Part shown: piece after piece, positions 1 through 34,102 of the stretch
Layout: each line of letters begins with the position of its first letter
How positions within the stretch are numbered: position 1 is the stretch's first letter
Source: Nitrospira sp.
GTDB taxonomy: Bacteria > Nitrospirota > Nitrospiria > SBBL01 > JAADHI01
DNA: 34,102 nucleotides
Assembly: GCA_027020665.1 (NCBI GenBank)
Contig: JALUVJ010000129.1
Span: 1-34,102, forward strand
Direction: 5' to 3'
The notes under the pieces: generated by a model
Told to the model about the DNA's origin: nothing
The model's database searches: none
What the model saw: the letters and a program-made list of their open reading frames with translations, nothing else
Program-made: the position numbers and the translations under genes

Positions 1-212
1 AAACCCATGCGCTCATGGACTTGGTCGGGAAGATTCAGGCACGGGGCATCACCCCTTTTTTAATTGAACATAATATGCAGTTGGTTATGGGCATCTCGGA
101 TCAGATTGTTGTATTGGATCACGGGCTTAAAATCGCCCAAGGCCGCCCGGAAGAAATTCAAAAAGACGCGGCGGTTATTTCAGCCTATCTCGGTGCGACA
201 CGGGTATCATGA
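1..212 (+). CDS. livG: Branched-chain amino acid ABC transporter ATP-binding protein, LivG-like (3' end only)
   Basis: Only the last ~70 codons are in the window; the gene begins upstream. The visible residues run through the end of an ABC ATPase: the switch histidine region (LIEHNMQLVMGISDQIVVLDHG) and the typical LivG ending with KDAAVISAYLG. In the family this subunit powers import of leucine, isoleucine, valine or related amino acids together with LivF, LivH, LivM and a periplasmic binding protein. The stop TGA overlaps the ATG of the next ABC ATPase by 4 bp (ATGA), so the two are translationally coupled. The Walker motifs lie outside the window, so the assignment rests on the C-terminus and on the LivF neighbour. 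Confidence 0.85.
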   Translation, partial: THALMDLVGKIQARGITPFLIEHNMQLVMGISDQIVVLDHGLKIAQGRPEEIQKDAAVISAYLGATRVS

Positions 213-928
213 TGTTGGTGATTGATGGACTGCATGCCGGGTACGGCGGCGTCAGCGTTTTGAAGGGGATCTCGCTTGAAATGAATCAGGGGGAAATCGT
301 TGCCGTTATCGGTGCAAACGGGGCGGGAAAAACGACAAGCCTGATGGCGATTTCAGGTGTTGTGGCCAAACAATCCGGGAGGATTTTTTTTTGCGGAGAG
401 GAGATTACAAATCTTGCATCTCATGAAGTGGTCGAGAAGGGCATTTCCCATGTGCCGGAAGGCCGCCGGATTTTTCCACGGCTTTCGGTGACCGAAAATC
501 TGGAGATGGGCGCCTATCTTCGGAAAGATGCGAAAAAACGTGCGGAAGATCTCGAAGCGATCTTCGAACGTTTCCCCGTTTTAAAAACGCGTGCCGACCA
601 AGGCGGCGGTACATTAAGCGGCGGAGAGCAGCAGATGTTGGCGATTGGACGCGCCTTGATGGCCCGGCCCAAACTTTTGCTTTTGGATGAGCCTTCTTTA
701 GGGCTTGCACCCTTGATGGTTGAAAAGATTTTTGAGATGATACGCCAAATCAGTCAGCAGGGCACCACCATCCTTTTGGTCGAGCAAAATGCACACGCGG
801 CGCTTGCGTTGGCCGACCGGGCGTATGTAATGGCAACCGGTCAAATTGTGTTGAGTGACCGTGCGGATGCCTTGTTGCGTCATGAAGAAGTGCAACGGGT
901 TTATTTGGGCGGCGGGCTTTCTGCTTGA
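209..928 (+). CDS. livF: Branched-chain amino acid ABC transporter ATP-binding protein LivF
   Basis: Cytoplasmic ATPase subunit of a high-affinity branched-chain amino-acid importer, 239 residues, the normal LivF length. Walker A is GANGAGKTT near residue 35, the ABC signature is LSGGEQQMLAIGRAL near 137, and Walker B is LLLLDEPSLGL directly after it, followed by the switch region LLVEQNAHAAL. The Q of the signature and 'EPSLGLAP' are typical of LivF rather than LivG. The start ATG overlaps the upstream livG stop. gcvT follows 40 bp downstream on the same strand, so transporter and glycine-cleavage genes may share a transcript. Substrate specificity cannot be read from the ATPase; some Liv-type systems import amides, urea or other amino acids. 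Confidence 0.93.
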   Translation: MMLVIDGLHAGYGGVSVLKGISLEMNQGEIVAVIGANGAGKTTSLMAISGVVAKQSGRIFFCGEEITNLASHEVVEKGISHVPEGRRIFPRLSVTENLEMGAYLRKDAKKRAEDLEAIFERFPVLKTRADQGGGTLSGGEQQMLAIGRALMARPKLLLLDEPSLGLAPLMVEKIFEMIRQISQQGTTILLVEQNAHAALALADRAYVMATGQIVLSDRADALLRHEEVQRVYLGGGLSA

Positions 929-968
929 CGCGATACGGAGACAGCCGGTTATTTTTTGAGGAGGGTCT

Positions 969-2063
969 ATGAAAAGAACACCGTTGTATGAAGTCCATGT
1001 GGAGGCCGGGGCGAAGTTGGTTCCTTTTTCCGGTTGGGAAATGCCGCTGTCTTATTCCGGTGTGACGGATGAACACTCCGCCGTGCGCAATGCAGCGGGC
1101 CTCTTTGATGTGAGTCACATGGGTCGTTTCGAGTTCTCGGGTGTAGGAACAGAAGCCTTTTTGGATTACATGACCCCGGCGGCCTTAAAAAAAATGCCCC
1201 GCGGTGGTGCGCTTTATTCGATGCTTTTGAATGAGGCGGGCGGTATTATTGATGACATTTATCTTTATAAAAGAGGGGTCGATCGTTATCTCATGATTGT
1301 GAATGCGGCAAATCGCGCCAAGGCCTTGAAGTGGCTCACGAAACATCTGACGAAAGACGGCGTGATGCTGGAAGATGTCACGGAAGAGACTGCCCTGCTT
1401 GCTTTGCAGGGGCCGAAATCCCGGGATATTTTACAGCGCATTATGCCGTTTTCAAAAACGGAGATTGCCCTGCGTAAGTTTACCGAGGTTGAGCTTGTGC
1501 CGGTACGGGGAGCAAAAGTTCTCATTGCGCGAACGGGTTATACCGGAGAGAAGGGGTATGAGATGGTCATTCCGGCTGAGCATGCGATTGCCGTCTGGCA
1601 GGCACTCATGGAAGCAGGCCGTGAATTTATGCTGAAACCCGCCGGGCTGGGCGCGCGTGATACCTTGCGTCTTGAAATGGGTTATCCCTTGTATGGCCAG
1701 GAAATGGATGAAAATACCACGCCTGTCGAGGCTTCGCTTGTGCAGTTTGTGGATTTTGACAAGGATTTTATCGGCAAGGCGCCGCTGCTGGAGCAGAAAG
1801 CTAGGGGTGTGTCTCGTAAATTATTGGGATTTGAACTCATGGTGCGCGGCATTCCGCGGGCGGGGCACCTTATTTATTCCGATCAAAAGGAAGTAGGCAA
1901 AGTGACTTCCGGCAACTACGCGCCTTCATTGAAAAAAGGCATCGGCATGGGTTACGTGGATGTGGCCTACAGCGAACCCGGCAGTGAATTATTGGTTGAT
2001 ATTCGCGGCAAGGCCGCAGCCGCATTGGTTGTAAAAAAACCGTTTTACCGAAAGAAAAAATAA
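969..2063 (+). CDS. gcvT: Glycine cleavage system T protein (aminomethyltransferase)
   Basis: T protein transfers the methylene group from the aminomethyl-lipoyl arm of H protein to tetrahydrofolate, releasing ammonia. It has 364 residues, the normal length. Seen: N-terminal TPLYEVHVEAGAKLVPFSGWEMP, the HSAVRNAAGLFDVSHMG segment, ALLALQGPKS, ARTGYTGEKGYEM, and GLGARDTLRLEMGYPLYG with the following EMDE, all hallmarks of GcvT and its folate-binding barrel. A strong Shine-Dalgarno AGGAGG (959-964) lies close upstream of the ATG. gcvPA follows after 9 bp. The usual gcvH that sits between T and P in many operons is absent here. Confidence 0.96.
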   Translation: MKRTPLYEVHVEAGAKLVPFSGWEMPLSYSGVTDEHSAVRNAAGLFDVSHMGRFEFSGVGTEAFLDYMTPAALKKMPRGGALYSMLLNEAGGIIDDIYLYKRGVDRYLMIVNAANRAKALKWLTKHLTKDGVMLEDVTEETALLALQGPKSRDILQRIMPFSKTEIALRKFTEVELVPVRGAKVLIARTGYTGEKGYEMVIPAEHAIAVWQALMEAGREFMLKPAGLGARDTLRLEMGYPLYGQEMDENTTPVEASLVQFVDFDKDFIGKAPLLEQKARGVSRKLLGFELMVRGIPRAGHLIYSDQKEVGKVTSGNYAPSLKKGIGMGYVDVAYSEPGSELLVDIRGKAAAALVVKKPFYRKKK

Positions 2064-2072
2064 GGACGCTTG

Positions 2073-3413
2073 ATGGAATATATCCCCAAAACCCCCGAAG
2101 AAGAAAAAGAGATGCTGGAGGCAATCGATGCCGCTTCTTTTGACGCCTTGCTCGAAATCCCTGCCGAATTTCGTTTGAATCGCGCGCTGGATCTTCCGGC
2201 GCCTCTTTCTCAAATGGCGCTTAAGCGGGAGATGTCGGCTTTAAGCCGAAAAAACCGGGACACGGCCACAACGCTTTCTTTTTTAGGAGGCGGCAGCTAC
2301 GATCATTTTATCCCCGGCACGGTTGATCATGTGATCGGGCGTTCCGAATTTTACACCGCATATACGCCTTATCAGGCCGAGTTGAGCCAGGGGCTTTTGC
2401 AAACCATTTACGAATATCAAACCATGATTTGCCAGCTCACGGATATGGAGGTTTCCGGCGCTTCGCTTTATGACGGCGCATCGGCACTTGCCGAGGCGGC
2501 GTTGATGGCGATTCGTTTTACGAAACGGGGAAAAATCCTGGTTGCGAAATCCGTGCACCCGCATCACCGTGAAGTGATCAAGACCTATCTTTCCGGACTG
2601 CCGGGTGCCGTGGTGGAAGAAATTCCGCTTGAGGCCGGAACTTTGGAGATTCCGTCGCTTGAAGCCCGGATGGACGATACGGTTGCGGCGCTGTTGATGC
2701 AATATCCCAATTTTTACGGGCAGTTGGAAAATGCAGAAGCCCTTGAAGGCATTGTGCATGCCCAGGGCGGATTGTTGGTGATGGGCGTTGATCCCATTTC
2801 GCTTGGCGTACTCAAAACACCGGGGGAGTTTAATGCCGACATTGCCGTGGGAGAGGGTCAGGCGATGGGCAATCCCCAAAGCTTCGGTGGCCCCTACATG
2901 GGGTTTTTTGCGACGCGTAAAAAAATGATTCGTCAATTGCCGGGCCGAATTGTGGGGGCAACGACGGATGTCCGGGGCCGCGCGGGGTTTTGTCTTACCT
3001 TGCAAACCCGAGAGCAGCATATCAAGCGGGAACGGGCCACCTCAAATATTTGCACCAATCAAGCCTTAAATGCGCTGGCAGCCTCGGTTTATTTGGCGAC
3101 AGTGGGGAAAAACGGTCTGAGAGCAGTCGCAAGCCTTTGCCTGGAAAAATCTCATGCGGCACAGGCGCGGATCACGGCGCTCCCCGGATTTTCGACACCC
3201 TTTGACGGGCCGTTTTTTAAGGAATTTGTCGTGAAAACGCCAAAAGCGGCGGCCGACATTCTGGATGATGTTTTGAAAGCGGATATTTTTGCAGGCATTG
3301 ACCTGGGCATTTATGATCCGCAACTTGCGGATCATTTGCTCATCTGCGTGACCGAAAAACACGAAACCTCAGATCTTGACCGCTTGGTGGCGGCGCTTTC
3401 AAGTACGGTATAA
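2073..3413 (+). CDS. gcvPA: Glycine dehydrogenase (decarboxylating) subunit 1, P protein N-terminal half
   Basis: Alpha subunit of the two-subunit type of glycine decarboxylase; with GcvPB it decarboxylates glycine using pyridoxal phosphate and loads the aminomethyl group on lipoylated H protein. About 446 residues, the size of split-type subunit 1. Seen: YIPKTPEEEKEML at the start, FLGGGSYDHFIPG, TAYTPYQAELSQGLLQTIYEYQ, the GxQxxGNPQSFGGPYMG-like segment (GEGQAMGNPQSFGGPYMGF) and TLQTREQHIKREKA-type text. ATG at 2073 is preferred over an in-frame TTG at 2070 because AAGGA (2062-2066) is 6 bp from it. GcvPB, which carries the PLP lysine, is not next to it: a metal transporter follows. Confidence 0.95.
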   Translation: MEYIPKTPEEEKEMLEAIDAASFDALLEIPAEFRLNRALDLPAPLSQMALKREMSALSRKNRDTATTLSFLGGGSYDHFIPGTVDHVIGRSEFYTAYTPYQAELSQGLLQTIYEYQTMICQLTDMEVSGASLYDGASALAEAALMAIRFTKRGKILVAKSVHPHHREVIKTYLSGLPGAVVEEIPLEAGTLEIPSLEARMDDTVAALLMQYPNFYGQLENAEALEGIVHAQGGLLVMGVDPISLGVLKTPGEFNADIAVGEGQAMGNPQSFGGPYMGFFATRKKMIRQLPGRIVGATTDVRGRAGFCLTLQTREQHIKRERATSNICTNQALNALAASVYLATVGKNGLRAVASLCLEKSHAAQARITALPGFSTPFDGPFFKEFVVKTPKAAADILDDVLKADIFAGIDLGIYDPQLADHLLICVTEKHETSDLDRLVAALSSTV

Positions 3414-3480
3414 GTCCCTCTGAATCCCAAGATGCCTGTGTAAATTGGACTTCTGCCCGCATATCCTGTATCTATCGCCG

Positions 3481-4395
3481 ATGCGAATTTTCCCCGCTTT
3501 TGCCTCAAAATGCTGTGCCTGTTTTATCCGGATGTTTTGTTTAACGGTGCTTTTTGTTACAAATACGCAGGCCGCGCCGCCTATTGCCGTGGTTGCCACG
3601 CTTCCTGTTTTAAAAGATTTGGCCGAGGCCGTCGGCAAAGAACATGTCCGGGTTTCAAGCTTAATCTCGGGTTTGGAGAGCGAACACACCTACACCCCCA
3701 AGCCGAGCGATCTGATTACGATTCAAAAAGCGAAAGTCTTGTTTCAAATCGGTCTGGATTTGGAGCTTTGGGTGAGGCCGCTGATTCAAAATGCGGACCG
3801 GCCGGATTTACCCCTTATCACGACTTCCCGAGAGGTGAAGGTGATTGAGACGGGTGCGGCGGATGATCACGGGCACGGTGCGGCCAATCCGCACATCTGG
3901 CTTGATCCGCAGAATGTAAAGGTGATGATCGGCCATATCTTAAAAGGCTTGATTGCCGCCGACCCGGATCACCGACAGGATTATGAAAAAAACGCCTCAG
4001 ACTATATTCGCGCCTTGGAAAACCTTGAGAAGGAGTTGAAAACAAAAGTCGGGCGATTGAAAGATAAAAAAATCATCACACATCATCCGGCCTGGCCCTA
4101 TTTTGCGCAACGCTTCGGTTTCGATATTCGCAGCAATATTTTGATGCAGATCGGCAGTGCGCCCTCGGCGAAAAAATTGGGTGTGCTGATTCGACAAATC
4201 AAAGAAGAAGGAATCCGGGTGATTGTTTCGGAGCCGCAGTTGAATCAGAAGATTCCGAGTATCCTGGCCGAAGAAACGGGTGCGACGGTAGTGCCGCTTT
4301 CTCCCTTGACGGGGGCGATTTCCGGAACGGATCATTACTTGGATCTGATGCGTTACAATATCGAAACTCTCGCCGCAGCCTTGGAAAAGCCCTAG
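3481..4395 (+). CDS. znuA: Zinc/manganese ABC transporter periplasmic binding protein (ZnuA-like)
   Basis: Cluster A-I metal-binding receptor that hands Zn2+ or Mn2+ to the permease. From the ATG at 3481 it has 304 residues with a signal peptide (a basic start, then MFCLTVLFVTNTQA, cleavage near residue 31). Candidate metal ligands are the His in SEHTYTPKPSD, the His in ANPHIWLDP, the His pair in IITHHPAWPYF and the Asp in SGTDHYLDLM. A very short His/Asp loop (DDHGHG) precedes PHIW, much less His-rich than in E. coli ZnuA. A TTG 36 bp upstream could also open the frame but adds residues ahead of the signal peptide, so I reject it. Zn versus Mn cannot be decided from sequence. Confidence 0.9.
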   Translation: MRIFPAFASKCCACFIRMFCLTVLFVTNTQAAPPIAVVATLPVLKDLAEAVGKEHVRVSSLISGLESEHTYTPKPSDLITIQKAKVLFQIGLDLELWVRPLIQNADRPDLPLITTSREVKVIETGAADDHGHGAANPHIWLDPQNVKVMIGHILKGLIAADPDHRQDYEKNASDYIRALENLEKELKTKVGRLKDKKIITHHPAWPYFAQRFGFDIRSNILMQIGSAPSAKKLGVLIRQIKEEGIRVIVSEPQLNQKIPSILAEETGATVVPLSPLTGAISGTDHYLDLMRYNIETLAAALEKP

Positions 4396-4399
4396 CGTT

Positions 4400-4420
4400 G
4401 CGTCAAGTGTGAAGTGACGC
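4400..4420. repeat. Inverted repeat GCGTCA-N9-TGACGC between znuA and znuC
   Basis: Two perfect 6-bp arms (GCGTCA 4400-4405, TGACGC 4415-4420) separated by 9 bp begin 5 bp after the znuA stop. In RNA this makes a small stem-loop, which could protect the upstream message or set the receptor-to-ATPase ratio; in DNA it could be a regulator site. It has no T-tract, so it is not a convincing terminator. Confidence 0.4.
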
Positions 4421-4436
4421 TTACAGGAAGCTGATG

Positions 4437-4460
4437 ATGAATTTGAGATTGTTTAAATGA
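4437..4460 (+). CDS. Possible 7-residue leader mini-ORF overlapping the znuC start
   Basis: ATG at 4437 opens the peptide MNLRLFK and stops at TGA 4458-4460, which overlaps the znuC ATG (4457) as ATGA. AGGAAG at 4425-4430 is 6 bp from this ATG, whereas znuC itself has no Shine-Dalgarno at proper distance. The arrangement suggests ribosomes load on the mini-ORF and reinitiate at znuC. It is very short and may be chance. Confidence 0.35.
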   Translation: MNLRLFK

Positions 4461-5251
4461 CGGCGCAGCCGATTGTTCAGTTTTCGCAGGCGAGCTTTGC
4501 TTACAATGGTCACACTGCTCTTGAAGATTTGACGCTGGACTTACACGAAGGGGAGTTTGTCGGCGTAATCGGTCCGAACGGTTCCGGAAAGACGACCCTG
4601 CTTAAAGCCTTGTTGGGATTAATGCATCCTGTTTCCGGTGCGCTTCAGATTTTTGATTGCGCCTGCCAGGCCTTGCGCTGTGAACACCGGGCACGCATCG
4701 GTTATTTGCCGCAAAAAGAAAAGACCGACCCCAACTATCCGATTACGATCTGGGAGGTCGCCATGATGGGGCGCTACGGGTCTTTGGGTTTGATAAAGCG
4801 GCCTTCCAAAGCAGACCGTGAAATCGTGCTGGACGCACTGGATTCCGTTGATATGGCGGATTTAAAGGACCATCCTTTTGGTCATCTTTCGGGCGGAGAG
4901 CAGCAGCGTGTGCTGATCGCGCGTGCACTGGCGCAGCGGCCTGAAATTCTGTTGCTGGATGAACCCACAACAGGCATTGATGCGACAACACAGCGGCGCT
5001 TGGTTGAACTAATCTGCAAGGTGCATCAGGCCTACCGTTTGACGATTGTCTTGGTGACACACGATATTAATATGATTAGTAGCATTGCTGAAACAATTTT
5101 ACTTCTAAAAACAAAACTTTATGCAAAAGGCCCGCCTGCTGAAATATTGACAAAGGACGTGCTTTCGCCCGTTTACGGCGAAGAAGTGATTATCGCAAAA
5201 CGGGATCAAAAGCCCTATATCATCCTCAGCGACGAACATCATCATGCTTGA
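4457..5251 (+). CDS. znuC: Zinc/manganese ABC transporter ATP-binding protein (ZnuC-like)
   Basis: ATPase of the metal importer, 264 residues. Walker A GPNGSGKTT near residue 39, signature LSGGEQQRVLIARAL near 145, Walker B EILLLDEPTTGID and the switch VLVTHDINMIS are all intact. The region after the Q-loop (MMGRYGSLGL) is typical of the metal-type ABC ATPases. The C-terminus ends with EHHHA, a small His cluster that is also seen in some homologues. The gene overlaps the permease by 8 bp and probably depends on upstream translation, since its own start has no clear Shine-Dalgarno. Confidence 0.93.
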   Translation: MTAQPIVQFSQASFAYNGHTALEDLTLDLHEGEFVGVIGPNGSGKTTLLKALLGLMHPVSGALQIFDCACQALRCEHRARIGYLPQKEKTDPNYPITIWEVAMMGRYGSLGLIKRPSKADREIVLDALDSVDMADLKDHPFGHLSGGEQQRVLIARALAQRPEILLLDEPTTGIDATTQRRLVELICKVHQAYRLTIVLVTHDINMISSIAETILLLKTKLYAKGPPAEILTKDVLSPVYGEEVIIAKRDQKPYIILSDEHHHA

Positions 5252-6062
5252 ATTGCTTTCTTACGGTTTTATGCAGCGTGCCTTCATTGCCTCACTGCTC
5301 ATCGGTCTGGTTTGCTCGACAATCGGGGTTTTTGCCGTTTTAAGGGGCATCACCTTTATCGGTGCGGGCACCGCACACGCGGCTTTTGCAGGGGTGACTC
5401 TGGCTTTTTTAACGGGGCTTCCGCCTTTTCTGATGGCGGTGATCAGCGGGCTTTCCATGGTGTGGGTGACGACTTACGTGCAGGAAAAAGGTAAGATGAA
5501 ACCCGATGTCCCGATCGGCGTTTTTTATACCTTTACGATGGCGCTGGCGATTTTTTTTATCGGCTTGATGCAAGGGTATCGCCCGGAAGTGTTTGCCTAT
5601 CTCTTCGGCAGCATTCTCTCCGTGACACAATCGGACCTCATCGTCATCTTGGTGCTTTCACTTGCCATCCTTCTTGTGCTCGCTCTTTTTTTTAAGGAAT
5701 TTCATTTTATTTCTTTCGATCAGGAAATGGCCGAAGCCAGCGGCATCCCGGCAAAAAAGCTCAGTTTTTTGCTTTTGAATTTGATTGCTTTAGCGGTGGT
5801 GATTGCGTTGAAGGCCGTTGGGGCGATTTTGGTTTTTGCTTTGTTGGTCATTCCGGCCGCCGCAGCGCAGCAGTGGGCACACAACATGCGGTCGATGATG
5901 ATCTATTCGGCCCTCATCGGTGTGGGAGCGTCCTGGACGGGTGTGCTGCTTTCTTACTGGTTTGATGTGCCTTCGGGGGCGACGATTGTGCTCTTGGCCT
6001 CCGCAGTCTTTTTATTCTCTGTGCTTTTTCCCGGGAAGCGTCAGGGTTTGCGGCGCTTCTGA
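5244..6062 (+). CDS. znuB: Zinc/manganese ABC transporter permease (ZnuB-like)
   Basis: Inner-membrane channel subunit, 272 residues, of the ABC-3 permease family. The protein is almost entirely hydrophobic with about eight to nine predicted membrane spans. Family text includes QRAFIASLLIGLVCSTIGVF at the N-terminus, GAGTAHAAFAGV, the PDVPIGVFYTFTMALAI segment, the FDQEMAEASGIPAK loop that faces the ATPase, and LKAVGAILVFALLVIPAAAA. It overlaps znuC by 8 bp, so stoichiometric synthesis is likely. It converges with the malic enzyme gene 26 bp downstream. Confidence 0.94.
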   Translation: MLELLSYGFMQRAFIASLLIGLVCSTIGVFAVLRGITFIGAGTAHAAFAGVTLAFLTGLPPFLMAVISGLSMVWVTTYVQEKGKMKPDVPIGVFYTFTMALAIFFIGLMQGYRPEVFAYLFGSILSVTQSDLIVILVLSLAILLVLALFFKEFHFISFDQEMAEASGIPAKKLSFLLLNLIALAVVIALKAVGAILVFALLVIPAAAAQQWAHNMRSMMIYSALIGVGASWTGVLLSYWFDVPSGATIVLLASAVFLFSVLFPGKRQGLRRF

Positions 6063-6088
6063 TTCAATCCGGATTGCCCTTTACCGCC

Positions 6089-7528
6089 TCACTGTTTTTT
6101 TATTCGGCCTCTGCCGACTTTTTTCTCACGCCGGGCCACACCGCTCTTAATGGCGGCTTCGGAGACCGCCTGTGCGACCACTTTGGCCACACGACGGTTG
6201 AAGACACCGGGAATGATGTAATCCTCGGAAAGCTCTTCTTCGCGGATCATCGAGGCGATGGCGATGGCTGCGGCCAAATCCATTGCTCCGTTGATTTCCG
6301 AGGCACGGACATCCAGCACGCCGCGGAAGATCCCGGGGAAAGCCAGGACGTTGTTGATTTGATTCGGATAGTCGGAGCGGCCCGTTGCCATGACGCGCGC
6401 AATATCCGCCGCGTCTTCCGGCATGATTTCCGGGGTCGGGTTGGCGAGCGCAAACACAATGGGGTCGCACGCCATATTCAGGATGCCTTTTCGGCTGAGC
6501 GCACTCGGTCCTGAGACGCCGATAAAAACATCGGCGTCTTGTAAGGCATCGTCCAAAGCCCCTTTTTCTTTTTCGAAATTGGTCATTTTTGCGTATTCCT
6601 GTTTCATCGGAATCATGCCCTTGCGTCTGCCGGTATAAATGATGCCTGTCCGGTCGCAGCCGATCAGGGTTTTCACGCCGTAATCGATTAAGATCTTGGT
6701 GATGGCGACCCCGGCGGCGCCGATGCCGTTGACAACAACCTTTAAGTCACCGACTTTTTTATGAACGACTTTTGCGGCATTGATCAGCGCAGCCAAGACG
6801 ACGATGGCGGTACCGTGTTGGTCGTCATGAAAGACGGGGATTTTAAGGCGTTTTTTGAGTTGGGCTTCGATTTCAAAACAGCGCGGAGAAGAAATATCCT
6901 CCAGGTTTACAGCGCCAAAGCCGGGAGAAATGGCTTCGATGGTGTTGATGATTTCCTTTGTGTTTTGTGTCTTTAGGCAGATGGGATAGGCATCCACGCC
7001 GCCGAATTCTTTAAAAAGCATGGCTTTGCCTTCCATGACCGGCATGGCGGCCTCCGGTCCGATGTTGCCCAGCCCCAGTACTGCCGAACCGTCGGTTACA
7101 ATCAAGACGCTGTTTTTTTTGATTGTGAGTGAAAAAGCTTTGTTTTTATCCTCATGAATTGCCATGCACACCCGCGCGACGCCGGGTGTGTAGGCGCGGG
7201 AAAGGTCGTCGCGTGTTTTTAAGGGGATTTTGTTTTTGAGTTCTATTTTCCCGCCCAAGTGCAGCAGAAAGGTGCGATCGGAGCGGTGTAGCAAGGTGAC
7301 GCCGGAAAGCTTGTCGAGTGCGGCTTCGATTTCTTTGAGATGGGTTTCGTTCCGTGTTTTAAAGGTAAGATCACGCAAAATCATACCGTCTTCGGTATTG
7401 ACGATGTCAATGGCGTCAATGTCTCCGCCCGCTTTGCCGACGGCGGAAGTAATTTTGCCGAGCATGCCGATTTTATTGGGAAATTTAAGCCGAAGTGTGA
7501 CGCTCCGGCTTGCACTGAGTTGCTCCAT
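6089..7528 (-). CDS. NAD(P)-dependent malic enzyme with N-terminal ACT domain
   Basis: Oxidative decarboxylation of malate to pyruvate in the cytoplasm. 479 residues: an ACT domain at about 8-85 (LRLKFPNKIGMLGKITSAVG, then GGDIDAIDIV), a malic enzyme N-terminal domain (SRAYTPGVARVCMAI with the catalytic Tyr, VLGLGNIGPEAAMPVMEGKA) and an NAD-binding domain (metal-binding Asp in VFHDDQHGTAIV, dinucleotide loop GIGAAGVAI, ALANPTPEI). ACT domains usually bind an amino acid or similar effector, so allosteric control is likely, but the ligand cannot be read. It sits 15 bp downstream of ogt on the same strand; GAGGAC just before the ATG serves as ribosome site. Pyruvate kinase is encoded elsewhere in the window. 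Confidence 0.94.
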   Translation of the reverse strand: MEQLSASRSVTLRLKFPNKIGMLGKITSAVGKAGGDIDAIDIVNTEDGMILRDLTFKTRNETHLKEIEAALDKLSGVTLLHRSDRTFLLHLGGKIELKNKIPLKTRDDLSRAYTPGVARVCMAIHEDKNKAFSLTIKKNSVLIVTDGSAVLGLGNIGPEAAMPVMEGKAMLFKEFGGVDAYPICLKTQNTKEIINTIEAISPGFGAVNLEDISSPRCFEIEAQLKKRLKIPVFHDDQHGTAIVVLAALINAAKVVHKKVGDLKVVVNGIGAAGVAITKILIDYGVKTLIGCDRTGIIYTGRRKGMIPMKQEYAKMTNFEKEKGALDDALQDADVFIGVSGPSALSRKGILNMACDPIVFALANPTPEIMPEDAADIARVMATGRSDYPNQINNVLAFPGIFRGVLDVRASEINGAMDLAAAIAIASMIREEELSEDYIIPGVFNRRVAKVVAQAVSEAAIKSGVARREKKVGRGRIKKQ

Positions 7529-7543
7529 TTGAGTCCTCGTCTC

Positions 7544-8092
7544 TTAAAAACGCGATGAAAAACGCCCTTCTTTTATGATAATGCCTTCCAAGGCTAACAA
7601 TTTTTTCTTGATTTCGATACCTCCGGTATATCCACCCAGCGTCCCGTTTTGGCGCACAACCCGGTGGCAGGGAATAATGACGGGAATAGGATTTTTACCG
7701 CAGGCGTTTCCGATTGCGCGGCCTGCGCGCTCCAAGGCCATCTGTTCGCCGACCCATTGATAACTGCGCACGGTCCCGTACGGAATTTCGAGCAAGGTCC
7801 GCCAGACGCTTTGCTGGAAAGGGCTGCCTTCCAAAAAGGAAATCGGGCCGTCAAAGACAATTGCCTCTCCGGAGAAATAACGGACCAAGGGGCCACGCCA
7901 TCGTGACATTTGGTTCAGTTTTTTTAAGGGGCGTCGGCCTGTTCTGCTTTCAATCTCGGTCAGGAGTAAGTCTTCGCTTTTTCCTCTAATGAGGTAAGAG
8001 AGTCCCGCCGGACCGGCGACGATCCAGAGCGGCCCCAGGGGCGATTCAAAATAGTCATAATAGAGTTCGGGCCGGGAGCCTGTTTTGTCCAT
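7544..8092 (-). CDS. ogt: Methylated-DNA--[protein]-cysteine S-methyltransferase
   Basis: Suicide repair protein that takes the alkyl group from O6-alkylguanine onto a cysteine. With the ATG at 8092 it has 182 residues, the usual size for Ogt. The active-site motif IPCHRVV contains Cys142; flanking family text is SPFQQSVWRTLLEIPYGTVRSY, GRAIGNACGKNPIPVIIPC and GTLGGYTGG. An in-frame GTG at 8233 would add 47 residues with no family similarity I can see, and neither start has a good Shine-Dalgarno, so the start is uncertain. The gene is followed by malic enzyme and is divergent from the cyclophilin gene. Confidence 0.92.
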   Translation of the reverse strand: MDKTGSRPELYYDYFESPLGPLWIVAGPAGLSYLIRGKSEDLLLTEIESRTGRRPLKKLNQMSRWRGPLVRYFSGEAIVFDGPISFLEGSPFQQSVWRTLLEIPYGTVRSYQWVGEQMALERAGRAIGNACGKNPIPVIIPCHRVVRQNGTLGGYTGGIEIKKKLLALEGIIIKEGRFSSRF

Positions 8093-8296
8093 CGGAGGAT
8101 TGGTATTCCCTTTGGCCGGATTTTTTGTCCGTGATGAAAATGCATCCAAGCCAAGGATATCATATTGTTTAAAAAAGTCATCGATTTTACTGTGTGATGT
8201 CCCTAAAAATTTCGGGCTGCTTTCTGTTCGCACAGGGCTTAAATACGCTGAGGCCCGAATGGGCCGCGCGCTTCCGGCTTGTCATCCCTGTTTCCT

Positions 8297-8302
8297 TATA
8301 GT
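8297..8302 (+). promoter_or_regulatory. Possible -10 element of the cyclophilin gene
   Basis: TATAGT at 8297-8302 lies 55 bp ahead of the cyclophilin start, with a weak -35 candidate TTCCGG (8272-8277) at a long 19-bp spacing. A GGCCC-GAAT-GGGCC inverted repeat (8252-8265) sits just upstream. Weak evidence. Confidence 0.3.
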
Positions 8303-8357
8303 AATATCCCGCGATATTTGTGTGGCAGGTTTTTTAATGTTGGGAGGAAAAAAGAAG

Positions 8358-8960
8358 ATGACTTATTTCAATTTATTTCTGGCCGTCTCGATCATGATGA
8401 TGACGCTCATTCCGGAGGCTTCCGCAGAAGAAAAGAAGCTCGCGCCAGGATTGTACGCAATCTTTAATACTTCGCAGGGTAAAATCACGGTACAGCTTTT
8501 TGAAAAAGAATCACCCAAAACAGTGGCAAACTTTGTCGGTCTGGCGGAAGGGACAAAGGAATGGACGGATCCCAATTCCAAAGAAAAGGTCAAAAAACCC
8601 TTTTATAACGGCATCATTTTTCATCGTGTGATCCCGGGGTTTATGATTCAGGGCGGTGATCCGCTAGGTTCGGGCATTGGCGGACCCGGTTATCAGTTTG
8701 AGGATGAATTTGACTCGGACTTAAAGTTTGACCGGCCGGGCCGTTTGGCGATGGCAAACGCGGGACCGAATACAAACGGCAGCCAATTTTTTATCACGGA
8801 AGGTGCAACAACGCATCTGAATAATAAACACACGATCTTTGGCCAGGTTTATGACGGGCAGGACATTGTGCAAAAGATCGCCCGCGTGCCGCGTGACCGA
8901 CGGGATCGGCCGAATACACCCGTGGTCATTGAGACGCTTGAGATTGTGCGCATCAAATAA
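8358..8960 (+). CDS. Exported peptidyl-prolyl cis-trans isomerase, cyclophilin type
   Basis: Protein-folding enzyme that isomerises X-Pro bonds, probably in the periplasm. From ATG 8358 it has 200 residues: a signal peptide (NLFLAVSIMMMTLIPEASA, cleavage before EEKK) and one cyclophilin domain from about residue 32. Seen: ITVQLFEKESPKTVANFVGLA, FYNGIIFHRVIPGFMIQGGD with the catalytic Arg, GPNTNGSQFFIT and HTIFGQVYDGQDIV. The start is fixed by GGGAGGA at 8342-8348, 9 bp upstream; the open frame continues further upstream into the ogt region but that part is not plausible protein. It converges with glgC, with 33 bp between the stops. Confidence 0.94.
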   Translation: MTYFNLFLAVSIMMMTLIPEASAEEKKLAPGLYAIFNTSQGKITVQLFEKESPKTVANFVGLAEGTKEWTDPNSKEKVKKPFYNGIIFHRVIPGFMIQGGDPLGSGIGGPGYQFEDEFDSDLKFDRPGRLAMANAGPNTNGSQFFITEGATTHLNNKHTIFGQVYDGQDIVQKIARVPRDRRDRPNTPVVIETLEIVRIK

Positions 8961-8993
8961 TCAAGTCCGTTTGATAAGTAGTATGGGTACGGC

Positions 8994-10226
8994 TTAATTG
9001 GGGAATTGATAGCCCTTTGTGACAACCACAATCCCTCCTTCCGAAACGGTAAACCTAAGTTTATCCAAGTTACGATTCCACCCGATATTCGCGCCGGGTG
9101 GAATCGTAACCCGTTTATCTACGATACAGCGCCGTAAACGCGCACCGGCGCCCACACGCACACCGTCAAACAAGATCGATCCTTCAACCAGTGCATGGGC
9201 TTCGACTCGGACGTTATGGGAAAGGATGGAACGGATCACTCGCGCGCCAATGATGACATCCCCGCCGGCGAGTGAAGCATTTTCGACAAAACCCACTTCC
9301 CCTGTCTTTGAAGGGACCATTCGTGCCGAAGGAAATTGCCCGTGATACGTGCGAATCAACCAGTCTTTTTGGTAAAGGTTGATCGGGGGCATTGGTTTGA
9401 GCAAATCCATATTTGCCTGATAATAGGCATCAATTGTCCCCACATCACGCCAATAAGCATCTTGTGTCACGCGACCGGATTTTCCGCCGAAAGGGTAGGC
9501 CCCGACCGTAATATTCGAACCCATCATGCTGGGAAATATATTTTTCCCGAAATCGTGTGCGGATGAGCTGACGCCGTGATCTTTTTGCACCACATCCAGC
9601 AGTGTTTCGGTATTAAAAACATAAATCCCCATCGAAGCCAATGCGTGTTCAGGCTTGTCCGGTATGGTGGGCGGATGTGCTTCTTTCTCATGAAAGCGCC
9701 GAATGAGGCTGCCTTCGTCAACTTCGACGACACCAAAAGACTTCGCCTCTTCAAGCGGTACGGGCATGCAGGCCACGGTTACATCACGTTTTTTGTTGAT
9801 ATGATCTTTGAGCATTTCGGCATAATCCATCCGGTAAATGTGATCTCCCGCCAGAATCAAGACTTGTTTGGCTTCGCTTCGTTGAATGAGAAAGCGATTT
9901 TGATAGATGGCATCTGCGGTCCCCACATACCAATCCTCCCCGGTCTGTTTCTGTGCCGGAATGGCCGTAATAAATTCATCAATTTCGGGATTAAAAATCG
10001 ACCAGCCGTCCCGAAGGTGTTTATTGAGCGAATGCGACTTATATTGTGTCAGAATCATGATCTGACGCAGGCCGGAATGCAAACAGTTTGAAAGGGCGAA
10101 GTCGATGATGCGATAGATGCCGCCGAAAGGGACTGCCGGTTTCGCGCGTTCAGAGGTTAAAGGATGCAGGCGGGAACCGACGCCGCCTGCCAGAATGACC
10201 GTTAGGGTTTTGTCAGAAATTTCCAC
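8994..10226 (-). CDS. glgC: Glucose-1-phosphate adenylyltransferase (ADP-glucose pyrophosphorylase)
   Basis: Makes ADP-glucose from ATP and glucose 1-phosphate, the committed step of bacterial glycogen synthesis. The GTG at 10226 gives 410 residues and is preceded by AGGAGA at the right distance; the frame stays open 57 codons further upstream but without family similarity. Seen: VILAGGVGSRLHPLT near residue 10, ERAKPAVPFGGIYRIIDFALSN, the WYVGTADAIYQN segment, ILAGDHIYRMDY, and the left-handed beta-helix C-terminus. No other glycogen genes (glgA, glgB, glgP) are in the window. A palindromic repeat lies about 80 bp upstream of the start. Confidence 0.95.
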   Translation of the reverse strand: MEISDKTLTVILAGGVGSRLHPLTSERAKPAVPFGGIYRIIDFALSNCLHSGLRQIMILTQYKSHSLNKHLRDGWSIFNPEIDEFITAIPAQKQTGEDWYVGTADAIYQNRFLIQRSEAKQVLILAGDHIYRMDYAEMLKDHINKKRDVTVACMPVPLEEAKSFGVVEVDEGSLIRRFHEKEAHPPTIPDKPEHALASMGIYVFNTETLLDVVQKDHGVSSSAHDFGKNIFPSMMGSNITVGAYPFGGKSGRVTQDAYWRDVGTIDAYYQANMDLLKPMPPINLYQKDWLIRTYHGQFPSARMVPSKTGEVGFVENASLAGGDVIIGARVIRSILSHNVRVEAHALVEGSILFDGVRVGAGARLRRCIVDKRVTIPPGANIGWNRNLDKLRFTVSEGGIVVVTKGYQFPN

Positions 10227-10302
10227 AAACCTTCTCCTGAAACGTAAGGGTTTCGGATATTGAATAGGGAATATATTAGGGGATGCGGTGCGACAAAGAC
10301 AA

Positions 10303-10335
10303 GACCCCAAAATCAATCGCTGATTTTGGGAGACC
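10303..10335. repeat. Dispersed palindromic repeat, copy 1
   Basis: A perfect 10-bp inverted repeat, CCCAAAATCA (10306-10315) and TGATTTTGGG (10321-10330), with loop ATCGC. The 17-mer CCCCAAAATCAATCGCT (10305-10321) recurs exactly in reverse orientation at 21904-21920, inside another hairpin. Copy 1 lies between the glgC start and a doubtful small ORF; it may act as a weak terminator on the minus strand. Confidence 0.6.
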
Positions 10336-10350
10336 TTAAGGCCGTTCCGC

Positions 10351-10512
10351 TTACTTGCAGGCGGGTTCCGGTATCGCTTTGAAATGATGCGCAACACCGG
10401 GTGTAAAACGGATATTCATCATGTCGAATTCACACAGGGCAATGTGTCGGAGCCCGTAGCCTTCCTGACCTTTTTTGCCGCCATGACCGTGTTTGTGTCC
10501 ATCGGCTTTCAT
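10351..10512 (-). CDS. Doubtful small His-rich ORF
   Basis: From ATG 10512 the frame gives 53 residues starting MKADGHKHGHGGKKGQEGYG, with six His overall and a C-terminal PEPACK; a longer reading from 10560 gives 69. I recognise no family. No clear Shine-Dalgarno precedes either start, which argues against it. It lies in the 590-bp gap between glgC and the radical SAM-ArsM gene, divergent from the latter, and a hairpin follows its stop. A metal-binding small protein or a peptide substrate of the neighbour are ideas without direct support. Confidence 0.3.
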   Translation of the reverse strand: MKADGHKHGHGGKKGQEGYGLRHIALCEFDMMNIRFTPGVAHHFKAIPEPACK

Positions 10513-10670
10513 TGAGCTGTGAAAATCACATAGCCGTTTTTCCGCCTGCCAAACGCGCACCCTGTGTCATGATGCCGATACCTCCGGTTCTCCGAAGATT
10601 TCTCAGGATTCCAAGAGCGCAGTGGAACCTGTTTTGTAAAAAATGTGTCGTTCCCTGCTTTGATCGGATT

Positions 10671-10679
10671 TGCTATAAT
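10671..10679 (+). promoter_or_regulatory. Extended -10 promoter of the radical SAM-ArsM gene
   Basis: TGCTATAAT is a consensus extended -10 (TG at 10671-10672, TATAAT at 10674-10679). A weak -35, TTCCCT (10651-10656), is 17 bp upstream, which is tolerated by extended -10 promoters. Transcription would begin near 10686. Confidence 0.6.
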
Positions 10680-10685
10680 GCGGTC

Positions 10686-10816
10686 TTGATTTGGCCCAAA
10701 TTACGCAAATAATCGGTCTGCCGACTTAGAAATGTGGGATAGCCTGCAGTGAGGCCTTACGGTTTTCGGTATCTATTGGAACACTAAGATATATCATTAA
10801 TCACGGAGTAGATTAA
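10686..10816 (+). other. Long 5' leader of the radical SAM-ArsM gene
   Basis: About 130 bp separate the predicted transcription start from the ATG at 10817. The leader holds short inverted repeats (TCGG-TCTG-CCGA and GCCT-GCAGTG-AGGC) but no riboswitch or ArsR site that I recognise. The ribosome site is a weak GGAG within CACGGAGTAG. The adjoining stretch 10513-10670 shows no convincing gene. Confidence 0.35.
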
Positions 10817-13315
10817 ATGACGGATGTAATACAAAAAGACACCCGCTTTTTCGCCCCGGTTTATCGGGAGGTTTCGCGTGAAGGCCTTAGGCTTCTCATT
10901 GACCCGGAGACCCCGCATTGGATGACAACCGATGTGCGCGGTGCGCGCATCATGCGCCTGCTCGACGGTCAGCGCGATTTTTCAGAAATTGTCCGGCACT
11001 ATGCTCGTGCGGAAGATACGGATTGGAGTTTGGCATGGCTGCACTGCCACAGTTTTTTGCAAGACGCGCTGCGCAGAAATTTTATCTCCGAATCGCCCCG
11101 GCTTAAGGCACCCTATCCCGGCCGTGCCGAAACCCTGCGGCTTGATCATTTGACCGACTTATGGCTGCATGTGACGAATGCCTGCAACCTGGCCTGCGAA
11201 CATTGTCTGGTGGATTCTTCCCCAAGCGGCGAGGCGGGAGGGGATACCGATTTTTGGCGACGCACGATTGACCAGGGCCTGGCTTTGGGGGTGACCCGTT
11301 TTTTTATCACGGGAGGAGAGCCTTTTTTGCGCGAGGATATTTTTGAAATTATCGACCACATTTTGTCTCCGCCGCATGGGGAAAAAACCGAATTGATGAT
11401 TTTGACCAACGCCATGCTCTTCCGGGGCAAACACCTCAAACGCCTCACGACTTATGCGCCCGATGCCTTTCAACTTCAGATCAGTCTCGACGGACCTACA
11501 GCCGAAATCAACAACCCCATTCGGGGCAAGGGCAGCTTTGACGCAACCGTTCGCGGCATTAAAGAAGTGATCGGTCTCGGCTTTTCTCCCACCCTCACCA
11601 CGGTCGTCAATCGCGCGAATATTGCGCACTTGCCTGAGATGGTGAAACTGGGCGCTTCCCTGGGCATCAAAAATATTCACCTTTTGTTAAGCCATCATCG
11701 CGGGCGGGCCGCAGGCACTGAAAGTCTTAAATCGCCCTCTGCTTCGGCATTACTGCATGCCTTTAAAACCGTTAAACGCTTGAGCAATGAAGCAGGGATG
11801 ACTTTTGATAACGATGACGTGCTCTTGGGAAAATTGATGGGGCCTTCCGGTGTGAAAGGTGACCTTTCGAATGCGGGTTATGAATCACTTTGTGTTTATG
11901 CCGATGGGCAGGTTTATCCCTCCGCAGCCTTAGCCGGTATTCCGGCGCTTCGTATGGGGAATCCCGATGAAACCTCACTGGAAGCCATCTGGCGCAGTGC
12001 GGCCCTTGCGGAAGAAATGCGACAGTGCACGGTTCAAAAAAAGCGCAAGTGCAAAGATTGTTACCTGAAATATTTGTGCGGGGGCGGCGACATCGAACAC
12101 ACTTATCTTTACAGCGGTCAATTTATGGGGGAAGATCCTTTTTCAGAATTTTATGAACAGCGGATTTTGGACTTGCTCTTTGAATTGGCACAAAAAAAAT
12201 CACGGCAAACCACTGCTTCGGGTTATGATCGGCCCGTGATTTTCTCGGCAATGGGTGAAGGGGCTGTTGTTGAAGACATCGTGCCGGGCGCGCCTGCCGT
12301 CGGGGGATTTGAGGTTTCACTCTCCCGCTCGGCCTGTGTCTTGTCGGTTGATTTGGATCACTCCCGCCGTGTCGTGAGTGATTTTTACGGGGATGCCGCA
12401 GATGTGCCGCAACCCGCCTTGTGCTGTCCCGATGTTTATTCCGATCACGACAGTGAACACATTCCGCAAGAAGTCATGGATATTTCTTACGGCTGTGGCA
12501 GTCCCGTGGGTCTTGCCGATGTTTCGGAGGGAGAAACGATGGTGGACTTGGGCTCCGGCGGCGGCATCGATTGTTTTATTGCAGCCAAGAAAGTCGGGCC
12601 GTCGGGAAAAGTTGTAGGCATCGATATGACGGATCAAATGCTGCGTAAAGCCCGGCGTGCGAAAGAAAAGGTGATAAAAAATCTGGGTTTTGAGAATGTG
12701 ACGTTTAAAAAAGGGTATTTGGAAGATATCCCCCTGCCGGATCAGTTTGCGGATTTGATAACCTCAAATTGTGTCATCAATCTTTCCCCGGATAAAAAGC
12801 AGGTTTTTGTCGAAATCTGGCGCGTTTTGAAAGACTTCGGCCGTATTGTCGTTTCCGACACAATTTCAGAAAAGCCCGTGCCGGAAGGCATGCGTGCCAA
12901 TCCGCGGCTCTGGGGCGAGTGTGTTTCCGGGGCCCTCACCGAAACGGAATACATCGCAAAGATGGAGCAAGCGGGATTTTATGGGCTCTCTATCTTAAAA
13001 CGCAGCCTTTGGAAAGAAGTGGAGGGTTACCGTTTCTTTTCAGTCGTCATTCGAGGTTATAAATTTCAAAAAAAGGCGGCTTGCCGCTACATCGGGCAGG
13101 AGGCGACTTATTTAGGTCCAATGCAGGCCGTCATGGACGAAGAAGGCCACTTTTTTCCACGCGATCAAGCCGTTGCCGTCTGCACGGACACGGCGGAAAA
13201 ATTGAAAAAACCACCCTACCAATCCGATTTTGTCGTGACTCAGGGCGATCAGGCCGGGGTGCGCAGCCCGCAGGACACGGACAATCCCTGTTGTGAACCC
13301 GAAGCGTGCTGTTAA
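10817..13315 (+). CDS. Fusion protein: PqqD-like domain, radical SAM/SPASM enzyme and ArsM-like arsenite methyltransferase
   Basis: 832 residues. Residues ~15-90 resemble PqqD-like peptide-recognition domains (WMTTDVRGARIMRLLDG, then a DFSEIV helix). The radical SAM core has CNLACEHC (C123, C127, C130) and GGEP (166-169). A SPASM-like cysteine set follows (C359, C404, C412, C415, C421) that could hold auxiliary Fe-S clusters. From ~530 it is a class I methyltransferase of ArsM type: YGCG (C560), SAM loop VDLGSGGGID, SNCVINLSPDK (C652) and WGECVSGAL (C702). The CC pair at 536-537, C560, C652 and C702 match the four arsenite-binding Cys known in ArsM. The C-terminus ends PCCEPEACC. It has its own promoter and terminator, so is monocistronic. 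By family knowledge ArsM methylates As(III); the chemistry of the radical half is unknown. No arsR, arsB or arsC is nearby. Confidence 0.88.
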   Translation: MTDVIQKDTRFFAPVYREVSREGLRLLIDPETPHWMTTDVRGARIMRLLDGQRDFSEIVRHYARAEDTDWSLAWLHCHSFLQDALRRNFISESPRLKAPYPGRAETLRLDHLTDLWLHVTNACNLACEHCLVDSSPSGEAGGDTDFWRRTIDQGLALGVTRFFITGGEPFLREDIFEIIDHILSPPHGEKTELMILTNAMLFRGKHLKRLTTYAPDAFQLQISLDGPTAEINNPIRGKGSFDATVRGIKEVIGLGFSPTLTTVVNRANIAHLPEMVKLGASLGIKNIHLLLSHHRGRAAGTESLKSPSASALLHAFKTVKRLSNEAGMTFDNDDVLLGKLMGPSGVKGDLSNAGYESLCVYADGQVYPSAALAGIPALRMGNPDETSLEAIWRSAALAEEMRQCTVQKKRKCKDCYLKYLCGGGDIEHTYLYSGQFMGEDPFSEFYEQRILDLLFELAQKKSRQTTASGYDRPVIFSAMGEGAVVEDIVPGAPAVGGFEVSLSRSACVLSVDLDHSRRVVSDFYGDAADVPQPALCCPDVYSDHDSEHIPQEVMDISYGCGSPVGLADVSEGETMVDLGSGGGIDCFIAAKKVGPSGKVVGIDMTDQMLRKARRAKEKVIKNLGFENVTFKKGYLEDIPLPDQFADLITSNCVINLSPDKKQVFVEIWRVLKDFGRIVVSDTISEKPVPEGMRANPRLWGECVSGALTETEYIAKMEQAGFYGLSILKRSLWKEVEGYRFFSVVIRGYKFQKKAACRYIGQEATYLGPMQAVMDEEGHFFPRDQAVAVCTDTAEKLKKPPYQSDFVVTQGDQAGVRSPQDTDNPCCEPEACC

Positions 13316-13353
13316 GGCCCCTCCAATTCAAGGAAGCTCTGATTAAGTTCTGC

Positions 13354-13394
13354 AAAAAAGCCCGTCTCTGAAGGTTTCGGCGGCGGGTTTTTTT
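13354..13394 (+). terminator. Rho-independent terminator after the radical SAM-ArsM gene
   Basis: AAAAAAGCCCG (13354-13364) pairs with CGGGTTTTTTT (from 13384) across a loop that itself can pair weakly (CCG with CGG). The stem ends in a run of seven T, and lies 38 bp after the stop codon. This is a good intrinsic terminator and separates the gene from pilT. Confidence 0.8.
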
Positions 13395-13516
13395 ACTGCC
13401 TTCCGGTGGGTTTTATCCTGCTTGAATTCGTTTTTAAAGCTGTAAACGGGCCTTGCAGATCATCCGATTTCTGGTAAGCTTTTTCTTGATTGTCTTGATC
13501 CGGGAAGGATGATGTT

Positions 13517-14590
13517 ATGGCGCAAATCGACACCTTGTTTAAAACATTAAAGGAAAAAGGCGGCTCGGATTTGCACCTTTCCCCTGATAATCCGCCGCTC
13601 ATGCGGGCCGCAGGAGATTTGGTTCCGGTTTTGGAGCATGCGCTTGCGCGTGAGCAAATTAAAACCCTGCTCAAAGAGATCATGTCCGAGTCTCAGAATA
13701 AACAGTTTGAGAAAACGCGGGATCTGGATTTTGCCTATGAGGTGCCTGCCCTGGCCTCGCGCTTTCGGGCGAATATCTTCTATGGCCGCCTGGGCATCAG
13801 TGCCGTTTTTCGTCTGATTCCGACTACGATTTTAACGGTTGAGCAACTGGGACTTCCACCCGCCGTGCTGCGTTTTGCACAGCTCAAAAAAGGCCTGGTA
13901 TTAGTGACCGGCGGGACGGGCAGCGGGAAATCGACCACACTGGCCGCCTTGATCGATCACATCAATAAAACACAAAAGGAGCATGTTCTTACGGTCGAAG
14001 ACCCGATTGAGTTTGTTCATAAAAGTCAGAACAGTTTGATTAACCAGCGAGAGGTCGGACGGCATACGATTTCCTTTGCTTCCGCTTTGAAAGCGGCCTT
14101 ACGTGAAGATCCCGATATTATTTTGGTCGGAGAGATGCGTGATCTGGAAACGATTGAGCTTGCCATTACGGCTGCGGAAACCGGACACCTTGTTTTTGGC
14201 ACCTTACATACCAGCAGTGCCGCAAAGACGGTGGATCGCGTCATCAATGTTTTTCCCACAAATCAACAGGAGCAGATCCGTGCCATGCTTTCCGAATCCC
14301 TCAAGGGCGTTATTGCACAGCAACTCTTAAAAACCGTGGATGGGAAACGGGCGGCAGCCTTGGAAATTCTCTATGTTACTCACGCGGTGTCCAATTTGAT
14401 TCGGGAGGGTAAAACCTTCCAAATCCCCTCGATCATTCAAACCGGGAAAAAAGAGGGCATGCAGCTTATGGATCAGGCTTTACAGGATTTGCTCACCCAA
14501 AAACGGGTTACGGTTGAAGAAGCGTATAAGTTTGCGGTCAACAAAGCACTCTTCCCCCTTCCCACTCAAGGAGGGGTTTCGCATGAATGA
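13517..14590 (+). CDS. pilT: Type IV pilus retraction ATPase PilT
   Basis: Hexameric ATPase that depolymerises the pilus for twitching, DNA uptake or surface sensing; 357 residues, normal length. Seen: the N-terminal SDLHLSPDNPPLMRAAGDL domain, Walker A TGGTGSGKSTT near residue 133, Asp box VEDPIEFVH, Walker B region DPDIILVGEMRDLETIELA, His box GTLHTSSAAKTVDRVINVFP, and a C-terminal NLIREGKTFQIPSIIQTGKK matching the AIRNLIRE helix of PilT. PilU or a social-motility paralogue is possible. No other pilus gene is in the window. The stop overlaps the next gene by 8 bp. Confidence 0.93.
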   Translation: MAQIDTLFKTLKEKGGSDLHLSPDNPPLMRAAGDLVPVLEHALAREQIKTLLKEIMSESQNKQFEKTRDLDFAYEVPALASRFRANIFYGRLGISAVFRLIPTTILTVEQLGLPPAVLRFAQLKKGLVLVTGGTGSGKSTTLAALIDHINKTQKEHVLTVEDPIEFVHKSQNSLINQREVGRHTISFASALKAALREDPDIILVGEMRDLETIELAITAAETGHLVFGTLHTSSAAKTVDRVINVFPTNQQEQIRAMLSESLKGVIAQQLLKTVDGKRAAALEILYVTHAVSNLIREGKTFQIPSIIQTGKKEGMQLMDQALQDLLTQKRVTVEEAYKFAVNKALFPLPTQGGVSHE

Positions 14591-15035
14591 CCGGAAAATC
14601 GAAAAAAAGATTCGCAAGGTTTTTTTTCTGCTGTCGGACCACAGCAAAATTGACGGCCATGTGTTTTTGAGCCTCTATGAAGTCACCCACTCCGGACCCC
14701 AAAATCTGGGCGATTTGCTGAATGGGGAGGACGAGTTTATTCCGCTTAAAACGGAAAAAGGCATTGTATTGCTTAACCGGACCCACATTGTGCAAGCCAG
14801 AATCGACTCGGAAGGGGAATCGGACGACATTATGAAAATGGGCAGCGGTTATTCGATTTGCGCAAAGATGGGCGTCGGCGAATCGGTTGAAGGCGATATC
14901 TTTATCTCGCTGCAAGACGGTCGTTTCGGTCGTGTAAAAGACTATGCGAACCTCCCCTTCACCTTCCTTCGCTTGTTTCAACCGAAGCATGTGGTGTACC
15001 TTAACCAACATTATATCATTTCCATTCATGACTAA
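14583..15035 (+). CDS. Unknown cytoplasmic protein with two similar ~50-residue halves, coupled to pilT
   Basis: 150 residues from ATG 14583, preceded by AAGGAGGGG (14568-14576) inside the end of pilT. No signal peptide or membrane segment. Two halves show the same pattern: first IDGHVFLSLYE, later LLNGEDEFIPL and VLLNRTHIV; second VEGDIFISLQD, later DYANLPFTFLRL and VYLNQHYII. This looks like an internal duplication of a small beta-rich domain with a D/N-F-x-x-L core. I have seen such FIPL-type domains in uncharacterised proteins of other bacteria, but know no function. Translational coupling suggests a role with PilT or surface sensing; this is inference. Confidence 0.8.
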   Translation: MNDRKIEKKIRKVFFLLSDHSKIDGHVFLSLYEVTHSGPQNLGDLLNGEDEFIPLKTEKGIVLLNRTHIVQARIDSEGESDDIMKMGSGYSICAKMGVGESVEGDIFISLQDGRFGRVKDYANLPFTFLRLFQPKHVVYLNQHYIISIHD

Positions 15036-15135
15036 AGGCCGCTCTGGCTAAATCCGTCCGTTTCCCCCCGTATTCGTCAATGGCGTTCTTGTTGTTCAAA
15101 TCACATGTTTTAGCAGGCTGAGTGCATAAAATTCA

Positions 15136-15173
15136 GTCGGAAATATTGGTGGAGGAATAGATTTTATTCCGAC
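15136..15173. repeat. Inverted repeat GTCGGAA-N24-TTCCGAC upstream of the FmdE-family gene
   Basis: Perfect 7-bp arms at 15136-15142 and 15167-15173. Just downstream, TATGAT (15186-15191) may be a -10 element, so the repeat would cover the -35 region and could be an operator. The remainder of the 225-bp gap after the pilT-linked gene shows no ORF. Confidence 0.35.
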
Positions 15174-15260
15174 AAAGCCTTATGGTATGATCAGTTTCAA
15201 ATTTGTTTTCGGGGCGCCCGGATGAAGCACCTCACATCACTATTTTAGGAGGGATTATTT

Positions 15261-15854
15261 ATGAAAAAAGTATTTCAAGACGCGGTTGAATTTCACCGGC
15301 ATCTTTGCCTCGACATTGCCGTAGGCTATCGCGCCGCTGAAATTTTGGTTCGCGAAATGGGCGATGAGTTAAAAAACATGAAAGAGGTTGTCGCACTTGT
15401 GGGAAACCAAACCTGTGCCCTGGATGCCATTCAGGAGATTACCGGCTGCACCTTCGGCAAACGCAACCTTATTCTGACCGATGTGGGAAAACCCGTGTAT
15501 ATCCTGCAAAATACGAAGACCGGCAACAGCGTGCGCGCTTATTGCCATTATTGGGATACTTTTGACCACAGCGAATTTCGGGCACTGCGAAAGGCGGTGA
15601 AAAAAAACGAGGCGACAGCCGAACAAAAAGCAACTTTGGAACGACTCACAAAAGAGACGATCGACAAAATTTTGGCCGCCCCGGAATCAGAGCTGTTTCA
15701 GGTCTCCCGTCCCGTCTTGTCTGCCCCGAAGATATCGGGTAAATATCCGGCCGCCCCTTGTGAGGCCTGCGGAGAACATACGGATGAAGCCTTGTTGTCA
15801 GAAGGGGAAGACAAAAGACTCTGCAAGGAATGTTTGGCCCTGAAAGCTGCTTAA
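15261..15854 (+). CDS. FmdE-family protein with C-terminal zinc ribbon
   Basis: 197 residues, start fixed by AGGAGGG shortly upstream. The N-terminal domain follows the FmdE family (named from formylmethanofuran dehydrogenase subunit E): FHRHLCLDIAVGYRAAEIL and NQTCALDAIQEITGCTFGKRNL. The family usually has FHGHxCPG at the first motif; here Gly and the Pro-Gly pair are replaced (FHRHLCLD) while both His and the Cys16 remain. The C-terminus has a CxxC pair (CEAC) and a second CKEC, a likely zinc ribbon. Family members occur near molybdenum or tungsten enzymes, but none is visible here, so the function is unknown. The redoxin gene begins 15 bp downstream. Confidence 0.85.
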   Translation: MKKVFQDAVEFHRHLCLDIAVGYRAAEILVREMGDELKNMKEVVALVGNQTCALDAIQEITGCTFGKRNLILTDVGKPVYILQNTKTGNSVRAYCHYWDTFDHSEFRALRKAVKKNEATAEQKATLERLTKETIDKILAAPESELFQVSRPVLSAPKISGKYPAAPCEACGEHTDEALLSEGEDKRLCKECLALKAA

Positions 15855-15869
15855 AGCACAAGGTAGATT

Positions 15870-16415
15870 GTGAAGACCCGCCGTTTACGCATTGGGGAAA
15901 AAGGCCCTGATTTTAATCTGCCCGGTGTGGATGGGCAGAACCACACCCTAAGTGGTTTCAGCGATAAAAAAATCGTGGTTGTGATTTTTACCTGCAATCA
16001 TTGCCCTTATGCACAGGCCTACGAAGATCGTTTGATAAACATCCAACGCGATTTTTCAGACGAAGGCGTCGCCCTGATTGCAATTAATGCCAATGAAACC
16101 CGAAATTATCCCGAGGACGATTTTCCCAAGATGGTCCTGCGTGCAAAAGAAAAGGGTTTCAATTTTCCCTATCTGCGTGATGAGACGCAGGCCGTCGCCA
16201 ATGCCTACGGTGCGCACTATACGCCGGAGATTTTTTTGTTGGATCAGGAACGAAGACTGAGATACACGGGCCGGATCGACGATCACTGGCAGGATGCCGA
16301 AGGCGCGCGCATCCACGATTTGCGGGAGGCCATTTCAGCCTTGCTTTCCGGAGCAACAATTCCGTCCTCCGAAACCTGTGCAATCGGTTGTACCATTAAA
16401 TGGGCCGGAAGTTGA
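15870..16415 (+). CDS. Thioredoxin-fold redoxin (AhpC/TSA-like) with CNHCP active site
   Basis: 181 residues with a GTG start, AAGGT 5 to 6 bp upstream. Thioredoxin fold: GEKGPDFNLPGVDG at the N-terminus, VVIFTCNHCPYAQAYEDRL with the redox pair C42 and C45, then INANETRNYPEDDF, YLRDETQAVANAYGAHYTPEIFL with the cis-Pro, and RYTGRIDD. It ends with a Cys pair in CAIGCTIKW, a conserved ending of this subfamily. There is no signal peptide, so it likely acts in the cytoplasm, reducing peroxide or protein disulfides; the exact substrate is unknown. It lies between the FmdE-family gene and aroC on the same strand. Confidence 0.88.
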   Translation: MKTRRLRIGEKGPDFNLPGVDGQNHTLSGFSDKKIVVVIFTCNHCPYAQAYEDRLINIQRDFSDEGVALIAINANETRNYPEDDFPKMVLRAKEKGFNFPYLRDETQAVANAYGAHYTPEIFLLDQERRLRYTGRIDDHWQDAEGARIHDLREAISALLSGATIPSSETCAIGCTIKWAGS

Positions 16416-16459
16416 GTCTTCGGCCCGCCTTCCCTTGCAGATGATTTTCAGGATCAATT

Positions 16460-17530
16460 ATGGCAGGAAACACATTCGGTCAAGTCTTCCGGCTGACCAC
16501 CTTTGGTGAAAGTCACGGCATTGCATTGGGCGGCATTGTAGACGGCTGTCCCGCAGGGCTGCCGCTCTCCGCGCGCGATCTCCAGAAAGACCTGGATCGC
16601 CGACGGCCGGGGCAGAATCGCTACCAGACCCGGCGCAAAGAATCCGATACGGTTCAAATTCTTTCCGGCATGTTTGAAGGAAAGACGACCGGCACACCCA
16701 TCGCCTTTATCATTCACAATGAAGATCAAAAATCCAGAGATTATGCAGGCATCAAAGATCTTTTTCGTCCGGGGCATGCCGATTACACCTATTTTAAAAA
16801 ATATGGTCACCGGGATTACAGGGGCGGCGGCCGTGCCTCCGCCCGTGAAACGGTTGCGCGGGTTGCGGCAGGTGCGATTGCCCGGAAACTGCTTGCAGCG
16901 GAAGGGCTTGAGATTTTTGCATATGTGAGGCAAATCGGAGATGTGAAAATCTCAAAAATTGATCGGGCGCAGATTGAGCAAAATGAACTTTTTTGCCCCG
17001 ATGCTGATGTGGTCGGCGAAATGGAAGCCGTGATACGCAAGACGCAGTCCGAACATGATTCCATTGGCGCCTGTGTGGAAGTTGTGGCCAAGGGTGTGCC
17101 CGCGGGCTTGGGTGAACCGGTTTTTGATAAACTGGATGCCGTTTTGGCCGCAGGCATGATGTCCGTCAATGCCGTCAAAGGGGTGGAAATCGGTGCGGGT
17201 TTTCAAGTCGTGACCATGAAAGGCAGTGAAAATTGCGATGCCATGACCCCTGAAGGCTTTTGTTCAAATCACGCCGGGGGCGTTTTAGGCGGGATTTCAA
17301 ATGGCGGCGATCTTATCGTGCGCCTGGCACTTAAGCCCACGTCCTCAATATCAATCGCGCAAGATACGATTGATACCCTGGGTCGGCCCGCAAAAATTGT
17401 TACAAAGGGGCGTCATGATCCTTGCGTCGGCATTCGGGCCGTTCCCATCGCGGAGGCAATGATGGCGCTTATCCTGGCTGATTTTTTCCTTCGCAATCAG
17501 CTTTCTCGAATACGCCCCGCTTCGATATAA
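16460..17530 (+). CDS. aroC: Chorismate synthase
   Basis: Last step of the shikimate pathway: trans-elimination of phosphate from EPSP to chorismate, needing reduced FMN. 356 residues, normal length. Signature segments: [58 protein letters not shown] followed by [19 protein letters not shown], the [19 protein letters not shown] segment, and a C-terminal [20 protein letters not shown]. It follows the redoxin by 44 bp. No other aro gene lies in the window. Confidence 0.97.
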
Positions 17531-17690
17531 AAAGCACCCGGTAAAAGCAAGGTCATGTCTTTAACTGTGGTAATGTCGATAAAAAGGGCTGTTCATTTTT
17601 TTAGATAAATGCTAATATCCCGCTTAATCGGCTGTATCGGCGGAAAACTTCCGTTATTTTTAAAAACGCCAGCCAACGGGTTATTTTGTC

Positions 17691-18152
17691 ATGAAAACCA
17701 AGAAACATACGTCTTCCGGCGGCGTTGTTTACAAAGTTGAAGACGAGCAACTCCGGGTCATCCTCATCTGTCATCATAATTTGAAAGGCAAGCTTATTTG
17801 GTGCCTGCCCAAAGGATCGATCGAAAAGGGGGAAACCCTGCCCGAAACGGCCTTGCGGGAAGTGCGTGAAGAAACCGGCACCCACGGGAAAATCCTGGAG
17901 AAAATCGGTCAAATCCAGTACTGGTTTTATTCACGCCAAGAAGAGATGAAAATTTTCAAAACCGTCCATTTTTATCTCTTGGAATATCTCAACGGCAATG
18001 TCTGCGATCATGACGGCGAAGTGGACGAGGCCCGCTGGGTGCCTCTGCAGAAAGGCTTGGACATGCTTACCCACAATAGCGAACGCTCCATTTTGGAAAA
18101 GGCCGGTCGCTATCTCTCGGCGCGTTTCGGCCGGGATGTTGACACGTCCTAA
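17691..18152 (+). CDS. Nudix hydrolase
   Basis: Hydrolyses a nucleoside diphosphate linked to another group; 153 residues. The Nudix box GX5EX7REUXEEXGU is complete at about 42-64 (GSIEKGE, then ALREVREETG). N-terminal SSGGVVYKV and the compact size resemble ADP-ribose, Ap4A or 8-oxo-dGTP type enzymes; LIWCLPKG before the box is frequent in Ap4A hydrolase-like members. The substrate cannot be decided. A possible -10 TAATAT (17613-17618) lies in the 160-bp gap before it; FHA gene follows 152 bp later. Confidence 0.9.
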   Translation: MKTKKHTSSGGVVYKVEDEQLRVILICHHNLKGKLIWCLPKGSIEKGETLPETALREVREETGTHGKILEKIGQIQYWFYSRQEEMKIFKTVHFYLLEYLNGNVCDHDGEVDEARWVPLQKGLDMLTHNSERSILEKAGRYLSARFGRDVDTS

Positions 18153-18268
18153 CACAACTTCAAGCGGGTCTTCGCGGCTTCAGCCAAACCCTATCTTTTT
18201 TCTTTTTATCCCCTTCAAATCAGCCTGTTTTCGGTGTTGCCGCACGGCATGCGAAAGCCCGCCCTTGT

Positions 18269-18297
18269 TTGACAAGCAATCACTTATAAAATACACT
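18269..18297 (+). promoter_or_regulatory. Promoter of the FHA-kinase operon
   Basis: A consensus -35 TTGACA (18269-18274), a 17-bp spacer and TACACT (18292-18297) as -10. Expected transcription start is about 18303-18305, that is, at the GTG start codon itself. A leaderless transcript is therefore possible. Confidence 0.6.
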
Positions 18298-18304
18298 TTT
18301 TACT

Positions 18305-19405
18305 GTGTTTAAAGATCTCATTTATAAGGAAAACAAGGTCTTCTCCACACCGCTCAAATCTTCCGAATCCATTGAAGCACTGCTGAGCAAAACCAAAGAA
18401 AAAGAAGACCTTAGCACTGCAATTGTCCTCATCGAGGGAAATGCGCCGACCAAGGCGCTTTTCATTCTTGAGAACAAATGCTATGCCGCTTATTGCCTTG
18501 ATATGTTCGACTTTTCCCCGCTGATTTTTTCGGGCGGTTTGAAAGAAGCCTCCGGGTTTAAAGGCGAACTTCAGCTTTATCAGGTGAGTCCCGTTTTATT
18601 TAAATGTCTGCTTATTTTTGCTCAATATTTGCCGAGTGTTGTCGGCACAACGGCCCTTATTGATATTGAACGGATTTTGGCGCCGATCCACGAACAAAAA
18701 AAAGAAGCCGTCCTTGTTTTTAAAAAGAAATCGCAGGTTCAACTCTTTTATTTTATGAACGGCAAGGTTTGCGATACCTATTTTACAGGGCAAAACGAGA
18801 TCCGTGCTTCACAGGATCTTAAAGCGCAGTTGATTGCCGCTGCCAAACAAGATCCTGAGATGCGGATCGAGCTTTTTGATGAAACAGAAATAAAAGCCGC
18901 ACACGACAGAGAAAATGCGGAAGAGCGTATTGCGGAAGCCCCTGCAATGCCTGCGCAAAATGAAGACGCGGAGGGGGAAAATCAGGCCGCTGATGTTCAA
19001 GCCGGGCTTGATATCCCTGACCCGTCTTCTGAAACCGCAGAGGAAAATGCGCGCGGTGCGCTTCAGGATGGAAACGGGACTGAGGCCCCTTCTTTTGAAA
19101 AAGCCGAAGGGGAGAGACTCTTGTGTGTGAAGGTCCTTTCCGGTAGCCGGGCCGGCTTTTTGATTCGTTTTTCGCCGGATCCGGTTTCCCTGGGACGCGG
19201 AAACGTTGCCGTGCGCCTCAATGATCCGCAGGTTTCCCGTTTTCACGCGGAATTGGCCTGGGGGAAAGACGGGCTTTTTATCCGGGACAACCACAGTACA
19301 AACGGTATTTTAGTCAACGATGAAAAAGTCGATCAAAAAACACTCCGCCTCAATGATGTAATCCGCTTGGGTGATGTCCGCTTAAAGGTTGTGCGCGGAT
19401 CATGA
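18305..19405 (+). CDS. FHA-domain protein with novel N-terminal domain
   Basis: 366 residues with a GTG start; an in-frame TAA at 18287 rules out an upstream start and there is no Shine-Dalgarno. The C-terminal ~95 residues are a forkhead-associated domain that binds phosphothreonine: SLGRG, then QVSRFHAEL and DNHSTNGILVND carry the conserved Gly-Arg, Ser-x-x-His and Asn-Gly. Residues ~1-195 form a globular domain I do not recognise (IVLIEGNAPTKALFILENKC, then QVQLFYFMNGKVCDTYF, two similar-looking beta segments). Between them ~200-270 is an acidic Ala/Glu-rich linker. The stop overlaps the kinase gene by 4 bp, so it is probably a substrate or recruited partner of that kinase. Confidence 0.87.
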   Translation: MFKDLIYKENKVFSTPLKSSESIEALLSKTKEKEDLSTAIVLIEGNAPTKALFILENKCYAAYCLDMFDFSPLIFSGGLKEASGFKGELQLYQVSPVLFKCLLIFAQYLPSVVGTTALIDIERILAPIHEQKKEAVLVFKKKSQVQLFYFMNGKVCDTYFTGQNEIRASQDLKAQLIAAAKQDPEMRIELFDETEIKAAHDRENAEERIAEAPAMPAQNEDAEGENQAADVQAGLDIPDPSSETAEENARGALQDGNGTEAPSFEKAEGERLLCVKVLSGSRAGFLIRFSPDPVSLGRGNVAVRLNDPQVSRFHAELAWGKDGLFIRDNHSTNGILVNDEKVDQKTLRLNDVIRLGDVRLKVVRGS

Positions 19406-21813
19406 ATCTCTCCAATTGGCAGCATGATCTGCTCCCGCCGCTGCTTTCCGTACTGGAACTGGCTCAAAACTATTTGCTGACCCTGTCCACAACAACCATC
19501 ATCGCGTATCTCTTGTTGATCGGTTTGATTGTTTGGGGCTATTCCCTCTTCAAAAAATACCGGGTCATGCAATTTGAAAACTCCCACAGCATTTCCAGAG
19601 GCATTGAGCGTGCGGCCCGATCAGGAGACCCTCTCATGGCGGGAGAGCTTTATGAACAAGCTCAGGATTATCAGCAGGCAATTCAGGCCTACAAATCGGT
19701 GAGAGCCTTTCAGCAGGTCGGGCGTGTTTATGAGCATTTAAAACAGTGGGATGATGCCGCGCAGTTTTACAGTTTGTCCGGGGATTCTGAGAAGTCGGCC
19801 ATCATGTATCAGCGCGGGGGAAATTATCTGGACGCCGCCGAATGCTACCTTTCCTGCAATAAAAACATCCTTGCCGCCGAAATGTACGAAAAGGGGCGGG
19901 AATATAAAAAGGCCGCCGCCCAGTATGAGAAGTTTGGGAAACAGTTGAAATCGGCCCATCTTTATAAACTTTCCGAGGATTACGAACGTGCGGCGGAAAA
20001 ATACGAAGCCTATTTTTTAAAACAGAAAGTGGTTTCGACAAATCACTCTGTCGAAAAACAGCAACAAGTCAAGCAGGCGGCTTTTGAAAGCGGCACGCTC
20101 TATATGAAAATCAAACGTTTTCGAAAAGCCATGGAGATTTTTTCAGCCGCCGATTTTTCGGAACAAGCCGCGGAAGCTGCGGTGCATGCCGGTGAAATTG
20201 AGAAGGCGGCGCAATTTTACTTGGCGGCACACCTCTTCGAAAAGGCGGCGAAGATTTATGATGCCATGGGGGATGAAAAACAGGGCCACTGGATTATGGC
20301 AAAAAAATACCAGGAAGAAGGCGATTTTTTAGAGGCGGCCAAGGCCTTTGAACTGGGTGAAAGTTGGGTCGAAGCGGCTGAAATGTATGAGAAGTCTGGT
20401 TACACGACCGGCGCGGCGGATATGTACCAGCATGCCGGGGATTATCACCGCGCCGCAGACCTTTTTCTTTCAAACGGGAATCTTGAGGGCGCGGCCAAAT
20501 CGCTTGAAAGAGGTGGGCGTTTGGAAGAAGCTGCGGAGCTTTATGTCAAGCTGAAAAAATTTGACCGTGCCGCGCAAATGCAGGAATTAATTGGCGATTA
20601 TTACGCTGCGGCGCTTTTGCTGAAACAAGAAGGGGATGTGGATCGCTGTATCTCCTATCTGCAAAAGGTGAATCCGGACGCACCCGATTTTGTTTCTGCT
20701 TCCGGACTCTTGGGAGAGTTATTGCTTGAGCGCGGCATGGTTTCTGCGGCAAAAGACTGTTTCCAAAAAGTCATTGCCAAGAATCCCATCTCCGATAAAA
20801 ATATCGAAATCTACTACCGTTTTGCCGCACTGCATGAATCGGAAAAAGAATTTAAAGAAGCAGAAGCACTTTACGAAGCGATTTTGCAAAAAAATTATAA
20901 CTACAAGGATGTTAAACAACGCAGTATGCTGCTTAAAAAAGCTTTAAAAGAGGTCAACAAAGCACTCCATGATAGTCAGGAAGAAAGTCCGCTTAAAACG
21001 GTTGCTTCAGACAACAAAGCCCCGGCACGGTATAAAATGATTCGGAAAATCGGTCAAGGCGGTATGGGTGTCGTTTATCTGGCGGAAGATGCCATTCTAA
21101 AGCGTCAAGTGGCGTATAAAATCCTTCCGCAATCCATTCGTGAAAATCCGGCCGTTCTTCAAAATTTCCTTCAGGAAGCACGCATTGCGGCGGCTTTGAA
21201 TCACCCGAATATCGTCACCATTTTTGATACCGGGAAAAACGGTGACGACATTTACATCACGATGGAATTCATTGACGGAATTAGCCTGAAACATTATTTG
21301 GAGCGCTACCGCGCTCCCTTAAGGGAGCGGATTGGAATTATGAAATCCATCTGCCGCGGGGTGATTTATGCCCATGAGCGACAAGTTATTCACCGGGACT
21401 TAAAACCCGCAAATGTCATGTTGCTTAAAGATCGCACCGTCAAAATCATGGATTTCGGCTTGGCCAAGATGATGACGGATACCATGCAGGAAAAGACCTC
21501 GATCAAGGGCACGCCCCTTTATATGTCTCCGGAACAAATTGTCGGCGAGAAAGTGGATACGGCCTCTGATATCTATTCCCTGGGGTGCACATTTTACCGT
21601 ATGCTGACGGCACGCCCCCCTTTTTCAAAAGGGGATATCTATTACCAACACTTGCATACCCCTCCTACACCGCCCAAAATGGTGACCCCTGAAATTCCGG
21701 CCGCTTTGGACGAAATCATCCTTAAATGTCTCGAAAAAGAAAAAGCAAAACGCTTCAAGTCCGTCAAGAAACTCCTTGAGGCCCTTTCCGCTCTGTCTCA
21801 AGTTGCCGCATAA
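19402..21813 (+). CDS. Membrane-anchored helical-repeat (TPR-like) Ser/Thr protein kinase
   Basis: 803 residues. One membrane span at about 33-50 (IIAYLLLIGLIVWGYSLF, then KKYR) leaves nearly all of the protein in the cytoplasm. Residues ~65-400 carry many short repeats of about 20 residues with an A-x-x-Y pattern (AGELYEQAQDYQQAIQAY, AAEMYEKGREYKKAAAQYEK), then longer TPR-like helices to ~520. A Hanks-type kinase domain fills 543-800: Gly loop GQGGMGVVY from 551, Lys573 in VAYK, HRDLKPAN at 664-671, DFGLAK at 684, GTPLYMSPEQ and DIYSLGCTFYRML. All catalytic residues are present. The kinase sits at the C-terminus, opposite to the commonest bacterial order. Coupled to the FHA gene. Confidence 0.92.
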   Translation: MNLSNWQHDLLPPLLSVLELAQNYLLTLSTTTIIAYLLLIGLIVWGYSLFKKYRVMQFENSHSISRGIERAARSGDPLMAGELYEQAQDYQQAIQAYKSVRAFQQVGRVYEHLKQWDDAAQFYSLSGDSEKSAIMYQRGGNYLDAAECYLSCNKNILAAEMYEKGREYKKAAAQYEKFGKQLKSAHLYKLSEDYERAAEKYEAYFLKQKVVSTNHSVEKQQQVKQAAFESGTLYMKIKRFRKAMEIFSAADFSEQAAEAAVHAGEIEKAAQFYLAAHLFEKAAKIYDAMGDEKQGHWIMAKKYQEEGDFLEAAKAFELGESWVEAAEMYEKSGYTTGAADMYQHAGDYHRAADLFLSNGNLEGAAKSLERGGRLEEAAELYVKLKKFDRAAQMQELIGDYYAAALLLKQEGDVDRCISYLQKVNPDAPDFVSASGLLGELLLERGMVSAAKDCFQKVIAKNPISDKNIEIYYRFAALHESEKEFKEAEALYEAILQKNYNYKDVKQRSMLLKKALKEVNKALHDSQEESPLKTVASDNKAPARYKMIRKIGQGGMGVVYLAEDAILKRQVAYKILPQSIRENPAVLQNFLQEARIAAALNHPNIVTIFDTGKNGDDIYITMEFIDGISLKHYLERYRAPLRERIGIMKSICRGVIYAHERQVIHRDLKPANVMLLKDRTVKIMDFGLAKMMTDTMQEKTSIKGTPLYMSPEQIVGEKVDTASDIYSLGCTFYRMLTARPPFSKGDIYYQHLHTPPTPPKMVTPEIPAALDEIILKCLEKEKAKRFKSVKKLLEALSALSQVAA

Positions 21814-21888
21814 TCAGCATTTCCTTAAGGTCAAAATCAAGCAATCCTTATTTCAGGATTCCCGCCTCCCAATAACGTCAAAATGGGG

Positions 21889-21925
21889 AGATCCCCCCAA
21901 ATTAGCGATTGATTTTGGGGGATCT
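21889..21925. repeat. Dispersed palindromic repeat, copy 2
   Basis: A hairpin with arms AGATCCCCC (21889-21897) and GGGGGATCT (21917-21925), continued after one mismatch by AAAT/ATTT. AGCGATTGATTTTGGGG (21904-21920) is the exact reverse complement of a 17-mer in copy 1 at 10305-10321. It lies 76 bp after the kinase stop and just before the cold-shock promoter; it could also end kinase transcripts, though no T-tract follows. Confidence 0.6.
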
Positions 21926-21933
21926 GAAATGGC

Positions 21934-21961
21934 TTGACACTCTTTAAGTCAATATTATAGT
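21934..21961 (+). promoter_or_regulatory. Promoter of the cold-shock gene
   Basis: A perfect -35 TTGACA (21934-21939), a 16-bp spacer, and TATAGT (21956-21961) as -10. Transcription would begin near 21968, giving a leader of about 150 nt before the cold-shock start codon. Confidence 0.7.
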
Positions 21962-21967
21962 ATCCGG

Positions 21968-22117
21968 ACGGTGAAAATATGCTTGCTTGTAGCTGTATTG
22001 GAGTGATTGTTGTTCTCGCATAATAGGGTTCGTGCGATGGCTTTCAATTTGCCCTGATCCATTGGGAAGACCTGAGGAAAGTTGTAAGCAATACCCGTAA
22101 ACAGGAGGAATACAGAG
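21968..22117 (+). promoter_or_regulatory. Long 5' leader of the cold-shock mRNA
   Basis: About 150 nt with no ORF between the predicted transcription start and the cold-shock ATG. Long leaders that refold with temperature are known for cspA-type genes; here the inference rests on length and position only. A very strong Shine-Dalgarno AGGAGG (22103-22108) ends it. The rest of the 304-bp gap (21814-21967) holds only the palindromic repeat and the promoter. Confidence 0.45.
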
Positions 22118-22318
22118 ATGGTCAAAGGTCGTGTTAAGTGGTTCAATGCCAGCAAAGGTTTTGGATTTATCACACAGGAAGATGGTAATGATATCTTCGT
22201 TCACTTTACGGCAATTCAGGGAGAAGGATTTAAATCTCTTGAAGAAGGTGAAGAAGTCGAATTTGAAGTAAGTTCTGGCGAAAAAGGACCGCAAGCGGCT
22301 AATGTTGTAAAAGCCTAG
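22118..22318 (+). CDS. Cold-shock domain protein
   Basis: 66-residue single-domain RNA/DNA-binding protein of the CspA family, acting as an RNA chaperone in the cytoplasm. Both nucleic-acid motifs are present: KGFGFIT (RNP1-like) and DIFVHFTAI (RNP2-like), after the classic opening [20 protein letters not shown] lies 9 bp ahead of the ATG. It has its own promoter and an intrinsic terminator, so is monocistronic. Whether it is cold-induced or constitutive cannot be seen, though the long leader suggests post-transcriptional control. Confidence 0.96.
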
Positions 22319-22335
22319 CTTTTTCATAACTTCTC

Positions 22336-22371
22336 AAAAAAGCCTCAAGATGTATTTCTTGGGGCTTTTTT
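22336..22371. terminator. Bidirectional intrinsic terminator between the cold-shock gene and pyk
   Basis: Arms 22336-22350 (six A, then GCCTCAAGA) and 22357-22371 (TCTTGGGGC, then six T) form a 15-bp stem with one G-U pair around a 6-nt loop. A tracts on the left and T tracts on the right let it work for both converging genes. Confidence 0.85.
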
Positions 22372-22424
22372 GTTTTTATGTCCCGAAAACCGCAGCCGTC
22401 TTTGGTCTTTACCGGAAGTAAATT

Positions 22425-23870
22425 TTACATCTGGTGAATTTTGATGGAGTCTGTCGGAGGCGGGCTGGGTTGTTTTTTTGATGTGCGGCTGGGGGATTGG
22501 GAAAGCATCACGAGCAGATCCCCTTTTTTGGCCAGGGATTCGGAACGCATGCAGGCAATCATCTCCTGAAAAAGATTTTCCTCCCCTTTTAACATCGGCA
22601 TTCTATAAGGCGCTACCCCCCAGTAGAGACTCATCCGGCGTACAATCTGGGGGTCCGGTGTGAAGGCCAATATGGGGATTTTAGGGCGAAATTTTGAGAG
22701 ACGGCGTGCCGATCCGCCTGAAAGCGTGGAGGTCAGGATGCCTTTTGCGTCCATTTGTGCGGCCAGTGTGCAGGCCGTTTGACTGACGGCCTTGGGAATC
22801 GAAACGCCTTTTTGCAGTGGCGGGGTCACAAAAGGCAACTCCTTTTCGGCAGCCAGAATAATGCGGGACATGATTTGCACCGCGCGCAGCGGATATTTTC
22901 CCGATGCCGTTTCCCCTGACAGCATCACCGCATCCGTGCCGTCAAAAATGGCGTTTGCCACATCGGATGCCTCGGCGCGTGTCGGTCGTGTTCGCGCCAC
23001 CATCGACTCCAGCATCTGTGTTGCGGTAATCACGGGGATATGCGTTTCGTTGGCCATTTTGATTATTTTTTTTTGGAGCAGGGGCACTTGCTCCAAGGGG
23101 ATTTCCACGCCCAAATCACCCCGTGCCACCATGACCCCATCGGAAACCGCCATGATACCTTCGAGGTGTTCGATGGCCGTCGCCTGCTCCAGTTTCGCGA
23201 TGACGGGCGTTACGCGTTTTTCTTTTTTGATGATGCGTTGGACTGCAAGCACATCTTCCGCCCGGCGTACCATTGAAAGGGCAATATAATCAACATTTTG
23301 AGACAAACCAAAACGAAGGTCGCTTCGATCTTTTTTTGTCAGCACGGGAAAACCAAGGTCCCTTCCGGGGACATTGACCCCTTTGTTTGCCTCCAAAACG
23401 CCCCCTTCGATGACGCGGCAGTGGATGATAGCTTGCCGGATACGGATCACTTTTAAAACAATATTGCCGTCATTGATTAAAACCGTATCCCCGGTGTTGA
23501 CCTTTTGATGCAAGGTCGGGTAATCCACTGGAGCGCCTTGCTCCGTTCCCGGCGTGAGACTGTTGAACAATTGAAAAGAAGCGTTTCGCTCTAACACATA
23601 GGCCGGGGCGTTCAAGGGTCCGATCCGGACCTTTGGCCCCTGAAGGTCTTGAATGATTGCAACGGGAGCGCCTGCTTTTTGGGACACTTCCCGAATCAAT
23701 GCGATGGTCTGCCCGTGTGTTTTTTGAGTTCCGTGTGAAAAATTCAGGCGAATCACATTCACGCCTGCTTTGATAAGGCGCAGAAGGAGTACCGGCGAAT
23801 CAATCGCGGGGCCAAAGGTTGCGACAATTTTTGTTTTACGGGACAAGGTTTTCTTCACGCCGGACTTCAT
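22425..23870 (-). CDS. pyk: Pyruvate kinase
   Basis: Phosphoenolpyruvate plus ADP to pyruvate plus ATP, the last step of glycolysis. From ATG 23870 the protein has 481 residues; an in-frame GTG at 23921 would give 498. Neither start has a good Shine-Dalgarno; the ATG puts the family opening KTKIVATFGPA about 11 residues in, as usual. Seen: GVNVIRLNFSHG, IQDLQGPKVRIG, VIAKLEQATAIEHLEGI with the catalytic Lys, DGVMVARGDLGVEIPLEQVP, ATQMLESM, DVANAIFDGTDAVMLSGETA. A short Ser/Pro/Lys tail ends it (SQSPSRTSKKQPSPPP). It converges on the cold-shock gene over a shared terminator. Confidence 0.95.
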   Translation of the reverse strand: MKSGVKKTLSRKTKIVATFGPAIDSPVLLLRLIKAGVNVIRLNFSHGTQKTHGQTIALIREVSQKAGAPVAIIQDLQGPKVRIGPLNAPAYVLERNASFQLFNSLTPGTEQGAPVDYPTLHQKVNTGDTVLINDGNIVLKVIRIRQAIIHCRVIEGGVLEANKGVNVPGRDLGFPVLTKKDRSDLRFGLSQNVDYIALSMVRRAEDVLAVQRIIKKEKRVTPVIAKLEQATAIEHLEGIMAVSDGVMVARGDLGVEIPLEQVPLLQKKIIKMANETHIPVITATQMLESMVARTRPTRAEASDVANAIFDGTDAVMLSGETASGKYPLRAVQIMSRIILAAEKELPFVTPPLQKGVSIPKAVSQTACTLAAQMDAKGILTSTLSGGSARRLSKFRPKIPILAFTPDPQIVRRMSLYWGVAPYRMPMLKGEENLFQEMIACMRSESLAKKGDLLVMLSQSPSRTSKKQPSPPPTDSIKIHQM

Positions 23871-23965
23871 CGGTGTTTCATTAAAAGATTGTATCAGCTT
23901 TTTAAATTTTAAGTCTTTCACAAAAAAAGAATCATACGCAAAATAAACCGGAACGATAGGCCATA

Positions 23966-23995
23966 TTGCCGATAGGAGCCGAATAATGCTATAGT
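23966..23995 (+). promoter_or_regulatory. Promoter of the exported protein gene at 24023
   Basis: TTGCCG (23966-23971), an 18-bp spacer and TATAGT (23990-23995). Transcription would start near 24002, very close to the start codon. Confidence 0.45.
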
Positions 23996-24022
23996 TTGCA
24001 TCCTTAATTTATGGGAAGCAAG

Positions 24023-24628
24023 ATGAAAAAGAACATCCTTCAATCTATTGTTTTATCCGTATTGGTCGCAATTTTTATACCAAACCCGGCGCTGGGCGAT
24101 TACGTTGCGGACCAGTTTGTCACCATTTCCCAAGGGGAAATCGGCGTAAACCCCCGTATTTTTTCTTCAAGAATTTATTCTCAGAAAAAAAAGCTGCGCA
24201 TGGAAGTGGTGATTGCCGGGCGGCGCTCGATTAACATTTCGCGCGGGGATAAAGAAGAACCCCTCTTTTGGAACTTGATGCCCGATGAAAAAATGTATAC
24301 GGAGTCGCGCGGTGAGGCGGGCAGTCTCTTGCCCGATTCCAAGCAGGATTACGAAAAAGTCTTCCTCGCAAAAGAACCCGTCGCCGGGATCATGACCAAC
24401 AAATTCAAACTTTCCTGGAAAGAAGAAGACGGCACAAGAAAGAGCGGTTTTGTTTGGGAAGCGATCGAATTCGACAATGCCCCCATCCGGCAGGAATTTT
24501 TTAACAACAACCAACACATATTGCTTCAACTCGCCAATATCAAAGTGCAAAAGCTCGACCCCGCCCTTTTCGAAGTGCCGCCCGGTTACAAAAAGATATC
24601 CGTGCCGCTTGAGATGCCCGGAAAATAG
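24023..24628 (+). CDS. Exported protein of unknown function (DUF4412/LolA-like size)
   Basis: 201 residues from ATG 24023 (an ATG at 24011 would add four). Signal peptide KKNILQSIVLSVLVAIFIPN with cleavage near ALG-DY; no lipobox Cys. The mature part is beta-rich with alternating hydrophobic and charged residues (RMEVVIAGRRSINISRGDKE, then LFWNLMPDEKMYTE), later VFLAKEPVAGIMTNKFKLSW and a C-terminal KLDPALFEVPPGYKKI. The final motif, 'dpalFeVPpGYkki', is common to periplasmic DUF4412-like proteins, whose function is not known to me. It stands alone, between pyk and the hydroquinone reductase gene, which points toward it. Confidence 0.82.
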   Translation: MKKNILQSIVLSVLVAIFIPNPALGDYVADQFVTISQGEIGVNPRIFSSRIYSQKKKLRMEVVIAGRRSINISRGDKEEPLFWNLMPDEKMYTESRGEAGSLLPDSKQDYEKVFLAKEPVAGIMTNKFKLSWKEEDGTRKSGFVWEAIEFDNAPIRQEFFNNNQHILLQLANIKVQKLDPALFEVPPGYKKISVPLEMPGK

Positions 24629-24648
24629 CGTTTTCCTCAAGCCATCAT

Positions 24649-24674
24649 ATCAGGGGCATTAACTTAGCCCTGAT
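24649..24674. repeat. Inverted repeat ATCAGGG-...-CCCTGAT between convergent genes
   Basis: ATCAGGGGC (24649-24657) pairs with GCCCTGAT (24667-24674) about 20 bp after the stop of the exported protein. It forms a stable hairpin but lacks a T-tract, so termination is only possible, not clear. Confidence 0.4.
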
Positions 24675-24777
24675 GTGCGCCAAAAGCCCGCTCGATGGCT
24701 TTCGGGTCACTCTCACAGGTTTTTCCGACTTGTTTTGACATCACATCCGGAAAAAATCTTCCGCTTTTTAATGACGT

Positions 24778-25710
24778 TTAAACAAGTTTTTCACGCCCGT
24801 GCGGCGAAGTGAGATCCAAAACAGGGCCGAGCGGGACAATTTGTGTGGGGTTGATATCCGTATGCGTCACATAATAGTGACGTTTGATGTGATCAAAATT
24901 CACCGTCCCGGCGACATGGTCGTATTGGTAAATCTCCTTCATATAAGCCTGGAGATGGGGGTAATCCGCAATCCGCCGGATGTTACATTTGAAATGACCG
25001 TGGTAGACGGCGTCAAAACGGATGAGTGTGGGAAAGAGCCGCCAATCCGCTTCGGTCAACTGATTTCCGACAAGGTAACGGTGTTTTGAAAGACGGTTTT
25101 CAAGTTGATCCAGGGTTTCAAAAAGCTGAAGCACTTCTTTTTCATAAACCGCCTGCCGCGTGGCGAAACCCGCTTTGTAAACCCCGTTGTTGATGTTGGG
25201 ATAAATGATTTCAATCATGGCATCGATTTCGGGCCGCAGCGCCTCCGGGTAAATATCGAGCGCGCTTTCGGTGAAGGCATTGAAGGCGCTGTTGAACATG
25301 CGCGTGATGTCGTCTTCCGAGTTATTCACAATCCGGCCCGTTTTTTTATCCCAAAGTACGGGAACGGTCACGCGCCCGTCAAACCCGGGCTTACTTGCGC
25401 GGTAGGCCTCGCTTAAGTAGTGAAAGTGATTAACGGGATCTTTGCCGTGCCCGGAGCCTTCTCGAAAAGCCCAGCCTCGTTCGTCCCGGATCGGGTCCAG
25501 CACCGTCATGCCGATGACCGATTCAAGCTGCTTCAACTTGCGAATGATAACGGTGCGGTGCGCCCAGGGACAGGCCAGAGACACATACAGATGATAGCGG
25601 CCTGCTTCCGCAGGGTATTCGGATGACCCGTCGCTGCTTACCCATTTTCTAAAGGCGTCTTCCTGTCGGACAAATGCCCCTTCTTCATCCTGCTCGTCAC
25701 GAAAATCCAT
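24778..25710 (-). CDS. Glutathionyl-hydroquinone reductase (Xi-class glutathione transferase)
   Basis: Reduces glutathionyl-hydroquinones with glutathione; 310 residues, typical of the YqjG/ECM4 class. The active-site CPWAHR has Cys47, in SLACPWAHRTVIIRKLKQLE. Other class-specific text: GMTVLDPIRDERGWAF, TVPVLWDKKTGRIVNNSEDDI, and the C-terminal YLVGNQLTEADWRLFPTLIRFD. AAGGAG lies 8 bp before the ATG, inside a 12-bp palindrome CTCCTTAAGGAG. The enzyme implies glutathione or a similar thiol in this cell. It follows the peptidase gene on the opposite side of transcription order by its own start, 65 bp from the peptidase stop. Confidence 0.93.
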   Translation of the reverse strand: MDFRDEQDEEGAFVRQEDAFRKWVSSDGSSEYPAEAGRYHLYVSLACPWAHRTVIIRKLKQLESVIGMTVLDPIRDERGWAFREGSGHGKDPVNHFHYLSEAYRASKPGFDGRVTVPVLWDKKTGRIVNNSEDDITRMFNSAFNAFTESALDIYPEALRPEIDAMIEIIYPNINNGVYKAGFATRQAVYEKEVLQLFETLDQLENRLSKHRYLVGNQLTEADWRLFPTLIRFDAVYHGHFKCNIRRIADYPHLQAYMKEIYQYDHVAGTVNFDHIKRHYYVTHTDINPTQIVPLGPVLDLTSPHGREKLV

Positions 25711-25775
25711 CGCTTTTCTCCTTAAGGAGGATTGATGATTGCCTTGATTCTCTTTACGATGCGGTGCCGGGACAG

Positions 25776-28700
25776 CTATCTGTCCCGCCGCTGCCAGATC
25801 AGTCCCGGTTTTTCTTCCTGAAGCGGGACAAGGGAAAGTGTTGTGGGCCGGTTCGCCAAGTGCGTAATCAATTCTTTCACAACACGTCCCACGCCGACCA
25901 TGCCGGGCAGGTCAATTTTTTCTAAGGTGTCGCTCGGCCGGTCCGTATCGGCGGTGAGGCCCGTAAAGAGTTGAATGGCCGGAATGCCTGCATGAATAAA
26001 ACTCATCTGGTCGCTTGTGCCGAAGTGATTGGGGAAGACCGCAAGGTTCACCCCGGCATCTGCCCCGATACGGCGCAGCATCGGCGGCCATTCACGCGAT
26101 GATCCCGCACCCAGCGCGAATAAACGATTGTTCCGCAAAGTTCCGACCGTGTCCAAATTAATCATTGCGCGCATGCGAGCGCGCGGCAGTCCCTGTTGTT
26201 GCGATGCCAAATGCGCCGATCCGAGCAGTCCGACCTCTTTGCCTGTGAATGCGACGAATAGAATGGATCGCCTGAGATTCTGTTCTTCTTTTAACAAACG
26301 CGCAAGTTCTAATAAAAGGGCGACTCCGCTGGCATTGTCATTTGCACCCGGATGAATTTTTCCTTCATTTCCCTGGTGTACGCGCGGCCAACCAAAACCG
26401 AGATGGTCGTAATGTGCGCCAATTACAATCTGCTCTTGACTTAAACCGGGGGCGGTGCCCGGCAAAATGGCCACAACATTTTTTAGGGTGCGGCCGCGGC
26501 CAGTGCCGCTGTCCGCTTCTTGCCACTGCTGTAAAAAACTCCGGCCTTGCCCGTCGGCGGGGCTTAAACCCGCTTTACGAAATGCGGCGGCAATGTATTC
26601 CGCAGCGCGATCGAGTTCCGCCGTGCCAAAACCACGGCCTTTTAAATCCGGGCTGGAAAGGTATCGGATGTCCTTCCGCATCCGCGTTTCTGAAAAAAGC
26701 GGGGGTAGGGTGGTCAGTGCCTTACGTGCCGCCAATGCCGCAGGTTCTTCTTTGATCCATCGCCCGTCACCCTGTTTAATACGGATGGACATGGGTGAGC
26801 CGATTGCAGGCCAGCGCCCTTTCTCGATATTTTTCACGGCGTCTCCCGAAAAACCGAGATAGCCGTAGCTGCGATAGTGCGGCAGTTTGCGTCCCAAGTT
26901 TGGAATAGCTGCCGCACGGTCGCTTGCAAGCCAGCTTAAGGCGTATTTTGCGCGCTTCGGGTGTTTTGCGGTCAAGACAAGACTGTGCCCGCGACGGGGG
27001 ATTTGAATATTTCCAATGCGTGTCATGGCGCTATTGGCGGAGACGCCAAATCCTCGCAGTTGTGTCAGAATGATCCGTTGAAAGCGGTTTTCCCAACCAA
27101 AAAGCCATACGGAACGGTCCTCCGGCAGGGTTTTGTAGGTATTGTCCCATCCGATTTCGATCTGTTCCGGTTGCGCTTGCTGCATGGACTTTGCCAGTGT
27201 TTCGTAAGCCCGCTGCAAGGGAAGCGGTGCGGCGGCGGGCAGGAGAATCAGGGTGGATTCCGCCGCAAACGCCTTTGCCAGCGTCGGAGGCATTTCAGAG
27301 GGGTGCAGACGGCGGAACAGATCATATTCCGGATCGATCTTTAAGCGGATGGGACGGGCCGGTAAAACAAGCGCCAGTTCCATTTTCTTTTCCCGCATTT
27401 CGATAGTGGTTTGGAAGGCTTCTTTTTTGCCGTGCAGGGTGATGGCGACCGGGATCTGCAAGTGATAGGCGGGGCCGGCCTGCCGTTGCTCAAGGCTTGC
27501 ACTCAAAAGATAGCCGTTCTCCGTTTTATCGGAGCGGACGTTTTGGGCGCGCAGACTGGGTGCGCCCGCCCGTTCAACCCACTGCATAAATTCGTGGCCA
27601 AGGTCACGACGCGCCGCCCGGCTGAACGCCCGGCTTAAATCCGAAAAAGTAGCGGTCTTAAAACGGTTTTCGTGAAAAAAGGTACGCAAAGCCGTGATAA
27701 AGACCTGATCGCCCAGGCTTTGCCGAAACATGTGAAATAAAAACAGTGTTTTGGAATAACCAATGGCCTGAGAGGCCGTATCGTAACGGGATTGAAACTG
27801 CGAAAGCGGGAAATCTTCCCCTGCGCGTACCGTATTGGCATAACGTTGCAAATCTGAAAGCCGTGCTTCTTGTGCCTTGCCCGCCTGCTCCCGAAGCAGA
27901 TAATCCGCAAGATAGGTCGTGAGGCCCTCGCTCCAATTGCCCTGGCTTTCATCCACATAAACGCTATTTCCCCACCAATTATGCAGTATTTCATGCGGGT
28001 AGGAGGTCTTGAGGATAAACGGCAGGCGCAGCACTTTTGAACCCAGCAAGGTAAAAGAGGGCATGCCGTAGCCGGTTTCCCAAAAGTTTTCGACCAGTGC
28101 AAATTTTTTATAAGGGTAAGGGCCGAGCAGTTTTTGATACATTTCGATGTACTGCTCGGTGGCTTTTAAATAACGGTCGGCCAAGGCCTTGTCGGGTGTT
28201 CTGAGGTAGGCCAGTGTTTCAATACGTCCGGCGCGCCGACGATATTCCGTCCATGCTCCGCCGACAAGATAAATTTCCTGCTGCGGCTCAGGGGAATCCC
28301 AGCGTAGCTGCCGTGTCCCGTCTTCCAGGAGATGATGCCGAACCCGCTCCCCCTGACTGACGGCATGCCAGGATTCCGGCAAGCTGATGTCGAGCGAAAA
28401 GGTCATACGATTTTCTTGAAACCGGGGATACCACAAGCTCTGCCCCGAAAGGAAAATTCCCTCTGAGGAAATCATACCGGGGGTGTCCGCCTCTTGCCCC
28501 GAAAGGGTATTGCCGCCGCGAAGGGGGTGGTGGATGCGGCCTTGGTATCGTAAAACAAAGGTCCTCAAGCCGATGGGAAGTGTCAGGGTATAGCGGGCCG
28601 AAGGCAGGGGCGTATTTTTTTGCACAATTTCTTCTGTTTGTTCTTCCTGCTCCGATATTTCTGGTATGGGAATTTCAGGAACCCGCTCAATGATAACGCC

Positions 28701-28970
28701 GGGTGTCAGCGCCCGGGGATTGAGTCCTTCGTGCAGATAAAAATGATATTTTCCTGCTTCATCGGGAAGTAAGTGGTCGGGAAGTGTGATGCGGTCGCGC
28801 ACCCTCAACTCATTTGATGCCGGGGAAAGGCTTACCTCCAGTGCATGATGCAGGAGATTGGCCGCCTGCGCCGTGCGCGGTATTGCAATCAGCAGCAGCG
28901 AAAAAAAGAGCATCTTCGCGATTTTTATTGTGTATTGGGAAAGGGGAGTGCGGAGGCGGGAGTGGCCCAT
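25776..28970 (-). CDS. Exported double metallopeptidase: M1-type aminopeptidase fused to M28 peptidase
   Basis: 1064 residues with a signal peptide (IKIAKMLFFSLLLIAIPRTAQA). The N-terminal half is gluzincin-like: HEILH at 326-330 with a third ligand Glu348 in NWSEGLTTYLADYLL, 17 residues on. A middle part (~540-760) has no catalytic motif I recognise. The last ~300 residues are an M28 zinc aminopeptidase domain: GAHYDHLGFG, GANDNASGVALLLELAR, and GTSDQMSFIHAGIPAIQLFTG. In the third motif, FTGKEVGLLGS, Lys911 stands where M28 enzymes usually have the catalytic Glu; the metal-ligand Glu912 is kept. AGGAAA precedes the ATG. It likely degrades peptides in the periplasm. It is divergent from the DsrE-like operon. 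Confidence 0.9.
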   Translation of the reverse strand: MGHSRLRTPLSQYTIKIAKMLFFSLLLIAIPRTAQAANLLHHALEVSLSPASNELRVRDRITLPDHLLPDEAGKYHFYLHEGLNPRALTPGVIIERVPEIPIPEISEQEEQTEEIVQKNTPLPSARYTLTLPIGLRTFVLRYQGRIHHPLRGGNTLSGQEADTPGMISSEGIFLSGQSLWYPRFQENRMTFSLDISLPESWHAVSQGERVRHHLLEDGTRQLRWDSPEPQQEIYLVGGAWTEYRRRAGRIETLAYLRTPDKALADRYLKATEQYIEMYQKLLGPYPYKKFALVENFWETGYGMPSFTLLGSKVLRLPFILKTSYPHEILHNWWGNSVYVDESQGNWSEGLTTYLADYLLREQAGKAQEARLSDLQRYANTVRAGEDFPLSQFQSRYDTASQAIGYSKTLFLFHMFRQSLGDQVFITALRTFFHENRFKTATFSDLSRAFSRAARRDLGHEFMQWVERAGAPSLRAQNVRSDKTENGYLLSASLEQRQAGPAYHLQIPVAITLHGKKEAFQTTIEMREKKMELALVLPARPIRLKIDPEYDLFRRLHPSEMPPTLAKAFAAESTLILLPAAAPLPLQRAYETLAKSMQQAQPEQIEIGWDNTYKTLPEDRSVWLFGWENRFQRIILTQLRGFGVSANSAMTRIGNIQIPRRGHSLVLTAKHPKRAKYALSWLASDRAAAIPNLGRKLPHYRSYGYLGFSGDAVKNIEKGRWPAIGSPMSIRIKQGDGRWIKEEPAALAARKALTTLPPLFSETRMRKDIRYLSSPDLKGRGFGTAELDRAAEYIAAAFRKAGLSPADGQGRSFLQQWQEADSGTGRGRTLKNVVAILPGTAPGLSQEQIVIGAHYDHLGFGWPRVHQGNEGKIHPGANDNASGVALLLELARLLKEEQNLRRSILFVAFTGKEVGLLGSAHLASQQQGLPRARMRAMINLDTVGTLRNNRLFALGAGSSREWPPMLRRIGADAGVNLAVFPNHFGTSDQMSFIHAGIPAIQLFTGLTADTDRPSDTLEKIDLPGMVGVGRVVKELITHLANRPTTLSLVPLQEEKPGLIWQRRDR

Positions 28971-29130
28971 AAATTACTTTCCTTCAAATGCCGGCGACAT
29001 GCCGATCAGTATATAACAAGTCCCGAAAGCAGTCATCATATGATTTGCTTGTTTTGCTTCCTATGCCGTAGATCGAGAGAACGGAGTTTTTTCCCGTCCT
29101 TGTCCCGTGCAGGTTTTAGCGGCAGCATGT

Positions 29131-29180
29131 TTGACAAGCTAAAATCCCTATGATAAACATTTTATCATTGATAATAAAGG
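29131..29180 (+). promoter_or_regulatory. Promoter with overlapping operator-like palindromes before the DsrE/F/H genes
   Basis: TTGACA (29131-29136) is a consensus -35; the -10 is unclear (TAAACA at 29154-29159 with 17-bp spacing is the best). Just there lies ATGATAAA-CA-TTTTATCAT (29150-29168), an 8-bp inverted repeat, overlapping a second palindrome TTATCA-T-TGATAA. Such AT-rich dyads resemble Fur-family type boxes in general form, but I cannot assign a regulator. Confidence 0.45.
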
Positions 29181-29189
29181 GATATTTCA

Positions 29190-29525
29190 TTGAAAATCGG
29201 TATCTTAATGACAACGAGTCCCGAACACCAAAACGGCCAAACGGTTTGTGCGCTGACGGAAGCCTTTCTTGCCGCGTCGCATCAGGTCCGTCTTTTTTTA
29301 ATGGATGACGGGATCTACCACATTGTGAAAAACAATGAAATCGGTGCGGCCGAAAAACTCCGGAGCCTGCTTTCGGCACAGATGACCGTTTCGATTTGCA
29401 GTCAGTCCGCGCAAAAACGCGGCATTGCCGAAGCGGATACCTTGCACGGCGCGGGATGGTTTTCTCAACATGAACTTGCTCATATTGTTGCGGATACCGA
29501 CCGTTTTCTTTCCTTTACAAATTAA
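29190..29525 (+). CDS. DsrE-family protein, TusD/DsrE-like
   Basis: 111 residues with a TTG start; AAAGGG lies 7 bp upstream. DsrE fold: KIGILMTTSPEHQNGQTVCAL, VRLFLMDDGIYHIV, and MTVSICSQSAQKRGI where Cys70 falls at the place of the active persulfide Cys of TusD/DsrE. By family knowledge these proteins pass sulfane sulfur as cysteine persulfide in sulfur relay for tRNA thiolation or in sulfur oxidation and reduction. First gene of a three-gene set; the next start is 20 bp on. Confidence 0.78.
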   Translation: MKIGILMTTSPEHQNGQTVCALTEAFLAASHQVRLFLMDDGIYHIVKNNEIGAAEKLRSLLSAQMTVSICSQSAQKRGIAEADTLHGAGWFSQHELAHIVADTDRFLSFTN

Positions 29526-29544
29526 AACGGGCTATAGAGATAGC

Positions 29545-29907
29545 ATGCGCCGAGATCGGGGGAAACAGGTTGCCATCATCATTCGGTCGGGGCCTTTTAA
29601 CACGCTGTGTGCGAGTGAGGCCTTCCGCACGGGTGTCGGTTTGACCCTTTCGGAACATAAGGTGACTTTTTTGCTGGTTCAGGACGGGGCCTATCATTTG
29701 ATGCCGCTACAAGGTAAAAAAATCGGTCGGCCTTCAATGTATGATTTTATTGCGGTTTTTGAAGAAATCGGGATAACATTGTGTGTTGATGCCGACGACA
29801 TGCTTGTCCGGAAAATCGAGCGAATCCCCGCAATCACCCGGCAATTGCCGCGAACAGAGGTTTTTCAGATGATTCGGGATGCCGATGTGGTGATTCCCTT
29901 TCAATGA
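29545..29907 (+). CDS. DsrE/F-family protein, TusC/DsrF-like
   Basis: 120 residues from ATG 29545. The frame is open further upstream (to 29425), overlapping the first gene, but the earlier part has no DsrE-type pattern. Seen: VAIIIRSGPFNTLCASEAFR, VTFLLVQDGAYHLMP, and FEEIGITLCVDADDML with Cys80, the position of the TusC-type cysteine. The QDGAY motif matches the first and third genes, so the three are paralogues. Its stop overlaps the third gene by 4 bp. Confidence 0.75.
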   Translation: MRRDRGKQVAIIIRSGPFNTLCASEAFRTGVGLTLSEHKVTFLLVQDGAYHLMPLQGKKIGRPSMYDFIAVFEEIGITLCVDADDMLVRKIERIPAITRQLPRTEVFQMIRDADVVIPFQ

Positions 29908-30158
29908 AAACCTTGCACATTCTCAGAAAAATCGATGATCCCTTTGTAAAATCGGTCATTGCCGATGAAGCCGCCCATCGACCGCTCACTCTGCTCTTGA
30001 TGCAAGACGGTGTTTTGGCCACGGGAGAGTTTCCGGAGGACACCTATGTGTGTCAGGAAGACCTTGCGGCGCGTGCTGCCGAAAGTCCGTATTTTCTGAT
30101 AAATTACGCCGGAATTACCCGTTTAATCACTGAGTGTGAACGTATCATTACCTGGTAA
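29904..30158 (+). CDS. DsrH/TusB-like protein
   Basis: 84 residues, the short size of DsrH/TusB. Opening MKTLHILRK and LTLLLMQDGVLA match this family; Cys50 in DTYVCQEDLAARA is the candidate relay residue. The ATG overlaps the previous stop (ATGA), so the three genes form one translationally coupled unit, D-C-B in order, as in TusDCB and DsrEFH. No TusE or DsrC, DsrAB or rhodanese gene is next to it, so its sulfur donor and acceptor are not visible here. Confidence 0.72.
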   Translation: MKTLHILRKIDDPFVKSVIADEAAHRPLTLLLMQDGVLATGEFPEDTYVCQEDLAARAAESPYFLINYAGITRLITECERIITW

Positions 30159-30227
30159 TACATTTTAGGCGCTTCCTTATGTAAGGGCCGCCGTATGGAA
30201 AGGCTTTTTTGCGGGTTCGCATTTCGA

Positions 30228-30233
30228 TATAAT
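30228..30233 (+). promoter_or_regulatory. TATAAT -10 element before a small ORF
   Basis: A perfect TATAAT at 30228-30233; the expected -35 position is a T-run (30205-30210) rather than TTGACA. It lies 21 bp ahead of the small ORF at 30255. Confidence 0.4.
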
Positions 30234-30254
30234 AAATAATTTCTGAGGCGCGGC

Positions 30255-30362
30255 ATGATTATTTCGCAGATCCCGGACTTGGTTTATATCGCAAGTTCTC
30301 TTGCGCCGGTTACCGTGCTCGTCCTTTTTTTGCTCATCATTACATTTTTAAAGAAAAAATAA
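30255..30362 (+). CDS. Possible 35-residue single-span membrane peptide
   Basis: ATG 30255 to TAA 30362 encodes 35 residues: a short polar N-terminus (MIISQIPDLVYIASS), a hydrophobic stretch (VTVLVLFLLIITFL) and a KKK tail, the layout of a small inner-membrane peptide with the C-terminus inside. GAGG at 30245-30248 is 6 bp upstream and a TATAAT box is nearby. I recognise no family; too short to confirm by eye. Confidence 0.45.
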   Translation: MIISQIPDLVYIASSLAPVTVLVLFLLIITFLKKK

Positions 30363-30635
30363 GACACAGGTTTTTATTTCTCCGCTAGGCTCTGAAAGTC
30401 TGTCATCATATTCTTCTTAGCTTCACCTGTTAGAGACATCCCGTCATAGCATCAAAACGGCCTCCTGCATGACCGGAGGGCTGTGTTTCAATCTCCCGGT
30501 CTGTTTGATGGGCGCGATCACCCTGCGCTTCATTAAAATGCTTGTAAAACCTCGTTTTTAAAGGTCTTACTGCGGGAAGAGGTGTTTGACAGATAAGGAG
30601 AATTTGATAGGTTTAATGAAGAATACGCTGACAAA
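30363..30635. other. Gap with no recognised gene
   Basis: Nothing convincing is seen on either strand. A minus-strand frame (30727-30533, 64 residues) is Ser/Lys-rich without a Shine-Dalgarno or family text. A CGGCCTCC-...-GGAGGGC region (30460-30481) can form a weak hairpin. Confidence 0.4.
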
Positions 30636-30782
30636 ATGTGCAGGTTTTTTTCAGGTTTCGGGGCAAGGTTAAAACAGTGTGTTCCCGCACTTGTTTTTTT
30701 CGGAGCGGCCTCATCGCTTTCCCTCAACTGTCAAGCGTCTGTTGCTGTCCTGAGCCGTTTCCCTTGTATAAGGAAGCTCTGA
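30636..30782 (+). CDS. Possible 48-residue secreted or truncated ORF
   Basis: ATG 30636 to TGA 30782 gives 48 residues: a basic start (MCRFFSGFGARLKQ), a hydrophobic core (VPALVFFGAASSLSLN) and CQA-SVA as a signal-peptidase-like end, followed by about 17 residues and a stop. It looks like a signal peptide with almost no mature protein, so either a remnant or a chance frame. It lies directly before the PstS-like gene. Confidence 0.25.
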   Translation: MCRFFSGFGARLKQCVPALVFFGAASSLSLNCQASVAVLSRFPCIRKL

Positions 30783-30804
30783 TGAAGTTTGCGGAGACAA
30801 AATG

Positions 30805-31344
30805 ATGTTTCACCATCTATCTCTTATACTGCGGGCCATTCGGAATTTTAGGGATGAACATTGTTCAAAGGCCCGCACGCTTTTTTTGTCCCTCATTTTA
30901 TTTTTATGCCTTCTGCCATCCCCGGCAGGTGTTTATGCCATTGATGTCGCCGTTATTGTACATCAGGATAATACGCTTGATGAGATTTCAAGGCGTGATT
31001 TATCCCGCCTCTTCAAAGGCGAAAAACGGCATTGGGCGGACGCAAGCAATGTTTACGTCATTATGCAGGAAGACGGCAGCCCTGAAAAAGGTTTGATCGT
31101 CCGCAAAATATTCAAAATGCGCCCCAACGAACTCAAGCGGTATTGGCTGACGAAGATCATTAAGGGTGAGCTGCTGTCCTTCCCCAAGACACTCAGTTCC
31201 AGCGATGCCATTAAGCGTTTTGTGCGTCATATCCCCTCAGCCATCGCTTATGTCAACGCCGATGCCGTGGACGGGAGTGTCAAGGTCCTGCGTATCGACG
31301 GTAAAAAACCGGGAGAGAAGGGTTATTTCTTGAGCGGTCGTTAA
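30805..31344 (+). CDS. PstS-like periplasmic substrate-binding domain protein
   Basis: About 179 residues; ATG 30805 has GGAGA 7 bp upstream (ATG 30802 is also possible). Signal anchor or peptide ARTLFLSLILFLCLLPSPAGVYA, then one short domain of the phosphate-binding-protein type: AVIVHQDNTLDEISRRDLSRLFKGEKRHWADASNV is the family's opening, with VRKIFKMRPNELKRYWLTKI and IPSAIAYVNADA later. It is about half a full PstS, as in the small single-domain relatives found beside signalling proteins. A c-di-GMP enzyme starts 30 bp downstream, so it may sense a ligand for it. The ligand is unknown. Confidence 0.82.
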   Translation: MFHHLSLILRAIRNFRDEHCSKARTLFLSLILFLCLLPSPAGVYAIDVAVIVHQDNTLDEISRRDLSRLFKGEKRHWADASNVYVIMQEDGSPEKGLIVRKIFKMRPNELKRYWLTKIIKGELLSFPKTLSSSDAIKRFVRHIPSAIAYVNADAVDGSVKVLRIDGKKPGEKGYFLSGR

Positions 31345-31374
31345 TGTTTTGATGAAGACCGTGAATGGGTTTTT

Positions 31375-34102
31375 ATGAAAATCAGAACGAAAATCACGCT
31401 GATCTTTCTGATTTTGTCTTTAGTGCCGCTGACTTTGATGAGTTATGTGGTTTATCAAAACGGCAAAAAGGCGCTTAAAGAAAACCTCGGGGCGACTTAT
31501 CAATTGCTTGCCCGCCAAACGATCGATAAAATTGATCGCACGCTTTATGAGGTTTACCGTGATGTGGCGGCTTGGTCGGAGCTTGAGGTGATGGATGAAA
31601 TCATCGCGGGTGACGTGGATGGTAAGATGACTTCGTTTTTAATCAGTCTGAGCCAGCAGTACGGCTACTTTTCAAGCATCAGTGCGATGAATCGCGACGG
31701 GCGGGTGATTGCCTCAAGCCGTCCTGAATTTATCGGACGGCAGTTTAATGCGAATCCCTTTTTCAAAAGTGCGATAAAGCGAAAACCCTACCTTGAAGAC
31801 CTTTATTTTGATGCGACGGGACAGGAATGGGTGATCTCTTTTTCATTTCCGATCACAGCAAAATTCCAACAGGACGAGGTGATCGGTGTATTGAGCGCGC
31901 GATGGAAGGCAGAAGAATTGGTCAAGCTGACACAGGTTTTGTCCCATCAAGGGGAGGAAAGTTTGCATGCCCGCATCGTTTTGGTTCAAGACGAAGGGCT
32001 TGTGATTTCCGGGCCTGCTTCCCGACAGGCGGGGCTTTTTGAAAATCTTCGCATTAACGATGAATTGAGAAAGACGATTTTGAGTGATTTGAGTGGAAAC
32101 GGATATTTAATCGGAAAGGATGAGGAAAATAAGGCTGCGCTCATTGCTTATGCCCGTTCCAAAGGTTACCGGGATTTCCCGGGCATGGGCTGGCGCATCC
32201 TCGTGCTGAAGGATGTTGAGACCGCTTTTCGCTCGATTGACCGTCTAAAAGTCGTGGTGTTTCGTGTGGAAGGCATTGTGGCCTTTTTTGTCCTGATTCT
32301 TTCGCTTTGGGTCACCCGGCGCATGGCGCAGCCCATCCTTCAAATCTCGCGAGCGGCCGGTCGTGTCGCCAAAGGGGATTTTGAGGCGCGTGCCGAATAT
32401 CATGCGAATGATGAAATCGGTTCTTTGACCAAAACCTTCAATCAAATGATTCGAGATTTAAAAGAACAACGTGCGCAACTGGTGGATAAACATTATGTGG
32501 ACTCCATTATCGCCAATATGATGAACAGTTTGATCGTCATTGATCCGGAGGGGCGGATTCGGCGGGTGAATAAGTCCACCGTGGCGCTGCTCGGTTACAG
32601 CGAAGCCGAGCTGATCGATCAGCCGATTGAAAAGATTTTTAATGAAAAACATCCCCGAAAGGGCGCATGGATCGGGCAATTGCTGCAACAGGGGTTTTTG
32701 CGCAATATCGAGTCAAATTACCGGGCAAAAGACGGGCGTATTGTGCCGGTTTGGTTTTCGTGTTCTGTCATGCGGGATGCTCAGGAACGTGTCGAAGGCA
32801 TTGTCTGTGTCGCGCAGGATATCTCGGAACGCAAACGCTCATTGGCACGCCTTAATCATATGGTGAATCACGATACATTAACCAATTTGCCCAACCGCAC
32901 TTTGTTTGTCGGTCGACTCACTCAATTGCTCAGCGGCATCCACCGCAGAAAACGTCTGATGGCCGTTTTGTCGCTTGATTTGGATCGTTTCAAAAATATT
33001 AACGATACCTTAGGCCATGTGATCGGTGACTTATTATTACAACGGGTTGCTGAGCGTTTGATGGGTTGTGTCCGTGAGGGAGATACCATCGCACGTCTCG
33101 GTGGCGATGAATTTGTTCTTTTGATCGATGACATTATGCGTCCGGAGGATGTGGGCAAAATCGCAAAAAAAATTCTGGAGACCTTTAGAAGACCGATGTT
33201 GCTCAAGGGCAACGAGTTTTTCATCACCACAAGTATCGGCATCAGTCTTTATCCCAATGACGGAAAGACGGCTGAAACCCTGCTGAAAAAGGCCGATACA
33301 GCGATGTATCGCGCGAAGGAGCAGGGGAAAAATAATTATCAACTGTTTTCTGCCGATATGAATGTGAAAGCCGAAGCATATCTGAAACTGGAAACCCATT
33401 TGCGTTATGCCTTGGCGCGCGATGAGTTTGTGCTTTGTTACCAACCGATGGTGGATTGCAAGACGGGACGGGTCGTGAGCATGGAGGTCCTGCTGCGTTG
33501 GCAACACAGTGAATTCGGCGATATTCCGCCCGAAAAATTTATTCCGATCGCGGAGGAGACAGGTTTGATCGGCCAGATCGGACATTGGGTTTTGAAGACG
33601 GCTTGTGCGCAAAATAAAGCCTGGCAGGATGCGGGTTTTGATCCCTTTCGTGTGGCAGTCAATCTGTCCGCCCGTCAATTCGACGATAAAAAACTAGCAA
33701 AAAAGGTTCAAGAGGTGTTGAGTGAAACCGGTCTGGATCCGGTGTATTTGGAATTGGAGTTGACCGAAGGCATTGTCATGAAAAATCCCGAAGCAACCGT
33801 GGACATGCTGTGCGCCTTCCATGCCGTGGGCATTGAGATTTCAATCGATGATTTTGGAACGGGGTATTCTTCTTTGAGTTATCTCAAACGTTTTCCCGTG
33901 AATACCTTGAAGATCGACCGGTCATTTGTTCAGGATATTACCCGTGATCCGGACGATGCAGCGATTATTCGGGCGGTGATTGCGATGGGACACAGTCTTA
34001 ATCTTAAAATCATTGCCGAGGGCGTAGAGACCCCGGCGCAACGGGAATTTTTACGCGTGATGCAATGTGACACGCTTCAAGGCTACCTGTTCAGTCAGCC
34101 GC
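31375..34102 (+). CDS. Membrane c-di-GMP enzyme: CACHE-like sensor, HAMP, PAS, GGDEF and EAL (3' end cut)
   Basis: At least 909 residues; the end of EAL lies outside. Membrane spans at about 8-27 and 292-310 enclose a periplasmic sensor with dCACHE-like text (SAMNRDGRVIASSRPEFIGR). HAMP ~310-362, PAS ~374-490 (SLIVIDPEGRIRRVN), GGDEF ~505-660 with an intact GGDEF at 576-580 and an RxxD inhibitory site at 567-570 (REGD), and EAL ~672 on. The EAL motif reads EVL (Glu704), and NLSARQF, ELTEG, DDFGTGYSS and AEGVET are present. Both cyclase and phosphodiesterase residues look intact, so direction of activity cannot be decided. Its ATG lacks a strong ribosome site. Likely co-transcribed with the PstS-like gene. 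Confidence 0.93.
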   Translation, partial: MKIRTKITLIFLILSLVPLTLMSYVVYQNGKKALKENLGATYQLLARQTIDKIDRTLYEVYRDVAAWSELEVMDEIIAGDVDGKMTSFLISLSQQYGYFSSISAMNRDGRVIASSRPEFIGRQFNANPFFKSAIKRKPYLEDLYFDATGQEWVISFSFPITAKFQQDEVIGVLSARWKAEELVKLTQVLSHQGEESLHARIVLVQDEGLVISGPASRQAGLFENLRINDELRKTILSDLSGNGYLIGKDEENKAALIAYARSKGYRDFPGMGWRILVLKDVETAFRSIDRLKVVVFRVEGIVAFFVLILSLWVTRRMAQPILQISRAAGRVAKGDFEARAEYHANDEIGSLTKTFNQMIRDLKEQRAQLVDKHYVDSIIANMMNSLIVIDPEGRIRRVNKSTVALLGYSEAELIDQPIEKIFNEKHPRKGAWIGQLLQQGFLRNIESNYRAKDGRIVPVWFSCSVMRDAQERVEGIVCVAQDISERKRSLARLNHMVNHDTLTNLPNRTLFVGRLTQLLSGIHRRKRLMAVLSLDLDRFKNINDTLGHVIGDLLLQRVAERLMGCVREGDTIARLGGDEFVLLIDDIMRPEDVGKIAKKILETFRRPMLLKGNEFFITTSIGISLYPNDGKTAETLLKKADTAMYRAKEQGKNNYQLFSADMNVKAEAYLKLETHLRYALARDEFVLCYQPMVDCKTGRVVSMEVLLRWQHSEFGDIPPEKFIPIAEETGLIGQIGHWVLKTACAQNKAWQDAGFDPFRVAVNLSARQFDDKKLAKKVQEVLSETGLDPVYLELELTEGIVMKNPEATVDMLCAFHAVGIEISIDDFGTGYSSLSYLKRFPVNTLKIDRSFVQDITRDPDDAAIIRAVIAMGHSLNLKIIAEGVETPAQREFLRVMQCDTLQGYLFSQP

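Follow-up and report, generated by a model that had tools for sequence, protein, structure and literature searches.

The window analyzed here, a 34,102-nucleotide stretch of DNA, carries on its forward strand an open reading frame (10817-13315) that begins with ATG, contains zero internal stops and encodes a protein of 832 amino acids. This one chain consists of an RRE/PqqD fold, a radical SAM domain, a SPASM region and a complete ArsM (arsenite methyltransferase) half, an architecture proposed in the first-pass annotation and borne out by the intact reading frame, by domain searches and by an AlphaFold2 model of the full protein (pLDDT 84, pTM 0.79). Its neighbors are unrelated or housekeeping genes, encoding a secretion-type ATPase, FmdE, a redoxin, chorismate synthase, a GlmU-like enzyme and glycine cleavage proteins, and a simple scan of the window yielded no promoter or terminator signal above chance. 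At 969-3413 and 3445-6062, the window holds the glycine cleavage genes (GcvT and GcvP-type) and then a ZnuA-type metal uptake operon. In close relatives, the fusion adjoins a divergent Crp/Fnr-type regulator (L001:2960-3697, L002:5079-5816, L003:5069-5806) that is absent from this position in the window.

A scan of genome contigs detected 17 full-length relatives with the same architecture (44-84% identity), labeled as Nitrospirota, Elusimicrobia, Omnitrophota, Acidobacteria/Vicinamibacterales, Planctomycetota (Anammoxibacter) and Desulfobacterota, and the fusion is spread over at least six phyla. Because these relatives are intact in other genomes, frameshift or misassembly as the source of the fusion, which had been raised at the outset, is ruled out; genomes with separately encoded halves do exist, alongside the many in which the fused gene is intact. 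In a tree of the ArsM half, type-1 fusions form one group of 23 rows with members from many phyla, a pattern that implies horizontal transfer. The nearest free-standing ArsM proteins, at 50-56% identity, belong to the Nitrospirota families f12 and f13.

The ArsM half (residues about 512-832; 12350-13312) has the arsenite methyltransferase model NF008823 as its best NCBIfam match (6e-71; 239 bits, just under the cut-off of 263). In addition, it matches solved ArsM enzymes in the PDB by sequence (1.6e-39) and by fold search of the model (E 1.5e-23), with Pfam Methyltransf_31 at residues 571-711 (6e-32), and is thus a SAM-methyltransferase fold with ArsM homology, complete as first described. The cysteines C536, C537, C560, C652 and C702 lie where the first-pass annotation had placed them, and C536, C560, C652 and C702 align with the As(III)-binding cysteines of CmArsM and CrArsM and are conserved in fused relatives. 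C536 of the N-terminal pair C536-C537 (12422-12427) aligns with a CrArsM cysteine, C560 (12494-12496) is the equivalent of CmArsM Cys72 in the alignment with 4kw7/4fr0, and C652 (12770-12772, in an SNCVINL motif) and C702 (12920-12922, in a WGEC motif), both predicted to bind As(III), align with the remaining conserved CmArsM ligands. Across 25 fused homologues, C359, C507, C537, C560, C652, C702, C756 and C831 are invariant. The protein ends in a cysteine-rich tail, CCEPEACC (C825-C832; 13289-13312), in which C831 is invariant and C825 and C832 are nearly so; residues 811-832 have low pLDDT and are disordered in the model.

The other half of the chain belongs to the radical SAM superfamily by motif and by fold. 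Its core (residues about 112-300; 11150-11716) matches Pfam Radical_SAM (PF04055) at residues 119-277 (3.5e-19) and carries the expected CxxxCxxC motif, CNLACEHC (C123, C127, C130; 11183-11206), the [4Fe-4S]/SAM site, which is kept in every fused row with readable sequence. The N-terminal half of the model matches CteB with a TM score of 0.72 over 472 columns, with further radical SAM fold matches to SuiB, anSME and PqqE. Membership in the ArsS family was considered and is ruled out, as the ArsS model TIGR04167 scores 50 bits against a cut-off of 300, at ~19% identity, and its match is limited to the radical-SAM core. The module ends with C507 (12335-12337), which is also present in free radical-SAM proteins that terminate just past it.

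Two regions flanking this core bear on what the enzyme acts upon. By sequence, the N-terminal domain (residues about 10-90; 10844-11086) gave only a weak Pfam PqqD match (E=0.017, below cut-off), and structure confirmed it: residues 1-106, folded alone, match PqqD (5sxy, TM 0.72) and TbiB1 RREs, forming a winged-helix fold of three strands plus three helices like that of PqqD. The SPASM region (11873-12088) matches PF13186 at residues 353-416 (8e-7), but of the usual auxiliary-cluster cysteines the window clade has just four (C359, C412, C415 and C421) and others have fewer. As C412, C415 and C421 are gone in six other fused members (L006, L007, L008, L133, L139 and L142), the auxiliary cluster does not seem essential.

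An RRE domain together with SPASM normally means a peptide substrate, and this counts against an arsenical as the substrate here. The corresponding alternative is a peptide-modifying (RiPP) enzyme, in which the RRE would bind a leader peptide while the radical-SAM/SPASM and methyltransferase halves modified the peptide, and the true RRE/PqqD fold and the closest fold matches, the sactipeptide and related enzymes CteB and SuiB, would agree with it. A comparison of small open reading frames within 1.5 kb of the fusion, however, revealed no precursor peptide conserved across clades; most matches linked close relatives, many of them lying within homologous genes or antisense to these, and the one match beyond close relatives was a weak antisense match (L007-L133). 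The RRE is moreover shortened in the separate form of the radical-SAM protein and absent from a Planctomycetota variant (L020), auxiliary-cluster cysteines are lost in several members, the arsenic ligands are invariant, and the neighbors described below are of arsenosugar type. We therefore consider a RiPP enzyme very improbable. Of the first-pass suggestion that the PqqD-like part brings a peptide to the radical site, the fold has held up and the peptide delivery is disfavored; the RRE-like domain probably persists as a legacy or plays a structural part.

As had been noted at the outset, no ars resistance genes lie near the fusion, and the Acr3 arsenite pump is absent from the whole window genome. 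No Acr3 was found in ten fusion genomes (G000, G180, G196, G160, G276, G314, G262, G140, G178 and G286), where organoarsenical synthesis could stand in for efflux. The missing pump is also what one might expect of an arsenic-methylating detoxification enzyme whose N-terminal half has lost its catalysis or serves the ArsM half only as a shield or regulator, an explanation with which the complete ArsM half and the degenerate SPASM cysteines of several members would fit. On the other hand, all fused members keep the CxxxCxxC motif and many radical-SAM core residues, and a gene for the radical-SAM half alone occurs beside a TIGR04282 gene, which makes this explanation improbable, although less so than a peptide substrate.

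In Synechocystis and other organisms, ArsM and ArsS are the first two enzymes of arsenosugar biosynthesis, the latter adding a 5'-deoxyadenosyl group to dimethylarsenite. The window genome has no ArsS above cut-off and no ArsM-type protein found other than the fusion. It does encode TIGR04282 (contig C175) and TIGR04283 (contig C54, cut by the contig end), whose glycosyltransferase names were assigned by NCBI through association; neither adjoins the fusion.

The distribution of these genes was compared in 296 Nitrospirota genomes, counting window-like fusions only, by Fisher tests that treat genomes as independent and ignore shared ancestry, a problem that repeated swaps within an order soften and do not remove. 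ArsS occurred in 0/11 fusion genomes compared to 159/285 others (p=1.7e-4). Both glycosyltransferases were present in 148/159 genomes with ArsS and in 26/137 without it (p=4e-42), ArsS and the pair going together. Among the ArsS-less genomes, a glycosyltransferase was found in 11/11 with the fusion compared to 26/126 others (p=1.6e-7); every one of the 11 had at least one of the two, and nine had both. Within the order of the window itself, the fusion occurs in families f1 and f4 and ArsS in f2 and f3, while families f8 and f10 each hold one genus of either kind. The co-occurrence with TIGR04282 and TIGR04283 thus holds for the fusion as well, a functional analogy to ArsS and not membership in its family.

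A second sample covered 237 genomes from an Acidobacteria phylum. There, TIGR04283 was found in 10/10 fusion genomes compared to 58/227 others (p=2e-6), and among ArsS-less genomes in 8/8 compared to 32/193 (p=1.3e-6). ArsS itself was not depleted in fusion genomes (2/10 compared to 34/227, p=0.65); of the two Nitrospirota patterns, only the link to the glycosyltransferases recurs here, without the exclusion of ArsS. Fusion and ArsS occur together in some genomes (G012, G016, G398 and G504); locus L171 of G398 was left out of the fusion comparison.

Gene neighborhoods in other clades provide further support. TIGR04282 lies near the fusion at L007, L008, L009 and L019 and TIGR04283 at L009, L010, L011 and L013; in total, one or the other falls within the fetched flanks at 7/27 fusion loci (p about 1e-8 to 1e-10 unthinned and 1e-5 thinned by clade). 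Other neighbors include VTT proteins, FAD oxidoreductase, phosphate-type (PiT) transporters, DUF3047 and a GH63-type glycosidase, and the same set, glycosyltransferases included, recurs at Nitrospirota ArsS loci. At L021, ArsS and a PiT transporter gene come immediately after a separate ArsM gene. Many Nitrospirota genomes have an in-frame TGA inside the ArsS match, which we take to be the expected selenocysteine form of TIGR04167.

In family f13 (G023, G033 and G042), the two halves are separate genes, and these genomes have no ArsS. The radical-SAM protein, about 481 amino acids long (L127:4969-6414 in G023), ends just past the invariant C507, and the ArsM protein of about 316 amino acids (314-320 for separate ArsM genes) starts where the ArsM half of the fusion starts. 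In G023 and G033, the radical-SAM gene touches the TIGR04282 gene, and after the ArsM gene all three genomes have a VTT-domain gene and then the TIGR04283 gene. As both halves occur in one genome, each beside one glycosyltransferase gene, this arrangement is the clearest sign that they serve one pathway.

Several variants of the fusion were also detected. The Planctomycetota variant without an RRE (L020:5972-7843) is a radical SAM-ArsM fusion of 623 amino acids whose ArsM half is 50% identical. Two Acidobacteria genomes encode triple fusions of radical SAM, ArsM and a C-terminal DUF5714 (L168:1967-5104 in G460 and L169:1333-4488 in G539; Pfam matches of 6.5e-56 and 1.2e-52, respectively), in which the LCCP cysteine pair and the SPASM cysteines are absent and the other arsenic cysteines are kept. 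A third long open reading frame, in G319, seems to owe its additional length to an open frame that overlaps the gene. One Nitrospirota genome (G140) has three copies of the fusion (L135, L136 and L137), one followed by a PiT transporter gene and another with VTT, DUF3047 and FAD oxidoreductase genes nearby. Type-2 fusions (L018 and L145; families f32 and f39) are 38-41% identical. They were counted apart from window-like fusions because they share a genome with ArsS in 5/11 genomes and are without the C-terminal tail region, and their role may differ.

Taken together, comparative genomics suggest that the fusion does the work of separate ArsM and ArsS proteins, the first steps of arsenosugar synthesis. 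Our preferred reading, to which we assign a probability of roughly 0.6, is that one chain stands in, as a non-orthologous replacement, for both ArsM and ArsS in arsenosugar-type biosynthesis. By homology, the ArsM half would bind As(III) via its conserved cysteines and methylate it with SAM. The radical-SAM/SPASM half, if the gene replacement is a guide, would cleave a second SAM and move a radical, most likely 5'-deoxyadenosyl, onto the methylated trivalent arsenic in the manner of ArsS, and the products would be handed to the TIGR04282 and TIGR04283 glycosyltransferases encoded elsewhere in the window genome. The first-pass idea that one chain couples methylation to a radical transfer, making a complex organoarsenical, thereby gains support that is genomic and not biochemical: a neighborhood shared with ArsS, replacement of ArsS with the glycosyltransferases kept, and separate halves beside the same genes.

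Counting against the replacement are the unrelated neighbors of the fusion in the window genome, a radical-SAM half that lies outside the ArsS family, the genomes that have both fusion and ArsS, and the undepleted ArsS of the Acidobacteria sample. The second of these makes another radical transfer, such as that of ArsL, the main rival. The fusion would then make an organoarsenical outside the arsenosugar family, either by transferring another group, for instance the 3-amino-3-carboxypropyl group that ArsL transfers, or by modifying an already adenosylated arsenical. That ArsM can team up with other radical chemistry is shown by ArsL (PMC8552651), and some genomes do hold both the fusion and ArsS. 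Against this, the ArsS-tied glycosyltransferases are kept in ArsS-less fusion genomes of two phyla and the neighbors are the same as at ArsS loci; we regard such a product as unlikely, if the most plausible of the alternatives.

If the replacement is correct, the fusion would represent a second, structurally different radical-SAM route to C-As bonds in a single testable protein. It would place arsenosugar-type synthesis in uncultivated Nitrospirota, Acidobacteriota, Omnitrophota, Elusimicrobiota, Desulfobacterota and Planctomycetota, and would provide a case in which the substrate of an RRE-SPASM enzyme is a small molecule of inorganic origin instead of a peptide. At about even odds, we further propose that As-adenosylation evolved independently here, with an RRE-SPASM radical-SAM enzyme outside the ArsS family joined to ArsM. 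The one chain would convert As(III) to the precursor of arsenosugars, an adenosylated dimethylarsenical, in Manganitrophaceae and other bacteria that do not photosynthesize, and in some Acidobacteria it carries a further fusion to DUF5714. To our knowledge, complex organoarsenicals come from few bacteria and C-As bonds from very few enzymes.

Among curated NCBI families, none covers the fusion with a score above the cut-off of the family, and no description of it was found in the open literature searched; the one fusion mentioned in a Sci Rep survey of ArsM is with selenophosphate synthetase and comes from a protist (PMC5552862). ArsM fusions with AhpD or DUF2284 (selenoproteins NF041537 and NF041536) likewise combine ArsM with an extra domain in one chain, but those domains are unrelated, placed differently and without radical SAM. 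The maturases CteB, SuiB and StsB of sactipeptides and ranthipeptides resemble the first 511 residues in fold and in the order of domains, whereas the fusion has reduced or lost auxiliary cysteines, no peptide partner found, and an attached ArsM. ArsM/AS3MT enzymes (PDB 4fr0, 6cx6, 5evj and 8xt7) share the fold, SAM motif, As(III) cysteines and C-terminal region, which here form the C-terminal half of a larger protein. In the arsinothricin pathway of Burkholderia gladioli, ArsM likewise has a radical-SAM partner, which makes a C-As bond, and the arsinothricin ArsM model is among the best matches of the fusion's ArsM half (203 bits against a cut-off of 500); ArsM and ArsL are, however, separate genes with an ArsQ transporter, and ArsL transfers 3-amino-3-carboxypropyl (PMC8552651). 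The nearest parallel is ArsM with ArsS (TIGR04167), which adenosylates arsenic (reviewed in PMC12159101): both systems pair an arsenite methyltransferase with a radical-SAM enzyme beside the same neighboring genes, and fusion genomes keep TIGR04282 and TIGR04283, mostly without ArsS, but the fusion is one chain instead of two, with an RRE, radical SAM and SPASM module outside the ArsS family. The fusion would thus present known activities in an unreported architecture, a testable and possibly independent route to C-As bonds.

Follow-up and report, generated by a model that had tools for sequence, protein, structure and literature searches.

In OdhI and GarA the FHA domain folds back on a phosphorylated threonine, and these proteins with PknG, together with PpkA and Fha, are the closest analogues of the Nitrospira sp. 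gene pair analysed here. The PknG-OdhI/GarA systems likewise unite a Ser/Thr kinase, a helical-repeat scaffold and an FHA protein; FHA proteins dock on autophosphorylated PknG, whose phosphorylated residues recruit the FHA domain (PMC8546545). PknG begins with an N-terminal region, which includes rubredoxin in mycobacteria and in the majority of other actinobacteria, and continues with the kinase and a C-terminal TPR, whereas the order here is membrane helix, solenoid and kinase, which sets the protein outside PknG. OdhI and GarA have a conserved ETTS motif, in contrast to the PATAN-like N-terminus found here with no conserved threonine outside the FHA domain, and the NF041660 score of 35.6 against 200 bits places the FHA protein outside that family. 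We know of no repeat solenoid in PpkA. The PpkA/PppA/Fha set of type VI secretion is similar in joining a kinase to an FHA protein, whose FHA domain reads the kinase-made phosphothreonine according to the available portion of the article (PMC3953482). No phosphatase gene was recognised by eye or in the Pfam scans, and no type VI secretion (Tss) gene by eye, among the ORFs of the window, i.e., the whole stretch of 34,102 nt that was analysed (contig JALUVJ010000129.1, assembly GCA_027020665.1, forward strand).

The locus also resembles clusters of CHASE2-kinase, PP2C and FHA genes, in which the kinase domain is C-terminal after a membrane sensor. One of these, from a distant bacterium (L101, identified by Pfam), encodes a CHASE2 kinase, a PP2C phosphatase, an FHA protein and, alone among five such loci, a protein with the N-terminal domain of our FHA protein and two FHA domains; the other four (L087, L092, L103, L135) combine a kinase and FHA with a gene judged PP2C-like by eye. 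They differ by a CHASE2 sensor (tested in L101 only) in place of the 13-residue solenoid and by the inclusion of a PP2C gene. PknB/PASTA kinases provided the closest solved kinase domains (5u94, 1o6y) and the best NCBIfam model, NF033483, at 316.4 against the required 450 bits, so that the kinase falls outside this group; they have extracellular PASTA repeats, whereas here the kinase domain is last and no PASTA domain was matched in Pfam at E ≤0.1. The first-pass annotation had called the kinase turned around (anchor, repeats, kinase last), which is correct; the CHASE2-kinase and TPR-kinase of other loci (L101, L061) also end in the kinase domain, and the architecture is not new. In the accessible part of a cyanobacterial survey most extra domains of kinases are C-terminal, FHA and CHASE2 being exceptions (PMC2176072), and as far as that part goes it is less common in cyanobacteria for repeats to precede the kinase.

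The features of the locus are given in Table 1. The 4-bp overlap reported earlier agreed with the ORF positions, ATGA being common to both genes.

Table 1. Coordinates in the window of the gene pair, its upstream region and its protein domains.
Feature	Position	Strand	Details
Promoter running into GTG start	18268..18307	+	TTGACA 18269-18274, 17-nt spacer, TACACT 18292-18297
FHA gene	18305..19405	+	366 aa; GTG start 18305, stop 19405; start agrees with relatives
N-terminal half-domain 1, FHA protein	18332..18604	+	Residues 10-100; putatively PATAN/DUF4388-like, from likeness to half 2
N-terminal half-domain 2, FHA protein	18626..18913	+	Residues 108-203; appears PATAN/DUF4388-like
Acidic Ala/Glu linker, FHA protein	18914..19111	+	Residues 204-269
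FHA domain	19112..19396	+	Residues 270-364; expected pThr-pocket residues
ATGA overlap, FHA stop/kinase start	19402..19405	+	4 bp; same 4-bp overlap at 11/12 FHA-to-kinase junctions read
Membrane-anchored solenoid kinase gene	19402..21813	+	803 aa; ATG 19402, stop 21813
Predicted membrane anchor, kinase	19477..19533	+	Residues 26-44, by hydropathy; region after it predicted cytoplasmic
Alpha-solenoid, kinase protein	19630..20892	+	Residues 77-497; 13-residue single-helix repeats
Hanks-type Ser/Thr kinase domain	21031..21759	+	Residues 544-786; Pfam E 1.4e-56
Activation-loop Thr699, kinase	21496..21498	+	Candidate autophosphorylation site and putative FHA ligand

Upstream of the FHA gene the promoter scan matched 10 of 12 positions, which is weak by itself, since 7 promoter-like sites were counted where shuffles gave 5.3 ± 2.1. 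The 40-nt promoter pattern was present once in each of the seven genomes that represent the genera g1 and g2 (with a single mismatch in one of them), in none of 14 other relatives searched and not in the reversed control. Since 7 nt separate the -10 element from the GTG, a leaderless mRNA is predicted for the FHA gene.

The N-terminal domain of the FHA protein (N-FHA) and the repeat domain of the kinase were found in exactly the same 27 of the 269 genomes searched from the organism's own class, presence and absence of the two genes agreeing in 269/269 at the thresholds used. In every carrier the genes were adjacent on one strand; the 27 carriers belong to seven families (f1, f2, f7, f8, f9, f10, f42) and are related, so that 27 joint occurrences are not 27 independent events. 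The pairing is far beyond chance, and because the two genes occur together or not at all in the class genomes searched they very probably form one signalling unit. None of the four other kinases of the same genome above the Pfam cut-off had an FHA gene within the ~3.7 kb examined around it. At the two loci read in f8 a short FHA gene precedes the kinase and the N-FHA gene follows it, so that the genes remain associated although their order is not fixed.

Outside the class, N-FHA proteins without a kinase found beside them occurred in 7 of 295 phylum genomes, i.e., in 7/7 of family f15, and the repeat protein, whether or not it carries a kinase, occurred in 18 of these genomes, from other classes, with no FHA neighbour detected in the 16 looked at. 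The first-pass annotation had proposed a coupled pair, to be abandoned if the genes separated in relatives: they hold together inside the class, but outside it each was seen without the other as detected neighbour, and the coupling is thus strong but lineage-bound. Among 14 loci read most neighbours differ and no third gene is constant, the most frequent being a NUDIX gene in six (the window, G175, G159, G254, G183, G232). Scanning of viral contigs returned no relative, and the best 80 matches from genome contigs were mostly generic kinases. No paper on this pair was found among the entries listed by literature searches, which extended to a minority of subscription journals.

The FHA domain was confirmed by Pfam (PF00498, residues 294-356, E 8.8e-15, 55.3 bits against a curated cut-off of 20.7). 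It has the motifs LGR, SRFH and STNG, which we take to be its phosphothreonine-pocket residues; GR, SRxH and SxNG are kept in the last FHA domain of 14/14 aligned proteins and the pocket residues in both FHA domains of all seven tandem-FHA proteins. The linker (residues 204-269) is acidic and alanine-rich as had been claimed (26% D+E, 21% A).

The ~195-residue N-terminus had been called unrecognised, and indeed no Pfam family exceeded its cut-off in the first ~200 residues, but profile comparison suggests that it consists of two half-domains like DUF4388, which we take to be the PATAN domain. Sub-threshold Pfam matches were DUF4388 (E 0.087) and, over residues 187-251, DUF5667 (E 0.034); the DUF4388 score (PF14332, 14.4 against a curated cut-off of 25 bits) excludes formal membership and leaves a putative remote kinship by profile comparison only. 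Using hhalign, half 2 matched the DUF4388 profile with P 9.4e-6 (probability 83; reached by 0/100 shuffles) and half 1 matched half 2 with P 3.3e-4 (score 24.8; 0/100 column shuffles, best 21.1), while the direct match of half 1 to DUF4388 was weak and over another part. Across the family, 9 of 22 N-FHA members had a Pfam DUF4388 match at E ≤1. Structure prediction, which the first-pass annotation had suggested, was performed with AlphaFold2 on an alignment of two rows (pLDDT 42.4, pTM 0.44), and this quality was too poor for a fold to be named; nothing in the PDB was matched by Foldseek at E ≤0.001, and the N-terminal profile retrieved one PDB sequence match (E 1.6). In this low-confidence model the secondary-structure pattern is alike in both halves, a hint only. 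N-terminal domains of PilB/PilF-type ATPases also matched the DUF4388 profile, mostly from position 47 on, whereas the FHA protein aligns to columns 2-53, and they were therefore not used as evidence.

The hydrophobic segment 26-44 of the kinase is preceded by 15 residues free of K/R and followed by 15 that include three; K/R were more abundant after than before the segment in 16/16 aligned kinases, and beyond residue 120 the maximal 19-residue hydropathy was 0.99, against 2.18 for the segment. The repeats claimed as TPR are present, but their period is 13 residues (autocorrelation lags 13, 26, 39) and not the 34 of the canonical TPR helix-turn-helix, to which they do not conform, although some TPR models exceed their cut-offs (e.g., TPR_19, 36 against 25). 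In the AlphaFold2 model of the solenoid (263 residues with pLDDT ≥90) helices recur every 13 residues, and the fold, as modelled, is taken as TPR-like. Its matches were LGN, a consensus TPR, IFT-A and SNAP with Z ≤14.5, about usual for helical repeats, and were not taken as kinship with IFT. Residues 497-541 and 547-803 had pLDDT <50, and nothing was built on the modelled kinase domain. The f8 kinases have a shorter solenoid, matching only the last ~190 of 464 positions, and some solenoid relatives lack a kinase, so the first duty of the solenoid may not be kinase control. The catalytic domain is of Hanks-type Ser/Thr class (PF00069, 192.3 bits against 31.7); VAYK, HRDxKPxN, DFG and PEQ occur in 16/16 aligned kinases, with K573, HRD and DFG invariant in the 16 rows. 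Thr699 is a threonine in 13/13 aligned FHA-linked kinases and in two of three without an FHA neighbour (absent in G016), and is thus not special to FHA-linked kinases.

We consider it reasonably probable that the pair is an inner-membrane unit dedicated to phospho-signalling in which the FHA protein reads phosphothreonine made by the kinase; kinase activity, binding, the target and the direction of signalling we infer as follows. The kinase would be held in the inner membrane by one N-terminal helix, and its long cytoplasmic solenoid would serve as an arm for docking, by which a signal is received or partners are held. The C-terminal domain would autophosphorylate, Thr699 being the likeliest site, and would also phosphorylate nearby targets. 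The FHA protein would then read the phosphothreonine on the kinase or on a solenoid-held target, and its PATAN-like double domain may relay the signal through protein-protein contact.

The FHA protein had been proposed as either substrate or reader. As a substrate in the manner of GarA/OdhI, it would be phosphorylated on a threonine of the linker or N-terminus and its FHA domain would fold back, switching the protein off or on. PknG does phosphorylate OdhI and GarA ahead of their FHA domain (PMC8546545), and the acidic linker in the window holds both Ser and Thr. However, no conserved T column (T in at least 10 of 14 proteins) lies outside the FHA domain in the alignment, which speaks against such a substrate, with the limit that a site shifting between species would escape this test, and seven of the 14 aligned proteins carry another FHA domain in the position of the linker. 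We regard this role as quite improbable, and reader, as a putative binding function suggested by the pocket residues, is the better one. The FHA protein might instead bind a third, kinase-phosphorylated protein rather than the kinase and assemble a membrane machine; PpkA phosphorylates TssL, whose phosphothreonine is bound by Fha, according to the available portion of one article (PMC3953482), and the part of another that was accessible links the PATAN domains of cyanobacteria with the motor of type IV pili (PMC7690835). The lack of a constant third gene, NUDIX being found at fewer than half of the loci, makes this unlikely in our view.

That the two genes share an operon by history only, with no functional link, would fit their separation outside the class; it is hardly credible beside their joint presence and absence inside it while most other neighbours change. 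For the preferred kinase-reader unit, a role as phosphothreonine switch of a machine for type IV pili, type II secretion or DNA uptake seems very unlikely. In its favour, gspC-D-E-F genes immediately follow kinase-less solenoid relatives (L224, L225), and comEC-like genes immediately follow solenoid relatives at several loci, L227 and L230 among them; the window and G254 have a pilT-like gene 3.7 kb upstream, a position at which G175 and G159 have none. The PATAN-like output domain of the FHA protein was also counted for this role.

The general type of the unit is familiar, and some of its parts are unusual. Two of them are additions to what is known: a solenoid of 13-residue repeats, which occurs both joined to a kinase and without one, and a putative double PATAN-like domain fused to FHA. 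For bacteria other than the models, the pair is a clean case of kinase and reader that lends itself to testing, and the assignment of partners is unusually firm because all class genomes searched have either both genes or neither.

The 4-bp overlap between the two genes reported in the first-pass annotation was confirmed, ATGA being common to the stop of the FHA gene and the start of the kinase gene. The same overlap was found at 11 of the 12 FHA-to-kinase junctions read; the exception, in genome G157, has a gap and its kinase start is unsure. Using Pfam the FHA domain was located at residues 294-356 of the FHA protein (E 8.8e-15) and the kinase domain at residues 544-786 of the kinase protein (E 1.4e-56). 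A 40-nt promoter-to-start element (TTGACA-17-TANACT, with the GTG 7 nt downstream) was identified once per genome, upstream of the FHA gene, in 7/7 genomes of two genera. The sequence hints at a leaderless FHA mRNA, and the part of the spacer that is conserved is perhaps an operator.

Coordinates of the gene pair and of further features in the window
Feature	Start	End	Strand	Remark
FHA gene	GTG 18305	TGA 19405	+	366 aa
Kinase gene	ATG 19402	21813	+	803 aa
Catalytic lysine motif VAYK	21118	21120		in 16/16 aligned kinases, inside and outside the class
Promoter-to-start element	18268	18307		40 nt
NUDIX gene	17691	18152		named by eye
pilT-like gene, then small DUF6812 protein	13517	15035
Radical SAM/SPASM and methyltransferase domains	10817	13315		one protein, 832 aa
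Small ORFs, two overlapping	29190	30158		resemble DsrE/DsrH-type sulfur-relay proteins (by eye only)

The pair was seen in relatives by protein search of 295 genomes of the phylum. Of 375 class genomes requested, 269 were searched using profiles of the N-terminal domain of the FHA protein (A4, 22 rows; E up to 1e-6) and of the repeat domain of the kinase (A7, 16 rows; E up to 1e-40). Each domain was found in 27 of the 269 genomes, the identical 27, and in 27/27 the two genes share one contig and one strand, which strongly supports the proposed coupling within the class. Thirteen of the carriers lay outside the 295-genome draw and were not used in profile building. The chance of a blind draw giving the same 27 genomes (1e-37) is far too small given the relatedness of the genomes, and the fair counting unit for joint presence is seven families (f1, f2, f7, f8, f9, f10, f42). 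The FHA gene comes first in 24 pairs and the kinase gene in three (G131, G272, G307), where the repeat match is confined to roughly the final 190 of 464 positions. Both genes were absent from G302 (72% complete) and G308 (88% complete), members of genera in which the pair is otherwise present. No FHA gene was found in the ~3.7 kb examined around each of the genome's four other kinases over the Pfam cut-off.

Neighborhood conservation, which the first-pass annotation had offered as a check, holds for the pair in the class, but the expectation that the genes stay together in relatives fails outside it. Among the 295 phylum genomes the N-terminal domain with FHA was found in 21 (14 of the class, seven of family f15) and the repeat domain in 32 (14 of the class, 18 others). 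In 7/7 f15 genomes an identical set of two metabolic genes, judged by eye to encode a phosphoribosyltransferase and QueD, comes after the FHA gene, with no kinase match in the 3.4-3.9 kb examined from each, nor in 15 kb around one. Among the 18 non-class repeat-domain genomes no FHA gene was detected in the 16 neighborhoods examined, those of all but G012 and G031 (14 by HMM; for G045 and G021 the comparison was by BLAST with the window proteins alone), using greedy ORF picking that could miss an FHA gene. In a tree of 26 repeat domains the 14 FHA-linked ones group together (support 93/95, midpoint root). Since the two genes occur apart outside the class, the pairing, though firm, belongs to one lineage. 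In a deltaproteobacterial MAG (L101:3573-8625) genes for a CHASE2-kinase, a PP2C phosphatase, an FHA protein and an N-terminal-domain-FHA-FHA protein lie in a row.

Most other neighbors of the pair vary among the 14 loci read. The NUDIX gene adjoins or lies near the pair in six of these, which span the order and include one locus outside it (G232). The pilT-like and small DUF6812 genes are both present in G254, and the small gene stands at the same place without pilT in G175 and G159; all three share with the window the same order with aroC, NUDIX, FHA and kinase genes.

The kinase carries a hydrophobic segment (residues 26-44) followed by positive charge, and in 16/16 aligned kinases more K/R follow than precede the best N-terminal segment; because of this excess the repeats and kinase domain are predicted to be cytoplasmic. 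The repeats, annotated as TPR, have a period of 13 residues: lags 13, 26 and 39 were the top three in 13/16 kinases, three of the top four in two more and among the top five in G272, and lags 13 and 26 lead in 4/4 kinase-less relatives tested. A canonical TPR-kinase (L061) had no such lag peak. In an AlphaFold2 model the repeats form a regularly built solenoid, with pLDDT of at least 90 for 263 residues, and the predicted fold is TPR-like. Catalytic motifs were present in 16/16 aligned kinases. The activation-loop Thr699 is found in 13/13 aligned FHA-linked kinases and is no marker of the FHA link, since of three kinases without an FHA neighbor G021 and G002 keep it (absent in G016).

Solenoid relatives without kinase were found in G113, G217, G192, G023 and G034, with a partial match in G279. 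The first five fall at three places of the repeat-domain tree, two of them flagged by the program as long branches whose grouping may be an artifact; the kinase was likely, though not demonstrably, lost or gained repeatedly. Kinase-less 13-residue-repeat membrane solenoids (L224-L229) neighbor type II secretion genes, rpe or comEC: gspC-D-E-F in L224 (Pfam-tested) and L225 (by resemblance), and rpe in L226 (Pfam-tested). With or without kinase, the solenoid gene is directly upstream of comEC-like genes in L227, L230, L231, L078, L079 and L083 (comEC Pfam-tested in kinase-less L227 and kinase-bearing L230, otherwise by eye or resemblance). A glmM-like gene precedes it in L227, L230 and L231 (Pfam-tested in L230, the rest by eye).

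The N-terminus of the FHA protein had been called unrecognized, and DUF4388, the only recurring Pfam match (9/22 members, best 2.2e-5), indeed stays below cut-off in the window protein. By profile comparison, however, its second half (residues 108-203) matched a profile of 18 DUF4388 proteins from relatives (A5; P 9.4e-6, probability 83), as did the whole N-terminus (P 7.2e-5, probability 63), and the first half (residues 10-100) resembled the second (P 3.3e-4, probability 38). None of 100 column shuffles per comparison reached the observed scores (35.5 for second half against DUF4388, best shuffle 19.4; 24.8 for half against half, best 21.1), and P was never below 0.14 in control comparisons with FHA, kinase, repeat and reversed profiles. 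The first half matched DUF4388 directly only weakly, over another part (P 0.0035). From the profile matches, half-half likeness, shuffles and controls the N-terminus is probably a double PATAN-like domain.

The GR, SRxH and SxNG motifs, which we take to be the pThr pocket, are kept in the last FHA domain of 14/14 aligned proteins. Seven of these contain a tandem of FHA domains, against a single one in the window protein and the remaining six; the acidic linker of the window protein occupies the place of the other domain. In the two f8 loci read a separate short FHA gene lies upstream of the kinase. A sigma-54 activator of the window's genome (L233:3763-5373) has two N-terminal FHA domains. The FHA protein had also been proposed as a substrate of the kinase; apart from T332, which lies within the FHA domain, no threonine position is shared by 10 or more of the 14 proteins, and this argues against a conserved phosphoacceptor.

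The best reading, which we hold somewhat more probable than its contrary, is that the pair comprises a kinase and its phosphothreonine reader. The solenoid would gather partners at the membrane, the kinase would phosphorylate itself and these partners, and the FHA protein would bind and relay the signal via its PATAN-like half. Either of two known models may apply: in PknG with OdhI an autophosphorylated kinase can recruit an FHA protein (PMC8546545), and in PpkA/Fha the phosphothreonine recognized by the FHA protein may sit on a third protein (PMC3953482). A phosphothreonine switch on a type IV pilus, type II secretion or DNA-uptake machine seems improbable; it is suggested by the tie of PATAN-containing regulators to type IV pili in cyanobacteria (PMC7690835) and by the comEC, gsp and pilT (window, G254) neighbors.

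FHA genes clustered with kinases, and TPR-bearing kinases, are already described (PMC1262709). The kinase described as turned around does carry its catalytic domain last, after anchor and repeats, but such kinases were also seen in this analysis and have been described (PMC2176072). What sets this pair apart is the combination of a 13-residue solenoid before the kinase, a probably PATAN-like FHA protein, and joint presence or absence in all class genomes searched.
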